Source of the DNA: Martelella mediterranea
Lineage (GTDB): Bacteria > Pseudomonadota > Alphaproteobacteria > Rhizobiales > Rhizobiaceae
NCBI GenBank assembly: GCA_003001975.1
Contig: PVUG01000003.1
Span: 62,001 to 126,000, forward strand
Reading direction: 5' to 3'
Length of the DNA stretch: 64,000 nt
The notes beneath the pieces were generated by a model, which was given only the letters and a program-made list of their open reading frames with translations, ran no database searches and was not told where the DNA came from. Below are positions 1 to 64,000 of this stretch, in pieces; the stretch's first letter is position 1, and each line of letters starts with the position of its first letter. A program made the position numbers and the translations under genes.

Positions 1-179
1 TCGATGGAACCGGTCACAATGGCCTCGATCGCCTCCGGAGAGCTGTTGTCGGTTTCACCCGGTTTTTCAGTTTTCACAAGCGCCGTCTGCAGTGCGGTTG
101 TATCACGATGTCCAGTGGATGCGCATGAGGCAAGCGCGAGAACGCCCAGGCCGAAAAGGCCGCTCAGCAAACGGTGCAT
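1..179 (-). CDS. Putative small lipoprotein, N-terminal part only (runs off the window)
   Basis: The frame opens with an ATG at 179 and stays open to the window edge, about 59 codons. The N-terminus is a basic-hydrophobic signal (MHRLLSGLFGLGVLALASC) ending in a lipobox LASC, so Cys19 should be lipidated and the protein exported to the envelope. The visible mature part is Ser/Thr/Glu-rich and shows no domain. It lies downstream of the glycerate kinase gene on the same strand, 166 bases away, so it may have its own promoter. Function unknown. Confidence 0.6.
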   Translation of the reverse strand, partial: MHRLLSGLFGLGVLALASCASTGHRDTTALQTALVKTEKPGETDNSSPEAIEAIVTGSI

Positions 180-345
180 TGGTAATCCAGTTCAGCCAAA
201 GACTTATGAAGCAGGGCCGGCGGAAATCGCCGGCGCGTGTTTCATAAAAAAATGTGGCAATATGGTTACCAAAGAGTAAATCTGCACGTACATTTGAGCC
301 TCAAAGTTGCAGTTTTTATACCTGCAAGCGGCTCTTCACGGGACC
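180..345. other. Intergenic region between lipoprotein and glycerate kinase genes
   Basis: No ORF with a convincing start is present. The stretch holds a perfect 7-bp G/C hairpin (216-222 with 228-234, loop GAAAT) and AT-rich tracts around 245-260. The hairpin lacks a following U-run on either strand, so it is not a clear terminator. It would lie in the 5' leader of the lipoprotein gene. Confidence 0.35.
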
Positions 346-1614
346 TCAAAGCACAAGGATCGCTCTGAAATCATTGACATTGGTCAGCGTCGGGCCGGTC
401 ACCACCCGGTCATCCAGCGCCTCGAAAAAACTGTGGCCGTCATTGTTTTCAAGCGAAGCCCGTGCGTCGATGCCGGCCGCCCTTGCCCGCGCAAGCGTGT
501 CGGGGTCGATAACGGCGCCGGCAACCTCCTCGCGTCCATCGACGCCATCGGTATCGCCGGCCAGCGCATAGACATCGTCCAGACCATTCAGTTGCACGGC
601 GAGAGACAACAGGAACTCGACATTGCGCCCGCCGCGTCCGTCGCCCTTTACGGTCACGCTGGTTTCGCCGCCCGAAAGCACCAGGGCCGGACGGACAACG
701 GGAACATCATGATGGTGGATGGCCTCGGCAATCCCCGCATGCACAATGCCGACCTCGCTTGCCTCTCCTTCGATGGTATCGCCAAGCACCAGCACGTTCA
801 GCCCGGCAGACCCGGCCTTTTCCGCTGCCGCCTGAAGCGACATCATCGGCGTTGCGATAATGTGGTTTTCGGCCCGCGCAAGACGCGGATCATCCGGCGC
901 GACACAGGCGGCAAGCGGGGAATCGAGATGCTGAGCCACGTGATCCGGCAACGCGATGCGGTAACGCCTGATAATCGCCTTGGCATCTTCCGCCGTCGTC
1001 GCCTCGCCGACCGTCGGGCCGGAGGCGATGATCGCCGGGTCGTCGCCCGGAACATCGGAAATCAGCAGCGTGTGGCAGCGCGCCGGATGGATCGCAGCGG
1101 CCAGCCGCCCGCCCTTGACCGCGGAAAGATGTTTGCGCACGCAGTTGACCTCGTCGATCGAGGCGCCCGATTTGAGCAACGCCTTGTTGATCGATATCTT
1201 GTCGTCAAGCGTCAGCCCCTCCGCCGGCAGCGACAGAAGCGCCGAACCACCACCGGAAATCAGTACGATCACGAGATCGTCTTCCGTCAGGCCGGACACG
1301 GTCTCGAGGATACGTTTGGCGGCCCGCTCACCGGCTTCATCCGGCACAGGATGCGAGGCGGAGAGAATTTCGATCTTGCTGCACGGCGCCTCATGGCCGT
1401 AACGGGTCACGACCACGCCTTCCAGCGGGCCGTCCCAACAGGCTTCCAGCGCCTCGGCCATGCGGGCAGATCCCTTGCCGGCGCCGACAACGACGGTGCG
1501 GCCTTTCGGCGGCTCGGGAAGATAAGCAGAAACCTGCTCCATCGGATCGGCGGCCGCCACCGCGACGTCAAACAGTGAGCGCAGAAAACCGGTCGGATCG
1601 TCATTATATTGCAT
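346..1614 (-). CDS. gckA: Glycerate 2-kinase, MOFRL family (GckA/TtuD type)
   Basis: The 422-aa protein phosphorylates glycerate in the cytoplasm, linking glyoxylate/tartronate or serine-cycle carbon to glycolysis. An N-terminal domain carries GAGKGSA (residues 44-50) and a Gly-rich SGGGSALL loop (120-127). The C-terminal MOFRL part carries LSGGETSVT and GDTDGVDG. The length matches the family (about 420 aa). The ATG at 1614 was preferred to one 34 codons upstream because AGGA sits 6 bases ahead of it and the upstream extension is not family-like. It is divergent from mfpsA. Some homologues were annotated as hydroxypyruvate reductase, so the exact substrate preference is inferred. Confidence 0.9.
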   Translation of the reverse strand: MQYNDDPTGFLRSLFDVAVAAADPMEQVSAYLPEPPKGRTVVVGAGKGSARMAEALEACWDGPLEGVVVTRYGHEAPCSKIEILSASHPVPDEAGERAAKRILETVSGLTEDDLVIVLISGGGSALLSLPAEGLTLDDKISINKALLKSGASIDEVNCVRKHLSAVKGGRLAAAIHPARCHTLLISDVPGDDPAIIASGPTVGEATTAEDAKAIIRRYRIALPDHVAQHLDSPLAACVAPDDPRLARAENHIIATPMMSLQAAAEKAGSAGLNVLVLGDTIEGEASEVGIVHAGIAEAIHHHDVPVVRPALVLSGGETSVTVKGDGRGGRNVEFLLSLAVQLNGLDDVYALAGDTDGVDGREEVAGAVIDPDTLARARAAGIDARASLENNDGHSFFEALDDRVVTGPTLTNVNDFRAILVL

Positions 1615-1840
1615 GGTTTTTCCTGTAGGGCATAAGCTATGACTGGACCAAATCTTCCACATAAAACCATGCTTCTCAAGTTTCTTCGGAACCTTTGCCC
1701 CGGTGATGCGTTGCAAAAAAGCGGGACGTGCGCCCGGCTGTTTCCGTTGCCTTGGATTTCACACCAGGCGGCTCTCATGCTAGCTATTGAAACCGACCGT
1801 TGCGCAATGTCACCCGACGTATTGCAAGGAAGGACCCATT

Positions 1841-3178
1841 ATGGCTCACATGAACGAGTCCGATAAATTTCCCAGTATCGCTCTTGTTTCCACCCACGGT
1901 TATGTCGCCGCGGACCCGCCGCTTGGCGCAGCCGACACCGGTGGACAGGTCGTTTATATTCTAGAACTTTCAAAAAAACTCGCCCAGCTCGGCTTTTCCG
2001 TCGACATCTATACACGCCGTTTCGAGGACCAGCCGGAGATCGATGAGGTTGACGAACGCGTTCGTGTCGTGCGCATTCCCTGCGGCGGCAAGGAATTCAT
2101 TCCCAAGGAATATCTGTACAAGCACCTTCTGGAATGGAGCGAAAACGCGCTGCGTTACATGCGCGAGCATGATCTGAGCTATAATTTCATCAATTCGCAT
2201 TATTGGGATGCCGGCTATGCCGGTCTCAGGCTCGCCGAAGCGCTGTCCATTCCTCACCTCCACACCCCGCACTCGCTGGGCCTGTGGAAGAAGCGGACGA
2301 TGGAAACGGACTATCCGGACAAGAAGGAGCAGTTCGAGAAGGACTTCAACTTCACCGAACGGATCAAGCACGAAAACAAGATCTACCGCGCCTGCGACAG
2401 CGTGATCGCGACAACGCCGATCCAAGTCGACATGCTCGTCGAAGACTACGGCATCCGCGAAGATCGCGTTTACATGATCCCGCCGGGCTATGACGACAAC
2501 CGGTTCTACCCGATCTCGGCCGCCTCGCGAAACATGCTGCGCGAACAGTTCGGCTTCAAGGGCAAGACGGTTCTCGCACTTGGCAGGCTGGCCACCAACA
2601 AGGGATACGACCTTCTGATCGACGCCTTTTCGGTGATGGTCGAGCGGGTGCCGGATGCCGAGCTGCATCTCGCCGTTGGCGGCGAGGATATGGACGAACT
2701 GGAAACCCGGATCCTCAACGAGCTGAAGGACCAGGTCAAAACGCTGGAGCTGGAAGACAAGGTCCACTTCTCCGGCTATGTCTCCGACGAAGACCTGCCG
2801 GACATGTATCGCGCCGCCGACATGTTCGTGCTGTCGAGCCGCTACGAGCCATTCGGCATGACGGCAATCGAGGCGATGGCCTCCGGCACGCCGACGGTGG
2901 TGACGACCAATGGCGGTCTATATCGCGCCATCAGCTTCGGCCGCCACGCCCTGTTTGCCGATTCGTTCGACAAATACGACCTCGGCATCATCATGATGAA
3001 GCCGTTCAAGCACCAGCGGCTCTATAACCGCCTGGCCCGCATGGGCGCGCACAAGGCACGCAGTCTGTTCACCTGGACCGGTATTGCCCAGCAGTTGATC
3101 TCGCTGGTCGAGGGCCGGCCGATGCGCCAGTCGCTTCAGGACAGTGACTGGGCAGAACCTTGGAATGACGGCGACTGA
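1841..3178 (+). CDS. mfpsA: Mannosylfructose-phosphate synthase (GT4 glycosyltransferase)
   Basis: A 445-aa GT-B glycosyltransferase of the sucrose-phosphate-synthase-like group. It has TGGQ at 33-36 for acceptor/donor contacts, HTPHSLG at 141-147, GRLATNKG at 248-255 and the E-x7-E donor motif EPFGMTAIE at 336-344. In Agrobacterium the orthologue joins GDP-mannose and fructose-6-phosphate to make mannosylfructose-6F-phosphate, a compatible solute. A HAD phosphatase follows two bases later, which fits that pathway rather than sucrose synthesis. The ATG at 1841 has AAGGAAGG 7 bases upstream. Sucrose-phosphate synthase is the main alternative reading, but gene pairing and sequence feel favour mannosylfructose. 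Confidence 0.85.
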   Translation: MAHMNESDKFPSIALVSTHGYVAADPPLGAADTGGQVVYILELSKKLAQLGFSVDIYTRRFEDQPEIDEVDERVRVVRIPCGGKEFIPKEYLYKHLLEWSENALRYMREHDLSYNFINSHYWDAGYAGLRLAEALSIPHLHTPHSLGLWKKRTMETDYPDKKEQFEKDFNFTERIKHENKIYRACDSVIATTPIQVDMLVEDYGIREDRVYMIPPGYDDNRFYPISAASRNMLREQFGFKGKTVLALGRLATNKGYDLLIDAFSVMVERVPDAELHLAVGGEDMDELETRILNELKDQVKTLELEDKVHFSGYVSDEDLPDMYRAADMFVLSSRYEPFGMTAIEAMASGTPTVVTTNGGLYRAISFGRHALFADSFDKYDLGIIMMKPFKHQRLYNRLARMGAHKARSLFTWTGIAQQLISLVEGRPMRQSLQDSDWAEPWNDGD

Positions 3179-3180
3179 GC

Positions 3181-3921
3181 ATGACCATCAGGCTTTTTTC
3201 TTCCGATCTCGACGGCACGCTTGTCGGCGATAACGGTTCGACGGCCCGCTTCCGGCAGGTCTTCGAGGCCATGCCTAAGAGCGACCGTCCGATCCTGGTC
3301 TACAACAGCGGGCGGCTTGTCGATGACATCCGCACGCTGATCGGCAAGGTGGGCCTGCCGGAGCCCGATTTCCTGATCGGTGGCGTCGGCACCATGGTGC
3401 ACGACCACAAGGCCGACAGACCGGTGGACGGATTTCATGACTATCTGGGGGCCGATTTCGACACCGCAAAGGTGGGGCGGATCCTCGGTGAAATCCCGGA
3501 TGTCAGCTATCAGCCCGCCCGCTACCAGCACGATTTCAAGTCGAGCTGGTATCTGCATAACGCCAAGGAAAGCAGACTTCTAGCGATAGAAGAGGCGCTT
3601 GTCGCCGAAGGCCTTGCGGTGAAACTCGTCTATTCATCGGACCGTGACCTCGACATCCTGCCGCAGGCGGCAGACAAGGGCGCCTGCCTGTCCTGGCTTT
3701 GCGAAAAGCTCGACATTGCCCATGACGACGTTGTTGTTGCCGGCGATACCGGCAATGACGCCGCCATGTTCGAGGTTCCGGGCGTGCGCGGCATTATCCC
3801 GGCCAATGGCTTCGACGAGCTCAGAAAGCTGGCCGATGGCAATGACCGGATTTACCAGGCCAGCGGCGAAATCGCCGATGGCGTGATCGAGGGACTGCGC
3901 CATTTCGGCGTGCCGATCTGA
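3181..3921 (+). CDS. mfppB: Mannosylfructose-phosphate phosphatase (HAD superfamily)
   Basis: A 246-aa Cof/sucrose-phosphatase-type HAD hydrolase. Motif I is DLDGT (D9 nucleophile, D11 acid/base) and motif IV is GDTGND at 188-193, with a lysine near 166. It would dephosphorylate the product of the preceding synthase to give the osmolyte mannosylfructose. Only two bases separate the genes, so they are co-transcribed and translation is probably coupled. The SD ahead of the ATG is weak, which agrees with coupling. A 9-bp hairpin follows the stop. Confidence 0.85.
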   Translation: MTIRLFSSDLDGTLVGDNGSTARFRQVFEAMPKSDRPILVYNSGRLVDDIRTLIGKVGLPEPDFLIGGVGTMVHDHKADRPVDGFHDYLGADFDTAKVGRILGEIPDVSYQPARYQHDFKSSWYLHNAKESRLLAIEEALVAEGLAVKLVYSSDRDLDILPQAADKGACLSWLCEKLDIAHDDVVVAGDTGNDAAMFEVPGVRGIIPANGFDELRKLADGNDRIYQASGEIADGVIEGLRHFGVPI

Positions 3922-3928
3922 AAGACCG

Positions 3929-3956
3929 TGCCGGGCAATGGTTGCGCTGCCCGGCA
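3929..3956. terminator. Hairpin between convergent genes
   Basis: TGCCGGGCA (3929-3937) pairs perfectly with TGCCCGGCA (3948-3956) around a 10-base loop. It lies just after mfppB and just before the stop of the convergent small secreted protein. There is no U-run on either side, so it may be a 3'-end processing or stability hairpin rather than a full intrinsic terminator. Confidence 0.5.
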
Positions 3957-3974
3957 TGATCGGCCCGTGTCGTC

Positions 3975-4229
3975 TCAATCCCTGATGGACGAAGGGCAGT
4001 CGTCGAAACTGTCGACCTTGATCTCCTTGCGCGAACCGAAGCAGTCGTAGACGCAGATCTTGTCGAAACCGTCATCGTCTTCATCCTCGAATTCACAGGT
4101 CCAGGCCAACCTGTCGCGCCCCCACTCGTCGATCGACGGTTGCGTAGCCTGCGGCTCCGTCGGCCCGACGGGCGCAAACGACATCAGCGCGACAAGGACA
4201 ACCGGAAATGCGAGTAAACGGTATTTCAT
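3975..4229 (-). CDS. Small secreted acidic protein with four cysteines, unknown function
   Basis: An 84-aa protein. The N-terminus MKYRLLAFPVVLVALMSFAP is a typical Sec signal, so the mature part should be periplasmic. The mature chain is only about 60 residues, with an acidic run (EFEDEDDDGFDK) and four cysteines (WTC, KIC, YDC, DDC) that could form two disulfides. GGAGGGG 3 bases ahead decides for the ATG at 4229 over one 6 codons upstream. I do not recognise a family. The AT-rich 4250-4310 stretch probably carries its promoter. Confidence 0.6.
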   Translation of the reverse strand: MKYRLLAFPVVLVALMSFAPVGPTEPQATQPSIDEWGRDRLAWTCEFEDEDDDGFDKICVYDCFGSRKEIKVDSFDDCPSSIRD

Positions 4230-4347
4230 CTTCCCCTCCATAAGCACATCATCACATGAAAACCTATTATGGATTGCATAATAATAAAATACTTATTTTA
4301 GGTTGCGGTTGTTTTTTGTAGCAGCAGGAGAAGCGACCGGCGTGTAA

Positions 4348-4375
4348 CCAAAAGACCGGTCACAGAGACCGGCAA
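4348..4375 (-). terminator. Second copy of the leuD-type terminator hairpin
   Basis: CCGGTC and GACCGG form a 6-bp stem with a 5-base loop, followed on the minus strand by TCTTTTGG. The core differs from the leuD terminator at 4567-4598 by only two positions, and the two copies flank the mosaic repeat at 4407-4520. Confidence 0.5.
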
Positions 4376-4406
4376 GACTGCTGACAAAGCTCGCCCCGCT
4401 CTCTTC

Positions 4407-4520
4407 CGTCATACCGGTCTTGAGCCGGTATCCAGGGCCGCTTGTTCTGCGCTTCCAGAAAGAGTCTTTGCGCGCAATGACTTGGCCCTTACTAGTTTCC
4501 AGCTCAAGGCCGGAATGACG
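4407..4520. repeat. RIME-like intergenic mosaic element, copy 1
   Basis: It starts with CGTCATACCGG and a palindrome (ACCGG..CCGGT) and ends with CCGGAATGACG, so the two ends are inverted copies of each other. The same end signature bounds elements at 15721-15872 and 41690-41777. This architecture, paired large palindromes with CGTCAT ends in intergenic DNA, is known from rhizobial mosaic elements. Confidence 0.6.
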
Positions 4521-4566
4521 GCGGGAAAGGAGGCAAAATCGTGACTGCTTGTGGGGGCATAACAAG

Positions 4567-4598
4567 AAAAGACCGGTCGCAGGGACCGGCCTTTTTTC
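4567..4598 (-). terminator. Intrinsic terminator of leuD
   Basis: A perfect 6-bp CCGGTC/GACCGG stem with a 5-base loop lies 28 bases after the leuD stop. On the minus strand it is followed by TCTTTTC; on the plus strand it is followed by six Ts, so it could work both ways. Confidence 0.7.
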
Positions 4599-4625
4599 GA
4601 AGTAAAACGCAATGTCGCTAATGGG

Positions 4626-5231
4626 TCAGGCCCAGGGACGCTCGGCGGCAAGCTTGGATTCATAGCTTGCGATGCTGTCACCCTTTTCCAGGGTCAGCGA
4701 AATATCATCAAGACCGTTCAGCAGGCAGTGACGCCTGAAAGCGTCGATCGTGAACTTGACCGAACCGCCATCGGGACCGGAAATTTCCTGGTTTTCCAGA
4801 TCGACGGTGACCACCGCATTGGATCCGCGCTCGGCGTCATCCATCAATGCATCGAGTTCCGCCTGCGACACGATGATCGGCAGAATGCCGTTCTTGAAGC
4901 AGTTGTTGTAGAAGATATCGGCAAAGCTTGTGGAGATAACGCAGCGGATACCGAAATCCGCCAGCGCCCACGGCGCATGCTCACGCGAGGAGCCGCAGCC
5001 GAAATTGTCGCCCGCAACGAGGATCTTGGCATTGCGGTAAGCCGGTTTGTTCAAGACGAAATCCGGGTTCTCCGTGCCGTCCTGATTGTAACGCGCCTCG
5101 GCGAAAAGGCCTTTGCCAAGCCCGGTGCGCTTGATGGTCTTGAGGTAATCCTTCGGAATGATCATGTCGGTATCGACATTGACAACCGGCAGCGGCGCGG
5201 CAACGCCCGTCAGCTTGACGAATTTTTCCAT
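4626..5231 (-). CDS. leuD: 3-isopropylmalate dehydratase small subunit
   Basis: The 201-aa small (swivel-domain) subunit pairs with the [4Fe-4S] LeuC subunit to isomerise 2- to 3-isopropylmalate in leucine synthesis. Diagnostic stretches are [15 protein letters not shown] near the N-terminus, [17 protein letters not shown] around residue 75 and the C-terminal [12 protein letters not shown]. The length is standard. GAGGGATC precedes the ATG. leuC is not in this window and no other leu gene adjoins it, so leuD is a single-gene unit here, as in other Rhizobiaceae. Confidence 0.97.
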
Positions 5232-5381
5232 GCTTGATCCCTCAGCGCTGTTGAAGCTTAGAACAGGGCTTCGATCTAAAGCGCTTTCCCGACAATTTCA
5301 ACGAAAAACTGTACTTTGGAGTACGCAGCCGCAACGGGCAGCCGGAAAGCCGGCAACCCGGATCAGAAGCGATCTCAGCCT

Positions 5382-5624
5382 TTACAGGTCGATGATCTTG
5401 CCGCGACCGTCATCCCAGACACGCATATCATCGCCGCGTCTGCGACGCTCGCGGGTGCGCACCGGAACGGCAGCATGGCTCATCTTGAAGGCGATCATTC
5501 GCGCCACCGTGAGGACGGCAAGCACGGCGATCAGAGCAAGGCCAATGGAAGCAGCAAAGACAGTCACGAACGCCACAGCGGCCAAACCGACAATTGCCAT
5601 GAGAACGGTGCGGATATTTTCCAT
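5382..5624 (-). CDS. Small membrane protein, unknown function
   Basis: An 80-aa protein. Residues 5-40 form a long hydrophobic stretch, enough for one or two membrane spans, followed by a basic C-terminal tail (RTRERRRRGDD) that should be cytoplasmic. AAGGAATTTGACG ahead of the ATG at 5624 supports that start over an in-frame TTG two codons upstream. No family is recognised with confidence. It lies between leuD and the divergent CoA-ester lyase gene, without obvious operon partners. Confidence 0.55.
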   Translation of the reverse strand: MENIRTVLMAIVGLAAVAFVTVFAASIGLALIAVLAVLTVARMIAFKMSHAAVPVRTRERRRRGDDMRVWDDGRGKIIDL

Positions 5625-5779
5625 CGTCAAATTCCTTTCACATTCGATAATCTGGCGTGTCGATCAGGCTTTCGCAAGAGGGCCAAAGCCATTTTGTCTC
5701 ATTGATTGCCGCCACTTTTTTTGAAAAGCTTCAATTCGATGTGACTAAAAGGACGATGAGTCCGAATATTGTTAGGATT

Positions 5780-6673
5780 ATGGTCGTGAAAGAGATCAAA
5801 CTTTGGCGCTCCGCGCTGTCTGTGCCCGCCGTCAACCGCCGCGCACTCGAAAAATCGAAAACACTGGCCGCCGACGCCGTCATTTACGATCTCGAGGATT
5901 CCGTTGCCGAAGGTCGCAAGGCCGAGGCGCGCGAGAATCTGGAACAGCTTTTCACCCATAACCGCCCCACCGGCATGACCACAGCCATCCGCATCAACCC
6001 GCTCGATACCGAGGCCGGCCAGGAAGACATGAAGACGGCGCTGGCCTGCCAGCCGGATGCGATCCTGCTGCCCAAGGTGGAAACACTTGCCAATGTGGCG
6101 GCCGCCAGCGCGATGCTGAACCGCAACGGCGCACCGTTGCGCGTTCGCCTCTGGGTCATGCTCGAAACGCCGGCGGGCATCGTCAATGCCGCCGCGATTG
6201 CCGGCGCCTATTCGCACGAAACCGCCGGCGGCAGGCTGGAAGCGCTGATCGTTGGCGTCAATGATTTGCGCTCGGCGACCGGTGTTGCGCCCGCCTCCGG
6301 CCGCTCCTATCTGGTGCCCTGGCTGATGCAGGTGGTGCTTGCCGCCCGCGCCTATGACATTGCCGTGATCGACGGTGTCTATAATGACTTTGCCGACACT
6401 GCAGGGTTTGAGGCAGAGTGCACGGAAGCGCGCGCCATGGGCTTTGACGGCAAGATGCTGATCCATCCAAGCCAGATCGAACCGGCAAACGCGCTTTTCA
6501 GCCCGTCGGAAGCAGCCCTGGCGGAAGCCCGCGCCATTGTCGCGGCATTTGCGAAACCGGAGGCGGAAGGGCATAACGTTATTGACCTTGACGGCCGCAT
6601 GGTGGAACGCCTGCATCTTGAACAGGCCGAAGCGCTCATCGCCAAGGCAAACCACGCGAATGAGGAACGCTGA
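5780..6673 (+). CDS. HpcH/HpaI aldolase / citrate lyase beta-type CoA-ester lyase
   Basis: A TIM-barrel C-C lyase of the CitE/malyl-CoA lyase family, about 297 aa. Signatures are LWRSALSVPAVNRRALEK at the N-terminus, DAVIYDLEDSV (metal/phosphate region), RINPLDT, ILLPKVE, LWVMLETPAGIVN and the C-terminal GFDGKMLIHPSQIEP. Such enzymes cleave or form 3-hydroxyacyl-CoA or related esters with Mg2+; the actual substrate cannot be told. The start is uncertain: ATG 5780 is chosen, but GTG 5786 has a better-spaced AGGA. It is translationally joined to the next gene by a TGATG overlap. Confidence 0.85.
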   Translation: MVVKEIKLWRSALSVPAVNRRALEKSKTLAADAVIYDLEDSVAEGRKAEARENLEQLFTHNRPTGMTTAIRINPLDTEAGQEDMKTALACQPDAILLPKVETLANVAAASAMLNRNGAPLRVRLWVMLETPAGIVNAAAIAGAYSHETAGGRLEALIVGVNDLRSATGVAPASGRSYLVPWLMQVVLAARAYDIAVIDGVYNDFADTAGFEAECTEARAMGFDGKMLIHPSQIEPANALFSPSEAALAEARAIVAAFAKPEAEGHNVIDLDGRMVERLHLEQAEALIAKANHANEER

Positions 6674-6879
6674 TGAAACTCTATCGTTTTCTGACCGGCC
6701 CGGATGATTCCAGCTTCTGCCATCGGGTGACCGATGCACTGAACAAGGGCTGGGAGCTGCACGGCTCGCCCCAGCTCACCTACGACCCGCTCCTCGGCAA
6801 GACCTATTGCGGACAGGCCGTGATCAAGGAGGTCGAAGGCAAGGAGTATGATCCGTCGATCAAGCTCGGCGAGCAGTAA
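6673..6879 (+). CDS. DUF1737 domain small protein
   Basis: A 68-aa protein with the DUF1737 pattern: YRFLTGPDDSSFCHRVTDAL followed by NKGWELHGSP and an AGQA-like GQAVIKE strand. Its ATG overlaps the stop of the CoA-ester lyase gene (TGATG), so the two are made together. The family is widespread in alphaproteobacteria and has no established function. The fold is probably one small alpha/beta domain in the cytoplasm. Confidence 0.8.
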   Translation: MKLYRFLTGPDDSSFCHRVTDALNKGWELHGSPQLTYDPLLGKTYCGQAVIKEVEGKEYDPSIKLGEQ

Positions 6880-6892
6880 AACTGAAACGGCT

Positions 6893-7312
6893 TCAATCCG
6901 CTTGTCCGAGCGGGCTGAACGGCCTCAACAGATAGCCGTCCGGGTCGCGCACCCATAGCTGGCGCTGCCCCTTTTCGCCCTCGAGCGTGCGGTACCAGCG
7001 CTCTTCCGGCGCTTTCAGGAGAGGCCATCCGGCGGCGGTCAAACGCGCGACAATGCCGTCGAAATCGTCGACCTCGAGCTGAAAGTTGATACCGCCGCCA
7101 CGCACCGGCGCTTCATCACCAATGGTGCGCCCCATGCCGACCGTGTCCAGCATCAGTTGTGCATCACCGAGCCGGAGGAAGGCAAACCCTTCTTCCGGCC
7201 GGTCATAGACCACCGAAAAACCGATGATGCCGACATAAAAATCAAGGCTTGCCGCAAGGCTCGTGATGCCGAGTTCCGGTATCAGAGCATTGAATTTCAC
7301 TTCACGCCCCAC
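6893..7312 (-). CDS. VOC-family protein (glyoxalase/bleomycin-resistance fold)
   Basis: A 139-aa single-domain protein with the beta-alpha-beta-beta-beta repeats of the vicinal oxygen chelate fold: PELGITSLAASLDFYVGIIGF in module 1, and FQLEVDDFDGIVARL then RQLWVRDPDGYLLRPF in module 2. It resembles bleomycin-binding proteins more than glyoxalase I because a full set of metal ligands is not evident. It overlaps the 3' end of the methyltransferase gene upstream by 16 bases, so the two form an operon. The substrate is unknown; an antibiotic-binding or housekeeping role cannot be decided. Confidence 0.8.
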   Translation of the reverse strand: MGREVKFNALIPELGITSLAASLDFYVGIIGFSVVYDRPEEGFAFLRLGDAQLMLDTVGMGRTIGDEAPVRGGGINFQLEVDDFDGIVARLTAAGWPLLKAPEERWYRTLEGEKGQRQLWVRDPDGYLLRPFSPLGQAD

Positions 7313-8301
7313 AACAGCTTGAAGCGGGCGTTGCGATATTCCTCGCCGCTTTTCTTGCAGTTTTCGGCCAGCACATCCTCGTAAGGCAGACCCCGGTTGG
7401 CAACCAGCAGCAACCTGCCGCCGGGCTTCAGGGCACCGGCCGCAGCCTTGACCAGCGTCTTGCCGAGCGACGGCTCAGCGGCCTTTCCGGTGTGGAAAGG
7501 CGGGTTCATGATGATCAGGTCATAGCGGGCCTTGACCGGCTCAAGGGCAAGGTCCTGCCAGAAAAACCGCAACTGGGGCGCGGCAGAGCGAAGATTGACC
7601 TTTGCCCGTTCAAGCGCCCGCCAGTCCGCCTCGTAAAGGTCAATACCGACAGTTGACGGCGCGGTTTCCGCCAGCATGGCCGAAAGATAGCCCCAGCCTG
7701 CGCCGAAATCGGCCGCAAGTCCGGAAAAATCGGTCGGCAGCCGCTCGGCCAGGATACGCGAGCCCTCATCCACCCGGTCATGCGAGAACAGCCCGGGCAC
7801 CGTGGTAAAGCGGCCATCGATTTCGACGGTTGGATGGGTCATGGCCTCAACCGCGGCCTTCACGTCATCAGGCCGGGTAAACCACAGCGCAACGCCGTGA
7901 TATTTCGGCATGGCTTCCAGATCGGCAAAAAGCTTGCCGAGACGCTTGCGCATCGACTGAACGCCGTCCTCCTTCGAGCCGGCAATCACGATGAAGCCGC
8001 CGGGCACGGTCTTTTGCAGGGCCTCGGCCACGCGGTTCTCGTTTTCGCCGCGATGCTTGGTCAGCAGGATCAGCGTCAGGTCATAAGGCCCCTCGCCCGC
8101 TTCCGGCTCGACAGCAATGCCGGCCTTTTCGAGCGCGTTATAAAACGAGCGGAATGGCTGCACGGCGGCAATGTCATCGGAAAAGCCGTCCGGCAGTCGA
8201 TACCCCGCTTCAGCACCGAGAAACAGAACACGGCCGGTCACGGGTTCTAGCGTGCCGCTTTCAAAGGGGTGGAACAGCGTTTTCAGTGTTTCGCGGGACA
8301 T
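7297..8301 (-). CDS. rsmC: RsmC-like class I SAM methyltransferase (16S rRNA G1207-type)
   Basis: A 334-aa protein with two tandem Rossmann-like halves. The N-terminal half (to about residue 150) looks degenerate. The catalytic C-terminal half has DFGAGWG (198-204) for AdoMet and NPPFH (266-270), the motif of N2-guanine/adenine methyltransferases. The duplicated layout and length match RsmC, which methylates 16S rRNA G1207 in Escherichia coli. An RlmG-like specificity is possible. It overlaps the VOC gene by 16 bases. Confidence 0.8.
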   Translation of the reverse strand: MSRETLKTLFHPFESGTLEPVTGRVLFLGAEAGYRLPDGFSDDIAAVQPFRSFYNALEKAGIAVEPEAGEGPYDLTLILLTKHRGENENRVAEALQKTVPGGFIVIAGSKEDGVQSMRKRLGKLFADLEAMPKYHGVALWFTRPDDVKAAVEAMTHPTVEIDGRFTTVPGLFSHDRVDEGSRILAERLPTDFSGLAADFGAGWGYLSAMLAETAPSTVGIDLYEADWRALERAKVNLRSAAPQLRFFWQDLALEPVKARYDLIIMNPPFHTGKAAEPSLGKTLVKAAAGALKPGGRLLLVANRGLPYEDVLAENCKKSGEEYRNARFKLLWGVK

Positions 8302-8315
8302 GGAATTGCACCTGT

Positions 8316-8345
8316 TAAAAAGGCGCGAGCTTTATGCTCACGCCT
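8316..8345 (-). terminator. Intrinsic terminator of pnp
   Basis: Read on the minus strand, AGGCGTGAGC and GCTCGCGCCT form a 10-position stem with one mismatch and a 5-base loop, followed by TTTTTAACAGG. It lies 110 bases past the pnp stop. Confidence 0.65.
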
Positions 8346-8454
8346 GATAGTCTTGTTTCAAAAGCAATGCCTGAACGGTGGCTGCAAGCGGCAACACCGA
8401 AGCATGGCCCGGCGACGCCTGTTCGGCGGCGCCGGTCTTCGAAGTTCAGCCGGA

Positions 8455-10566
<2,112 letters not shown>

Positions 10567-10810
10567 GTCTTGTCCTTCAATCAATGCGCGCGCGCCTTTC
10601 CTGATTGAAAGATGCGCAACGCGATCCAACGTTTCGTTCGACACGTCACGGGCAAGACAGCGCGCCGCTTCCGGTATCGAAGCGGCCAGCAATCCTGCCC
10701 CATGACAGGTCCGTTAAGGCCAGGCGGAACCGGAATGCCATCATCCCGGCTTCGCGTTTCAGATTCCTTCGCCCGCCACGGCTTGGAACCGGCGCATCAT
10801 CATGCGCGAA

Positions 10811-10843
10811 AACAAAAGCGGCGGACGCAAAACACGCCCGCCG
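10811..10843 (-). terminator. Intrinsic terminator between rpsO and pnp
   Basis: On the minus strand CGGCGGGCG and CGTCCGCCG form a 9-bp stem with one G-U pair and a 7-base loop, followed by CTTTTGTTTTC. It sits right after the rpsO stop and should reduce read-through into pnp, giving a separate short rpsO transcript. Confidence 0.75.
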
Positions 10844-10853
10844 GTCATGAGGC

Positions 10854-11123
10854 TTAGCGGCGAATGCCCAGACGACCGATAAGGGTCGTGTAACGGCTTT
10901 CGTCGATGCGCTTCAGGTAGTCGAGCAGCGAACGGCGGGTCGAAACCAGCGTCAGCAGACCACGGCGGGAATGGTTATCCTTCTTGTGGTCCTTGAAGTG
11001 CTCGGTCAGGTTGGTGATCCGTTCGGTGAGGATAGCAACCTGAACTTCCGGAGAACCGGTGTCGCCTTCCTTCGTTGCGAATTCCTTGATCAGTTCTGCC
11101 TTGCGTTCAGCAGTAATCGACAT
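10854..11123 (-). CDS. rpsO: 30S ribosomal protein S15
   Basis: The 89-aa primary 16S rRNA-binding protein S15. The sequence begins [16 protein letters not shown] and carries [17 protein letters not shown], the conserved [12 protein letters not shown] loop and a C-terminal [19 protein letters not shown]. The start at 11123 has AAAGGATGACCCG ahead. The 26-codon upstream extension has no family match. It lies between an alpha-type promoter and a strong terminator, then pnp. Confidence 0.98.
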
Positions 11124-11221
11124 CGGGTCATCCTTTCGAAATGAGGGTGTTTTGGGTCGCCCGGGCCGGGATGTCGTCCAGCAAGGGCCGTTTAAACGCA
11201 TTTATTCCAATGCTGGCCGCC

Positions 11222-11250
11222 ATATAGGGCAAAAGCGCATGATTGTCGAG
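11222..11250 (-). promoter_or_regulatory. Housekeeping promoter of rpsO
   Basis: On the minus strand CTCGAC (11245-11250) and CTATAT (11222-11227) are separated by exactly 17 bases. This is one mismatch from the alphaproteobacterial sigma-70 consensus CTTGAC-17-CTATAT. Confidence 0.7.
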
Positions 11251-11420
11251 TGTCATGGCAAAGGGTGCCCGCTACCGGCCTTCATCCCGCAAAACCCGGC
11301 CTTTGGCCTTGCACCCCGGAACGCGCGATGACCGTCTCCCGCCTCAGGAGAAACCGGCAATCATCATCCTCTGGCCAGAGGGGTGACGCTCTCCTATATC
11401 AGCGCCAACGACGAAACATA

Positions 11421-11511
11421 AACGCCGCGTTTTCGAGGCAGGTCAATTCCGGCGATCGACACCACGTTTTCCGCGAAGTGTCGGCAAAGCAACCCTCCGG
11501 AGCGCGGCGTT
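11421..11511 (+). other. Candidate structured 5' leader of the alcohol dehydrogenase gene
   Basis: AACGCCGCG (11421-11429) can pair with CGCGGCGTT (11503-11511); inside it GAGG pairs with CCTC, and an inner hairpin CGACAC/GTGTCG encloses about 16 bases. The closing stem ends four bases before the AAGGAG Shine-Dalgarno. A regulatory role is inference. Confidence 0.4.
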
Positions 11512-11530
11512 AAAAAAGGAGCGCCTTTAA

Positions 11531-12511
11531 TTGCTTGCAGCCATTCACGACACATTCGGCGAACCCGCTGACGTTCTTGTTGCGAGAGACACCGCCAAGC
11601 CGGAGCCCGGCCCGGGCCAGGTGCGCGTGCGCATGACGCTCAGCCCCATCCACAATCACGACCTCTGGACCATTCGCGGCAGCTATGGCTACAAGCCGGA
11701 TCTGCCGGGGGCCATCGGCGGCAGTGAGGCACTTGGCGAGATCGAGACGGTCGGCGACGGCGTCGATCCCGCCATGATCGGCAAGCGCATTGCCGTGGCA
11801 GGCGTTCATGGCAGCTGGGCCGAATTTTTCATCGCACCGGCGGCGAGCGTGCTGCCGCTGCCCGATGAAATCTCGGACACGGATGGCGCGCAGCTGATCG
11901 CCATGCCCTTCAGCGCCATTTCGCTTCTGGAAACGCTGCGCGCGAAAAAAGGCGACTGGATCATTCAGACGGCTGCCAACGGCGCGGTCGGAAAACTGAT
12001 GACCACGCTGGCGAAAAACCGTGGTATCAGCCTCGTCAGTCTCGTGCGCAGGAAAGAAGCAGTCACCGAGCTTCACGACCTCGGCATCGACAATGTGTTC
12101 TCCACAGCCGATGAAAACTGGAAGGACGATGTGCGCGCCCTGATCGGACAGGATGGCGCGGCATCCGCGATCGATTCCGTCGGAGGCGGCATTGCTGCCG
12201 ATCTCGTCGATCTTCTGGGCGTGAACGGCGAGCTTGTGGTTTTCGGAACGGCCACCGGCGCACCGATACCGCTTTCCTCCGGCGCGCTTATCATGAAGCA
12301 CATCACCGTTCGCGGCTTCTGGGGTGCGCGCGTCGGCAAGGAGATGGATGACGACAAACGCAAGGCGCTGATCGGCGAACTGGTCGCGCTTGCCGCAAAG
12401 GGCGAACTGCAGCTCGATACCGACGAAATCTTTCCGCTGGAACATGTGGTTGATGCCGTCAACGCGGCATTGAAACCGGGACGGAAGGGCAAGGTCATGC
12501 TACGCCCCTGA
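11531..12511 (+). CDS. Zinc-type alcohol dehydrogenase / quinone oxidoreductase family (MDR)
   Basis: A 326-aa medium-chain dehydrogenase/reductase. The N-terminal GroES-like domain has GPGQVRVRM and LPGAIGGSEALGEIETVG. The Rossmann domain has the motif TAANGAVGKLMTTLAK, which binds NADP(H). Cys/His ligands for catalytic and structural zinc are not apparent, so it is more like quinone oxidoreductase or trans-2-enoyl reductase-type members. The start is TTG with AAGGAGCG eight bases upstream; no in-frame ATG fits better. It and the next gene are plus-strand genes sitting inside the minus-strand translation block. Confidence 0.8.
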   Translation: MLAAIHDTFGEPADVLVARDTAKPEPGPGQVRVRMTLSPIHNHDLWTIRGSYGYKPDLPGAIGGSEALGEIETVGDGVDPAMIGKRIAVAGVHGSWAEFFIAPAASVLPLPDEISDTDGAQLIAMPFSAISLLETLRAKKGDWIIQTAANGAVGKLMTTLAKNRGISLVSLVRRKEAVTELHDLGIDNVFSTADENWKDDVRALIGQDGAASAIDSVGGGIAADLVDLLGVNGELVVFGTATGAPIPLSSGALIMKHITVRGFWGARVGKEMDDDKRKALIGELVALAAKGELQLDTDEIFPLEHVVDAVNAALKPGRKGKVMLRP

Positions 12512-12603
12512 AAATGCGCCGCGCCGGGCAGCCCGACACCCGGCGCATTGCCGCCGGCGCGCCGCCATGCGACAGTCTGGACCACCTGCAAGGAACCTCG
12601 GAC

Positions 12604-13782
12604 ATGACCTATCGTAACACCATTGCCGCAGGCGCTATGACCGTGCTTGCGGCAGCCCCGCAGGCGTTTGCGACCCCGGCAGAGATCAAGGCCATCGAAA
12701 CCCTCTGGCAAAACCCGCAGGATGCCGGCGCGCTCACCGCCGAAAGCTTTGCGCGGGCGGTTCCCGACGACGAGCTCACGGCCATCATCAATCGTCTGCG
12801 CGATGAGACCGGCGCGGCCCTTTCCGTGACAGGCGACCAGGGCGTCTACACGATCCGCACAGAGACCCATGAAATTCCCGTCCAGATCGCGCTTGATGAG
12901 AACGGCCAGATAACGGGTCTGTTTTTCAGCCCGCCCGAGGCCCTGACCGAGGGTCCGGCGGCAACGCTTAACGCCTTCGAGGCGATGCCCGGAAAAATTT
13001 CCTATCTGGTGATATCGGAAGACGAAACACTGTTTGCGAAAGAGGCCGACAGCGCGCTTGCCGTCGCCTCGGCGTTCAAGCTCGGCGTCCTCAAGGTATT
13101 GCTCGATGATATCGCGTCAAGCACGAGGGACTGGCAGGATATCGCTATCCTTCAGCCGGAAGACAAATCCTTGCCGACCGGTCGTCTGCAGGATTTTCCG
13201 GATGGGTCGCCGCTGACGCTTCACACGCTTGCGACCTTGATGATTACCGAAAGCGACAATACCGCAACCGATATGCTGATGCGTATTCTCGGTCCCGGTC
13301 GGGTTGCAGACGCTCTTGGCCTTGAAAGCGTGCTTACCACCCGCGCCATGTTTGCGCTGAAGGCCGACCCCGCTCTGGCCGCGCAATACGCCGCCGCCGC
13401 ATCGCCCCGGGACAAGGCGGCAATCGCCGACCAGGCCGCGTCACGCCCGTTGCCGGCCATCGCGGCCGTCACCGGACCGGCGACCGATGGCGTCGAATGG
13501 CATCTCTCCAACGCGAAACTGTGCGCCCTGATACGCGCGGTGGCCGACGCGGATGTCTTTTCCGTCAATCCCGGCCCGGTGCGGACAAGAGACTGGCAGT
13601 CGGTCGCCTACAAGGGCGGCAGCGAAACCGGCGTGCTGAACCTGACGGCAGCGCTGACCGGCAAAGATGGCCGCAAAGTCTGCGTTTCCCTCACCATCAA
13701 CGACAAGACCGCCATCGATGAGACGACGGCGGTCGGTCTGTTCACGCGCCTTGCGCATCAGTTGGCCGAAAGCGGCAAATAG
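12604..13782 (+). CDS. Periplasmic serine hydrolase, class A beta-lactamase-like
   Basis: A 392-aa protein. A signal peptide (about residues 1-23, cleaved after AFA) precedes an extra N-terminal region of about 100 residues (resembling Cpe/SnoaL-like add-on domains) and a transpeptidase-like domain with SAFK (156-159), SDN (217-219) and a KGG-type triad (YKGGSETG). All three motifs of class A serine beta-lactamases are present, but the omega-loop Glu is not obvious, so beta-lactam hydrolysis is unproven. AAGGAACC precedes the ATG; 30 upstream codons are ignored. Its stop directly abuts the truB stop (convergent, no gap). Confidence 0.75.
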   Translation: MTYRNTIAAGAMTVLAAAPQAFATPAEIKAIETLWQNPQDAGALTAESFARAVPDDELTAIINRLRDETGAALSVTGDQGVYTIRTETHEIPVQIALDENGQITGLFFSPPEALTEGPAATLNAFEAMPGKISYLVISEDETLFAKEADSALAVASAFKLGVLKVLLDDIASSTRDWQDIAILQPEDKSLPTGRLQDFPDGSPLTLHTLATLMITESDNTATDMLMRILGPGRVADALGLESVLTTRAMFALKADPALAAQYAAAASPRDKAAIADQAASRPLPAIAAVTGPATDGVEWHLSNAKLCALIRAVADADVFSVNPGPVRTRDWQSVAYKGGSETGVLNLTAALTGKDGRKVCVSLTINDKTAIDETTAVGLFTRLAHQLAESGK

Positions 13783-14715
13783 CTAGCCGAACACCCGGCG
13801 CGGCTTGAACTGGCCTTCGGCAATCTCGCCGATGGCAATGAGACGCCCGCCGATGGAGGCATAGGCTTCCGGCTCTTCGACCGGGGCGTGGGCGCCGCGC
13901 AGGATGATCGGGTTGCCGAGCTTGAGACGGCGCGCCTGCTCGTCGGTGACAGGCACATGCGGCAGATTGGCAAGCGCTTCGGATGTATCGACAAGAAATG
14001 CCTCAAGGGCTGCGAAGCGTTCAGCATCCTCCTCGATCTCTTCCAGCGCCGTCAGCTCTGAAAGCGGCACCAGCATGTCCTCCGAAAACGGCGCGACGAA
14101 AGGCCGGCGCAGCGCCGAAATATGGCCGTAGCAGCCGAGATCACGGCCCATATCGCGGGCCAACGCGCGCACATAGGTGCCCTTTCCACACTCGACCTCG
14201 AAATCGGCGGAGTTTTCATCCGGGCAGCCGATCAGCGTCAGCCGGTGGATTTCAACTTCGCGGGTCGGGATATCGACCGTTTCGCCCTCGCGCGCCAGAT
14301 CATAGGCGCGGTTGCCGTCGATCTTGATGGCGGAGAACTGCGGCGGCACCTGTTCGATCACGCCGGTATATTTCTCTAAGAGCGCTTCGATGTCGGCACG
14401 CGCCGGACGCTTGTCCGATGACTGCGTTACATCACCCTCAAGATCGTCAGTCGCCCGTTCCTCACCCCAGGTGACGGTGAATTCGTAGATCTTGCGGCCG
14501 TCCATCACATAAGGCACGGTCTTGGTGGCATCACCGAGCGCAATCGGCAGCATGCCGGAGGCAAGCGGATCGAGCGTGCCGGCGTGGCCGGCCTTCTGGG
14601 CCTTGAACAGCCACTTCACCTTGGAAACGGCTTCGGTCGAACCGAAATCGATCGGCTTGTCGAGGATCAGCCAGCCTGAAACGGGGCGGCCCTTGGGTTT
14701 TCTCTGTCGTGCCAT
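13783..14715 (-). CDS. truB: tRNA pseudouridine-55 synthase
   Basis: A 310-aa enzyme making the universal pseudouridine-55 in the tRNA T loop. Catalytic Asp is D49 in [12 protein letters not shown]. Other signatures are [29 protein letters not shown] and [12 protein letters not shown], followed by a C-terminal TruB_C/PUA-like region. It starts 9 bases after the rbfA stop, so rbfA and truB form one operon. It is convergent with, and touches, the serine hydrolase gene, whereas in many relatives rpsO follows truB. Confidence 0.97.
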
Positions 14716-14724
14716 ATGCTGAAA

Positions 14725-15138
14725 TTATTCTTTGTCTTCGTTGTCGTCGTCGTGTTCCAGATCGCGCGCCACTTCCGGCGAATGCAGCAGTTCATCGATC
14801 TTGCGGAAGTTCTCAAAGCTGGTGTCGTCGCGGAAACGCAGTTCCGGCATGTATTTCATCTGCCGGATCTCGCGGCTGATGCGGCCGCGGATGAACTTCG
14901 CATGATGGTTCAGCGCGCGCACGGTCGCGTCATGATCCCTGTCGCCCAGCGGGGTGACATAGGCAGTCGCGATCTTCAGGTCCGGCGACATCCGCACCTC
15001 GGAAATCGAGACGACGGTGTTTTCCAGCAGCGGATCGAGAACATCGCCGCGCTGGAGAACCTTGGTAATGGCGGCGCGAACCTGTTCACCAACGCGAAGC
15101 ATGCGCTGGGAGGGCGCCGAGGAGGTAGCTCTCGTCAT
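14725..15138 (-). CDS. rbfA: Ribosome-binding factor A
   Basis: A 137-aa 30S maturation factor with a KH-like fold. Visible conserved parts are [38 protein letters not shown] and the C-terminal [18 protein letters not shown], then an acidic tail. The ATG at 15138 has AAGGTTG in front; the 54-codon upstream extension has no match to the family. It is separated from infB by about 0.8 kb of non-coding DNA, so it must have its own promoter. Confidence 0.95.
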
Positions 15139-15439
15139 ATCAACCTTGGTCTTTAAATCGTTCGTGTTTGTCTCGTGCCCGCCATTTGACGGGGTTCGAA
15201 CCCGCGCGGACATGCTCCGATGACTGGCGGGTCGTGTAACCCTTCGGCGGCAGAAGGTCAATCGCAGAACCGCCACCGGCCGGGAAACAGGAAAGCCCAT
15301 CGGCGGTGACCATCAAAAAAAACGACGTTTCAGCGCTGAAGCGCGATCATTTGATTCAGCGCAAATCGTCCGGCCCGATTCGGCGCTAGAACTGACTTCA
15401 GACAGATGAGGCACGTACCCGCCTCAAATAGCAAAAGGA

Positions 15440-15640
15440 ATTCAAAGCTCAGGGCGTTTCACGATCTCCTCCTCCTTCAATAGCTGAAACGCTTTGTAAG
15501 GCCGTCCCGCAGGCCAATCTCCCTCCTCTCAATTGCGGGGAATAAACGGATCGCCTCAAACGATCCGTTTCAGTTCCGGTCCAACCGGAAAAGCCCGGCG
15601 CGCTGCTCCTCAAGAGTTGTTCGCCGGGCTTTCTGTTTTA
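15440..15640 (+). ncRNA. Candidate small RNA with exposed anti-Shine-Dalgarno loops
   Basis: Hairpin 1: GCGTTTCA (15454-15461) with TGAAACGC (15485-15492), loop containing CTCCTCCTCC. Hairpin 2: CCCGCA (15506-15511) with TGCGGG (15534-15539), loop containing TCCCTCCTCTC. Hairpin 3: AAACGGATCG (15544-15553) with CGATCCGTTT (15561-15570). Then an AAGCCCGGCG/CGCCGGGCTT terminator stem with a T-rich tail (15591-15639). CU-rich loops on successive hairpins are the hallmark of rhizobial trans-acting sRNAs such as the alpha-r14/NfeR1 and mmgR types, which pair with ribosome-binding sites. No clear promoter was found; ends are approximate. Confidence 0.5.
15591..15639 (+). terminator. Terminator hairpin closing the candidate sRNA
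   Basis: AAGCCCGGCG (15591-15600) pairs perfectly with CGCCGGGCTT (15622-15631); the plus strand continues TTCTGTTTT. The 21-base loop is long but again CU-rich. Confidence 0.6.
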
Positions 15641-15663
15641 AGCGTTTGTGGTCGCCGGCGCGC

Positions 15664-15688
15664 ACGAAAAAACCGGCCGAAGCCGGTT
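15664..15688 (-). terminator. UUCG terminator hairpin, distal copy
   Basis: On the minus strand AACCGGC-TTCG-GCCGGTT is followed by TTTTCG. It is a near-identical copy of the infB terminator at 15905-15927; the pair flanks the mosaic repeat. Confidence 0.6.
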
Positions 15689-15720
15689 CAGACTGCCGCC
15701 AGACCTATCCACTCTACGGA

Positions 15721-15872
15721 CGTCATCCTCGGTCTTGTACCGAGGATCTAACCCCGTTGCCGCATGTGCGGAGCTTCTGTTTTACACCGGATTGAACGTT
15801 TCCGTCTTTCCATCCGAAACGTCTGTCGCGGGGAGACGTGCTTAGATGCTCGGGACAGGCCCGAGCATGACG
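15721..15872. repeat. RIME-like intergenic mosaic element, copy 2
   Basis: It opens CGTCATCCTCGGTCTTGTAC with a CCTCGG/CCGAGG palindrome and closes with a GCTCGGG/CCCGAGC palindrome and CATGACG. The ends are inverted relative to each other, as in copies at 4407-4520 and 41690-41777. Confidence 0.65.
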
Positions 15873-15904
15873 AATGAGGGTGTAGCATCCCTTGTCCACG
15901 CATG

Positions 15905-15927
15905 AAAAAACCGGCCGAAGCCGGTTT
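15905..15927 (-). terminator. Intrinsic terminator of infB
   Basis: AAACCGGC-TTCG-GCCGGTTT followed by TTT on the minus strand, 28 bases after the infB stop. The stem with a UUCG tetraloop and U-run is a textbook intrinsic terminator, and it uncouples infB from rbfA-truB. Confidence 0.8.
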
Positions 15928-15955
15928 CCTCAATTCTGTGCTCGTTGCTCCAAAA

Positions 15956-18721
15956 TCAGAGCGAGCGGGTGATGTGCTCGACGCGGAAGGCCTCAATGAT
16001 ATCGCCTGCGCGAATATCTTCGTAGTTCTCGAAGGCCATGCCGCATTCCTGGCCGCCCGGCACTTCGGAAACTTCATCCTTGAAGCGCTTCAGCGTTTTC
16101 AGCTTGCCTTCGTGGATAACCACGTTGTCGCGGATGAGGCGAACACCGGCGCCACGTTCCATCTTGCCTTCGGTAACCCGGCAACCTGCAACCTTGCCGA
16201 CCTTGGTAATGTTGAAGACCTCGAGGATCTCGGCATTGCCAAGGAAGGTCTCGCGCCGTTCCGGCGACAGAAGACCCGACATCGCGGCTTTCACATCGTC
16301 CACCAGATCGTAGATGATGTTGTAGTAGCGGATTTCGATACCGGCCTGTTCGGCGGCCCGGCGGGCCTGTGCGTTGGCACGGACGTTGAAGCCGATGATT
16401 GCCGCATCGGAGGCTTCCGCCAGCGAAATATCCGATTCGGTGATACCGCCGGCTGCCGCATGAACGACACGGGCACGCACTTCGTCGGTTCCCAGTTTCT
16501 CAAGCGCGGCATTGATGGCTTCAACCGAGCCCTGCACGTCGCCCTTGATCAAAAGCGGGAATTCCTTGAGGCCGGTATCCTGCAGCTGGCTCATCATCTG
16601 TTCGAGCGAACCGCGCGAACCGGACTGGCGAGCCGCCGCCTTGTCGCGGGCAAGCCGCTGGCGATACTCGGAAACCTCACGGGCCTTTGCCTCGTTTTCA
16701 ACGACGGCAAAGCGATCGCCGGCTGACGGCGTGCCGCCGAGACCGAGAATTTCGACCGGCATAGACGGCCCGGCTTCCTTCACATGTTCGCCGTGATCGT
16801 CGATCAGCGCGCGCACACGGCCCCACTGGTCACCGGCAACAAGAACCTGCCCCGGCTTCAGCGTGCCCTTCTGCACCAGAACGGTCGCGACCGAACCACG
16901 GCCACGGTCGAGCTGGGCTTCGATGACGACCCCTTCGGCCGTACGGTCGGGATTGGCCTTGAGGTCAAGGATTTCCGACTGCAGCAGAATTGCTTCCAGA
17001 AGCTTGTCGAGGTTCTGACCGGTCTTGGCCGAAACTTCGACTTCCAGCACCTCGCCGCCCATGGTTTCGACGAACACTTCATGCTGAAGCAGTTCGGTAC
17101 GCACCTTCTGGGCATCAGCCGCCGGCTTGTCGATCTTGTTGATGGCAACGATGATCGGAACACCGGCCGCCTTGGCGTGATTGATGGATTCAATCGTCTG
17201 CGGCATGACGCTGTCGTCAGCAGCAACCACCAGAATGGCTATATCCGTCACTTCGGCACCACGGGCACGCATCGCGGTAAAGGCGGCGTGGCCGGGAGTA
17301 TCGATGAAGGTGATCTTCTGACCGTCCTGCTCGACCTGATAGGCACCGATATGCTGGGTAATGCCGCCGGCCTCGCCGGAAACGACGTTGGCATGCCGGA
17401 TGGCATCGAGCAGCGAAGTCTTGCCGTGGTCGACGTGGCCCATAATGGTCACGACCGGCGCACGCGGCTCCAGATCGGCCTCATCATCGGAAACGTCGAA
17501 AATGCCTTCCTCGACATCCGATTCGGCAACGCGCTTGACGGTATGGCCGAATTCCGTGGCGATCAGCTCGGCGAGATCGGCATCGATCACGTCGCCGGGC
17601 TTCATCATCTGCCCTTCCTTCATCAGGTACTTGATGACGTCAACGGCCCGTTCGGACATACGCTGCGACAGTTCCTGAATGGTGATGGTTTCCGGCAGAA
17701 CGACCTCGCGCAGAACCTTTTCACGCGGCTCCTGCGTCTGGGCGCGGCGCATCTTTTCCTGACGGCGGCGCATGGCCGAAAGCGAACGGCCGCGCTGGTT
17801 GCCACCATCGTCGTCACCGGTGACGGCGGTAACCGTCAGCTTGCCACGGCGGCGCTCGCCCGTGCCCTTGGGACGGGATGCAGGCTTGTTGGCCGGCGTT
17901 TCGGGGCGAAGCGTCTTGCCGCGTGCGGGTGCACCGGCTTCTTCCGTTTCGCGGCGCGGTTTGCGTCCACGACCGGCATCGCCCTCGTCGTCGGTTTCGG
18001 TGCGCGCCTGCGGGCGGTGGCGCGGTGCGGCACGGCTCGGCTTGGCGTCTTCGCCGGGCGGCAGGTCGGCTGCGGCAGGCGCTTCCGCGGCTGCCGGCGT
18101 TTCCGCCGCTTCTTCCTTTTCCTTGGCCGCGTCCAGGGCTGCCTGTTTCTTGGCTTCCTCGGCGTCGCGCTTTGCCTGTTCCTCGGCTTCGCGCTTGGCG
18201 GCCTCTTCGGCCTGGCGGCGTTCTTCCTCTTCGCGCTTGCGGCGTTCGGCCTCTTCGACCTCGCGCTGCTGTGCCATCACCAGTGCACGGCGACGGGCAT
18301 CCATTTCGCCCTGGGAAAGATCGTGCAGAACATTGCCGCGCTGGCGCCCCTGGCCGCCGTTGCCGCGGTCGGGCTGCTGCCCGCCGCGCTGGCGGTTCTG
18401 GCCGCCGGGACGCGAAGGCTGTCCCTTGGGCTGGCGCTGCTGCCGGCTGGCATCGTCGGCGCGACGCGTCTGGCTTTCGGCTGCCTGCGGCTTTGCCGGC
18501 GCCGGATTGCGCGGCGCTGCTGCGGGGGCCGGCTTGGCTGTCGAGCTTGTTTCCTCGCTCGGCTTGTGCAGCCGGCGCTTGCGTGTTTCCACCACGACCG
18601 CCTTAGTGCGACCGCGGCCCATATCCTGGCGCACGGTACCCTGGCTGACACCCGACGGCTTGAGCTTCAGTGTCTTCTTGCCGGTATCGTTGGATGTCTT
18701 GTCGTCTTTACTGTCCGTCAT
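15956..18721 (-). CDS. infB: Translation initiation factor IF-2
   Basis: A 921-aa GTPase that places fMet-tRNA on the 30S subunit. It has a lysine-rich N-terminus ([13 protein letters not shown]), a long low-complexity Ala/Glu/Lys/Arg segment (about residues 50-320, probably disordered or coiled), the IF2_N module ([17 protein letters not shown]) and the G domain with [20 protein letters not shown] and NKID. Domains II-IV follow to the C-terminal VEHITRSL. The ATG at 18721 gives the usual alphaproteobacterial N-terminus. It is the distal gene of rimP-nusA-ylxR-infB. Confidence 0.98.
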
Positions 18722-18822
18722 TCGGTTCCCGTTCCTTGGCGCGGGAACCGCCGTCATCTAGACAGACGCAATTCCCGCCTTGAAATTCATGCTCTGGCGC
18801 ACGGCCAAATTCCGTGACGTCG

Positions 18823-19485
18823 TCATTTGTTCGTCATCGCGGCTTTTCCTTCAGTTCCGGGAGCGGCCCGGTACCTTTGAAGCATCATCGCGCGCTTCAC
18901 TACACCCTCTCCGGCCTTTCCCGCAAGCGCCGCGGCATGTTTAAACGCATTCTCATGCAAAAGAGTGTCGATTTCCGCAGCCCCGAAAGGGGCAAGTGCC
19001 GGAATCGGCCCGTCGGTCTCCATCTGCAGACAGAAGGCCTTGCGGGCCTGGTCAAGCTTGCGCCTGCCATCGGGCGCAGCATCGGCGGCATGGAATACGG
19101 CAAGCGCCGCACCACTTCTCACCGCAAGATCGACCTTGGCCGAACCGGCGACGAATTCACCCGCCTTGCGGGCCATGTTGATCATACCCGCAAGATTACG
19201 CGCCAGCAACACATCAACCATGTCGCCGAGATCTGCCGGGGCTTCCACCTTCTGTTTCAGCGCCCGGGAAAACAGATTTTTCGACACGGCCTTGTCGACA
19301 GCCCAGCGTTCCGCCGTCACCCAGCAGCCCCGGCCCGGCAGTTCCCGTTTGAGATCGGGAACGACCTGGCCGTCAGGGCCGGCGACGAAGCGGATCAGAT
19401 CGTCCGGCCCGCCGGTATTGCGGGTCACGATGCAGGTGCGCGCGTTCATCGCCGCCTCTTCAGCCACTTTGCGGGGTGTGCTCAC
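18823..19485 (-). CDS. ylxR: YlxR-family RNA-binding protein with L7Ae-like C-terminal domain
   Basis: A 220-aa protein. The N-terminal YlxR (DUF448) domain has ARTCIVTRNTGGPDDLIRFV and the LPGRGCWV signature. The C-terminal half (about 90-200) has the ribosomal L7Ae/L30e-like pattern (LLARNLAGMINMARKAGEFVAG). In Gram-positives YlxR homologues modulate RNase P and transcription; a nucleic-acid role is likely here. The GTG start with AAGG four bases upstream lies 6 bases after the nusA stop, so it is inside the nusA operon. Confidence 0.88.
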   Translation of the reverse strand: MSTPRKVAEEAAMNARTCIVTRNTGGPDDLIRFVAGPDGQVVPDLKRELPGRGCWVTAERWAVDKAVSKNLFSRALKQKVEAPADLGDMVDVLLARNLAGMINMARKAGEFVAGSAKVDLAVRSGAALAVFHAADAAPDGRRKLDQARKAFCLQMETDGPIPALAPFGAAEIDTLLHENAFKHAAALAGKAGEGVVKRAMMLQRYRAAPGTEGKAAMTNK

Positions 19486-19491
19486 AGGGCC

Positions 19492-21147
19492 TTACGCGCT
19501 CGTATTGCCTTCATCATCGGAAGACACGGCCTCTTCACCGGCGTCCTCTTCGGCAACACCCTCCTCATCTTCGCTCACCTCTTCGGCAACCACGAGGTCT
19601 TCCTCGGTGATCCAGCCGACAGCAAGACGGGCCTGAACGACCATGTTTTCAGCCTCGACCCGCGACAGGTCGAAACCGGACAGGGTCCCCTCGAAACGCT
19701 TGGTCTGACCGTTCTGACGCTCGGTCCAGCCGACGAGGTCGTCGGCAGCGCAACCGGCGAAGTCTTCCATGGTCTTGATGTCGTCCTCGCCGAGAGCCAC
19801 CATCATCGCAAGCGTCATGCCGTCGATCTGGCGCAGGTCGTCGGAAACGCCCAGTGTGCGGCGCTTCTCGTCAAGCTCGGCTTCCTGGCGTTCCAGGAAT
19901 TCCTTGGCGCGCATCTGGATTTCTTCGGCCGTCTCTTCATCGAAGCCTTCGATGGCGGCTATTTCCTCAAGCTCGACATAGGCCAGTTCCTCGATGGCCG
20001 CAAAGCCCTCGGAGGCCAGAACCTGACCAACCATTTCGTCGACGTCGAGCGCATCCATGAACAGCTGCGACCGTTCGTTGAATTCCTTCTGACGGCGTTC
20101 CGATTCCTCGTTTTCCGTCATGATGTCGATGTCCCAGCCGGTGAGCTGCGATGCGAGACGGACATTCTGGCCGCGACGGCCGATCGCCAGCGAAAGCTGG
20201 TCGTCCGGCACGACGACGTCGATACGCTCGGCGTCCTCGTCCAGCACCACCTTGGCCACTTCGGCCGGCTGCAGCGCATTGACGATGAACGACGCCGGAT
20301 CTTCCGACCACGGAATGATGTCGATCTTCTCGCCCTGAAGCTCGCCGACAACGGCCTGAACGCGGGAACCGCGCATACCGACACAGGCGCCGACCGGATC
20401 GATCGACGAATCGGACGAGATCACCGCGATCTTGGCGCGCGAGCCCGGATCACGGGCAACCGACTTGATGGTGATGATGCCGTCGTAGATTTCCGGCACT
20501 TCCATGGTGAACAGCTTGACCATGAACTGCGGATGGGTGCGCGACAGGAAAATCTGCGGCCCGCGCTGTTCGCGGCGGACATCGTAGACATAGGCGCGGA
20601 TGCGGTCGCCATAGCGCGGCACTTCGCGCGGGATCATCTCGTCGCGGCGGATGATCGCCTCGCCACGGCCGAGATCGACGATGACATTGCCGTATTCGAC
20701 GCGCTTGACCGTGCCGTTGACGATCTCGCCGATGCGGTCCTTGTATTCATCGAACTGGCGGTCGCGCTCGGCTTCACGCACCTTCTGCACGATCACCTGC
20801 TTGGCGGACTGGGCGGCAATACGGCCGAAATCCATCGGCGGCAGCGGATCGGCGATGAAATCACCGAGCTTGGCTTCCGGGTTGCGGTCGAGCGCCAGCG
20901 CCAGCGGGATCTGGGTGCTGTAGTCCTCGGCCTCTTCGACCACTTCGAGCAGGCGCTGCAGGTGGATTTCGCCGGTCTTGGGATTAATGTCGGCGCGGAT
21001 ATTGGTTTCCGATCCGTAACGCGACTTGGCCGCCTTCTGAATGGCGTCGGCCATGGCGGTGAGAACGATCTCGCGATCGATGGATTTTTCACGCGCCACC
21101 GCATCGGCAATCTGCAACAGTTCAAGCCGGTTCGCACTTACTGCCAT
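19492..21147 (-). CDS. nusA: Transcription termination/antitermination protein NusA
   Basis: A 551-aa RNA polymerase-binding factor. Layout: an N-terminal RNAP-binding domain ([19 protein letters not shown]), an S1 domain ([19 protein letters not shown]), two KH domains ([18 protein letters not shown] and [15 protein letters not shown]) and C-terminal acidic helix-hairpin-helix repeats ([20 protein letters not shown]). The start with AGGA just ahead gives the expected N-terminus. The operon order rimP-nusA-ylxR-infB is conserved across proteobacteria. Confidence 0.98.
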
Positions 21148-21238
21148 TTTCCTGGTCTCCGTCCTTGCCACCGGAACCGCACCGGTTCCGTGAATATCCT
21201 AAAATCGAATGCCGCCCGTCAGCCGGGTCCGGCGCTCA

Positions 21239-21847
21239 TCAGTTGTCTTCGCTGTCGGCGACGTCTTCGTCGTCGTCATTTTCATTGGCCGCCTTCTGCT
21301 TGGCCAGCTTGTCGGCCCTCAGCGCCTCGCGAATGAGTTCGTCCGTCAGAATCAGCTTTGCGTCCGAAAGCGCCGAAAACGGAATGGTCACTTCGGACGG
21401 TTCGCCATAGGCAACGCCGTCGCGCAAAAGCGTGAAGCCATCGACATCGGCCTCGATGATCCGGCCGCGGAAGCGCTTGCGCTCATTGACGAGCACCGAA
21501 GTCTCGCATTTCAGGAGATGACCCTTCCAGCGATAGAAATCGGACTTGCGCACCATCGGCCGGTCGATCCCCGGCGAGGAAACCTCCAGGTGGTAGGCCC
21601 GGTCGATCGGATCTTCGACATCCAGCACCGGCGAGATGGCCTGCGAGACCTCCTCGCAATCCTCCACCGTCATGGTGCCGTCGAAACGCTCGGCCATGAT
21701 CTGCAGCGTCAGCCCGTTCTGTCCCGAAAGCCTGACACGCACCAGCTTGAAGCCGATATCTTCCAGAACAGGCTCGATCATGTCGGCAATCCGCTTGTCG
21801 ACGCCCGTTTCCACGATCAGCCGTTCTTCTCTTTCTTTGTCCGCCAT
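21239..21847 (-). CDS. rimP: Ribosome maturation factor RimP
   Basis: A 202-aa 30S assembly factor. Conserved stretches are [36 protein letters not shown] and [14 protein letters not shown], then an acidic tail ([14 protein letters not shown]). The ATG at 21847 gives the family-like N-terminus [10 protein letters not shown]. An open extension upstream runs through a terminator hairpin and is not believed. SD is weak. First gene of the nusA operon. Confidence 0.95.
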
Positions 21848-21902
21848 CTGTTTCAAATCTGCCAAAAGGTTGCTCCAGGCGGTCACCACCGCCTCCCGCG
21901 CC

Positions 21903-21937
21903 AAATAAAAAAGAGCGGGTCCGCGAGGTCCCACTCT
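21903..21937 (-). terminator. Terminator-like hairpin in the rimP leader (possible attenuator)
   Basis: On the minus strand AGAGTGGGACC (21937-21927) pairs with GGACCCGCTCT (21922-21912) around a TCGC loop, with one wobble and one mismatch, followed by TTTTTATTTGG. It lies 56 bases upstream of the rimP start and there is no gene upstream on this strand for it to terminate. Confidence 0.6.
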
Positions 21938-22037
21938 TCATCTGACGATCAAGAATTTGAGCTTTAAATACGCCCTCGTCATTCAAATTGCAAGTTTTAT
22001 CGCCAGTGATAGCGACCACGCACGGTGCAGCGCATAT

Positions 22038-22066
22038 AGGCAAGAGGCTAAACAACGCCCTATAAT
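22038..22066 (+). promoter_or_regulatory. Possible promoter of the MFS gene
   Basis: A perfect TATAAT lies at 22061-22066, 61 bases before the MFS start. The hexamer 17 bases upstream (AGGCAA) is a poor -35, so confidence rests on the -10 only. Confidence 0.35.
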
Positions 22067-22126
22067 GTCATGTGCTGCCGGATTCGCACCGGCATAAACC
22101 CGGCAGATCAGGACAGAGAACAGTTC

Positions 22127-23773
22127 ATGCAGCCCGCGCCCGATCCGAAATCGCTTTTCACCCCTTTCGCGCATCCCACATTCCGCAATATCTGGCTGGC
22201 CTCCGTCGCGTCCAATCTCGGCAGCATGATCCAGAATGTCGGCGCGGCATGGATGATGACCTCGATCTCGGGATCGGAAAGCATGGTGGCGCTGGTCCAG
22301 TCCTCGACCACGCTGCCGGTGATGCTGTTTGCTCTGGTCGCCGGCGCCATTGCCGATGGTTTTGACCGCAGGCGGGTGATTCTCTCTGCCCAACTCTTCA
22401 TGTTCACGGTCTCCGTGCTTCTGGCTGTCGCCACCTTCACCGGCCTGATCACGCCGTGGCTGCTTCTGGCCTTCACCTTTCTCATCGGCTGCGGCAATGC
22501 GATGAACAACCCGTCCTGGCAGGCATCCGTCGGCGATATGGTGCCGCGTTCCGATCTTCCCGGCGCCGTCACGCTGAATTCCGTCGGCTTCAACATCACC
22601 CGCAGCCTCGGCCCCGCCGTCGGCGGCACCATCGTTGCCGTTGGCGGCGGGGCGGCGGCCTTCACGGTCAACGCCTTCAGCTATCTCGGTCTTCTGACGG
22701 TGATCTACCGCTGGAAATTCCGCCGCCCGGAAAGCCCGCTGCCGCGCGAAAAAATGACCACCGCAATCGGGGCTGGCCTGCGCTATGTCGCGATGTCGCC
22801 GAACATCCTGAAGGTCATCCTGCGCGCGTTCGTCTTCGGTCTCGCTTCGGTTTCGGTGCTGGCGCTGCTGCCGATCGTGGCGCGCGACGTGATCGTCGGC
22901 GGCCCGCAGACCTTCGGCATCATGCTCGGCGCTTTCGGCATCGGCGCCATCGGCGGCGCCTTTGCCAATTCGCATGCGCGCGCCCGGCTTTCCAACGAAA
23001 CGATCGTCAGGCTTTCCTTCCTCCTTTTTGCGGCAAGCGCGGTGGTGATCGGCGTTTCGACGTCATTGATGATCGATTGTCTTGCGCTGCTGTTTGCCGG
23101 CGCCTGCTGGGTGCTGGCGCTGTCGCTATTCAACACCGTCGTGCAATTGACGACGCCGCGCTGGGTTGTCGGCCGCGCGCTGTCGCTTTACCAGACCGCC
23201 TCCTTCGGCGGCATGGCGCTGGGCAGCTGGATATGGGGGCAGGTTGCGGAAAACCAGTCGATCACGGCTGCTTTTCTGGCCGCCGCCGCCGTCATGGCAA
23301 TCGGTGCATCGATCGGTCTTGTTCTCAAGATGCCAGCGCTCGAAAGCCTCAATCTCGACCCGCTGAACCGGTTCCAGATGCCCGAGCCGAGGCTCGACCT
23401 TCTGGCGCGCAGCGGTCCCGTCGTTGTCGAAACCCGCTTCATCATCAGCCCGGACGATACGCAGGAATTCCTGCGGCTGATGGTCGAACGGCGGCGTATC
23501 CGCAAACGGGACGGTGCGCGCAAATGGGCGCTGATGCGCGATATCGCCGACCCTGAAGTGTGGATCGAGACCTATCATGCGCCAACATGGGTGGATTATG
23601 TCCGCCACAACCAGCGCCGCACCGTGGCCGATGCCGAAAACCTCGACCGCATCCGCGCTTTGCATCGCGGAGAGGGACGCCCGGAAGTCCGGCGCATGAT
23701 CGAACGGCAGGCCATCCCGCCGCGCGACGAGGTCTTCAACCGCCCCTACCACATGCACCATCAGCATCACTGA
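22127..23773 (+). CDS. MFS transporter of the EntS/DUF894 type with a C-terminal ABM-like domain
   Basis: A 548-aa inner-membrane protein. Residues about 10-405 hold the 12-helix major facilitator fold (motif A-like AGAIADGFDRRRVILS; SWQASVGDMVPRSDLPGAVTLNSVGFNITRSLGPAVGG). The remaining 130 residues form a soluble tail (VVVETRFIISPDDTQEFLRL ... HHQHH) resembling the antibiotic-biosynthesis-monooxygenase ferredoxin-like fold. This fusion is known in DUF894 transporters related to enterobactin exporters. Substrate unknown; efflux of a small molecule is likely. The start at 22127 has AGGACAGA upstream. Divergent from the rimP operon. Confidence 0.85.
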   Translation: MQPAPDPKSLFTPFAHPTFRNIWLASVASNLGSMIQNVGAAWMMTSISGSESMVALVQSSTTLPVMLFALVAGAIADGFDRRRVILSAQLFMFTVSVLLAVATFTGLITPWLLLAFTFLIGCGNAMNNPSWQASVGDMVPRSDLPGAVTLNSVGFNITRSLGPAVGGTIVAVGGGAAAFTVNAFSYLGLLTVIYRWKFRRPESPLPREKMTTAIGAGLRYVAMSPNILKVILRAFVFGLASVSVLALLPIVARDVIVGGPQTFGIMLGAFGIGAIGGAFANSHARARLSNETIVRLSFLLFAASAVVIGVSTSLMIDCLALLFAGACWVLALSLFNTVVQLTTPRWVVGRALSLYQTASFGGMALGSWIWGQVAENQSITAAFLAAAAVMAIGASIGLVLKMPALESLNLDPLNRFQMPEPRLDLLARSGPVVVETRFIISPDDTQEFLRLMVERRRIRKRDGARKWALMRDIADPEVWIETYHAPTWVDYVRHNQRRTVADAENLDRIRALHRGEGRPEVRRMIERQAIPPRDEVFNRPYHMHHQHH

Positions 23774-24168
23774 TGGTGTGGCGTGGCGGCGCGTATGAAT
23801 GAGCCCATGAGCGACAGTCCGTTTCTGCGAAAGTGTTATTCCAAGAAGCTCGCAGCCATCATTCTCCCCTCAGAGAGCAGAGCTATAGCAGATGGCTTTT
23901 CCGCATAGCCCCCAAGTCTTCTCGCCCCGGAGGGGAGAGATGTCGCGACAGCGACAGTGAGGGGGGAGAGTACCCTCGCGGACGCCCTCACGAATAGAAA
24001 CGCTGCTTCACCCTCACTGCCCCTTTCGGGGCATCTCTCCCGCAGGCGGGAGAGAGTATATGGAGCGAGATCCAAGGCCATCCGCGATAGCCGTCCCCTC
24101 AAGGCGGAGATGCCCCGAAAGGGACTATGCGGCTACCCAAGTGGTCTGCTTCAGCACGCCCCCCGCGA
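23774..24168. other. Intergenic region filled by a repeat element
   Basis: No ORF is supported. Most of it is copy A of a roughly 200-bp palindromic repeat (23878-24080), followed by a partial extra segment (about 24100-24130) repeating the motif ATGCCCCGAAAGGG. Confidence 0.6.
23878..24080 (+). repeat. 200-bp dispersed intergenic repeat, copy A
   Basis: Made of three palindromic blocks: CTCGCCCCGGAGGGGAGAG, TGTCGCGACAGCGACAGTGA and CTCTCCCGCAGGCGGGAGAG, with CTTCACCCTCACTGCCCC in between. The reverse complement of 63063-63268 aligns along its whole length with only scattered differences. Confidence 0.8.
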
Positions 24169-25455
24169 CTACCGCAGCAATTCGTTCTTGAGGGTCGGCG
24201 TGGGCCAGCAGGTTTGCTGGACGCGGTTGCGCATCTGCCAGTCGCCGATGGAGCGGCGGGTCTTGTAGCCGACGAGGCCATCCGCGCCGCCGGTGTCGTA
24301 GCCCATGCCCATCAGCTTGCGCTGCATGGCGGCGACATCGGAACGCAACAGCGTGCCGGTCCTCTGCCATGGCTGGACGAACGGCCCCATGCCATACTGG
24401 ATACGGTCGGCAAGATTGCCGACAAACAGCGCGTAGAGGTCGGAATTGTTGTATTTCTTCAGCACATAGAAATTCGGCGTGACGATGAATTCCGGCCCGT
24501 AGCGCCCCTGCGGCACCAGCATCATGCCGGGCTTGCGCAATTCGTCTGCCGGAAAGCTCTTGCCCTGAACGCGGGCAATGCCCTGTTTCACCCAGGCCGA
24601 AATGGCGCGCGCATTGTCCGGCCCTTCCTGGGCGCAGGATACGTTGTCGGGAATCACGGCTTCATAGCCCCAGTCGCGGCCACGCTCCCAGCCGTCGCTT
24701 GCCAGATGCTTGGCAATCGTCGCCAGCGAATCCGGCACCGAATCCCAGACGTCGATAACGCCGTCACCATCAAAATCGACGGCATAGTTCAGGAAATTCG
24801 TCGGCATCAGCTGCGGCTGGCCGAAGGCTCCCGCCCATGATGCCTTGCGTTTGTCGAGGGGGGCGGCCCCGCTCTGGATGATCTGCAGCGCGGCGATTAA
24901 TTCGCGCTGGAACATCTCCTGGCGCGAACCGGTCATGAATGCCTTGGTGCCGAGCACCTGCAGAATATCGTATTTCTCCTCAGCCGCGCCATAGCCCATC
25001 TCACGGCCCCAGATCGCCAGCACGATGCGCCCCGGCACGCCGTAGCGCGCTTCAATCTGGTCCAGAACCGGCTTGTACTGGTTGTAGAGCTTGCGGCCCC
25101 TGACGGCGAGATAGTTCAGATTGTTCTCGGAAAAATAAGGTCCGGGTTCGGAAAATTCCGGCTGGGTCTGTCTGCGTTTCTGCGGCGGCTTGGTCCCCGG
25201 CGGCACCAGATCGGGCAGCGACCAGTTGATGGTGAGTCCTCGCGTTACGCGGTCATAGACGTTTGCCGAAACGCCCGACCGCAAGGCAGCGCTGCGCATA
25301 TCGGAACCGAGCCAGTTCTGGAACTGGCGGTCGACCTGGCCGCGGTCATAGGCATTGGCGACACCGGAAAGGCCGGCGCCTGCCGCAAAAGCGAGCACGA
25401 AGGCGACAAGCGCAAAGACAACACGGGCGGCATGCAGCGGACGGAACCTGAACAT
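24169..25455 (-). CDS. Membrane-bound lytic murein transglycosylase B-type
   Basis: A 428-aa exported enzyme that cleaves the MurNAc-GlcNAc bond of peptidoglycan to a 1,6-anhydro product. Signal/anchor residues 10-35 lead into an SLT_2/MltB domain with catalytic Glu152 in IWGREMGYG and SWAGAFGQPQLMPTNFLNYAVDFDGDG. A C-terminal peptidoglycan-binding domain follows (SDVAAMQRKLMGMGYDTGGA, about 365-410). AAGGAGAATTGCC supports the ATG at 25455. No lipobox is seen, unlike Escherichia coli MltB. Confidence 0.9.
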   Translation of the reverse strand: MFRFRPLHAARVVFALVAFVLAFAAGAGLSGVANAYDRGQVDRQFQNWLGSDMRSAALRSGVSANVYDRVTRGLTINWSLPDLVPPGTKPPQKRRQTQPEFSEPGPYFSENNLNYLAVRGRKLYNQYKPVLDQIEARYGVPGRIVLAIWGREMGYGAAEEKYDILQVLGTKAFMTGSRQEMFQRELIAALQIIQSGAAPLDKRKASWAGAFGQPQLMPTNFLNYAVDFDGDGVIDVWDSVPDSLATIAKHLASDGWERGRDWGYEAVIPDNVSCAQEGPDNARAISAWVKQGIARVQGKSFPADELRKPGMMLVPQGRYGPEFIVTPNFYVLKKYNNSDLYALFVGNLADRIQYGMGPFVQPWQRTGTLLRSDVAAMQRKLMGMGYDTGGADGLVGYKTRRSIGDWQMRNRVQQTCWPTPTLKNELLR

Positions 25456-25737
25456 CGGCAATTCTCCTTCGCGCGCGATCTTCAAAGAACATGGTTACCG
25501 AAAGATGAACACGGAAGGCCTCGAAACAGAAAAAGGCAATATCGCCAATCATGCTGAGGTGAGGGCAAGGCCGCCGGCGCCCCTCCCCGTGCCGCACTTC
25601 CAAATCGTTCCATGTTCCTCTACTAAGAAAAGGCGGTCGCGTGGTCATATAGGGTGATTGCGCCAACGCCGGACTTTTGTTTTTTTTTCAGGTCATATTT
25701 CACGTTTCGTTTTGAAAGATCAGGGATATTTGAGCGC

Positions 25738-26595
25738 ATGGATATCGGTTGGATCGAAGCCGCCTTTCTCGGCCTGTTGCAGGGGCTGACAGAATTCCTG
25801 CCGATTTCCTCGAGTGCGCATCTGCGCATTGCGGGTGAGTTTCTGCCGTCCGGCGCCGATCCGGGCGCAGCCTTCACCGCGATCACCCAGATCGGCACGG
25901 AAACCGCCGTTCTCGTCTATTTCTGGTCCGACATTATGCGCATCGCCAGCGCCTGGCTCGCCAAAAATCTGAAATTCGGCGACTATCCGGGCCGGCACGC
26001 GGAAGCGGATGTGCGCATGGGCTGGCTGATCATCGTCGGTTCCGTTCCGATCGTGGTTCTCGGCCTGCTCTTCAAGGACCAGATCGAGCATTCGCTGCGC
26101 AATCTCTATATCACCGCGACCATGCTGATCGTCTTCGGCCTGATCATGGGCTATGCCGACAAGGTCGGCGCCAAGAAGGTCACGCTCGACAAGCTCGGCT
26201 GGCGCGACGGCATTCTTTACGGGCTTGCCCAGGCGATGGCGCTGATTCCCGGCGTTTCGCGTTCGGGCGGCACTATCAGCGCCGGTTTGCTGCTCGGCTA
26301 CACCCGCGAGGCGGCGGCGCGCTATTCGTTTCTGCTGGCCGTGCCGGCGGTCTTCGGGTCGGGCTTCTACCAGCTGTTCAAAAGCATCGGCGAGGACAAT
26401 CCGGTCGGCTGGGGCGCAACCGCACTTGCAACCCTGATTGCCTTCGTCGTCGGTTACGCGGTGATCATTTTCTTCCTGCGGCTGGTTTCCACCCGCAACT
26501 ACATGCCCTTCGTCTATTACCGGCTGCTTCTGGGCGGCGCCCTGCTCGTGCTTCTGGCTCTTGGCGTGATCAGCCCCGGCGGAGGCACAACCTAG
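25738..26595 (+). CDS. uppP: Undecaprenyl-diphosphatase (bacitracin resistance)
   Basis: A 285-aa polytopic inner-membrane phosphatase that recycles undecaprenyl diphosphate for cell-wall synthesis. The two active-site motifs are clear: [18 protein letters not shown] (about 13-30, with E19) and [13 protein letters not shown] in the second half. About eight membrane segments. The ATG at 25738 gives the family N-terminus [12 protein letters not shown]; upstream codons are rejected. Confidence 0.96.
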
Positions 26596-26745
26596 CGCGC
26601 AGGCCGGTCACCCATCGTTAATCCTTCGGCGATAGAATGAAGACGTTGAACCCGAACGACTTGACCGGCCACTCACAGCCCCTGCTCCGTATTGATAACG
26701 GGAACGGGCCGTGACTGTGCTCATGCTCCAAGCGACGAAAGCCAG

Positions 26746-27438
26746 ATGTCTACGCTCTACCATCATCCCATGTCCGCCGCCTCGCGATTCATTCGTCTCG
26801 TCATCGGCGAATATGCCTTCGAGATCGACCTGATCGAGGAACGCCCCTGGGAAAAGCGCAAGGCCTTTCTGACTGCAAACCCGGCGGGCACGCTGCCGGT
26901 TTATGTCGATGACAACATGCGCGCGCTTTGTGGCCCGTTTGTGATCGCCGAATTCATGGACGAGACCCACGGGGTCTTGCAGCGCGAGCGCCGGCTTCTG
27001 GCCGAAGAACCGTTCCAGCGCGCCGAAATCCGCCGGCTGACCGAGTGGTTCCTGCTCAAGCTTGAACAGGATGTCACCTATCCGCTTTGCCGGGAGCGCG
27101 TCTACAAACTGCAGATGAGCAGCGAACGCGGCGGCGGCGCACCGGATTCGCGGGTTTTGCGTGCGGCCCGCGCCAATATCCGCCAGCATATGAAATATCT
27201 GGCCTGGCTTGCGGGAAACCGGGGCTGGCTTGCAGGCAAGCGCATGAGCTATGCCGACCTTTCCGCCGGCGGTGCGATTTCCGTGCTCGATTATCTGGGC
27301 GAAATCAACTGGGACGAGGTTCCCGCCGCCAAGGAATGGTACCAGCGGCTGAAGTCGCGCCCGGCCTTCCGCACGCTTCTGGCAGACCGCGTGCGCGGCG
27401 TTGTGCCGGTTTCCCACTACGCCGATCTGGATTTTTGA
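26746..27438 (+). CDS. Glutathione S-transferase family protein
   Basis: A 230-aa cytoplasmic GST-like protein. The N-terminal thioredoxin-like domain has [20 protein letters not shown] and [12 protein letters not shown] in place of the usual SNAIL/TRAP motif; the C-terminal helical domain has [22 protein letters not shown]. The first motif has S/A positions like plant/bacterial beta-type GSTs, but the catalytic residue is not certain. SD is weak. It is followed after 50 bases by queG, a neighbour pair typical of Rhizobiaceae. Confidence 0.85.
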
Positions 27439-27488
27439 GCCGCAAGACGCCACCTTCAGGAGAAGCGGCGCAACCGAGCGGTGGATCA

Positions 27489-28628
27489 ATGGCTGAACGC
27501 CGGGAAAAACTGAAACGCTTTGTGCAGGCGGAGGCGAAGGCAATCGGCTTCGACGCCTGCAGGATTGCGCGCGCCGAAGACATGCCGGAAGCCGCCGCCG
27601 CACTCGGCGAATTCGTCGCCAAAGGCTATTACGGCCAGATGAAATGGATGGCGGAAACGCTGGAACGGCGCTCCTCGCCGCTAAAACTCTGGCCAGATGC
27701 GCGCTCCGTCATCATGCTGGCGATGAATTACGGGCCGGAGGAGGACCCGCGCCCGCTTCTCAAACAGCCCGACCGCGCCAATATCTCCGTTTATGCCCGC
27801 AACCGCGACTATCACGATGTCATCAAGGGCAAGCTGAAGCAGATGGCCGGCCGGTTCGCCGCTCGCTCCGGTGCGGACGTGAAAGTGTTTGTCGACACCG
27901 CCCCGGTGATGGAAAAGCCGATTGCCGCCAAGGCCGGCATCGGTTGGCAGGGCAAGCACACCAATCTGGTCAGCCGGGAATTTGGCTCTTGGCTGTTTCT
28001 CGGCTCGATCTTCACCACCGAGGAACTGGAGCCCGACCGGGCGGAAAAGGACTTCTGCGGCTCCTGCCGGGCCTGTCTCGACGCCTGCCCGACCGCGGCA
28101 TTTCCCGCGCCCTACAAACTCGATGCCCGGCGCTGCATTTCCTATCTTACCATCGAGCATCACGGTGTCATCCCCGAAGAGTTCCGCGAAGCGATGGGCA
28201 ACCGCATCTATGGCTGCGATGATTGTCTCGCGGCCTGCCCCTGGAACAAGTTCGCCCAAAGCGCATCGGAGATGAAGCTTGCTGCCCGCGACGACCTGAA
28301 GGCGCCGGAGCTTTCCATGTTCTTGGGCTTTGACGACGCCGCGTTCCGGAAATTCTTCACCGGCTCGCCGATCAAGCGGATCGGGCGCAACCGGTTTGTT
28401 CGTAACTGTCTGATCGCCGCGGGAAACAGCGGACACGGTTTTCTGGCTGACCAGTGTCGCGTGCTCGCCGATGACGAAAGCCCCGAGGTTCGCGCCATGG
28501 CGGTCTGGGCGCTGGCGCGCCTGCTGCCACAGGCGGAATTTGCGGCATTGGCAAGAGCGCGTCCCCGTGACACAGATGAAGATGTTCGCCGTGAATGGCA
28601 ACGCGAGGAGGAAATGCTATGCATCTGA
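27489..28628 (+). CDS. queG: Epoxyqueuosine reductase
   Basis: A 379-aa cobalamin- and iron-sulfur-dependent enzyme that performs the last step of tRNA queuosine synthesis. The N-terminal part carries the DUF1730 cobalamin region ([21 protein letters not shown]). Two ferredoxin-like clusters follow: Cys190/193/196 with Cys250, and Cys200 with Cys243/246 ([11 protein letters not shown] and [10 protein letters not shown]). A C-terminal HEAT-like stretch ([20 protein letters not shown]) completes it. The downstream SDR gene starts inside its last codons. Confidence 0.96.
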
Positions 28629-29485
28629 TTGTTTTCGGCGCGGGATATTCCGGGCGGACGATCGGTTCGGCGCTGGCGCCGGACTGCGGACATGTCGCCG
28701 GCACCACGCGTTCGGCAGAAAATGCCGCAGCCCTTGGCGCATGCGGCATCGAGACCTTCATCTTCGACGGCCAGACCATCGACCGTTCGCTTGCCCACAA
28801 GCTGCGCTCGGCGACCCACATCGTGCAGTCGATTCCGCCGGGTGAGGATGGCGATCCGCTTCTCAGGATCGCGCGCAAGGCGGTGCATTACGAATTACCG
28901 TCGCTGCAATGGGTCTGCTACCTCTCCACCGTCGGCGTCTATGGTGATCATGACGGCGCATGGGTGGACGAAACGTCGGAATGCCGGCCGACATCCGAAC
29001 GTTCCAAACGCCGTCTCGAGGCCGAGCAGCAATGGCTGGAAACCGGCGAAAAGCATGGCATTCCCGTAGCGATCCTGCGCCTTTCGGGCATTTACGGCCC
29101 CGGCCGCAATGCTTTCCGCAAACTGATGGATGGCACCCAGAAACGCGTGATCAAGGAAAACCAGGTCTTCAACCGCATCCGGGTCGAGGATATCGGTTAT
29201 GCCACGGCCTTCCTCGCCGAGCACGGTTTCGGCGGTATTTTCAACGTGACCGACAACGAGCCCTCGCCGCCGCAGGATGTGATCGAGGAAGCCGCCCGAC
29301 TGATGGGTATCGAACCGCCGCCGGCCGTCGCATTCGAGGATGCCGACCTTTCGCCGATGGCGCGCTCGTTCTGGGGCGAAAACAAGCGGGTCAGCAATGC
29401 CAAGCTGAGAAAGCTCGGCTACGAATTCGAGTTCCCGAACTACCGGCAGTCGCTCAAACAGATGTGGGACATGAAAGCCTACTGA
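28619..29485 (+). CDS. SDR-family NAD(P)-dependent epimerase-like protein
   Basis: A 288-aa extended short-chain dehydrogenase-like protein. The N-terminal Rossmann motif is [14 protein letters not shown]. The active site region shows [19 protein letters not shown], in which the catalytic Tyr appears shifted (STVGVYG), then [13 protein letters not shown]. This resembles YeeZ/YfcH-type SDRs of unknown substrate. AGGAGGAAATGCT lies within the end of queG and the genes overlap by 10 bases, so they are translationally coupled. Confidence 0.85.
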
Positions 29486-29488
29486 GAG

Positions 29489-30175
29489 ATGGACAATTTC
29501 GTAGACCTCTATTGCGAACGCACTGCCACCGGTTTCTGGAACGAGCCGGTCAATGCGCTGACCAATCTTGCCTTCATCATCGCCGCCCTGATTGCCTGGC
29601 CGGCGGCATGGCGCAGGCCGGAACGTTCCGCAATCGAGCTGACCGTGATCGCGCTGGTCGCCGCCATCGGCGTCGGCTCCTTCCTGTTCCACACGCTGGC
29701 AACGCCCCTTTCCGGCGCGGCGGATGTCATTCCGATCTGGCTGTTCTTCTTTGCCTATATCCTGCTGATCTTCATCCGCGTGACAGGCGGCAAGACCTTC
29801 GACATCATCGGCTACATGGTCGCCACGCTGTTCGGCTTTGTTGCCGTGGTCTATCTCGTCGGTCTGACGAGCCGCGACGGCGCACCGCTCAACGGCTCGC
29901 TGCAATATGCTCCCGCGCTGATCGCCATGGCGCTGGCCTCGGCAATTGCCGCTTTTCGCGACCATCCGGTATGGCGCTATTTCGCCGGTGCTACGGCCAT
30001 CTTCATCATGTCGCTGACATTTCGAAGCCTCGATCAGGCCTCATGCGTGATGACGGGTGGGCTCGGCACGCATTTCCTCTGGCACATCCTGAATGCCACG
30101 GTGCTCGGGATTCTGCTGTTGGGTGCGGTCAGGGCGATGCCGCCCGGCGCAGAAAATGGTCAGAGCGCGAAATAG
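29489..30175 (+). CDS. Ceramidase-like membrane hydrolase (CREST superfamily)
   Basis: A 228-aa integral membrane protein with about seven hydrophobic segments. It has the ceramidase family pattern: DLYCERTATGFWNEPVNALTN at the N-terminus, GSFLFHTLA with a conserved His, and HFLWHILNA near the C-terminus; the Asp/His set would bind a catalytic metal. Alkaline ceramidases cleave ceramide amide bonds, but bacterial members are uncharacterised. It starts 3 bases after the SDR stop and its 3' end overlaps the convergent xthA by 16 bases. Confidence 0.82.
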   Translation: MDNFVDLYCERTATGFWNEPVNALTNLAFIIAALIAWPAAWRRPERSAIELTVIALVAAIGVGSFLFHTLATPLSGAADVIPIWLFFFAYILLIFIRVTGGKTFDIIGYMVATLFGFVAVVYLVGLTSRDGAPLNGSLQYAPALIAMALASAIAAFRDHPVWRYFAGATAIFIMSLTFRSLDQASCVMTGGLGTHFLWHILNATVLGILLLGAVRAMPPGAENGQSAK

Positions 30176-30969
30176 CCGGTTACCGGCACGTGGTCGGACG
30201 GCTTTTCCCAGCCACGCGCATCGGTGAGGATTTCGAACCGCTTGAACGCCGGGACAAGATCGGCCGAAGACCAGATGTGGTCGAGCCTGCGGCCGCGATT
30301 GGCCGCCTTCCAGTCCTTGGCGCGGTAGCTCCACCAGGTGTAGAGCTTTTCCTCCGCCGGCGTGACATGGCGCATCAGGTCGGTCCAGCCGCCCGCGGCA
30401 ATCAGGTCCTTCATGCCTTCGGTTTCCACCGGCGTGTGGCTGACCACCTTCAGCAGCTGCTTGTGCGACCAGACATCATGTTCCATCGGCGCGATGTTGA
30501 GATCGCCCACCAGAATTGAACTGACGCCATCGCCGGCATCCGCCTTCAGCGCCTTCATCTCTTCCATGAAATCAAGCTTGTGGCGGAACTTCGGGTTAAC
30601 ATCGGGATTCGGTTCGTCACCCCCGGCCGGCACATAGAAATTATGCAGACGGATCTTGCGGCCGCCGACATCGATCACGGCGGCGATATGGCGGGTATCG
30701 CCCATGGCACAGTAATCGGTCGAAAATCCCTCACCCAGCGGCAGGCGCGAGACGATCGCCACACCGTGATAACCCTTCTGCCCATGGACCGCGATGTGCT
30801 CGTAGCCAAGCGCGCGCAGCGGCTTGTAGGGGAACTGGTCGTTCAGGCACTTGATTTCCTGAAGACACAGAACGTCCGGCGCGTGCTCCTCAAGAAACTG
30901 CGAGACGATCGGCAGGCGCAGGCGCACCGAGTTGATATTCCAGGTGGTAAGCTTCAGTTCCAAATCCAC
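30160..30969 (-). CDS. xthA: Exodeoxyribonuclease III (AP endonuclease)
   Basis: A 269-aa EEP-superfamily nuclease for base-excision repair. Key motifs: TTWNINSVR, LQEIKC with E38, NFYVPAGGDEPN, VGDLNIAP (Asp/Asn pair) and the C-terminal SDHVPV with the catalytic His. A GTG start at 30969 is chosen because AGGAAAGGC lies just upstream; a TTG seven codons earlier is possible. It is convergent with the ceramidase-like gene (16-base overlap). Confidence 0.93.
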   Translation of the reverse strand: MDLELKLTTWNINSVRLRLPIVSQFLEEHAPDVLCLQEIKCLNDQFPYKPLRALGYEHIAVHGQKGYHGVAIVSRLPLGEGFSTDYCAMGDTRHIAAVIDVGGRKIRLHNFYVPAGGDEPNPDVNPKFRHKLDFMEEMKALKADAGDGVSSILVGDLNIAPMEHDVWSHKQLLKVVSHTPVETEGMKDLIAAGGWTDLMRHVTPAEEKLYTWWSYRAKDWKAANRGRRLDHIWSSADLVPAFKRFEILTDARGWEKPSDHVPVTGYFAL

Positions 30970-31033
30970 GCCTTTCCTGCCTTTGCTCAAGCGGCATCAG
31001 CAATAGGCGATTCTCAAGCTGACCGGAAGGCCG

Positions 31034-31768
31034 TCAGTCGCTGCTGCCGGGGCTGGCCATGATCTGGTCGTAGGGAATGCGGAAAACGGAACGGCCGAAT
31101 TTCACGCCGGTGCGGACATTGGACAGGATCACGGTGGTATCCTTGCCCTGGGCGTCCGTAATCGTCCACTGGCGCAGCTCGAACGTGCTGGAATCGAACA
31201 TCAGCGTGATCACCTGATCGCCGAACACCGACTTGTCGCCAAGCACGATGACGGTCAGCCCGCTCTGCTGGCGCACATCGCGCACCATGCGGTTCTGCAG
31301 GTCGATCCGGTCCGCCAGCAGAAGGCTGAGCGGCGTGCGCGACAGCGGATAGAAATTCCAGGTATCGAGGTCGCCATTGCCGACGGCGACATTGCGGCCA
31401 TCCGCGATCACCTTCAGCGTCGATGGCGCGTCGTAATCGAAGCGCAGCTTGCCTGGCCGTTCGAGGTAGAATTTACCCCCGGTCTGATCGCCGCGCGGGC
31501 CGAACTGCATGAACTCGCCGGTCATCGATTTGACCGAGGAAAAATGATTGGCGATCTTCTGGGCAACGTCGGACGGGGCCGCGGCAACCTGCGCCACCTG
31601 CTGGGCGCCATCCCTTTTGGTCGGCAGCGGCACATCGCCGGATGACGGCGCGGTCTGCGCCAGCGCGGCCCCTGTAATCAACAGCGCCGTCCCTGCGGCA
31701 ATCCCGCCCAGAAAAAGCCGGCGCGACCGGTTGGTGCGAAGGGTCGTGGTCACGTTGCGGTCATTCAT
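31034..31768 (-). CDS. lolA: LolA-family outer-membrane lipoprotein carrier protein
   Basis: A 244-aa periplasmic chaperone candidate. The N-terminus NRSRRLFLGGIAAGTALL contains twin arginines and a hydrophobic stretch ending in ALA, so a Tat or Sec signal is likely. The core (VKSMTGEFMQFGPRGDQTGGKFYLERPGKLRFDYDAPSTL split over residues 80-120) is the LolA beta-barrel-like fold. AGGATGTTGACAC precedes the ATG. Placement between ftsK and xthA is conserved in Rhizobiaceae. Confidence 0.88.
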   Translation of the reverse strand: MNDRNVTTTLRTNRSRRLFLGGIAAGTALLITGAALAQTAPSSGDVPLPTKRDGAQQVAQVAAAPSDVAQKIANHFSSVKSMTGEFMQFGPRGDQTGGKFYLERPGKLRFDYDAPSTLKVIADGRNVAVGNGDLDTWNFYPLSRTPLSLLLADRIDLQNRMVRDVRQQSGLTVIVLGDKSVFGDQVITLMFDSSTFELRQWTITDAQGKDTTVILSNVRTGVKFGRSVFRIPYDQIMASPGSSD

Positions 31769-31868
31769 GTGTCAACATCCTGAAACTCTGATAGAGGCTC
31801 CCTGCCCGGCCAAGACGGCTTTTTCTGGGCAGGTCCGCCGGAATGTGCGTGCAGACAAAGATGGGGCG

Positions 31869-34610
31869 TCAATTGCTCCCTTCAATGATATCGCGCTCCG
31901 TGGGCACCAGAATTTCGCGTTTTCCTGCATGGTTCGCCGGACCGATGACGCCTTCGTCCTCCATCCGCTCGATCAGGCTGGCCGCGCGGTTATAGCCGAT
32001 GCCGAGCCGGCGCTGGACGTATGACGTCGAAGCCTTGCCGTCGCGCAGCACAATCGCCACGGCCTGATCATACGGGTCATCCGACTTGGACAGGTTGGAG
32101 GTGCTGCCGCCGTCGGAATCGACCATATCCTCATCATCATCCGCCGTGATCGCGTCGAGATAATCGGGCGTACCCTGGGTCTTCAGATAGGCGACGATTT
32201 CCTCGACTTCCGGGTCGGAAACGAACGGTCCGTGAACGCGCTGAATACGTCCGCCGCCGGCCATATGCAGCATATCGCCCTGGCCGAGCAGCTGTTCGGC
32301 GCCCTGCTCGCCCAGAATGGTGCGGCTGTCGATCTTGGACGTCACCTGGAAGGAAATGCGGGTCGGGAAGTTCGCCTTGATCGTGCCGGTAATGACATCG
32401 ACCGAGGGACGCTGGGTCGCCATGATCACATGTATGCCGGCCGCACGCGCCATCTGCGCCAGACGCTGGACGGCGCCTTCGATATCCTTGCCGGCCACCA
32501 TCATCAGATCGGCCATCTCGTCGATGATCACGACGATATAGGGCATCGGCTCCAGATTGAATTCTTCCGTCTCGTAGATCGCCTCGCCGGTTTCGCGGTC
32601 GAACCCGGTCTGCACGGTGCGCGACAGGATCTCGCCCTTTTCCGCCGCCTGACGCACGCGGCTGTTGAAGCCGTCAATATTGCGCACGCCGAGCTTGGCC
32701 ATGTTCTTGTAGCGCTCTTCCATCTCGCGCACGGTCCATTTCAGCGCGACGACCGCCTTTTTCGGGTCGGTCACCACCGGCGACAGGAGATGCGGGATGC
32801 CGTCATAAACGGAAAGTTCGAGCATTTTCGGGTCGATCATGATCAGCCGGCACTGTTCCGGCGAAAGCCGGTAAAGCAGCGACAGGATCATGGTGTTGAC
32901 GGCAACCGATTTACCGGAACCGGTGGTGCCCGCGATCAGCAGGTGCGGCATCTTGGCAAGATCGACGGTGACGCTTTCGCCGCCGATGGTCTTGCCGAGC
33001 GCCATGGCAAGCTTGGCCTTGGAGTTCTGGAAATCCTGGCTGGCGACGATCTCGCGCAGGAACACGGTTTCGCGGTGCGGGTTCGGCAGTTCGATACCGA
33101 TGGCATTGCGGCCAGGAATGACGGCGACACGCGCCGAGATCGCGGCCATGGACCGGGCGATATCGTCGGCAAGGCCGATGACGCGCGAAGATTTGATCCC
33201 GGGGGCCGGCTCCAGTTCGTAAAGCGTGACCACGGGGCCGGGCCGGACATGGATGATCTCGCCCTTGACGCCGAAATCCGCCAGCACCTTTTCGAGCGTG
33301 CGGGCATTTTCTTCCAGAACATCCTTGGACAGCGCCTTGTCGCGCGAAAGCCCCTTGGGCTCGGCCAGAAGCGCATGCGAGGGAAGCTCGAAATGACCGG
33401 AATGCGGCTGTGCGTCGCGCATGGGGCGGCGCACCGTTTCGACACTGGCCGGGCGCGGCGGCGGCGCGGGCGCGGCCACAACGGGTGCGCGCGGTTGTTC
33501 GCGCGACATCGTGGTGCGATTGGCCGCGGGGCTGTCCACCGCCCCGGCGCCGTTCTGCCGGCCTGCGGGCATATCGAAGTCGGCGCTCAGGACACCGTCC
33601 GGCAGGTCGTCATAGTCGTCGTCTTCATCGTATCCCGGATCGAAGCCGCTATCGCGGTCGTCATAATCAAAAGGCGGCGGATCGACAGGGGCATAACCTT
33701 CTTCACGCCAGGCTTCCGGGTCGACCAGGCTCGGTTCACCGCGCCGCAGATAGGCCGGACCGGTTTGAGCACCATCGTCATCGAGCCGCTCGAAATTGTC
33801 CTCGTTGAAATCATAAGGCTCGTCGAACATGTCGTCGTCGTCCTTGTCCTTTCGGGCAAACAGACGGTTCAGACGGGCGCGGGTGATGTACCAGAAATGG
33901 GCCAGATGGCCGAGCAGCGGCGCAAATGAGAAGAAACCGTCACGCTCTTCGGAAAGATCGGCGACCGACGGAGCGCCGGGATCATGATCGAACTCACGGG
34001 CAGCGGGCTTTTCCACAATCACCGGCGGCTGGCGAACGATCAGGCCGGCGGCATAAAGCTGCAGGAACAAGGCAGGCACCACGAAGATGGCGCCGACGAT
34101 CAGTGCGGACATGCCGGAGGGGTAATGGCCGATGAAAAGCGCGGGAAACCGCAGGATCAGATCGCCGGAAACGCCGCCGAGGCCATTCGGCAGCGGCCAG
34201 GTCGGCGGTGCGGGAAAGCAGCCGAGCACGGCAGCGGTCACAAGGGCGGCGCCGACCCAGGCAAAGAAGCGCGACGGCTTGCGATAGATCCGGCGGCCCG
34301 CCATCAGCGCCAGCGACCACGACAGCACCGGCAGCAGCGCGAACACGCTTGCCAGCCCGAATGACTGCATCGTGAGATCGGCAAAATTGGCGCCGGCATA
34401 TCCGAGAATATTGGTCGGCAGTCGTCCGGTTGCGTGCGAGCCGCTCGGGTCGTCGACATTCCACGTCGCCATTGCAGCGATTGCCAGGCACAGGGCAACG
34501 AACAGCGCAAAGCCGAAAAGGGCTGCAACATAGCGCCGCACAAATCCGGTAAAGGAAAATTCTCCGCTGCTCTTTTCCCCGTATCGCTCTGCTCGTGCCG
34601 CCATGTCCAT
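31869..34610 (-). CDS. ftsK: DNA translocase FtsK
   Basis: A 913-aa septal DNA pump that clears the chromosome terminus at division. Four to five N-terminal membrane segments (about residues 20-210) are followed by an acidic, Pro-rich linker (about 240-400), then the RecA-like motor with Walker [13 protein letters not shown] and Walker [14 protein letters not shown]-terminal gamma winged-helix ([21 protein letters not shown]) reads KOPS sites. The ATG at 34610 has AGGAACGG four bases upstream. A CtrA-type box lies about 100 bases upstream. Confidence 0.97.
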
Positions 34611-34707
34611 CCGTTCCTGAAACTGAGTTCTGATTCGGTTCTGCCCTTGTCCCGGCGCGACAGACGCCGGGACAAGGGGCATCGCCGGCAAGGCTAGCAG
34701 CCATGGG

Positions 34708-34726
34708 TTAAAGCCTCTTTAACCAT
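34708..34726. promoter_or_regulatory. CtrA-type box upstream of ftsK
   Basis: TTAAAGCCTCTTTAACCAT matches TTAA-N7-TTAACCAT without a mismatch. It lies 98 bases upstream of the ftsK start, in the only intergenic region before this cell-division gene. Confidence 0.6.
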
Positions 34727-34751
34727 CGAAAACAGCACCGCTTCAGCGCAA

Positions 34752-34780
34752 TAAAAAACCCGGGCCACAAGGCCCGGGTT
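34752..34780 (-). terminator. Intrinsic terminator of amtB
   Basis: A perfect AACCCGGGCC/GGCCCGGGTT stem followed on the minus strand by TTTTATTG. A second perfect palindrome, GGTCCGCA-TGA-TGCGGACC (34786-34804), sits between it and the amtB stop. Confidence 0.85.
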
Positions 34781-34821
34781 CGTGCGGTCCGCATGATGCG
34801 GACCCTATGGGATCAGCGGAA

Positions 34822-36156
34822 CTACATGAATTCCGGATAGGCTTCGACGCCCACTTCCGACTTGTCGAGACCGTCGGCTTCCTCCTCCGGCGAGACACGG
34901 ATACCCATGATGGCCTTGAGAATGAACCAGACGATCAGCGATGCGACGAAGGTGAAGACACCGATCGCGACGATACCAACGATCTGCGTACCAAAGCTCG
35001 TGCCGTCATTGGTAAGCGGAACGATAAAGGTACCCCAGATACCGGCCAGCAGGTGAACCGGGATCGCGCCGACAACGTCGTCGATCTTCAGCTTGTCAAG
35101 CAACGGGACGAAGACGACGACGATGACGCCACCGATACCGCCGATGAACAGCGCAGCAGGAACGGACGGCGTCAGCGGCTCGGCCGTGATCGAGACCAGG
35201 CCGGCGAGTGCGCCGTTGAGGACCATGGTGACGTCGACCTTCTTGTAGACGATCTGCAGCAGGATCATCGCAACAACGGCACCGGCGGCAGCGGCCAGGT
35301 TGGTGTTGACGAAGATCTTCGAAACATCACCGGCATCCGCAATCGTACCAAGTGCGAGCTGCGAACCGCCGTTGAAGCCGAACCAGCCGAGCCACAGGAT
35401 GAAGGTACCCAGAACAGCCAGCGGGATGTTGGAACCCGGCATCGGGTTAACCGTGCCATCCGGCGAATACTTGCCCGAACGCGCACCGAGAACCAGGGCA
35501 CCGGCAAGAGCAGCCCAGCCGCCGACCGAGTGAACCAGCGTCGAACCGGCGAAGTCGGAGAAGCCCATTTCAGCGAGCCAGCCGCCACCCCACTGCCAGG
35601 AACCCGTGATCGGATAGAGAATACCGGTCAGGATGACAGTGAAGATGATGAACGGCCAGAACTTGATACGCTCGGCAACCGTACCCGAAACGATCGAGGC
35701 GGTGGTGGCGCAGAATACCATCTGGAAGAACCAGTCGGAGGCGACCGAATAGCCGGCAGCGCCGTCATCCATGCCGGGACCCGGGAAGACGTAGGGGCCG
35801 AAGGAGCCCATGAAACCGCCGTCAACGCCGGTGTACATCAGGTTGTAGCCGGTGAACCAGAACATGATACCGCCGACCGAATAAAGGGCGATGTTCTTGA
35901 GACCCTGCATGGAGGCGTTCTTCTTGCGCACCAGGCCCATTTCGAGCATGGCGAAGCCTGCCGCCATCCACATGACCAGGAAGCCGCCGATGAGGAACAG
36001 CAGCGTGTTGAAGATCACGGCTGTATCAGCGGCGGGGCCGGTAGAAGCCACTTCAACCACGGCCTCTGCTGCCTCTTCCTGTGCCAACGCAGGAAAGGCG
36101 ACGCTCGCTGCAGCAAGGGCAGCAAAACCCGCAATATATTTGAGTTTGGAAGACAT
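34822..36156 (-). CDS. amtB: Ammonium transporter
   Basis: A 444-aa inner-membrane ammonium channel. An N-terminal signal peptide (KLKYIAGFAALAAASVAFP, cut near ALA) precedes 11 membrane helices. Family landmarks are the NTxLFLIGGFLVMW first helix, FFQMVFCATTASIVSGTVAERIKFW, the twin-His helices (GSTLVHSVGGWAAL with H, and GAIPVHLLAGIWG) and the C-terminal tail that docks PII. The ATG at 36156 follows GGGGGTAATC. It lies 22 bases after glnK, which blocks the channel when nitrogen is plentiful. Confidence 0.97.
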   Translation of the reverse strand: MSSKLKYIAGFAALAAASVAFPALAQEEAAEAVVEVASTGPAADTAVIFNTLLFLIGGFLVMWMAAGFAMLEMGLVRKKNASMQGLKNIALYSVGGIMFWFTGYNLMYTGVDGGFMGSFGPYVFPGPGMDDGAAGYSVASDWFFQMVFCATTASIVSGTVAERIKFWPFIIFTVILTGILYPITGSWQWGGGWLAEMGFSDFAGSTLVHSVGGWAALAGALVLGARSGKYSPDGTVNPMPGSNIPLAVLGTFILWLGWFGFNGGSQLALGTIADAGDVSKIFVNTNLAAAAGAVVAMILLQIVYKKVDVTMVLNGALAGLVSITAEPLTPSVPAALFIGGIGGVIVVVFVPLLDKLKIDDVVGAIPVHLLAGIWGTFIVPLTNDGTSFGTQIVGIVAIGVFTFVASLIVWFILKAIMGIRVSPEEEADGLDKSEVGVEAYPEFM

Positions 36157-36178
36157 AGACTGATTACCCCCTGCTGAC

Positions 36179-36885
<707 letters not shown>

Positions 36886-37776
36886 TTACTCGTAAAACGG
36901 GCGGACATTCTCGTTGATCCGGATCAGGCCTTCCTGCGCCACCGAGGCGACCAGCGTGCCGTCACGGGTGAAGATCTTGCCATAGGCAAGCCCCCGCGCA
37001 CTGCCGGCCGAGGGGCTTTCATGCACATAGAGAAGCCAGTCGGCGATATCGAAGGGCCGGTGAAACCAGACGGCATGGTCAAGGCTTGCCGCCTGAATAC
37101 CGTCGGAAAACACCGAGCGTTCATGCGGATAGAGGGTCGTGTCCAGAAGCGTCATGTCCGACATGTAGGACAGAAATGCCGTCTGATAGTCCCTGCCCTT
37201 CGGCGGCACGCCATTGCCCCTGATCCAGATGCACTGGCGTGTGGATTTCTTGTTGCGCCACAGGAACTCGTCCAGATCGACGGGCCTGAGTTCGATCGGG
37301 CGCTCCCGCTTCCAGTAATTGCGGATCGGCGCGGGAGCGTTCTCCCTGTCATTCATGATGTCGCTTGCAACCAGCGCTTCCGGCGGCGGCACATCCGGCA
37401 TTGCCTGCTGGTGGTCAAATCCGTCCTCTTCGATCTGGAAGGACGCCGTCATGATGAAGATCGGCTCGCCGTGCTGGATCGCCCGCACACTGCGGGTGGA
37501 AAAGCTGCCGCCGTCGCGCAACCGTTCCACCTGAAAAATGATCGGCACCTGTGTGTCGCCCGGCCGCATGAAATAGCCGTGAAGCGAATGCACGAACCGG
37601 CCTTCCGATACCGTGCGCTGGGCGGCGACCAGCGACTGCGCCACCACCTGCCCGCCGAAAACGCGCTGCCATGTCGTGACCGGGCTTTGCCCCCGGTAAA
37701 GATTTTCTTCCAGCCGCTCGAGATCGAGCAGTTCGGCAAGCACGCTGTCGCTTTGGGCGTTATTGGCCTGTGACAT
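36886..37776 (-). CDS. tesB: Acyl-CoA thioesterase II
   Basis: A 296-aa double-hotdog thioesterase hydrolysing medium/long acyl-CoA. Family marks are NLYRGQSP near residue 25, FGGQVVAQSLVAA, the second-hotdog LDHAVWFHRPFDIADWLLY and the C-terminal VASVAQEGLIR. The ATG at 37776 was chosen from a very long open frame because the family N-terminus begins here and GGGAACTG precedes it. Divergent from the FAD hydroxylase gene. Confidence 0.95.
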   Translation of the reverse strand: MSQANNAQSDSVLAELLDLERLEENLYRGQSPVTTWQRVFGGQVVAQSLVAAQRTVSEGRFVHSLHGYFMRPGDTQVPIIFQVERLRDGGSFSTRSVRAIQHGEPIFIMTASFQIEEDGFDHQQAMPDVPPPEALVASDIMNDRENAPAPIRNYWKRERPIELRPVDLDEFLWRNKKSTRQCIWIRGNGVPPKGRDYQTAFLSYMSDMTLLDTTLYPHERSVFSDGIQAASLDHAVWFHRPFDIADWLLYVHESPSAGSARGLAYGKIFTRDGTLVASVAQEGLIRINENVRPFYE

Positions 37777-37899
37777 CAAAAACAGTTCCCTATATATCGC
37801 TTTAAGTATTTGAATGCCGTATAGCAGCTTCGCAGGAGCTGATCGATAGATCAGCGAATGCAAACGGTGAATGCCGGCAAAACCCGAAGGGAGCGCGAA

Positions 37900-39114
37900 A
37901 TGAAAGACATCATCATCGTCGGCGGTGGCTATGTCGGTCTCTCCGTTGCCGTTGCCACCAAGATGGCAGCGCCGCATCTCGATATCGAGTTGATGGAAGC
38001 TGCCCCCGAGCATGTGTGGCAGAAGGACGAGCGGGCCTCGGCCATCATCTCCGCTGCCATCAACATGCTGAAGACGCTGGAACTGTGGGACGACATCAAG
38101 GACGACGCCCAGCCGATCAACGACATGATCGTCACCGATTCGAAAACGGGCGAGCCGGTGAAGCCGGTGTTCCTGACCTTTGCCGACCGCGCCTCGGCGG
38201 ACGAGCCCTTCGCCTACATGATCCCGAATGTTTCCATGGTGCGGGCGCTTCGCGAAAAGGCCGGCGAACTCGGCATCACCATCCGCCACGGGGCCGCTGT
38301 GACCGCTTTTGAAAACACCGGCGGCCACGCAAAGATCACGCTTGCCGGCGGTGAGGAAATCTCCACGCGGCTGGTGGTTGCCTGCGACGGCGTGCGCTCG
38401 CGCCTGCGCGATATGGCCGGCATCAAGACGGTGAAATTCGATTACGGCCAGTCCGGCATCGTCACGACCGTTGCCCATGAGCGCCCGCATAATGGTCGCG
38501 CGGAAGAGCATTTCCTGCCCGCCGGCCCCTTCGCAATCCTGCCACTGACGGGCAACCGCTCGTCGCTGGTCTGGACCGAACGCACCGACGATGCCAAACG
38601 CCTTGTCGAAAGCGACGACATGGTGTTCGAAGTCGAGCTGGAACGCCGTTTCGGTCATCATCTCGGCAAGCTCAGCCTTGCCGGCAGCAGGCGGGCCTTT
38701 CCGCTCGGGCTTACGCTGTCACGGTCTTTCATCGCGCCGCGTCTGGCGCTGGCCGGTGATGCCGCCCACGGCATCCACCCGATTTCCGGCCAGGGCCTCA
38801 ATCTCGGCTTCAAGGACGTCGCAGCCCTTGCACAGACCATCGTCGAGGCCGACCGCATGGGCCTCGATATCGGCGCGGTCGACACGCTGGAGCGCTACCA
38901 GAGCTGGCGCCGCTTCGACACCGTGCGCATGGGCATGACGACGGACATCCTCAACCGGATGTTTTCCAACGATATCGGCCCCTTGCGCATGGCCCGCGAT
39001 TTCGGCCTCGGTGTCGTCGACCGCATGCCCGGCCTGAAACGCTTTTTCATCGAAGAGGCGGCCGGCCGCACCATGCACGACAAGCCGAAACTTCTGGCCG
39101 GCGAACAGCTCTGA
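37900..39114 (+). CDS. UbiH/UbiF/Coq6-family FAD-dependent hydroxylase
   Basis: A 404-aa flavoprotein monooxygenase of ubiquinone ring hydroxylation type. FAD-binding VGGGYVG (7-13), the DG motif region VACDGVRSRLRDMAG and the second FAD motif LAGDAAHGIHPISGQGLNLG are all present. Alphaproteobacterial homologues (UbiL/UbiM/UbiH groups) differ in ring position specificity, so the exact step is not assigned. AAGGGAGCGCGA precedes the ATG. A perfect GCTGATC-GATA-GATCAGC hairpin (37838-37855) lies in its 5' leader. Confidence 0.88.
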   Translation: MKDIIIVGGGYVGLSVAVATKMAAPHLDIELMEAAPEHVWQKDERASAIISAAINMLKTLELWDDIKDDAQPINDMIVTDSKTGEPVKPVFLTFADRASADEPFAYMIPNVSMVRALREKAGELGITIRHGAAVTAFENTGGHAKITLAGGEEISTRLVVACDGVRSRLRDMAGIKTVKFDYGQSGIVTTVAHERPHNGRAEEHFLPAGPFAILPLTGNRSSLVWTERTDDAKRLVESDDMVFEVELERRFGHHLGKLSLAGSRRAFPLGLTLSRSFIAPRLALAGDAAHGIHPISGQGLNLGFKDVAALAQTIVEADRMGLDIGAVDTLERYQSWRRFDTVRMGMTTDILNRMFSNDIGPLRMARDFGLGVVDRMPGLKRFFIEEAAGRTMHDKPKLLAGEQL

Positions 39115-39179
39115 CGGCATTCAGGCGCTCCCGAAGCATTGTGTTGCTGCGGGAGGCCTCACGCTCGGCCTTCGGCCGC

Positions 39180-40238
39180 TCAGTCCTCCAGAAACGGTGC
39201 GATCAGTGCCAGATCGGCCTTCGACAGGCGATCCGAGGCGGTCCAGGCCTGATGCCAGTAGGGATAGATGAGCGGCGGCCGGCTAACGGCTTCAAGCCGG
39301 GCAAACTCTTCCTCAGTCAACGTCAGTTCGGCAGCGCCGAGATTATCGGCAAGCTGCGTATCGGTGCGCGCACCGATGACCAGCGAGGCGATACCCGGAC
39401 GCGCCAGAAGCCAGGCTAGCGCCACCTGCGCCGGTGTCGCGTCTTTGGCCGAGGCGATATCGGCCAGCACGTCGACAATGTCATAAAGCGCCTCGATATC
39501 GCTGACCGGCGGTTCCTTCCATTCGGCCGCGCGGCGCGTGCCTTCGGGTTCCGGCTGGTCGCGCCGGTATTTACCCGACAGCAGCCCGCCGGCAAGCGGC
39601 GACCACACGACAACGCCGACCTCCTGATCAAGCGCGATCGGCAGAAGTTCGTATTCGGCTTCTCGCGCCTGAAGCGTATAGTGAATCTGCTGCGCCACGG
39701 GGCGCACCAGCCCTTCCCGTTCGGCAATGCCCAGCGTTTTCATCAGGTGCCAGCCGGAGAAATTGGAAACCCCGACATAACGGACCTTGCCGGCGCGCAC
39801 GAGATCGTCCACCGCCGCAAGCGTTTCTTCCAGCGGTGTCTGGCCGTCCCATTCATGCAGCCAGTACATGTCGAGATAATCGGTCTTCAACCGTTTCAGG
39901 CTGGCCTCGCAGGCACGGATGAGATGATGCCGCGACAGACCGCGATCGTTCGGCCCCTGTTCAAATGCGGGGAACCGCGCCTTGGTGGCCAGCAGCAGCC
40001 GGTCGCGCTTGTCGGCAATCGCCTCACCGACAATCTCCTCCGACACGCCCGCGGAATAGACATCGGCGGTGTCGATCATGTTGACCCCGGCATCGATGCA
40101 CATATCGATCTGGCGTCTTGCGCCTTGTAGATCGGTACTGCCGGTCTTGGAGAAGCCATCCTTGCCGCCAAACGTCATGGTGCCAAGCGTGAGTGCCGAA
40201 ACTTTCAGGCCCGAACGGCCGAGTGAACGATACTGCAT
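39180..40238 (-). CDS. Aldo/keto reductase
   Basis: A 352-aa NADPH-dependent TIM-barrel reductase. The catalytic tetrad is intact: D56, Y61 (DTADVYSAG), K86 (LLLATKARF) and H128 (YWLHEWD). The cofactor end has SLVIGARTDTQLADNLGA. It resembles the YajO/AKR11-13 groups acting on small carbonyls; the substrate is unknown. A strong palindrome lies 35 bases upstream, so expression is probably controlled by a repressor encoded elsewhere. Confidence 0.92.
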   Translation of the reverse strand: MQYRSLGRSGLKVSALTLGTMTFGGKDGFSKTGSTDLQGARRQIDMCIDAGVNMIDTADVYSAGVSEEIVGEAIADKRDRLLLATKARFPAFEQGPNDRGLSRHHLIRACEASLKRLKTDYLDMYWLHEWDGQTPLEETLAAVDDLVRAGKVRYVGVSNFSGWHLMKTLGIAEREGLVRPVAQQIHYTLQAREAEYELLPIALDQEVGVVVWSPLAGGLLSGKYRRDQPEPEGTRRAAEWKEPPVSDIEALYDIVDVLADIASAKDATPAQVALAWLLARPGIASLVIGARTDTQLADNLGAAELTLTEEEFARLEAVSRPPLIYPYWHQAWTASDRLSKADLALIAPFLED

Positions 40239-40272
40239 ATGCTTATCCTTTCCGGTTATGTGAATTGCCTGT

Positions 40273-40293
40273 TCTTACCTGACATAGGTAAGA
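40273..40293. promoter_or_regulatory. Palindromic operator upstream of the aldo/keto reductase
   Basis: TCTTACCT-GACAT-AGGTAAGA is a perfect 8-bp inverted repeat with a 5-base spacer, in the promoter region of the minus-strand reductase. Confidence 0.55.
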
Positions 40294-40342
40294 GATGCGG
40301 AACATCGATGACAGAACGTTCCGGGACAAAATTTTGTTCACA

Positions 40343-41641
40343 TTATCCCAAAGCCGGACGCCCTGTCGGGTTGATGCCGTAATCGAGTGCTTCCGCGCGT
40401 CCCGGCAGCGAGAGCGCGGCAATCTTCGGCGCCGTCTTCGCAATGACCTTGCCCGCGCGCAGCACCGCAAGCCGGGTCGGCTTCAGCCGCAGGGCCTCCA
40501 CCACATCCTCGGCCTGCAAGATAACGAGATTGGCCGGGTTGCCGGCCTCAAGGCCGTAGCCTTCCAGACCGAGCGCCTTTGCCGAATTCACGGTGATGCA
40601 GTCATAGAGCGCCTTCTTGTCCTCCACGCCGGACATCTGCGCCACGTGAACGGCCATATGGGCGACTTCCAGCATGTCGCCGGAGCCCATCGAATACCAC
40701 GGGTCCATCACGCAGTCGTGGCCGAAGGCAACGTTGATGCCGGCGGCCAGCAGCTCGCGCACCCGCGTCAGGCCGCGCCGTTTCGGGAATGTGTCGTGGC
40801 GGCCCTGCAGCATGATGTTGATCAGCGGATTGGGAATGGCATTGATTTCAGCCTCCGCCATTAGCGGGATCAGCTTGGAGACATAGTAATTGTCCATCGA
40901 ATGCATCGAGGTCAGGTGCGAGCCGGCCACCCGGCCCTGAAGGCCGAAGCGCACGGTCTCGGCGGCCAGCGTCTCGATATGGCGCGACATCGGGTCGTCG
41001 GTCTCGTCGCAATGCATGTCGACCGGCAGGCCGCGTTCGGCGGCGATGCGGCAGAGCGCCTCCACCGACTTCGTGCCATCGGCCATGGTTCGTTCGAAAT
41101 GCGGGATGCCGCCAACGACATCGACGCCCATATCCAGCGCCCGCTCCAGCGATTTGACGCCGTCCTCCGCGCGGTAATAACCATCCTGCGGAAAGGCGAC
41201 GAGCTGCAGGTCGATATAGGGCGCAACGCGCTCCTTCACCTCCAGCATCGCCTCGACGGTGACAAGTTTCGGGTCGGAGGTATCGACATGGGAACGGATG
41301 TGCAGCAGGCCCTGGCTGACGGCAAGGTCGCAATAGGAAAGCGCGCGCTCGACCAGTGCCCCTTTCGTCAGCGTCGGCCGCAACTCGCCCCAAAGCGCAA
41401 TGCCCTCCAGAAGCGTGCCGGAGGTATTCATGCGCGGCAGACCCAGCGATAGCGTCGCATCCATGTGGAAATGCGGATCGACGAAGGGTGGCGACACCAG
41501 CCGGTTGGTCGCATCGATGACCTCGCCGACCTCTGCCGCGAGGGTCTTCTCGATCGCGGCGATCTTGCCGCCGGCAATGCCGATATCGATGCTCCTGCGG
41601 CCATCGGGAAGGTTGGCGTTTTTGATGATGAGGTCGAACAT
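40343..41641 (-). CDS. Cytosine deaminase-like amidohydrolase
   Basis: A 432-aa metal-dependent hydrolase with a TIM barrel. Metal ligands: H57 and H59 in FVDPHFHMDATL, then HVDTSD, MHCDETDDP and GHDCVMDPWYSMG. This arrangement is that of CodA (cytosine/isoguanine deaminase) and its close relatives. The ATG at 41641 gives a standard N-terminus MFDLIIKNANLPDG; the frame upstream crosses a repeat. It lies downstream of a BMP-type importer on the same strand, which supports a nucleobase-like substrate, but creatinine- or hydantoin-like compounds are possible. Confidence 0.85.
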   Translation of the reverse strand: MFDLIIKNANLPDGRRSIDIGIAGGKIAAIEKTLAAEVGEVIDATNRLVSPPFVDPHFHMDATLSLGLPRMNTSGTLLEGIALWGELRPTLTKGALVERALSYCDLAVSQGLLHIRSHVDTSDPKLVTVEAMLEVKERVAPYIDLQLVAFPQDGYYRAEDGVKSLERALDMGVDVVGGIPHFERTMADGTKSVEALCRIAAERGLPVDMHCDETDDPMSRHIETLAAETVRFGLQGRVAGSHLTSMHSMDNYYVSKLIPLMAEAEINAIPNPLINIMLQGRHDTFPKRRGLTRVRELLAAGINVAFGHDCVMDPWYSMGSGDMLEVAHMAVHVAQMSGVEDKKALYDCITVNSAKALGLEGYGLEAGNPANLVILQAEDVVEALRLKPTRLAVLRAGKVIAKTAPKIAALSLPGRAEALDYGINPTGRPALG

Positions 41642-41689
41642 GGTCTTGGCTCGCACTTTCTTTTTCTGAACGCCTCCCTCTCTCAGATG

Positions 41690-41777
41690 CGTCATCCTCG
41701 GGCTTGACACGAGGATCCACTCAAGGCCCTCGGCAGGGAGAGGCCAATGGATGCTCGGGTCAAGCCCGAGCATGACG
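41690..41777. repeat. RIME-like intergenic mosaic element, copy 3
   Basis: CGTCATCCTCGGGCTTGACA with palindromic CCTCGGG..CGAGG at one end and GCTCGGGTCAAGCCCGAGC then ATGACG at the other. Ends match the copies at 4407-4520 and 15721-15872; this copy is shortest. It separates the deaminase gene from the ABC operon. Confidence 0.7.
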
Positions 41778-41867
41778 CAGAAAAGGAGAAGAGGCCTGTG
41801 AACAAACTACTTCAGGAACCCGTTGTCGCATACCTCTGCGTGATAAACCGGCGCAACCTTCAGAGCC

Positions 41868-42812
41868 TCACCGCTCGCCCCTTCGATACGGCTGCATCAG
41901 CGCCTGCGGCACCCGTGCCCGCCGCGCCATCACCGCCAGTGCGGCAATCGACAGGATATACGGGATCATCAGGAAAATCTGATAGGGCACGGCGCCATCG
42001 AGCGCGGTTTGCAGGCGCAGCTGGAAGCCGTCGAAAAAGGCAAACAGCAGCGCCCCGAACAGCGCCCGCTCCGGCCGCCACGAGGCAAACACCACCAGCG
42101 CGATGCAGATCCAGCCGCGCCCCTGCACCATGGTCGGGAAGAAGGAGTTGAAGGCCGAAAGCGTGAGAAACGCGCCGCCGACGCCCATCAAGGCGCTTCC
42201 GGCGATCACAGCGCCATAGCGCATCACCATCGGATTGACGCCCTGGGCTTCGGCCGCATGCGGGTTTTCACCGGCCATGCGGATGGCAAGGCCGAGTGGC
42301 GTTTTTGCCAGCACATAGGCCAGCACCAGCGCCAGAACGATGGCGAGATAGGTCGGCACGGTCTGGGTGAAAAAGGCGGGGCCGATGAAAGGCAGATCGG
42401 AAAGACCCGGAATATTGATCGGCTGGAACGGCTCGACCGTGGGCGGCGAGCCTGAAACCGGCACCATCAGCCGGAACACATAATAGGCAAAGCTTGAGGC
42501 AAACAGCGTGACGCCGAGGCCTGAGACGTGCTGCGACAGGCCAAGCGTGACGGTCAAGAGCGCATGCAGCGCGCCGAACACCGCACCACCGAGGGCGGCG
42601 ACCAGCAACCCGGTCCACAGGTCCGCACCGTTGAAGACGGCGAGCCAGCCGACCATCGCGCCGAAAGTCATGATGCCCTCGATGCCGAGGTTCAGCACAC
42701 CGGAGCGTTCCGACAAAAGCGCGCCGAGCGTGCCGAGGATCAGCGGCGTGGCGATGCGCAGAACCGCGGCCCAGAGACCGGCAGAGGCCAGAATATCGAC
42801 AATCGTGTTCAT
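41868..42812 (-). CDS. ABC transporter permease, nucleoside/BMP type (second permease)
   Basis: A 314-aa inner-membrane permease of the branched-chain/ribose-like class, about eight to nine helices. LLSERSGVLNLGIEGIMTFGAM is the BMP-system permease signature, followed by NPHAAEAQGVNP, the coupling-helix region. It is homologous to YufQ/NupQ-type components. Its ATG overlaps the stop of the preceding permease gene (ATGA). Confidence 0.92.
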   Translation of the reverse strand: MNTIVDILASAGLWAAVLRIATPLILGTLGALLSERSGVLNLGIEGIMTFGAMVGWLAVFNGADLWTGLLVAALGGAVFGALHALLTVTLGLSQHVSGLGVTLFASSFAYYVFRLMVPVSGSPPTVEPFQPINIPGLSDLPFIGPAFFTQTVPTYLAIVLALVLAYVLAKTPLGLAIRMAGENPHAAEAQGVNPMVMRYGAVIAGSALMGVGGAFLTLSAFNSFFPTMVQGRGWICIALVVFASWRPERALFGALLFAFFDGFQLRLQTALDGAVPYQIFLMIPYILSIAALAVMARRARVPQALMQPYRRGER

Positions 42813-43858
42813 CGGCGCACCCTGTACTGCGTGAAGAAGACGGCGACCAGCATGGAGATCAGCGACAGCGCCACGGTGACGTCTGCGATATAGGTCGGAA
42901 TGCCAAGCGATCGGCTCATGCCATCGGCACCGACGAACATGACGGCGGTGAAGAGTGCCGCCAGCACCACGCCGATGGGATGAAGATTGGCGAGCATGGC
43001 CACCACGATGCCGGAATAGCCATAGCCGGGCGAGAGATCGGTGGTGACATAGCCCTTCACACCCAGCACCTCGATACTGCCGGCAAGGCCCGCAAGCCCG
43101 CCCGACAGCATGGCGACCAGCACCAGCGTGCGCCCGAGCGGCACGCCTGCGAAGACCGCGCCCTTGGGGTTCAGCCCGGCGGCGCGCGAGCGCATGCCGA
43201 ATGTGGTGCGCGACTGGATGAAATGGACGATGAAGGCAAAGACCACGGCAATCAGAAGGCCGATATGCAGCCGCGAGCGATCGACAAGCTTGGGCAAACG
43301 CGCGGCGCGTTCGACAGCTTCCGACTGCGGCCAGCCGAAGGCCAACGGGTCTTTCAGCACCGTGTCGATCAGCATCGAAACGAACAGGATGGCGATGAAG
43401 TTCAACAACAGCGTCGTCACCACTTCATCGACGGAAAACTTCAGCCGAAGCCAGAGCGGCAGAAGCAGCAGGATCATGCCCGCCACCGCACCGGCCGCCA
43501 GCAAGATCGGGATCTGGATCACCGGCGCCATGCCCTCGGTGATGCGTGCGCCGACGGCGGCGGTGGCAATCGCACCCAGATAAAACTGGCCTTCCGCGCC
43601 GATATTCCAGAGCCTTGCGCGAAAGGCGACAGCGGCGGCCAGACCGGTGAGGATCAGCGGTGTTGCCCGCGTCAGCGTTTCTGTGATCGACAGTTTCGAG
43701 CCGAACGCGCCGACCAGGATTTTCCAGTAGGCTTCCAGAACCGGGGCACCTGCCAGCGCAATCAGTATGCCGGCAATGCCGAGAGCGGCAGCAACCGCAA
43801 TCAGCGGCGTGGCAATGACAAGGGCCGTGGGCCGGTGTTCGCGCCGTTCAAACCGCAT
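42809..43858 (-). CDS. ABC transporter permease, nucleoside/BMP type (first permease)
   Basis: A 349-aa inner-membrane permease with an N-terminal basic stretch (RFERREHRP), eight or more helices, and the signature AFRARLWNIGAEGQFYLGAI. Partner of the second permease in a YufP/NupP-like heterodimer. The ATG at 43858 has GGAG seven bases upstream and lies 11 bases inside the end of the ATPase gene; ATGs slightly upstream have no proper SD spacing. Confidence 0.9.
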   Translation of the reverse strand: MRFERREHRPTALVIATPLIAVAAALGIAGILIALAGAPVLEAYWKILVGAFGSKLSITETLTRATPLILTGLAAAVAFRARLWNIGAEGQFYLGAIATAAVGARITEGMAPVIQIPILLAAGAVAGMILLLLPLWLRLKFSVDEVVTTLLLNFIAILFVSMLIDTVLKDPLAFGWPQSEAVERAARLPKLVDRSRLHIGLLIAVVFAFIVHFIQSRTTFGMRSRAAGLNPKGAVFAGVPLGRTLVLVAMLSGGLAGLAGSIEVLGVKGYVTTDLSPGYGYSGIVVAMLANLHPIGVVLAALFTAVMFVGADGMSRSLGIPTYIADVTVALSLISMLVAVFFTQYRVRR

Positions 43859-45365
43859 CGGCATTCTCCGTCCATTCACCGGCCATCATCAGGCCGAGCT
43901 TTTGCGCATTGGCGTCTTCCGCGGCAACCGGCGGGGAAAGCCTGCCGCCGACAATCGCCTGTATCCGGTCGGCCAGCGCCATCACCTCGTCGAGGTCTTC
44001 CGAAATCAGCAGCACCGCCGTTCCTGCCCGTCTTGCCGCCAGAATGCGCTCATGCACAGCGGCAACGGCCCCTTCATCCAGCCCGCGCGCAGGCTGGGCG
44101 GCGAGCAGGATTTTCGGGTTTTCAATCAGGTTTCTGCCGAGAATGAGCTTCTGCATATTGCCGCCGGACAACAGCCGGGTGCGGCTTGCCGGCGTGCCGC
44201 CGCGCACGTCAAAGCTTTCGATAATGTCGCCTGCAAAGGCGACAGCGCCCTTTCGGTCGACAAAGCCATTTTTCGAAAAATCGTCAATACGTTCCAGAAC
44301 CGCATTTTCCCAGATGGCCATTTCGCCGATGGCGCCTTCGCCGTTGCGGTCTTCGGGAACGCGGCCAATGCCAAGCGCGATGGCTTCCGCCACCGAAAGA
44401 TCGCCGACGCCCTTGCCGAAGAGAACGAGATCGCCGGCAGAGCGCTTCGCCGTGCCGCTCAAAAGCCCGGCCAGAACCGACTGGCCATTGCCGGACACGC
44501 CGATAATACCGAGCACCTCGCCTGCGTGAAGGGTGAAATCCACCTGTTTCAGCCGGTCGACGCCATCGATGCGCACCGTCACGCCGACGGCTTCCAGCAC
44601 CACCGGACCGGGCGTTGCCGCCTCGCGCACGGGGCGTTCCACCTTGCGGCCAACCATGAGTTCGGCCAGCTCCGCCTTACTGGTGTCCGCCGCCCTGCGT
44701 TCGGCCACCTGCCGCCCGCCGCGCAGAACCACGACCCTGTCGGCGGTCGCCATCACCTCATCCAACTTGTGGGAGATGAAAATCAGCGACAGGCCCTGTG
44801 CTGCCATTTCCTTCAGCGTCGAAAACAGTTTTTCGGCTTCCGGCCCGGTCAGCACCGCCGTCGGCTCATCGAGCACCAGAATGCGGGCGTCGTTATAAAG
44901 GGCTTTCAGAATTTCGACGCGCTGCTGCTCGCCGACGGACAGGTCACCGACGCGCGCTTCCGGATCGACGGCAAGGCCGAAGCGTTCGGAAATATCCGCA
45001 AGCTTCTGTCGTCCGGCCTTGCGGTCGGAGCCGAGCTTCCACAGACTTTCCGTGCCGGTCATGACGTTTTCAAGCACGGTCAGATTGGGGGCCAGCGAGA
45101 AATGCTGGTGCACCATGCCGACACCGGCGCGAATGGCCGCACGCGGTTTTCCCGGCGGCAGCGGCGCGCCCATGACCGAGACGGACCCCGTATCCGGCAC
45201 ATAATGACCGAACAGAATGCTCATCAGCGTCGTCTTGCCAGCGCCGTTTTCCCCCAAAAGCGCAACGATTTCGCCCTTGTCGAGCGTCAGCGAGATATCG
45301 TCATTGGCAAGCGTGTCGCCGAAGCGTTTGCTGACACCGGCAATTTCCAGCACTCTCTCACTCAT
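43848..45365 (-). CDS. Dual-domain ABC ATPase of a BMP-type importer
   Basis: A 505-aa cytoplasmic protein with two nucleotide-binding domains. Domain 1 has Walker A GENGAGKTT, signature LSVGEQQRVEI and Walker B LVLDEPTAVL. Domain 2 has a degenerate Walker A (GVSGNGQSV), signature LLSGGNMQKLILGR and ILLAAQPARGLD, where the usual Walker B Glu is Gln/Ala-like; this is normal for the second domain of this family. It overlaps both neighbours (ATGA with the amidase, 11 bases with permease 1). Confidence 0.95.
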   Translation of the reverse strand: MSERVLEIAGVSKRFGDTLANDDISLTLDKGEIVALLGENGAGKTTLMSILFGHYVPDTGSVSVMGAPLPPGKPRAAIRAGVGMVHQHFSLAPNLTVLENVMTGTESLWKLGSDRKAGRQKLADISERFGLAVDPEARVGDLSVGEQQRVEILKALYNDARILVLDEPTAVLTGPEAEKLFSTLKEMAAQGLSLIFISHKLDEVMATADRVVVLRGGRQVAERRAADTSKAELAELMVGRKVERPVREAATPGPVVLEAVGVTVRIDGVDRLKQVDFTLHAGEVLGIIGVSGNGQSVLAGLLSGTAKRSAGDLVLFGKGVGDLSVAEAIALGIGRVPEDRNGEGAIGEMAIWENAVLERIDDFSKNGFVDRKGAVAFAGDIIESFDVRGGTPASRTRLLSGGNMQKLILGRNLIENPKILLAAQPARGLDEGAVAAVHERILAARRAGTAVLLISEDLDEVMALADRIQAIVGGRLSPPVAAEDANAQKLGLMMAGEWTENADAV

Positions 45366-46765
45366 GCGCCCAATCCTGCGATTTCAAAGGGATGCGTCCA
45401 GCGCTCTTCCCGTTCGAGTGTGTCGGCAAGCGCCAGAAGCGTTGCTTCCGCCCCCATCGGCGCAAAAATCTGCACCGGCAGCGGAAGCCTGCGCGAATCC
45501 GCACCGAACGGCAGTGTTATTGCCGGAAAGCCGGAGAGGTTGGCAAGGGCTGCAAGCGGGGCAAAGGCGCGCATCCGCTCAAAATGCGCGTCGATGTCGC
45601 TGTGATCTGTCAAAAACGCGCCAAGCGGCTTTGGCGCAGTGGTCAGCATCGGAGCGACCAGGGCATCGATACGGTCAAACACCTGCCAGAAATCGCGGGC
45701 AATGAAGGCGATATCGTTGACAAGCGACCAGACGGCCGGGCCGCTCATCTTGCGCCCGCGAGCGATGACGGCCTGGGTCATTTTTTCGGTTTTCGTGATA
45801 TCGAGTGCAAACCGGTCAGCGGTTTCAGCCAGGTTGATCGCGGCAATTCCGGCAAAAGCATCAGCCGCTGCGCGCGCCGGTTTTTCGATATCGCTCCAGC
45901 GCAACGGACAGATCGTGTGTCCGCGCGTTTCCAGCGCCTTCGCCGCCTCTTCCAGTGCGCCAAGCCGTTGCGGATCGGCAGGCGCATCGGCGTCAGCCTC
46001 AGCGAGAAGGCCAATCCTCAGCTCTGCCGTTTGCGGCGCGGCAAAGGCCGGCGGCGGAAACGGGCCGCGCGCATTGCCGGAAACCGCGCTGAAAATTGTT
46101 GCCGCATCCCGCACGGAACGGCAGACAGCCAGTTCCGTGGCAATGCCGCCGAGATAATTGCCATAACCCGGCCCTGCGGCCATTGCCCCGCGCGAAGGCT
46201 TCAGCCCGACAAGGCCGCAGCAGGCTGCGGGAACGCGAATGGAACCGCCGGCGTCCGTGGCATGCGCGATGGCGACAATGCCTGCCGCAACGGCAGCAGC
46301 CGCGCCGCCGGAAGAACCGCCGGGCGAAAGCAATGGGTCGAGCGGATTGCGGCAGGCCGGCCCTTTTTCCGGTTCGCAGCCGAGAGACAGGCCGAATTCG
46401 GGACTGGTCGTCAGGCCGAAAAGGCAGAAACCGGCATCGCGAAACCGCGCCGCAAGGTCGCTGTCGGCATCGCCATCCGCCCCCTCCAGCGCCTTCGAAC
46501 CCGCATGAACCGGAAAACCTTTGAACGGTCCGCCAAGATCCTTGGCCAGTGTGGGAACCCCACCGAAAGGCATGCCCGCCTTTTCAGCGGCGGAGCGCGC
46601 ATCGAACCGGTCGGCGGCAGCACGCCCCTTCCCGGCATCGACGCGGATAACCGCCCCCAACTCTGCCCATGATGCAGAAGCGGCAAGCGATGTCTCCATC
46701 GCCTGCCGCGCCGTCATCTCACCTTTGCCGATTGCAACGGCAAGCGTTGTCGCATCGGCCTGCAT
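45362..46765 (-). CDS. Amidase signature family hydrolase
   Basis: A 467-aa Ser-cisSer-Lys hydrolase. K75 (LAKDLGG), cis-Ser150 (SPGGSSGGAAAAVA) and nucleophile Ser173 (DAGGSIRVP) are all in place, so it should be active on a C-N amide bond. It is sandwiched between the BMP binding-protein gene (9-base gap) and the ABC ATPase gene (4-base overlap), so it probably acts on the imported compound. GatA is excluded by the context and lack of gatB/C. Confidence 0.92.
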   Translation of the reverse strand: MQADATTLAVAIGKGEMTARQAMETSLAASASWAELGAVIRVDAGKGRAAADRFDARSAAEKAGMPFGGVPTLAKDLGGPFKGFPVHAGSKALEGADGDADSDLAARFRDAGFCLFGLTTSPEFGLSLGCEPEKGPACRNPLDPLLSPGGSSGGAAAAVAAGIVAIAHATDAGGSIRVPAACCGLVGLKPSRGAMAAGPGYGNYLGGIATELAVCRSVRDAATIFSAVSGNARGPFPPPAFAAPQTAELRIGLLAEADADAPADPQRLGALEEAAKALETRGHTICPLRWSDIEKPARAAADAFAGIAAINLAETADRFALDITKTEKMTQAVIARGRKMSGPAVWSLVNDIAFIARDFWQVFDRIDALVAPMLTTAPKPLGAFLTDHSDIDAHFERMRAFAPLAALANLSGFPAITLPFGADSRRLPLPVQIFAPMGAEATLLALADTLEREERWTHPFEIAGLGA

Positions 46766-46774
46766 GGCGATGTC

Positions 46775-47761
46775 CTATTTCGGCTCGTCCATGTTGCGCG
46801 GAACCTCGAAGGTGCCGTCAATGATGTCCTGACGGGTCTTCAGCATGGCTTCAACCGCTTCCGGCGAGGCAACGCCTTCGACATAGGCGATATCGCTGCC
46901 GCCTTCCTTCAGCATGCCATAGGCCGTGTAGTTCTTGCCGACCGGGTTACCGGCCTCGGCATCGGCGACAGCTGCGTCGAGGATCGGACGGAAGCCCCAG
47001 AGCGCATTGGCAAAGACGGTATCGGGGTAGCGCGGCGTGTAGTCGATCAGCGAGCCGACGGCGAGAATGCCGCGCTCCTTGGCAGCGTCTGCCGTGCCGA
47101 TCCGCTCACCGAAGAGAATGTCGGCGCCCTGGTCGATCTGGGCGAGGCCGGCTTCACGCGCCTTGGGCGGGTCGAAGAAGGTGCCGATGAAGGTCACCGA
47201 ATGTTCGGCGTCCGGGTTCGTCGCCTTCACGCCTTCGGCAAAGGCGTTGATCAGCATGTTGACTTCCGGGATCGGCATGGCGCCGACGGAGCCGACCTTG
47301 TTGGTTTCCGTCAGCGTGCCGGCCAGCATGCCGGCGAGATAGGCGCCGTCCTGGTTCCAGGTGCCAAAGACACCGAAATTGTCGCCGGACGGACCGCCGG
47401 ACGAGCCCATGACGAAGGGCGTATCGGGATAGTCAGCCGCCACTTCGCGGGCTTCGGATTCAACCGCGTAGGATTCGCCGATGATCAGGTCGACGCCCTG
47501 TTCGGCATATTCGCGCATGGCGCGCGGGTAATCCGTGCCGGAAACGCTTTCCGAAAACACATATTCGATCTTGCCCTCTTCGGCAGCTTCCAGGAGCGCC
47601 TGATGCATGACCGAGTTCCACGCATTTTCGACAGGCGAAGCATGGATGGCGGCAACCTTGAACGGCTCGGCGGCACTGATGGCGGGCGCAAGCGTGACAG
47701 CGCCAAGAACCAGCGTGGACGCCAGCAGACAGCGGCGGCTCAGCGAAAAATCAAACGTCAT
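46775..47761 (-). CDS. BMP-family ABC transporter substrate-binding protein
   Basis: A 328-aa periplasmic binding protein of the basic membrane protein (PnrA-like) family, which binds nucleosides or related bases. A twin-arginine-like signal (SLSRRCLLASTLVLGAVTLAP) is cut near ISA. The ligand fold has AAIHASPVENAWNSVMHQAL, DLIIGESYAVESEAREVA, DTPFVMGSSGG, FGTWNQDGAYLAGMLAG and VGSVGAMPIPEVN. First gene of the import operon, with a strong promoter just upstream. Confidence 0.92.
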   Translation of the reverse strand: MTFDFSLSRRCLLASTLVLGAVTLAPAISAAEPFKVAAIHASPVENAWNSVMHQALLEAAEEGKIEYVFSESVSGTDYPRAMREYAEQGVDLIIGESYAVESEAREVAADYPDTPFVMGSSGGPSGDNFGVFGTWNQDGAYLAGMLAGTLTETNKVGSVGAMPIPEVNMLINAFAEGVKATNPDAEHSVTFIGTFFDPPKAREAGLAQIDQGADILFGERIGTADAAKERGILAVGSLIDYTPRYPDTVFANALWGFRPILDAAVADAEAGNPVGKNYTAYGMLKEGGSDIAYVEGVASPEAVEAMLKTRQDIIDGTFEVPRNMDEPK

Positions 47762-47797
47762 ATGTAAACAGACCCCTCTTTGACCATTTGGTTCAAA

Positions 47798-47826
47798 ATC
47801 CTAGAAGGCGCTTAAACTTTTGTCAA
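47798..47826 (-). promoter_or_regulatory. Promoter of the BMP-type ABC operon
   Basis: TTGACA (47821-47826) and TAGGAT (47798-47803) on the minus strand with 17-base spacing. TTTGACC-ATTT-GGTTCAAA covers the transcription start region and may be an operator. Confidence 0.7.
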
Positions 47827-47988
47827 CATTGCGCATTGCTCACAAAATACGCAATCCTGCGATTTCCTTGTGTTTTTTCAAAAGGATGCAGACATTGACC
47901 GAATCACGCGCCGGGCGCGCTCAATAAGCCGGGAAACCGCACCGGCGGCAATCCCCGGCAAAAAGTTTGCACCAATTTTGCGTTTTCC

Positions 47989-47998
47989 TGTTCAAACC
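47989..47998 (-). promoter_or_regulatory. Possible arabinoside operator upstream of the regulator gene
   Basis: GGTTTGAACA on the minus strand, one change from the palindrome consensus GGTTTRAACC seen at 49135-49144 and 50699-50708. It lies 120 bases upstream of the regulator start, which would allow autoregulation. Confidence 0.35.
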
Positions 47999-48118
47999 GG
48001 CCTCACACAGGCCGAGATTGCCCGGTTCGGGCCGGTTGTGACCCACTCCGGTTTGACCGCGCCAAAAATCCTGATATGAAAGTTTTCTGACACTGACCGC
48101 CAGCAGCGAAGTCCACCC

Positions 48119-49048
48119 ATGCCGCGCAATTTCCTCGTCGTTGATCCTGAAAAGGACATGAATGTCATCAAGGGACTGGCCGCGCCGGCGCGCATCGCCG
48201 TGCTCAAGCTTCTGCGCCGTAAGGGACCGCTTAACGTCAAGGAAATCGGGCAGATACTGGAGCTTCCGCAGTCCACGGTATCGCTCAGCGTGCAGCTTCT
48301 GGAAGAGGCCGGCCTGATCCGCACGGAAAGCCAGCGGGCGCGCAAGGGCAACCAGAAGGTATGCACCAGCATTTATGATGAAGTTGTCGTGGTCTTTGGC
48401 GATGCCTCCGAAGAGCGAGGCAATGACGGCATCGAAGTGGCGATGCCGGTCGGGCTTTATACCGCCTTCGATGTCAGCGCGCCCTGCGGCCTTTGCACCA
48501 ATGAAGGCATTATCGGGCTTCTGGATGTGCCCGATTCCTTCCTCGACCCGTCGCGCATGAAGGCGGGGCTGATCTGGTTTACCCGCGGCTCCGTGGAATA
48601 CCAGTTTCCCAACAATGCCCGGCTCGACAACCGGGCGATCGACGAAATCGAATTTTCGATGGAGCTGTCGTCCGAGGTGCCCGGCACCAATCCGGACTGG
48701 CCGTCGGACATCACCATCGGCATCAATGGCGTCGATATCGGCGAATGGACATCCCCCGGCGATTTCGGCGACCGGCGCGGCGTCTTCACCCCCGGCTGGT
48801 GGAAACTCAAGGGCTCGCAATACGGCATGCTGAAGCGTTTCCGGGTTACCGCGACCGGCGCTTATGTCGATGGCGTCAGGATTTCGGATATCTGTCTCGC
48901 CGATCTTCAACTCGACCGCCACCACTCCATCCGCCTGTCAATCAGCGTGCGCGAGGATGCCCGACACCCCGGCGGCGTCAATATTTTCGGCCGGGGTTTC
49001 GGCAATTACGACCAGGACATCATCCTCAGGATTACCACCGCGTCATAA
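48119..49048 (+). CDS. ArsR-type HTH regulator with large uncharacterised C-terminal domain
   Basis: A 309-aa protein. Residues 14-85 form a winged helix of ArsR type (GLAAPARIAVLKLLRRKGPL, then VKEIGQILELPQSTVSLSVQ and EEAGLIRTE). The C-terminal 215 residues are beta-rich and unlike ordinary ArsR proteins, with CGLCTNEGIIGLLDVPDSFL, PDWPSDITIGINGVDIG, TSPGDFGDRRGVFTPGWW and KGSQYGMLKRFRVT; it looks like a carbohydrate-sensing beta-sandwich (inference). No metal-binding Cys cluster of classical ArsR is seen. Directly precedes the GH51 gene; probably its repressor. The start at 48119 lacks a good SD. Confidence 0.75.
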   Translation: MPRNFLVVDPEKDMNVIKGLAAPARIAVLKLLRRKGPLNVKEIGQILELPQSTVSLSVQLLEEAGLIRTESQRARKGNQKVCTSIYDEVVVVFGDASEERGNDGIEVAMPVGLYTAFDVSAPCGLCTNEGIIGLLDVPDSFLDPSRMKAGLIWFTRGSVEYQFPNNARLDNRAIDEIEFSMELSSEVPGTNPDWPSDITIGINGVDIGEWTSPGDFGDRRGVFTPGWWKLKGSQYGMLKRFRVTATGAYVDGVRISDICLADLQLDRHHSIRLSISVREDARHPGGVNIFGRGFGNYDQDIILRITTAS

Positions 49049-49092
49049 GCGCGGGCGGTAACAAAAAACTTCCCCGCCATCGGCAAAGACGC

Positions 49093-49121
49093 TTGACGGG
49101 AAGCATAATCGGGTTTCTATT
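49093..49121 (+). promoter_or_regulatory. Promoter of the arabinofuranosidase gene
   Basis: CTTGAC-type -35 (TTGACG, 49093-49098) and TCTATT (49116-49121) with 17-base spacing; the 14-bp operator lies at the predicted transcription start. Confidence 0.5.
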
Positions 49122-49132
49122 AATCACGAAAA

Positions 49133-49146
49133 TTGGTTTAAACCAA
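49133..49146. promoter_or_regulatory. Perfect 14-bp palindromic operator TTGGTTTAAACCAA
   Basis: A perfect palindrome just downstream of the putative -10 and 26 bases upstream of the arabinofuranosidase start. Its core GGTTTAAACC recurs as GGTTTGAACC before the ABC importer genes. Confidence 0.65.
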
Positions 49147-49171
49147 AATTCTGGAATTTGGAGGAGACAAG

Positions 49172-50686
49172 ATGCGCGCCGGGATTACCGTCCATAAAGA
49201 CTACACGATTTCCGAAATCGATCCGAGGCTCTACGGTTCGTTCGTCGAACATATGGGCCGCGCCGTCTATAGCGGCATCTATGAACCGGACCATCCCACC
49301 GCAGACGAAAACGGCATGCGCAAGGATGTGATCGAGCTGGTGCGCGAACTCGACGTGCCGGTGGTGCGCTATCCCGGCGGCAATTTCGTGTCCGCCTATA
49401 ACTGGGAAGACGGCATCGGCCCGAAGGAAGACCGCCCGGTCCGTCTCGATCTCGCCTGGCATACATCGGAAAGCAACCAGGTCGGCATTCACGAATTCTC
49501 CGAATGGTGCGATGCCGTCGGCACGGACATGATGCTGGCCATCAATCTGGGTACGCGCGGCATCAACGAGGCCCGCAACTTCCTCGAATATGTCAACCAT
49601 CCCGGCGGCAGCGAATGGTCGGACCTGCGCCGCAAGAACGGCCGCGAGGAGCCCTGGAACGTCAAGCTCTGGTGCCTCGGCAACGAGATGGACGGCCCCT
49701 GGCAGACCGGCCACAAGACGGCGGATGAATACGGCCGTCTCGCCTATGAAACCGCCAAGGCCATGCGCCAGTTCGACAGCAGCCTGGAACTGGTGGTCTG
49801 CGGCTCGTCATCGGCCAATATGGTGACCTATCCTGAATGGGAAGCCACGGTTCTCGACCACACCTATGATGCCGTCGACTATATCTCGCTGCATATGTAT
49901 TTCGAGAATTATGAGAAGGACACCGCCCGTTTCCTCGCCAAGTCCAAGGTGCTTGCCGACTATATCGACACGGTTGCCGGCGTGATTGCCTATGTGAAGT
50001 CCAAGAAACGCTCTAACAAGGACGTCTACATCTCGTTTGACGAGTGGAATGTCTGGTACCATTCCAAGAAACGCGATGAGGCCACGCTTGCCGGTGAAGC
50101 GGGCTGGCCGTTTGCCCCGCCGCTTCTGGAAGATGATTATAATTTCGAGGATGTGCTGCAGGTCGGCTGCATTCTCAATACCTTCATCAACCGCGCCGAT
50201 GTGGTGAAGATCGGCTGCCTGGCGCAGCTGGTCAATGTCATCGCGCCGATCATGACCGAGCCCGGCGGCGCGGCCTGGCGGCAGACGATCTTCTATCCGT
50301 TCTATTTCGCCTCGCGCTTCGGCCGCGGCACGGCGCTGAAGCTTGCCGTGGATTGCCCGGCGTATACTTCCGAGGGCATTGGCGAAGTTCCCTATGTGGA
50401 TGTTTCGGCAACCCATGACGCGGATGAAAAAACGCTGTCCTTCTTCATCGTCAACCGAAGTGAAAGCGAAGCGGCCGACCTCGACATCGCGCTTGAAGGC
50501 TTCGATCCGCAAACCGTCCTCGATGACAAGGTGATCGCCCATACCGACATCAATGTCACCAACACGGCAACCGCGCCGGATGCGGTCAAGCCTGCGGATG
50601 CGGGTGATGCGGCCATCGGCGGCAAGGGCCTGACGGCCTCGGTCGCGCCACTCAGCTATCGTTTCATTCGACTGCAACTTAACTAA
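49172..50686 (+). CDS. abfA: Alpha-N-arabinofuranosidase, GH51
   Basis: A 504-aa retaining glycoside hydrolase releasing L-arabinofuranose from arabinans or arabino-oligosaccharides. The (beta/alpha)8 barrel carries acid/base E172 (CLGNEMDGPWQ) and nucleophile E291 (SFDEWNVWY), plus RLYGSFVEHMGRAVY and RYPGGNFVSAYNWEDGIG near the N-terminus. A beta-sandwich C-terminus ends with PLSYRFIRLQL. No signal peptide, so it acts on imported oligosaccharides in the cytoplasm. GGAGGAGACAAG precedes the ATG. Followed by an ABC importer. Confidence 0.96.
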   Translation: MRAGITVHKDYTISEIDPRLYGSFVEHMGRAVYSGIYEPDHPTADENGMRKDVIELVRELDVPVVRYPGGNFVSAYNWEDGIGPKEDRPVRLDLAWHTSESNQVGIHEFSEWCDAVGTDMMLAINLGTRGINEARNFLEYVNHPGGSEWSDLRRKNGREEPWNVKLWCLGNEMDGPWQTGHKTADEYGRLAYETAKAMRQFDSSLELVVCGSSSANMVTYPEWEATVLDHTYDAVDYISLHMYFENYEKDTARFLAKSKVLADYIDTVAGVIAYVKSKKRSNKDVYISFDEWNVWYHSKKRDEATLAGEAGWPFAPPLLEDDYNFEDVLQVGCILNTFINRADVVKIGCLAQLVNVIAPIMTEPGGAAWRQTIFYPFYFASRFGRGTALKLAVDCPAYTSEGIGEVPYVDVSATHDADEKTLSFFIVNRSESEAADLDIALEGFDPQTVLDDKVIAHTDINVTNTATAPDAVKPADAGDAAIGGKGLTASVAPLSYRFIRLQLN

Positions 50687-50698
50687 ACCATGATATTT

Positions 50699-50708
50699 GG
50701 TTTGAACC
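50699..50708. promoter_or_regulatory. Second arabinoside operator GGTTTGAACC
   Basis: Palindrome-like copy of the 49133-49146 core, 11 bases upstream of a TTGACA hexamer. It lies 13 bases after the arabinofuranosidase stop. Confidence 0.5.
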
Positions 50709-50718
50709 TGAAATCATG

Positions 50719-50746
50719 TTGACAAATGGACGATTTGTCTTAGGCT
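50719..50746 (+). promoter_or_regulatory. Promoter of the arabinoside ABC importer operon with internal inverted repeat
   Basis: TTGACA (50719-50724), 16-base spacer, TAGGCT (50741-50746). Between them GACAAAT-GGACG-ATTTGTC (50721-50739) is a perfect 7-bp inverted repeat positioned to block RNA polymerase. Confidence 0.55.
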
Positions 50747-50782
50747 TCCTTGCAAGCGTCGGATGTGCATCGGGAGGAAACG

Positions 50783-50920
50783 ATGGGAACTGAAGTTTCC
50801 GTCTCGCACACTCTTCGACGGCGCGCTTTCAGACAGACCGAATGGCCCGTCTTTAAGCGCGGAGCTTGGGAAAAGTCGTCGGATGGGCCGGTTTTCCGGC
50901 CGGGGAGCACGGCAGAATGA
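50783..50920 (+). CDS. Short leader ORF (45 codons) coupled to the ABC ATPase gene
   Basis: An ATG with a near-ideal SD (GGGAGGAAACG, 3 bases from the ATG) opens a 45-codon frame whose TGA overlaps the ATPase ATG as ATGA. The peptide (starts MGTEVSVSHTLRRRAFRQTE) is basic, with no signal peptide, membrane span or recognisable domain. It occupies the leader right after the promoter. It could be a translational-coupling leader or a small protein; alternatively the SD is fortuitous. No family recognised. Confidence 0.45.
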   Translation: MGTEVSVSHTLRRRAFRQTEWPVFKRGAWEKSSDGPVFRPGSTAE

Positions 50921-52038
50921 CTGCTCAGATCGAAATCAAGAATGTTACCAAGCGCTATGGGAGCCTGACCGTTCTCGACAATATCTCTCTGTCGATTGCG
51001 GGCAATGAGTTCATGGTGTTCCTCGGCCCCTCGGGCTGCGGCAAGTCCACGCTGCTCAGGATGATCGCGGGTCTTGAAGCTGTCGATGAAGGCGAGATCG
51101 CCATCAATGGCAAGCGGATCGACAATCTGCCGCCCGGCAAGCGCGGGCTGGCGATGGTGTTCCAGAACTACGCCATCTATCCGCATATGAGCGTTTCGGA
51201 AAACATGGCCTTCGGGCTGAAGAACATCGCGGTCGAGCAGTCGATCATCGATGCGCGGATCAAGGAAGCCGCGCGGATGCTGGAAATCAGCCACCTGCTT
51301 GACAGAAAGCCCAACCAGCTTTCCGGCGGTCAGCGCCAGCGCGTCGCCATCGGCCGCGCCATCGTCAAGGAACCGGAAGCCTTTCTTTTCGACGAGCCGT
51401 TGTCGAACCTCGATGCCGCGCTCAGGGTCAGAACCCGCGTGGAGCTGGCGCAGCTCAGAAACCGTGTCGCCTCCACCATGATCTTCGTCACCCATGACCA
51501 GATCGAGGCGATGACGCTTGCCGACCGGATCGTGGTGCTCAACAACCGAAAGATCGAGCAGATCGGCGAACCGATGGAGATCTACAGCCGTCCGGTCAGC
51601 GAATTCGTCGCCCGTTTTGTCGGTTCGCCGACGATGAATTTCCTCGATGTCGAGATCACCGACGAAAACGGCTTTGCCCGGGCGAAATTCCCCGATGGCG
51701 CTTCATTGCAGACCGATATCCCCACGGCAGAGCTGCCGGAAAAGCAGATGAAGCTCGGCATTCGCGCTGAAGCCGTCAAATGCGTTTCGGATGCGGCGCA
51801 GGCAACCACCGAGGGCAAGGTCGATGTGCTGGAGCGGCTTGGCGACCGCACGTTGCTCTATACCCGGCTTTCCGATGACAGAATCATCGTCGCCGAGGAT
51901 ATCGGGCTCAGCCGGGCGCGGATCGGCGACACGGTGCATCTCGCCTTTGACGGTTCGGCCTGCCACCTCTTCGATGCGGGCGGCAAGGCCTATCACCCGG
52001 CAGAAAATGCCGCCGGGCGGGAGGCCGATCATGTCTGA
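50917..52038 (+). CDS. Sugar ABC transporter ATPase (UgpC/MsmK family)
   Basis: A 373-aa ATPase of a CUT1 carbohydrate importer. Walker [10 protein letters not shown] at 37-45, Q-loop FQNYAIYPHMS, signature [15 protein letters not shown] and Walker [15 protein letters not shown]-terminal OB-fold regulatory domain begins near residue 240. SD GGGGAG lies 11 bases upstream, and the short leader ORF overlaps its start codon. Its stop overlaps the permease start by 8 bases. Confidence 0.95.
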   Translation: MTAQIEIKNVTKRYGSLTVLDNISLSIAGNEFMVFLGPSGCGKSTLLRMIAGLEAVDEGEIAINGKRIDNLPPGKRGLAMVFQNYAIYPHMSVSENMAFGLKNIAVEQSIIDARIKEAARMLEISHLLDRKPNQLSGGQRQRVAIGRAIVKEPEAFLFDEPLSNLDAALRVRTRVELAQLRNRVASTMIFVTHDQIEAMTLADRIVVLNNRKIEQIGEPMEIYSRPVSEFVARFVGSPTMNFLDVEITDENGFARAKFPDGASLQTDIPTAELPEKQMKLGIRAEAVKCVSDAAQATTEGKVDVLERLGDRTLLYTRLSDDRIIVAEDIGLSRARIGDTVHLAFDGSACHLFDAGGKAYHPAENAAGREADHV

Positions 52039-52972
52039 CGCCCAATCCACCCGCGCGGCCCTTGCCCGCAACGAGCGGAAGGGGCTGAAGACGGGAACCG
52101 CCAACATCAATGCGCCGCGCTGGGCCAATGCGCTGTTCATCGCGCCCTATATGGTGTTCTTCGTCGCCCTGCTTGTGTTTCCGATGGTGTGGAACATCTG
52201 GCTCAGCCTGCATCGGGCCGATGCGTTTTCCATGGGGCGCTTCATCGGCATCGGCAATTATGTCCGCCTGCTGCATGACGGCGTCTTTCTGAAAGCCGTC
52301 TGGAACACCTTCTATTTCGTCTTTCTGACCGTCCCGCCGCTGGCGTTGATCGGTCTGTTTCTGGCGCTGGCGCTGAACCGGCAGACGAAGACCGCCGCCG
52401 CCTTGAGGACCCTTTATTTCTCCTCGTCGGTTCTCTCGGTCACCATCGTCACGCTGATCTGGCGCATCGTTTTCATCGGCCAGTTCGGCCTGCTCGCCAC
52501 GATCTACGCCTGGTTCGACGCCACACCGCCGGCCTTTCTGTCCGATCCCGATCTGGTGATGATCGGCATTGCTATTGCCACCGTCTGGTGGTGCATCGGC
52601 CTGCCGATGATGCTCTATCTCTCGGCGCTGCAGCAGATCCCGAAAGAGATCTACGAGGCCGCCGCCCTCGACAATGCCGGACGCTGGCGAACATTGCGCT
52701 ATATCACCCTGCCCTCGATCAAGCGCACCATCATTCTGGTGGTCATCATCCAGATCGTGATGCAGTTCCAGCTCTTCGGTCAGGCCCGCCTGATGACACA
52801 GGGCGGCCCGAACAACGAATCCCTGCCGCTGGTGCTTTACATCTACCAGATGGCCTTTACCCGCTGGGATATCGGCCTGGGTGCTGCGGCTTCCGAAGTC
52901 CTGTTCGTGTTGATCCTGATCGCCGCCATGGCCCAGTTCATGGTCTCGCGCAAGAAGGGAGACGGCCAATGA
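52031..52972 (+). CDS. Sugar ABC transporter permease (MalF/UgpA type)
   Basis: A 313-aa inner-membrane permease with six predicted helices after a basic cytoplasmic N-terminus. The EAA coupling loop reads EIYEAAALDNAGRWRTLRYITLP, typical of CUT1 permeases. It overlaps the ATPase gene upstream and the second permease downstream (ATGA). Confidence 0.95.
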   Translation: MSDAQSTRAALARNERKGLKTGTANINAPRWANALFIAPYMVFFVALLVFPMVWNIWLSLHRADAFSMGRFIGIGNYVRLLHDGVFLKAVWNTFYFVFLTVPPLALIGLFLALALNRQTKTAAALRTLYFSSSVLSVTIVTLIWRIVFIGQFGLLATIYAWFDATPPAFLSDPDLVMIGIAIATVWWCIGLPMMLYLSALQQIPKEIYEAAALDNAGRWRTLRYITLPSIKRTIILVVIIQIVMQFQLFGQARLMTQGGPNNESLPLVLYIYQMAFTRWDIGLGAAASEVLFVLILIAAMAQFMVSRKKGDGQ

Positions 52973-53814
52973 GTTCCTTCGGCCTTTCCAAGAAAAACAC
53001 GCTCGGCGACCGCCTCGTTCTCGGCTCCGTCATCGTGCTGGCGCTGATCATGGTGGCGCCGGTTTTATGGGTGATCGCGCTTTCGCTGAAAGACAATGGC
53101 GAGCTCATGGCCAACATGAACTCTGTCTTTCACGGGCCCTATACGCTGGCGAATTATCTCAATATCTTCGGCAATTCATCGGTGTTCCGCTGGGTGCTGA
53201 ACTCGATCATCGTTTCCGGCTCGATTACGATCGGCATTCTGGTGCTGACTTCGCTTGCCGGTTACGGTTTTGCCCGGCTCAACTTCCCGTTCCGCAACAC
53301 CATCTTCATCATCGTGTTGCTCGGCCTTGCCATTCCCGAACAGGCGGTGCTGATCGCCCGCCACCAGATCTTCGCCAAGATCGGCCTGCACAACACCTAT
53401 TACGCGCTGATCCTGCCCGGATTGTCCGCGCCCTTCGGCGTCTTCCTGATGACACAGTTCTTCCGGGCGATACCCAAGGATTATGACGAGGCCGCGCTTC
53501 TGGACAATGCCAGCCGGTTCAAGATTTTCTGGAAGGTGCTGCTGCCGCTGACCCTGCCCGCGCAGGCAACGCTTGGCATCTTCACCTTCCTGATTGCCTG
53601 GAACGACTATTTCTGGCCGTTGATTACGGCAACCCGCAAGGAGATGTACACGCTGACCGTGGGGATTGCCTCCTCGCAAATGAATTTTGCACAGACGGAA
53701 GGGCTCGGTTTCCTGATGGCGCAGGCGGTCTTCGCCAGCGCGCCGATCCTGATCGTCTATCTGTTTTTCCAGAAATACATCGTCACCGCCGTTTCCGGTT
53801 CGGCGGAGAAGTGA
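52969..53814 (+). CDS. Sugar ABC transporter permease (MalG/UgpE type)
   Basis: A 281-aa inner-membrane permease with six helices and the EAA loop DYDEAALLDNASRFKIFWKVLLPL. A Trp/Asn-rich FLIAWNDYFWPLI stretch is typical of the MalG branch. The start overlaps the preceding stop (ATGA), giving a coupled permease pair. Confidence 0.95.
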   Translation: MSSFGLSKKNTLGDRLVLGSVIVLALIMVAPVLWVIALSLKDNGELMANMNSVFHGPYTLANYLNIFGNSSVFRWVLNSIIVSGSITIGILVLTSLAGYGFARLNFPFRNTIFIIVLLGLAIPEQAVLIARHQIFAKIGLHNTYYALILPGLSAPFGVFLMTQFFRAIPKDYDEAALLDNASRFKIFWKVLLPLTLPAQATLGIFTFLIAWNDYFWPLITATRKEMYTLTVGIASSQMNFAQTEGLGFLMAQAVFASAPILIVYLFFQKYIVTAVSGSAEK

Positions 53815-53917
53815 TGTCGCGCGAACGGCAGAGCGTTTGCGCGCCTCAAGAAACCGGAGGAGAAGACGCCCGCGCCCCGACAAAGGGCCAAGCGGGAGAC
53901 ACGACCGATCCAGCTAC

Positions 53918-53955
53918 CGCCCTTCGGGGCGAACACCAAGGGCCGATCATGGCCC
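53918..53955 (+). other. Paired hairpins upstream of the binding-protein gene
   Basis: CGCCCTTCGGGGCG (53918-53931, UUCG tetraloop) and GGGCC-GATCAT-GGCCC (53940-53955). They lie between the last permease and the binding protein gene and may protect the binding-protein mRNA 5' end. Confidence 0.4.
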
Positions 53956-53976
53956 GCTTCGTGGAGGAGTAGAGAC

Positions 53977-55302
53977 ATGAAATACCGCATGAAAACAGCG
54001 CTGCTTGGCGCGCTTTCCGTTGCCGCACTGACGGCGGCAAGTCCGGCACTTGCCGACACCACCATCGATTTCCAGCGCTTCTTCGGCGCCTGCGATGCCG
54101 AATGGGGCGACAATACCGATGTTTCCGCAGCCGTCGGCGAATGCGGCATCATCACCTCGCTGGTCAACAAGTTCGAGGCTGAAAACCCGGATATCACGGT
54201 CAATGTCACCACCGTCGAATGGCCCGGCTATGACCAGCTGACCGCGCAGTTCGCCGCCGGCGATCCGCCGGATGTGGTGACCATCCACCAGTCGGTTCTG
54301 GGCGATTATGTCTCCAAAAACCTGCTCGAACCGCTCAACGACCTGTTGTCCGAAGAAGGCATTTCGCCCGACAGCTTCACCAAGGCAAGCCTGACCGGCG
54401 TGACCCGCGACGGCGAGGTCTACGGCCTGCCGATCGATAACTGGAGCCAGCTCTGGCACATCAACCTGGCGCTGTTCGACGAGGCCGGCCTTGTAAACGA
54501 CGACGGCACGCCGGTCCTGCCGACCTCGGTCGAGGAACTGCTGGCGCAGGCCGAACAGTTCAAGGAAGCGACCGGCAAGCCTTATTTCACCATGCCGTTT
54601 GCCAATGAAACCGCGCTCTATACCCGCGATTTCTACACCTATCTGCAGCAGCAGGATTCCGACTTCTTCGCCGATCCGATGGAAATCAACGTCGAAACGC
54701 CGGAAGCCAAGACGGTTCTGGAACTCTACAAGACGCTCTATGAAGAAGGCTACGTCACCAAGGACCTCGACTACGGCGCATCGCTGAATGCGTTTCTGGC
54801 GGGCGATGCCGGCGTGCATGAGGGCGGCACATGGGTGATCGGCGACTACAATGCCGAGTCCGAAAAGGACGGCACGGCGCTGAACGCCGGCGGCTACACC
54901 GTCGTTCCCTATCCGCAGATCTTCTCCGGCACCCGCAGCCAGTATGCCGACGGCCACAGCCTCGCCGTTTCGCGCATGGACCGTTCGGACGAGGAGCAGG
55001 CCGCAATCGGCAAGTTCCTGAAGTTCATGTATGACAACGACTATGACTGGGCCCGCACCGGCCACCTGCCGTCGGTCCAGGCGGTTCTGGATTCCTCCGA
55101 ATTCCAGGCGCTGCCGCACCGCGAAACGGTTCTGGAAGTCGCCGAGATCGGCACACCGCTGCCCGGCGAAGTCCAGCGTCAGTTCGCCATCCAGGACATT
55201 ATCGGCCAGGAAATGAACGCCGCCATGACCGGCCAGAAAAGCATCGACGATGCGCTCGCCGACATGCAGAACCGCGTCAACGACCTGCTGAAATATCTCT
55301 GA
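53977..55302 (+). CDS. Sugar ABC transporter substrate-binding protein (family 1)
   Basis: A 441-aa periplasmic binding protein. Signal peptide MKTALLGALSVAALTAASPALA is read from residue 5 and cleaved after ALA. The mature protein has the family-1 pattern (KFEAENPDITVNVTTVEW, AQFAAGDPPDVVTIHQS, VYGLPIDNWSQLWHIN, GDAGVHEGGTWVIGDY). Located with GH51, it probably binds arabinose-containing oligosaccharides. GGAGGAGTAGAGAC precedes the ATG. Last gene of the plus-strand operon. Confidence 0.93.
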   Translation: MKYRMKTALLGALSVAALTAASPALADTTIDFQRFFGACDAEWGDNTDVSAAVGECGIITSLVNKFEAENPDITVNVTTVEWPGYDQLTAQFAAGDPPDVVTIHQSVLGDYVSKNLLEPLNDLLSEEGISPDSFTKASLTGVTRDGEVYGLPIDNWSQLWHINLALFDEAGLVNDDGTPVLPTSVEELLAQAEQFKEATGKPYFTMPFANETALYTRDFYTYLQQQDSDFFADPMEINVETPEAKTVLELYKTLYEEGYVTKDLDYGASLNAFLAGDAGVHEGGTWVIGDYNAESEKDGTALNAGGYTVVPYPQIFSGTRSQYADGHSLAVSRMDRSDEEQAAIGKFLKFMYDNDYDWARTGHLPSVQAVLDSSEFQALPHRETVLEVAEIGTPLPGEVQRQFAIQDIIGQEMNAAMTGQKSIDDALADMQNRVNDLLKYL

Positions 55303-55322
55303 GGCAAAACCTCCAGACAATG

Positions 55323-55358
55323 ACGGCGCGGACCGAAAGGCCCGCGCCGTATTTTTTT
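55323..55358 (+). terminator. Intrinsic terminator of the arabinoside operon
   Basis: ACGGCGCGG (55323-55331) pairs perfectly with CCGCGCCGT (55342-55350), followed by ATTTTTTT. Confidence 0.9.
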
Positions 55359-55390
55359 CCGTGCCTCCTTGCGGCGAAGATCAGGACACG

Positions 55391-56380
55391 TCAGGCCGTT
55401 TCGCTGTAGCAAAACGCCTTGCCGTCCATCGGGCTGGCGAAAACGTTCTGTCCGCTGGAAAAGCTGCGTTCGCCGGAGGTGCGGGCCACGAGCATGCCGA
55501 GTTCGGGCGTCTCGATGTGCACGATGGTATCCGCGCCGAGCCGTTCTACATGGCGCACCGTGCCCTTCCACTCGCCTTCCGTGTCATCAACCAGCACATG
55601 TTCGGGACGGATGCCGTAGGTGGCGCACCCCTTCCTTTTTGCGATCTCGCCCTCATAAAGGTTCATCTTGGGCGAGCCGATGAAGCCGGCGACGAAGGGC
55701 GTTGCCGGATTGTCGTAGAGGTCCATCGGCGTGCCGACCTGCTCGATACGGCCGCCGTTCAGCACCACGATCCTGTCAGCCATGGTCATGGCCTCGACCT
55801 GGTCATGCGTCACATAGATCATGGTATTGCCGAGCTTTGCATGCAGATCGGTCAGTTCGATGCGCATCTGCGCTCTCAGTGCCGCATCGAGATTGGAGAG
55901 CGGCTCGTCGAACAGGAACACGTGCGGATCGCGAATGATGGCGCGGCCGATGGCGACGCGCTGCCGCTGGCCGCCCGAAAGCGCCTTCGGCTTGCGGTCG
56001 AGAAGCGCTTCGAGCTGCAGCACTTTCGCAACCGCCTCGACTCTCGACCTGATCTCCGCCTTCGGCGTGCGCGCCAGCGACAGGCCAAAGCCGATATTTT
56101 CGCCGACCGTCAGATGCGGATAGAGCGCATAGGACTGGAACACCATGGCGATGCCGCGCTTTGACGGTTCCTCATAGGTGACATCCTTGCCGGCGATTTC
56201 GATTGCCCCGGCGGTCACTTCCTCAAGCCCGGCAATCATCCTCAGCAGCGTGGACTTTCCGCAGCCGGAAGGCCCGACGAAAACACAGAATTCCCCGGCC
56301 TCGACCGCAAGGTCGATCCCCTGGATGACCTCGAGCGCACCGAATGATTTGCGAACCTCTTTGAGAAGAACATCGGCCAT
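55391..56380 (-). CDS. Sugar ABC transporter ATPase of the rhamnoside system (UgpC family)
   Basis: A 329-aa ATPase, shorter than the arabinoside one. Walker [11 protein letters not shown]-loop [11 protein letters not shown], signature [15 protein letters not shown], Walker [13 protein letters not shown], then a compact OB-fold tail ([13 protein letters not shown]). It is the last gene of the minus-strand operon, starting 3 bases after the preceding permease gene. Having its own ATPase means the two systems need not share an energiser. Confidence 0.95.
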
Positions 56381-56383
56381 GAT

Positions 56384-57223
56384 CTATCCTTTCACAGCGC
56401 CCGACGTCATGCCGGCAACGATCTGTCGGTTGAAGAAGATGAAGACGAGAAGCGGCGGGATCGTCACCAGAAGAATGTTCATGAACAACAGGTTCATCTG
56501 GCTGACGAACTGGCTCTGGAAATTGTAGAGCGTGATCTGCACCGTCACATTCTCGCTGCCCGGCAGGTAATAGAGCGGATGGGTGAAGTCGTTGAAGATG
56601 GTGATCGACTGAACGACGATGATCGTCACCGTCACCGGTTTCAACAGCGGCAGCACCACCCGGAAAAATATCTGCCACGGTTTCGCCCCGTCGATCAGCG
56701 CCGCCTCGTCCAGATCGCGCGGAATGGTGGCGATAAAGGCGCGGTAAAGCAGCACGGTGAATGACAGACCATAGGCGAACTGAATCAGGATCATCCCGTG
56801 CAGCGTCTTGAACAGACCAAGCCCCTGCAGCACCCAGATTGTCGGCACCACCGCCGGCGGGATCATCAGGCCGGCCAGAACGAAACCATAGATGACACGG
56901 TTGAATTTCGACGGCCGCCGCTGCAGCACATAGCCAACCATGGCGCCGAAGATCACCAGCAGCACAATGGCGCCAACGGTAATCACGATTGAATTGAAAT
57001 AGGCGAGCAGCAGCATGTAGTCGCGCGCCTCGACCACGGCGACGAGGTTTTGCCAGAGGTGCCATTCGATCGGCAGCGTGAAACTCGGGCTTGCCGATTC
57101 CGCCGATGTCTTTGCCGCATTGATCAGCACGAAGATGAACGGGATGACAAAGATCACGAAGGCGATCGCGAGCGCGATGATGCCGTGAATGAACTTGCGT
57201 TGACGTCTTGTTTTGAGGCTCAC
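56384..57223 (-). CDS. Sugar ABC transporter permease (MalG type), rhamnoside system
   Basis: A 279-aa permease with six helices and EAA loop DLDEAALIDGAKPWQIFFRVVLPL. The GTG start at 57223 has AAGGAG eight bases upstream and overlaps the stop of the first permease (GTGA); an ATG nine codons earlier lacks a good SD. Basic N-terminus (KTRRQRKF) is cytoplasmic. Confidence 0.92.
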   Translation of the reverse strand: MSLKTRRQRKFIHGIIALAIAFVIFVIPFIFVLINAAKTSAESASPSFTLPIEWHLWQNLVAVVEARDYMLLLAYFNSIVITVGAIVLLVIFGAMVGYVLQRRPSKFNRVIYGFVLAGLMIPPAVVPTIWVLQGLGLFKTLHGMILIQFAYGLSFTVLLYRAFIATIPRDLDEAALIDGAKPWQIFFRVVLPLLKPVTVTIIVVQSITIFNDFTHPLYYLPGSENVTVQITLYNFQSQFVSQMNLLFMNILLVTIPPLLVFIFFNRQIVAGMTSGAVKG

Positions 57224-58080
57224 AGGTCCAGCTCCTTGCGGTTGAACCACCAGGCAAGCGGCGCGATGATGCAGGCAATCAGCAGGAACAGGATGACATT
57301 GCCCGCCGTCGAAAGACCGTAAAAGCCGGCCTGATACTGCTTGTAGATGACCGATGCCAGCACATCCGAGGAAAAGCCCGGCCCACCACGGGTCATCGCC
57401 CAGATCAGGTCGAAGAGGCGCAAGCCGCCGATCAGCGACAGGATCACCACCGTCGTCGTTGCCGGGCGCACCAGCGGCACGGTCACCCGCCAGAAAAGCT
57501 GAAACCGCGTCGCGCCATCAATGCGCGCGGCCTCGTAATATTCGCTGCCGATGGCGGCAAGGCCGGCGATATAGATCAGCGTTGCCAGCCCCACACCGCG
57601 CCAGATATCGACGAGTGCGACCGAATAGAGCGCCAGTTTCGGATTGGTGAGCCAGCCCGGCCCGTCAATGCCGAAAAACCCCAGGGCGACATTGATGGCG
57701 CCATGTGTCGGATGCATCATTTCCGAAAACAGAATGCCGACGCCGATGGTCGACACCAGAACCGGAAAGAACACGATCGAGCGTAGCAGCCCCTGCCCGA
57801 AAAGCCCCGATGTCAACAGCACCGCGAGCAGCAGGCCGAGCACCGTCTTGGCCCCCGATGTCAGAAGCGCGAAGACGATCGTGTTGGTCATGCCCTTGAT
57901 CAGGAAGGGTTCATGGAAGAAATCGACGAAATTTTCAAACCCGATGAATTGGAAACCGAACAGATCCCAGTTGGTCAGACTGAACCAGAAGGATGCCGCG
58001 GTCGGCACCAGAAACATGACCGTGAACACCACGGCCGCCGGCGCCAGAAACCAGTAGGGATAGGGTGATTTCATCTGCAT
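57220..58080 (-). CDS. Sugar ABC transporter permease (MalF/UgpA type), rhamnoside system
   Basis: A 286-aa permease with six helices, EAA loop EYYEAARIDGATRFQLFWRVTVPL. GGAG lies 9 bases before the ATG. It starts 117 bases after the binding-protein stop, with a strong G/C hairpin in between, and overlaps the next permease by 4 bases. Confidence 0.94.
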   Translation of the reverse strand: MQMKSPYPYWFLAPAAVVFTVMFLVPTAASFWFSLTNWDLFGFQFIGFENFVDFFHEPFLIKGMTNTIVFALLTSGAKTVLGLLLAVLLTSGLFGQGLLRSIVFFPVLVSTIGVGILFSEMMHPTHGAINVALGFFGIDGPGWLTNPKLALYSVALVDIWRGVGLATLIYIAGLAAIGSEYYEAARIDGATRFQLFWRVTVPLVRPATTTVVILSLIGGLRLFDLIWAMTRGGPGFSSDVLASVIYKQYQAGFYGLSTAGNVILFLLIACIIAPLAWWFNRKELDL

Positions 58081-58122
58081 TTGTGATGGCTCCGATGCAG
58101 GCAGATGCGGGGCGCGGGCGCC

Positions 58123-58144
58123 GGGCCGCGATTTCGCGCGGCCC
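58123..58144 (-). other. Strong hairpin between binding-protein and permease genes
   Basis: GGGCCGCG and CGCGGCCC form a perfect 8-bp stem around ATTTCG. No U-run follows on the minus strand, so this is better read as a 3'-stabilising or partial terminator hairpin giving more binding protein than permease, as known for malE. Confidence 0.55.
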
Positions 58145-58197
58145 GATCAAGCCCATCTCTTTTCAGGCAGACCGGATACCGCCGGTCCGGCCGCGTC

Positions 58198-59478
58198 TTA
58201 CCAGTTCGGCAGGCGCAGCTGCTTGGCCTGTTTTTCGACATCGCGGTCATAAAGTTCGGCGGCGCTGTCGGCATCGCGAATCCCGGTTCCGACCTCGACC
58301 GTGATCTGCTCCAGTCCCGGTCCCTTCACCGGCGACAGGAATTCGAGCGCGGGTGCTGTCCGGCCGTCCTCTTCGAAATAGGGCAGCATGTCGGAAACCG
58401 CGCGCGGCACATCGTCGGGCAGCGTGCAGCCCTTGACCAGATAGGGACCGGACGCGCCGACGGCATCGGTGATGATATCGCAGGCTTCCGGTGTGGCGAC
58501 GAAATTGAGGAAGTCCTTGGCGGTATCGATATGATCGCTGTCTTTCGGGATATAGAACGCCGTCGGCATCCAGACAGTCACGCCGTTATGCTCGGCGTCG
58601 TCGCCGGGTTGAGCAAAGAAACCGACATCATTGAGCTGATCGGGATGGTTCTGCTGGATGGCGGAAATCGCCGAGGTCAGCATCGGATAGTGAACCCCTT
58701 CGCCCGTCGCCACCATGCGCAGGCCGTCATTATATGTGGCAGCGCCGAAATCCTCGTTGAAATAACCGGCTTCATAGGCCTCCTGCAGCCGTTCGAACCC
58801 TTTCTTTGCCGCCGGCGTATCAGCGAATTTGGCCTCATTGGCCGTATATTTCTCGGCAAAGTCGGGATTTTGCGTGTGAACGTTGTAATAGTCCGCAAGC
58901 ACCATGATCTGCGATGTCCAGGTGTCACGGTAGGTCTGAATGATCGGCGCCTTGTCGGTCTTTTCCGCAATCTCCGCATTATTGGCCATGAAGTCATCCC
59001 AGGTTTTGGGAACCTCAAGACCAAGCTCTTCATAGGTCGGGACATTGTAGAAGAACCCGCCAACCACCGCCGGCTGCGAGGGAATGCCGTAAATATTGCC
59101 GTCGCTGTCGGAAACGGTGCTGGTGAAGCTTTCCAGAACGTCGCCGATATTCGGAAGATCGTTCAGCGGAACGAGCGTTCTCGACGGCCTCAGCGTCTGC
59201 AGAAGTGACCCGGCATTATAAAGAAAGATATCCGGCATTTCGCCGGTGGCCAGACGGGTCTTGATGATATTGTCGCCCTCGGTCCCGCCGGGGCGGATTT
59301 CAATCGAAAACGTCACGTCGGGATGCATGGCCGTGTAGGCGTCGGTGAGCGCTTCCGAAATGGCAATGGATTCAATATTATTGCCGGACAGGACGCTCAG
59401 TTCCTCAGCCACGGCCTGACCGCCGGCAAGGCCGGCGACGCCGACGATGGCCGTTGTTGCAAGGTACTTCATTTTCAT
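58198..59478 (-). CDS. Sugar ABC transporter substrate-binding protein, rhamnoside system
   Basis: A 426-aa periplasmic binding protein of family 1. Signal peptide KMKYLATTAIVGVAGLAGG, cut near AVA. Mature pattern: DAYTAMHPDVTFSIEI, KTRLATGEMPDIFLYNAGS, GNIYGIPSQPAVVGGFFYN, WDDFMANNAEIAEK. GGGAGGAGAAGTC precedes the ATG at 59478. It follows the GH78 gene after 54 bases, so its ligand is probably a rhamnose-containing glycoside. Confidence 0.92.
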   Translation of the reverse strand: MKMKYLATTAIVGVAGLAGGQAVAEELSVLSGNNIESIAISEALTDAYTAMHPDVTFSIEIRPGGTEGDNIIKTRLATGEMPDIFLYNAGSLLQTLRPSRTLVPLNDLPNIGDVLESFTSTVSDSDGNIYGIPSQPAVVGGFFYNVPTYEELGLEVPKTWDDFMANNAEIAEKTDKAPIIQTYRDTWTSQIMVLADYYNVHTQNPDFAEKYTANEAKFADTPAAKKGFERLQEAYEAGYFNEDFGAATYNDGLRMVATGEGVHYPMLTSAISAIQQNHPDQLNDVGFFAQPGDDAEHNGVTVWMPTAFYIPKDSDHIDTAKDFLNFVATPEACDIITDAVGASGPYLVKGCTLPDDVPRAVSDMLPYFEEDGRTAPALEFLSPVKGPGLEQITVEVGTGIRDADSAAELYDRDVEKQAKQLRLPNW

Positions 59479-59532
59479 GACTTCTCCTCCCAATTGCCCG
59501 GCCTCCACTGCCGGGGGCGAAAACGCGGAAAA

Positions 59533-61863
59533 CTAGTCTCCGCTCACGTCGAAACCGATATTATGCCGACCGGCGGCGAGAACAATCTCCGCCTGTCCCG
59601 TTTCGGCGGGATGGCCATCGATTTCAAGATTTGTCCGTCCGGCGACCGGCAAAAATGCCTCGACGCCATCGGGAATGGTAACGGTATAAATCGCCCGGTC
59701 GGCCTCGATGCGCCAGCCGGCGTCAATCCGGCCATGGCCGGTCTCATGCCACATCGCGACATGGCCGAGCGCCGGCAGAATGGCCGGGTTCAGTCTGACG
59801 CGCGCAAACCCCGGCGCGTCCGGGTCCGGCTGCACGCCCGCGACATCCTCGAACAGCCACTGGCAGACCGCGCCATAGGCGTAGTGATTATAGCTGTTCA
59901 TGTCCGGGTCGTAGATCGTGCCATCCTCGCCGATCGCATCCCAACGCTCCCAGATCGTGGTAGCGCCACGCTCCACCTGATAGAGCCAGCCGGGTACCTT
60001 GCGGTTGAGGAAAACCTTTTCCGCCAGATCGTTCATGCCGAGTTTCGACAGCGCCGGCAGCAGTGCCGGCGTGCCGATGAAACCGGTTCCGATCAGATAG
60101 TCCGCCTCCTCGATGACCGAGCGGAAATAGGACTTCGCCGCTTCGAAATGGTCTGCGGGTACCAGATCGTAGAGGAAGGCGAGCGCATAGGATGTCTGGT
60201 CATTATGCGCCAGACGCCCGGTCTGACTGAAATATTCGCGCACGAAGGCCGCACGGATTGTCTCGGCGCGTTCCAAAAGCCGCTGCCGCTGGGCATCGTC
60301 TCCCAGGATACCGGCAATCTTCGCCGCCAGTTCGTTCGAGATGAAATGATAGAGCGTCGCCGCGCAGTCATCGCCGATTGTCGGGCGCGGCTTGCGGTTG
60401 TCGCCCACCGGCTGCAGCCAGTCGCCGAAGGAAAAACCGTCGCCCATCCAGGCGCGGGTCGGGTGAATGATCGGGCCATCCGATATCGACCACAGATAAT
60501 CGAGCCAGCGCAGCATTGCAGGAAAACATTCCTGAAGAATGTCCCGGTCGCCATAATGCAGGTAAAGCTGCCAGGGGATGGTAACGATGGCATCGCCCCA
60601 GCCGGTCGAACCGGCCCAGTCATCGGGAAAGATATCGCGGTGAAGGCGCGTCGGATCGGGCGAAAAATGCGGCACGGCGCCATTTTCCCGCTGATCGTGC
60701 ATCACATCGCGCAGATATTTCTCCAGAAAGGTGCGGCAATCGCCAAGCCAGCATGCGGTTCCGGCAAAGACCTGCGCGTCGCCGGTCCAGCCAAGACGTT
60801 CGTCGCGCTGGGGGCAGTCCGTCGGCACTTCGATGAAATTGGCGCGCTGCGACCAGAGCGTGTTGAGCACCAGCCGGTTGACCGCCGGCTCGCCGCATTC
60901 AAATCCGCCGGCAACCTCGCGGATCGAGGAAATCGGAACCTGCTCGATCGCCAGAATTTCCGCCTCGCCCTCAATGGCAGTGCGAGCATAGCGGAAGCCG
61001 GTGAAGGTGAAGAGCGGCGCATAATTTTCCGTGCCCTCGCCTTTCAGCGTATAGCGCATGGCCGCCCGCGCACTGCGGTAATTGCGTTTGTCGAAGGCCT
61101 TTTCGGGCCCAAGCACCTCGGCATGATCGACATAGACGGAAGCGCCGGACTTGCCGCGCACGGTGATGCGGACATAGCCACCGGCATTCTGCCCGAAATC
61201 GTAGATGCTGCGGCCGTCGCTGTCCGTCCAGCTTTCAACGGGATCGTTGGATTGCAGCGCGCGCACCGGAAAGGTCTCGTGGGCGACAAGCGTATCGGTA
61301 TCGAAATCGAGCACATCGACACTGCCGGTTTCTTCGAGCGTTTCAAGCCGCGCGTCATAATCCTCGCCATAATAAATGCCCGAGCGGGTCACCGGCGAAA
61401 GACCGCTTTTCCAGGCGGCATCGGTCTTGAGGATGACATCCGAACCATCGACGATTTCGGCAATCGCAGCGATACGCTCGCCCCAGCAATTGAGGACCAT
61501 CTGATGCTTCCACATCATCTGCGAACGATACCAGCCGTCACCGAGCCAGATCTCGATGCGGTTTTCGCCCTCTTCAACCAGATCGGAGAGGTCGTAGGCC
61601 TGATAGGCAATCCGGTCGTCATAACAGGTCCAGCCGGGCGTCAGCAGATCATCGCCAACGCGCTTGCTGTTGACAAAGGCGCGATAAAGTCCGAGCGCGG
61701 AGATGAAGAGCTTCGGTCTGGCGCCGGCTGAAGCGGTAAAGGAGGCAGAAACAAAACTCTGCCGCGTGCCCTGCCCCTGATCGACCGTCGGCGCGATCAT
61801 ATCCGCCTGCCACGTGCGCCTGACAAGGCCGGTGTCCGCATGGACACTGGTCGCAATATTCAT
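59533..61863 (-). CDS. Alpha-L-rhamnosidase, GH78
   Basis: A 776-aa inverting glycosidase removing terminal L-rhamnose from polysaccharide fragments or plant glycosides. N-terminal beta-sandwich (rhamnosidase_N) with FISALGLYRAFVNSKRVGDDLLTPGWTCYD in two parts, then the (alpha/alpha)6 barrel with PTDCPQRDERLGWTGDAQ and GATTIWERWDAIGEDG carrying the acidic catalytic residues, and a C-terminal beta domain. No signal peptide, so cytoplasmic. It is the first gene of the minus-strand operon and divergent from the LacI gene. Confidence 0.95.
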   Translation of the reverse strand: MNIATSVHADTGLVRRTWQADMIAPTVDQGQGTRQSFVSASFTASAGARPKLFISALGLYRAFVNSKRVGDDLLTPGWTCYDDRIAYQAYDLSDLVEEGENRIEIWLGDGWYRSQMMWKHQMVLNCWGERIAAIAEIVDGSDVILKTDAAWKSGLSPVTRSGIYYGEDYDARLETLEETGSVDVLDFDTDTLVAHETFPVRALQSNDPVESWTDSDGRSIYDFGQNAGGYVRITVRGKSGASVYVDHAEVLGPEKAFDKRNYRSARAAMRYTLKGEGTENYAPLFTFTGFRYARTAIEGEAEILAIEQVPISSIREVAGGFECGEPAVNRLVLNTLWSQRANFIEVPTDCPQRDERLGWTGDAQVFAGTACWLGDCRTFLEKYLRDVMHDQRENGAVPHFSPDPTRLHRDIFPDDWAGSTGWGDAIVTIPWQLYLHYGDRDILQECFPAMLRWLDYLWSISDGPIIHPTRAWMGDGFSFGDWLQPVGDNRKPRPTIGDDCAATLYHFISNELAAKIAGILGDDAQRQRLLERAETIRAAFVREYFSQTGRLAHNDQTSYALAFLYDLVPADHFEAAKSYFRSVIEEADYLIGTGFIGTPALLPALSKLGMNDLAEKVFLNRKVPGWLYQVERGATTIWERWDAIGEDGTIYDPDMNSYNHYAYGAVCQWLFEDVAGVQPDPDAPGFARVRLNPAILPALGHVAMWHETGHGRIDAGWRIEADRAIYTVTIPDGVEAFLPVAGRTNLEIDGHPAETGQAEIVLAAGRHNIGFDVSGD

Positions 61864-61901
61864 GTCTCTCCTCCCATAAACAGGCCTGCCTCAATAAAGT
61901 T

Positions 61902-61929
61902 GTAGACCGTTATACGTAGACTGTTCTAC
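61902..61929. promoter_or_regulatory. Two abutting LacI-type operators
   Basis: GTAGACCGTTATAC (61902-61915) and GTAGACTGTTCTAC (61916-61929) are direct 14-bp repeats, each imperfectly palindromic around a central CG or TG step. They sit in the divergent promoter region between the rhamnosidase and the LacI regulator; a TATAAC hexamer for the minus-strand promoter lies inside them. Confidence 0.7.
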
Positions 61930-61997
61930 AAAATGGTTTGCTTTGCAAGAGCAAATCGGTCTATTTTTCGCACCGATCTGATATCGAAGGAAATTTC

Positions 61998-63014
61998 ATG
62001 GACAAACCGGCGCGCACAGGCCGCGTGACGATCCGCACAGTGGCAGCCGATGCCGGCGTCTCGGTCGCTGCCGTCTCGAAAGTGCTGCGCAATGCCTATG
62101 GCGTCAGCGACAATTTACGCGAAAAGGTCCTGCAATCGATCGAAAAACTCGGCTACCGTCCAAGCACAGCGGCACGGGGCATGCGCGGGCGCACATTCTC
62201 CGTCGGCGTCCTGCTTGTCGGCATGGACAATCCGTTTTTGCCGCCGCTGGTCGATGGCTTCAAACACGCCATGGGCAAGGCTGGCTACAAGACGCTGATC
62301 GGCGTCGGCGAGGCGCGCACCCATGTCGAAACGGCGCTGATCGAATCGATGATCGACATGCGCATCGACGGTCTTCTGCTGATCGGCCCGCGGATCAGCG
62401 GCGAGGCGCTGAACAAATATGCGGATCAGGTGCCGATTGCCGTCATCGGACACCACGAAGCCGGCGCCACGGGTTTCGATACCGCCAATACCAATGACTT
62501 CGAAGGCGGTCGGCTTGCCACCCGCGCCCTGATCGACAAGGGCTATCGCGATATCGCCATGCTCTGTCTGACCGACAACAGGCGCAAGGAGGGGGAAGTC
62601 TGGTATGAGCGCGAAAAGGGCTATCGCGCCGCCCTTGCCGAGGCCGGCCTGAAAAAATCCGCAAGAAGCTTCCGCATCACCGAACGGCCGGATGACATGC
62701 AGGCCGAACTTCTGTCGCTGCTGGAGCGCCCGGACCTGCCGGAAGCGTTTTTCTGCTGGAGTGACATTCATGGCGTTCCGCTGATCAACCTGGCGCGCCG
62801 CAAAGGCCTGAACATTCCCGGAGACCTCGGCCTGATCAGTTTCGACAACACCGCAGCCGCAGCACTGCCGCTGATCGAGCTTGCCAGCGTCGACCAGACC
62901 CCCGGCAGGCTCGGCGCGACCGCCGCCGACCAGCTTCTGACCCGCATCAAGGGCAGAACCACGCCCCGGCACGACCTTATCGATCCTGAACTCATCACGC
63001 GCCCAAGCTTCTAG
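61998..63014 (+). CDS. LacI-family transcriptional regulator of the rhamnoside operon
   Basis: A 338-aa repressor. HTH at about 11-35 (VTIRTVAADAGVSVAAVSKVL) with the hinge helix RPSTAARGMR. The C-terminal periplasmic-binding-like sugar domain has VGVLLVGMDNPFLPPLVDG, DTANTNDFEGGRLATRALI and LGLISFDNTAAAALPLIELASV. AAGGAAATTTC precedes the ATG; 20 upstream codons are rejected. Divergent from the rhamnosidase, which together with the tandem operators makes it the local repressor. Confidence 0.95.
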   Translation: MDKPARTGRVTIRTVAADAGVSVAAVSKVLRNAYGVSDNLREKVLQSIEKLGYRPSTAARGMRGRTFSVGVLLVGMDNPFLPPLVDGFKHAMGKAGYKTLIGVGEARTHVETALIESMIDMRIDGLLLIGPRISGEALNKYADQVPIAVIGHHEAGATGFDTANTNDFEGGRLATRALIDKGYRDIAMLCLTDNRRKEGEVWYEREKGYRAALAEAGLKKSARSFRITERPDDMQAELLSLLERPDLPEAFFCWSDIHGVPLINLARRKGLNIPGDLGLISFDNTAAAALPLIELASVDQTPGRLGATAADQLLTRIKGRTTPRHDLIDPELITRPSF

Positions 63015-63425
63015 CTGTGTAGCCTCAAGAGGTCGCCTCACCTTGACCGGGTGGCTATTACAAATGGCCTTGGATCTGGCTCCCAATACTCTCTCCCGCT
63101 TGCGGGAGAGATGCCCCGAAAGGGGCAGTGAGGGTGAAGCAGCATTTCAATCCGCGAGGGCGTCCGCGTGGATACGTTCCCCCCCTCACTGTCGCTTTCG
63201 CGACATCTCTCCCCTACGGGGCGAGAAAACCTGGGGGCTGTGCGGCGAAGCTATCTGCGATAGCCTGCCCTTGGACGGGATAACCTTCCCAGGCTTCACA
63301 TCCAGGCCATAAGCAACCGCTTATGCGCACGCGTTTCAGCACTTGCACCATGGACGATGCCGGGCTCCGGCGCTCAGGTCGGGCGTGCCGCTCATCAAGG
63401 CGGCTCCCCCCGAAAAGGAGCAGAC
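63015..63425. other. Intergenic region with repeat copy B and a small palindrome
   Basis: No gene is supported. It carries copy B of the 200-bp repeat (63063-63268) and a perfect inverted repeat CATAAGC-AACC-GCTTATG (63308-63325) about 100 bases upstream of the PepSY gene. Confidence 0.6.
63063..63268 (-). repeat. 200-bp dispersed intergenic repeat, copy B (inverted)
   Basis: Its reverse complement follows copy A (23878-24080) block by block, including CTCTCCCGC..GCGGGAGAG, GCCCCGAAAGGGGC, CACTGTCGCTTTCGCGACA and CTCCCCTACGGGGCGAG. The two copies are in opposite orientation 39 kb apart. Confidence 0.8.
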
Positions 63426-63686
63426 ATGAAACGCATTGCCATCCTCACCACCCTCGTGCTTGTCGCACCGCTCTCCGCCTTCGCCATGCCGGCTGTCGGC
63501 GACGTCGTCGGCACCAATCCGCGGTACGCCACGGCCGCCCTCGAAAAGGCGGGTTGTTCCGTCAAGGATTTCGAGGCCGAAGGCGGCATGATCGAAGCCA
63601 AGTGCACCGATGAGGCCAACAGACTGTGGGAAGTCTATATCGATCCGGCCTCCGGCACGGTGAAGAAAATCTCCGGGAAGGACTGA
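63426..63686 (+). CDS. PepSY domain-containing exported protein
   Basis: An 86-aa periplasmic protein. Signal peptide MKRIAILTTLVLVAPLSAFA followed by a single PepSY-like unit (LEKAGCSVKDFEAEGGMIEA then EVYIDPASGTVKKI). PepSY domains often accompany heme/iron redox membrane proteins. AAAAGGAGCAGAC ahead of the ATG is an excellent SD and decides the start. One base separates its stop from the ATG of the cytochrome b gene, so they are co-expressed. Confidence 0.85.
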   Translation: MKRIAILTTLVLVAPLSAFAMPAVGDVVGTNPRYATAALEKAGCSVKDFEAEGGMIEAKCTDEANRLWEVYIDPASGTVKKISGKD

Positions 63687-63687
63687 A

Positions 63688-64000
63688 ATGTCCCGACATT
63701 TCCGACGTGAACGAGGGGCGGATATCGCCCCTCCCGCCCCCTGGGACCCGTTGGTCCGGATCACCCATTGGACAATCGCCGCCGCCGTCATCATCAACGG
63801 GCTGCTGTCCAAGCCCGGCGGCACCATCCATGTCTGGGTCGGCTGGATCGCCATGTCGGTTCTGGTGATCCGGCTGGGCTGGGGGCTGCTTGGTCCCCGG
63901 GAAGCGCGTTTTTCCGCCTTTCCGCCGGATCCAAGGGCGGCGGTCTCCCATCTGATATCCGTCATCCGGGGCAAGCCACGCGAATATCCCTCGCATAATC
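63688..64000 (+). CDS. Cytochrome b561-type membrane protein, 5' part (runs off the window)
   Basis: The frame opens with ATG at 63688 and is still open at the window end (104 codons visible). It shows WDPLVRITHWTIAAAVIING, the first heme-ligand helix of cytochrome b/b6 (PF01292-type) proteins with His in ITHW, then VWVGWIAMSVLVIRLGWGLLGPREARF. The full protein should have four membrane helices and pass electrons between quinol and a periplasmic partner. The preceding PepSY gene is probably its partner. Confidence 0.8.
   Translation, partial: MSRHFRRERGADIAPPAPWDPLVRITHWTIAAAVIINGLLSKPGGTIHVWVGWIAMSVLVIRLGWGLLGPREARFSAFPPDPRAAVSHLISVIRGKPREYPSHN

Follow-up and report, generated by a model that had tools for sequence, protein, structure and literature searches.

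A predicted oxygen-controlled anti-Shine-Dalgarno small RNA between infB and rbfA in Martelella mediterranea

Organization of the infB-rbfA locus

The window, a stretch of 64,000 bp from a contig of Martelella mediterranea, carries a structured element on the plus strand at 15448–15575, in the gap between infB and rbfA. NCBIfam matches on both flanks bore out this placement, which had been proposed from the sequence beforehand, and truB was the next gene after rbfA. The RbfA protein of the window had its closest named relatives in M. radicis (96%) and M. limonii (90%). The features of the locus are as follows.

14725–15138, minus strand: rbfA (NCBIfam RbfA)
15350–15365, core 15351–15364, plus strand: FnrN/FixK-type anaerobox TTTGATTCAGCGCAAA, 14 of 16 columns invariant, in nine of nine Martelella copies
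15387–15392, plus strand: predicted -10 element TAGAAC, at fixed spacing to the anaerobox in nine of nine copies
15399–15570 (or to about 15639 via the second terminator), plus strand: predicted sRNA transcript, placed from the -10 position and the hairpins
15450–15496, plus strand: stem-loop 1 with a 12-bp stem (15450–15461/15485–15496), 12 of 12 pairs kept in seven distinct sequences
15500–15539, plus strand: element 2, with S1 GGCC/GGCC (15500–15503/15512–15515) and S2 CCCGCA/UGCGGG (15506–15511/15534–15539), pairable in five sequences
15544–15570, plus strand: stem-loop 3, a perfect 10-bp hairpin with four pairs changed on both sides and a U-rich tail in G005 and G008
15593–15639, plus strand: second terminator hairpin GCCCGGCG...CGCCGGGC with T tract, from sequence and fold
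15956 onward, minus strand: infB (NCBIfam IF-2, 800 bits)

The original prediction had set the RNA at 15440–15640. The hairpins do lie within this interval, but the predicted gene begins upstream of it, with its promoter at 15350–15392. The predicted sRNA would be approximately 172 nt long, or 241 nt if transcription runs on as far as the second terminator. The perfect 10-bp hairpin and, behind it, the terminator with a GC-rich stem and a T tract could both be located as described earlier. Stem-loop 3 is a probable intrinsic terminator in the divergent relatives, and the hairpin at 15593–15639 may in addition terminate the infB transcripts, which run on the minus strand. Consensus scans for promoters and terminators called nothing at the element, including this last hairpin.

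The transcript might instead encode a small protein, with the hairpins being incidental, since in this genome (G000) the predicted transcript contains a 25-codon frame beginning at its nucleotide 8. However, the length and sequence of the frame differ even among close species and no frame was kept across the nine predicted transcripts; this reading was rejected as extremely improbable.

Folding, covariation, and strand of the element

Folding of the stretch 15440–15645 gave a z value of -6.4, and none of 200 shuffles was equally good. Over 32 pairs in seven distinct sequences, 97.8% standard pairing could be observed; eight pairs were changed on both sides (14 cells so changed), and none of 500 shuffles reached the pairing percentage or the two-sided change counts of the element. 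Pairing dropped to 24–49% when the structure was slid along the alignment. One of the five covariation measures, the number of further pair types, was unexceptional (21 vs 19.0; 60 of 500 shuffles). The original prediction had made the RNA depend on stems preserved by covariation in relatives, and such covariation is what the eight pairs revealed. Apparent breaks in helix 3 of the covariation test arose because three divergent sequences had the 5′ S2 strand misplaced in the MAFFT alignment (A1); the pairs were rechecked after re-alignment by hand. Three pairs of stem-loop 1 showed changes on both sides, and GGGCGU/ACGCUU of stem 1 here was replaced by GGACAC/GUGUUC in G005 with no pair broken.

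Among 182 pair cells of stem-loop 1, S1, and stem-loop 3, counted as cells and not as independent events, 15 were G-U, none was C-A, and one was of another type. This balance favours the plus strand and is what would be expected under selection on a plus-strand RNA. A minus-strand RNA, in which the 15 G-U cells would become C-A mismatches, was rejected.

CU-rich loops

Loop 1 (UCUCCUCCUCCUUCAA, 15465–15480, 16 positions) and loop 2 (UCUCCCUCCUCUCA, 15518–15531, 14 positions) were invariant in all nine Martelella copies, whereas several loop and stem letters flanking both CU stretches varied. Bare CTCCTCC is not rare in the genome (298+197 sites; reversed-pattern control, 326+231), and the evidence therefore lies in the conservation and not in the motif. 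The CU runs had been expected in the loops of two hairpins; CTCCTCCTCC at 15466–15475 and TCCCTCCTCTC at 15520–15530 each lie between the arms of a possible stem, but the second is partly paired in the nested fold. A third CU-rich loop, which had also been suggested, could be read only in G012 (CCTCCTC) and not here (CCTCAAA). Stem covariation together with loop conservation supports well the central claim of the original prediction, namely that a new locus encodes a plus-strand anti-Shine-Dalgarno sRNA, and the element is very probably a real small RNA gene.

Element 2 and the proposed pseudoknot

Element 2 is laid out as GGCC-GU-CCCGCA-GGCC, an 18-nt CU loop, and UGCGGG, which makes two crossing helices possible. 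S1 and S2 could form together in all five sequences tested (G000, G012, G003, G005, and G008), and the linkers between the helices, of 1–3 and 0–1 nt, fit the geometry of an H-type pseudoknot. The rough energy of the crossed fold, taken as stacks plus an assumed flat penalty of 9.6 kcal and excluding loop terms, was -14.7 to -17.3 kcal/mol, compared to -8.6 to -12.2 kcal/mol for the best nested fold. In S1, one pair was changed on both sides and one on one side; pairing was kept in G003, where C-G is replaced by U-A and further pairs are present, and in G012, where C-G is replaced by U-G. S2 has no support from covariation because its core does not vary in the seven distinct sequences. Element 2 is better read as two crossing stems than as a nested fold, and the model is suggestive of an H-type pseudoknot that would present the second CU loop (15518–15531). 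If so, one of the two pairing sites could be turned on or off by the folding of the knot or by a partner that opens it. RydC of enterobacteria is an sRNA known for a pseudoknot; the region by which it pairs is not known to be an anti-Shine-Dalgarno loop within that knot.

Predicted promoter and candidate FnrN-type regulator

The best-conserved 16-column window upstream of the RNA was TTTGATYCAGCKCAAA, with 14 of 16 columns invariant compared to a mean of 2.9 per 16 columns. FnrN and FixK bind TTGAT-N4-ATCAA (PMC7888657, in its accessible part), and the anaerobox consensus is given as TTGANCNNGATCAANG in the available text of PMC4999443. The left half of the Martelella box matches TTGAT exactly, while the right half, GCGCAA or GCTCAA, is off the consensus ATCAA. 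The predicted -10 element TAGAAC shares only four of six letters with TATAAT, and GCTA is invariant from 15385; the start was set by reading six letters from the TA of GCTA as the -10. In all nine copies, the predicted start (15399 in the window) follows the centre of the 14-bp anaerobox core by 41.5 bp, and -41.5 is the class II position of FNR-type activators. Activating boxes of R. leguminosarum are placed at -32 to -34 in the accessible part of PMC7888657, presumably numbered from the near edge of the box, by which the Martelella anaerobox would stand at about -35.

The pattern TTGATNNAGCKCAA occurs at two sites in the genome (reversed-pattern control, 0), and the loose pattern TTG[AC]N6[TG]CAA at four sites on the plus strand of the 64-kb window; the sequence alone is therefore weak, and the case for the anaerobox lies in conservation and spacing. 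The other copy of TTGATNNAGCKCAA (G000:C4:300919-300932, L132) is found approximately 65 bp before a gene that by eye is a small AhpD/carboxymuconolactone decarboxylase-like gene.

The genome codes for an FnrN-like protein with a CxxCx7C pattern, of which the best NCBIfam model was FnrL (228.8 bits, below the curated cut-off of 300) and the best PDB matches were FixK2 and FNR-type regulators. The likely ATG of its gene (L133, on the same contig, C4) is preceded by two loose-form boxes, TTGACTTTAATCAA and TTGCGCGCCGTCAA, 54 bp apart, which suggests that the gene may regulate itself. A double box is also carried by fnrN of R. leguminosarum according to the available text of PMC7888657, although its spacing differs. 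Five further clear Crp/Fnr-type proteins (>44 bits) could bind the box as well, and the identity of the activator is therefore one that we infer. The usual FixK/FnrN regulon is reduced in Martelella, as none of the 13 genomes had a ccoN (cbb3 oxidase) match that reached the cut-off. Judged from this promoter, the sRNA gene is probably oxygen-controlled. The anaerobox promoter is the most informative part of the locus, and it lies outside the stretch first proposed for the RNA.

Distribution in Martelella and beyond

The element was present in the infB-rbfA gap of nine of 13 Martelella genomes; model R1, built from the nine copies, gave one match in each of the same nine and none in the other four. 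In a tree of rbfA-truB DNA from the 13 Martelella genomes and six outgroups, in which G003 was marked as a long row with unusual composition, the four genomes without the element fell on one branch (support 87/86, below the star of the program; 88% of bootstrap trees). The deepest-branching pair, G005 and G008, carries the RNA, and a single loss from the ancestral state is therefore the simplest account. At L124–L127 (G004, G006, G001, and G007), the gap held another coding sequence, transport-like by eye. The gap of M. radicis DSM 28101 (L011) contains the CU motifs.

Outside Martelella, the retrieved sequence covered both gene ends at 61 of 78 loci, and the infB-rbfA gap measured at most 204 nt in 53 of these and 239–1365 nt in eight; a short CU motif was seen in two of the 61 gaps (L061 and L072). 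When R1 was run against 247 Rhizobiaceae genomes (109 genera), five matched, namely three Martelella genomes and two of one other genus, while the Martelella genome G004 gave no match in this search. The matches in the other genus were weak (30–38 bits); all three R1 places in G062 were ar14 matches, and one of the two in G161, read by eye, looks ar14-like. R1 also gave a weak minus-strand match of 20.2 bits at 15539–15634, overlapping stem-loop 3 and the terminator. No match to the element was found on plasmids. BLAST matches occurred in 10 of 61 genomes, nine of them Martelella (including that of the window) and one G027, where a 27-nt fragment matched the second terminator.

The element could also be seen as a cis-acting part of the infB-rbfA operon, either as hairpins terminating in both directions or as an antisense transcript tuning rbfA. 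Its placement precisely in the gap that separates these genes, the second terminator that reads both ways, and the short gaps of most measured non-Martelella loci agree with such a role. This is nevertheless highly improbable, considering that the G-U pairs hold on the plus strand only, the plus-strand promoter spacing is fixed, the CU loops are invariant, and four of the 13 Martelella genomes lack the element.

Relationship to alpha-r14 and other known RNAs

The original prediction had likened the element to rhizobial alpha-r14 (NfeR1) and mmgR-type sRNAs. NfeR1 is the best studied of the rhizobial anti-Shine-Dalgarno RNAs considered here. According to the accessible part of PMC10746234, NfeR1/alpha-r14 consists of three hairpins, each with the same CCUCCUCCC in its unpaired region. 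The same text describes it as silencing ntrBC and the mRNAs that code for ABC-transporter binding proteins, as responding to nitrogen and salt stress, and as having LsrB for its activator and NtrC for its repressor; SmelA075/SmelA099 are of the same kind (PMC3927594, available text). The Martelella RNA resembles it in having several hairpins with CU-rich anti-Shine-Dalgarno loops, and the targets of alpha-r14 include ABC periplasmic binding proteins (PMC10746234 and PMC3927594, same parts). The three-hairpin plan could be recognized in stem-loop 1, element 2, and stem-loop 3, with covariation, and the two invariant CU loops qualify the RNA as a cuckoo RNA in the wide sense, that is, hairpins with CU-rich anti-Shine-Dalgarno loops.

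The covariance model of alpha-r14 (RF02344), however, scored the element at only 26.0 bits (E 0.0095) against a gathering cut-off of 58.8 and aligned only one CU loop of the element with a CU loop, and five other Martelella copies (L162, L166–L169) were without an ar14 match at E ≤ 0.5. CCUCCUCCC was absent from 15390–15660, where the loops are CUCCUCCUCCUUC and CUCCCUCCUCUC, but every one of the genome's three canonical ar14 genes contained it three times. The NfeR1-type promoter CTTAGAC-N17-CTATAT, which goes with LsrB/NtrC sites, was absent by eye in 15320–15450, the Martelella RNA having an anaerobox promoter in its place; element 2 has an extra possible helix compared to alpha-r14; and no DUF1127 gene adjoins the element, its neighbours being rbfA and infB. 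Since the general plan is shared but four sharper marks of the family failed, the RNA is not counted as a member of alpha-r14; membership was rejected on score, motif, and partner gene. Of the proposed kinship, the same working plan stands, while a relation by descent falls short on family score and CCUCCUCCC, leaving a kinship that is only functional or very distant. The mmgR family bears the Rfam name suhB. The mmgR part of the comparison found no backing, as the 14 Rfam matches at E ≤ 10 included no mmgR-type family. The matches to rsmX, sX14, and other Rfam families in the stretch were far below cut-off, appear to rest on terminators, and were set aside.

The canonical ar14 genes are located elsewhere in the genome (L115 on C23, L158 on C4, and L159 on C6), the three together scoring 106, 95, and 92 bits in descending order, and each carries three CCTCCTCCC. 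Two of the three, on C23 and C6, lie directly behind DUF1127 genes, as in the Rhodobacter CcsR locus, and no anaerobox-like site was found in the 650–700-nt pieces around the three genes. These observations bear on the alternative that the element is a diverged alpha-r14/NfeR1 copy with a general-stress job, whose box serves another Crp/Fnr regulator (of nitric oxide, cAMP, or similar) so that oxygen is irrelevant. The weak ar14 match, the similar three-element plan, and the ability of R1 to find the three canonical genes of the genome (19–34 bits) and those of another genus speak for it; the sub-threshold score, the missing CCUCCUCCC and DUF1127 neighbour, the five copies lacking an ar14 match, and the ar14 pieces lacking an anaerobox-like site speak against it, and we consider it unlikely. 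A more elaborate proposal, that of an anti-Shine-Dalgarno RNA specific to the genus, under oxygen control, of an origin separate from alpha-r14, and with the third loop of an H-type pseudoknot as one of its two blocking loops, is similarly doubtful as a whole.

RS0680a of Rhodobacter is of the CcsR kind. Anti-Shine-Dalgarno loops are described for it in the available text of PMC3927594, and the CcsR/cuckoo RNA family of alphaproteobacteria has such loops in common with the Martelella RNA; CcsR-type genes accompany a DUF1127 protein (PMC10253847, accessible part), unlike the Martelella RNA. FnrS of E. coli is an Fnr-dependent small RNA (PMC11340327, accessible part) and can be likened by role only, as an sRNA under an FNR-type regulator. 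By titles and abstract openings among the matches listed, with subscription journals mostly outside the search, no FnrN/FixK-driven anti-Shine-Dalgarno RNA was found, and none is reported in the accessible parts of PMC4842269 (FixK, sRNA) or PMC7143759 (FixK, microoxic, cuckoo). The literature search on Martelella sRNA found none, its sole match concerning another organism by title.

Candidate targets and proposed mechanism

A search for AAGGAGGAGG-N3-10-ATG in four Martelella genomes revealed 12 places. Three of them precede solute-binding-protein genes, namely L180 (G000, confirmed) and, by eye, L184 (G003) and L178 (G005), which are three different genes; one of the 12 was the RNA gene itself (L182). 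The strongest complementary sites precede different genes in different species. The pattern AGGAGGAG-N3-9-ATG occurred at 33 places in G000, compared to seven for the reversed-pattern control. Examination of 31 of these yielded 20 open frames of at least 90 codons, among which seven coded for periplasmic binding proteins (three DctP, two Peripla_BP_4, one SBP_bac_1, and one SBP_bac_5) and four matched no family. For the control, the strong but less complementary AAGGAGAA-N4-8-ATG was used; 30 of its 39 places were examined, giving 22 frames of at least 90 codons with one binding protein (20 of the 22 scanned; the remaining two look like ribosomal proteins). The enrichment of solute-binding proteins, 7/20 vs 1/22, had a one-sided Fisher P of 0.016, as a post hoc value on a small set from a comparison devised after the first matches, and alpha-r14 RNAs would pair equally with the same sites. 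The predicted loop 1 duplexes had a median of -20.2 kcal/mol for the 20 sites compared to -12.9 kcal/mol for the controls, a gap that arises because the sites were chosen for complementarity. The sRNA is probably an anti-Shine-Dalgarno repressor of uptake genes, held slightly less firmly than the oxygen control of its gene. The strengths given for the gene, its oxygen control, and the repressor role are judgements made without computation.

A broader action is conceivable, in which the loops copy the anti-Shine-Dalgarno tail of 16S rRNA and act as a global decoy, slowing initiation on many mRNAs at once. Loop 1 contains CCUCCUU, the core of the 16S 3′ tail, and the loops are invariant while the stems drift. 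This idea is improbable, as the invariant stretches of 16 and 14 letters reach well past that core and one class of genes is over-represented among the complementary start sites.

We favour, at a probability of approximately 0.6, a stand-alone trans-acting anti-Shine-Dalgarno sRNA on the plus strand that would be oxygen-controlled and would block uptake genes. At low oxygen, an FnrN-type regulator would bind the anaerobox at -41.5 and activate the promoter. The RNA would then present its two CU-rich stretches, with UCUCCUCCUCCUUCAA carried by a hairpin and UCUCCCUCCUCUCA by the second element, probably within a pseudoknot; in this scheme the stems are drawn from covariation and the loops from conservation. 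The CU stretches may pair with GA-rich Shine-Dalgarno regions, preferentially those of periplasmic solute-binding-protein genes, and block the start of translation, such that nutrient import would be cut while respiration is limited. If true, the blocking of ribosome sites would be under oxygen control, linking respiration to nutrient import, and a single genome would carry two sets of RNAs under separate control, both directed at ribosome-binding sites of one type.

Neighbouring features of the locus

A T-arm mimic, CGGG-TTCGAAC-CCCG inside an outer stem, was observed on the minus strand at 15177–15212, in the rbfA-truB leader, 39–74 nt before the rbfA start. GGGTTCRA was present in the rbfA leader of all 13 Martelella genomes. 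The T-stem pairs were kept in 11 of 11 aligned sequences and never varied, and thus show no covariation; single folds contained the T-arm in 10 of the 11 (not in G002), and the outer stem has other letters in G003. The mimic was not more stable than shuffles (z -1.2), and ARAGORN called no tRNA there. At -36 to -63 before rbfA, GGGTTCRA was found in 20 of 80 named loci, 18 of them outside Martelella, of which 15 belonged to one R. leguminosarum-like type. As TruB modifies this loop in tRNA and truB follows rbfA, feedback control via the mimic is possible; judged by title and abstract opening, none of the papers listed dealt with a T-arm mimic in the rbfA-truB leader.

A palindrome-rich insert (15690–15905) separates the RNA from infB, with one copy of a minus-strand terminator on either side (about 15667–15690 and 15905–15928). 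A different insert occupies this place in G010, and none is present in G002, G009, and G011. The insert resembles a mobile intergenic repeat of the RIME type.
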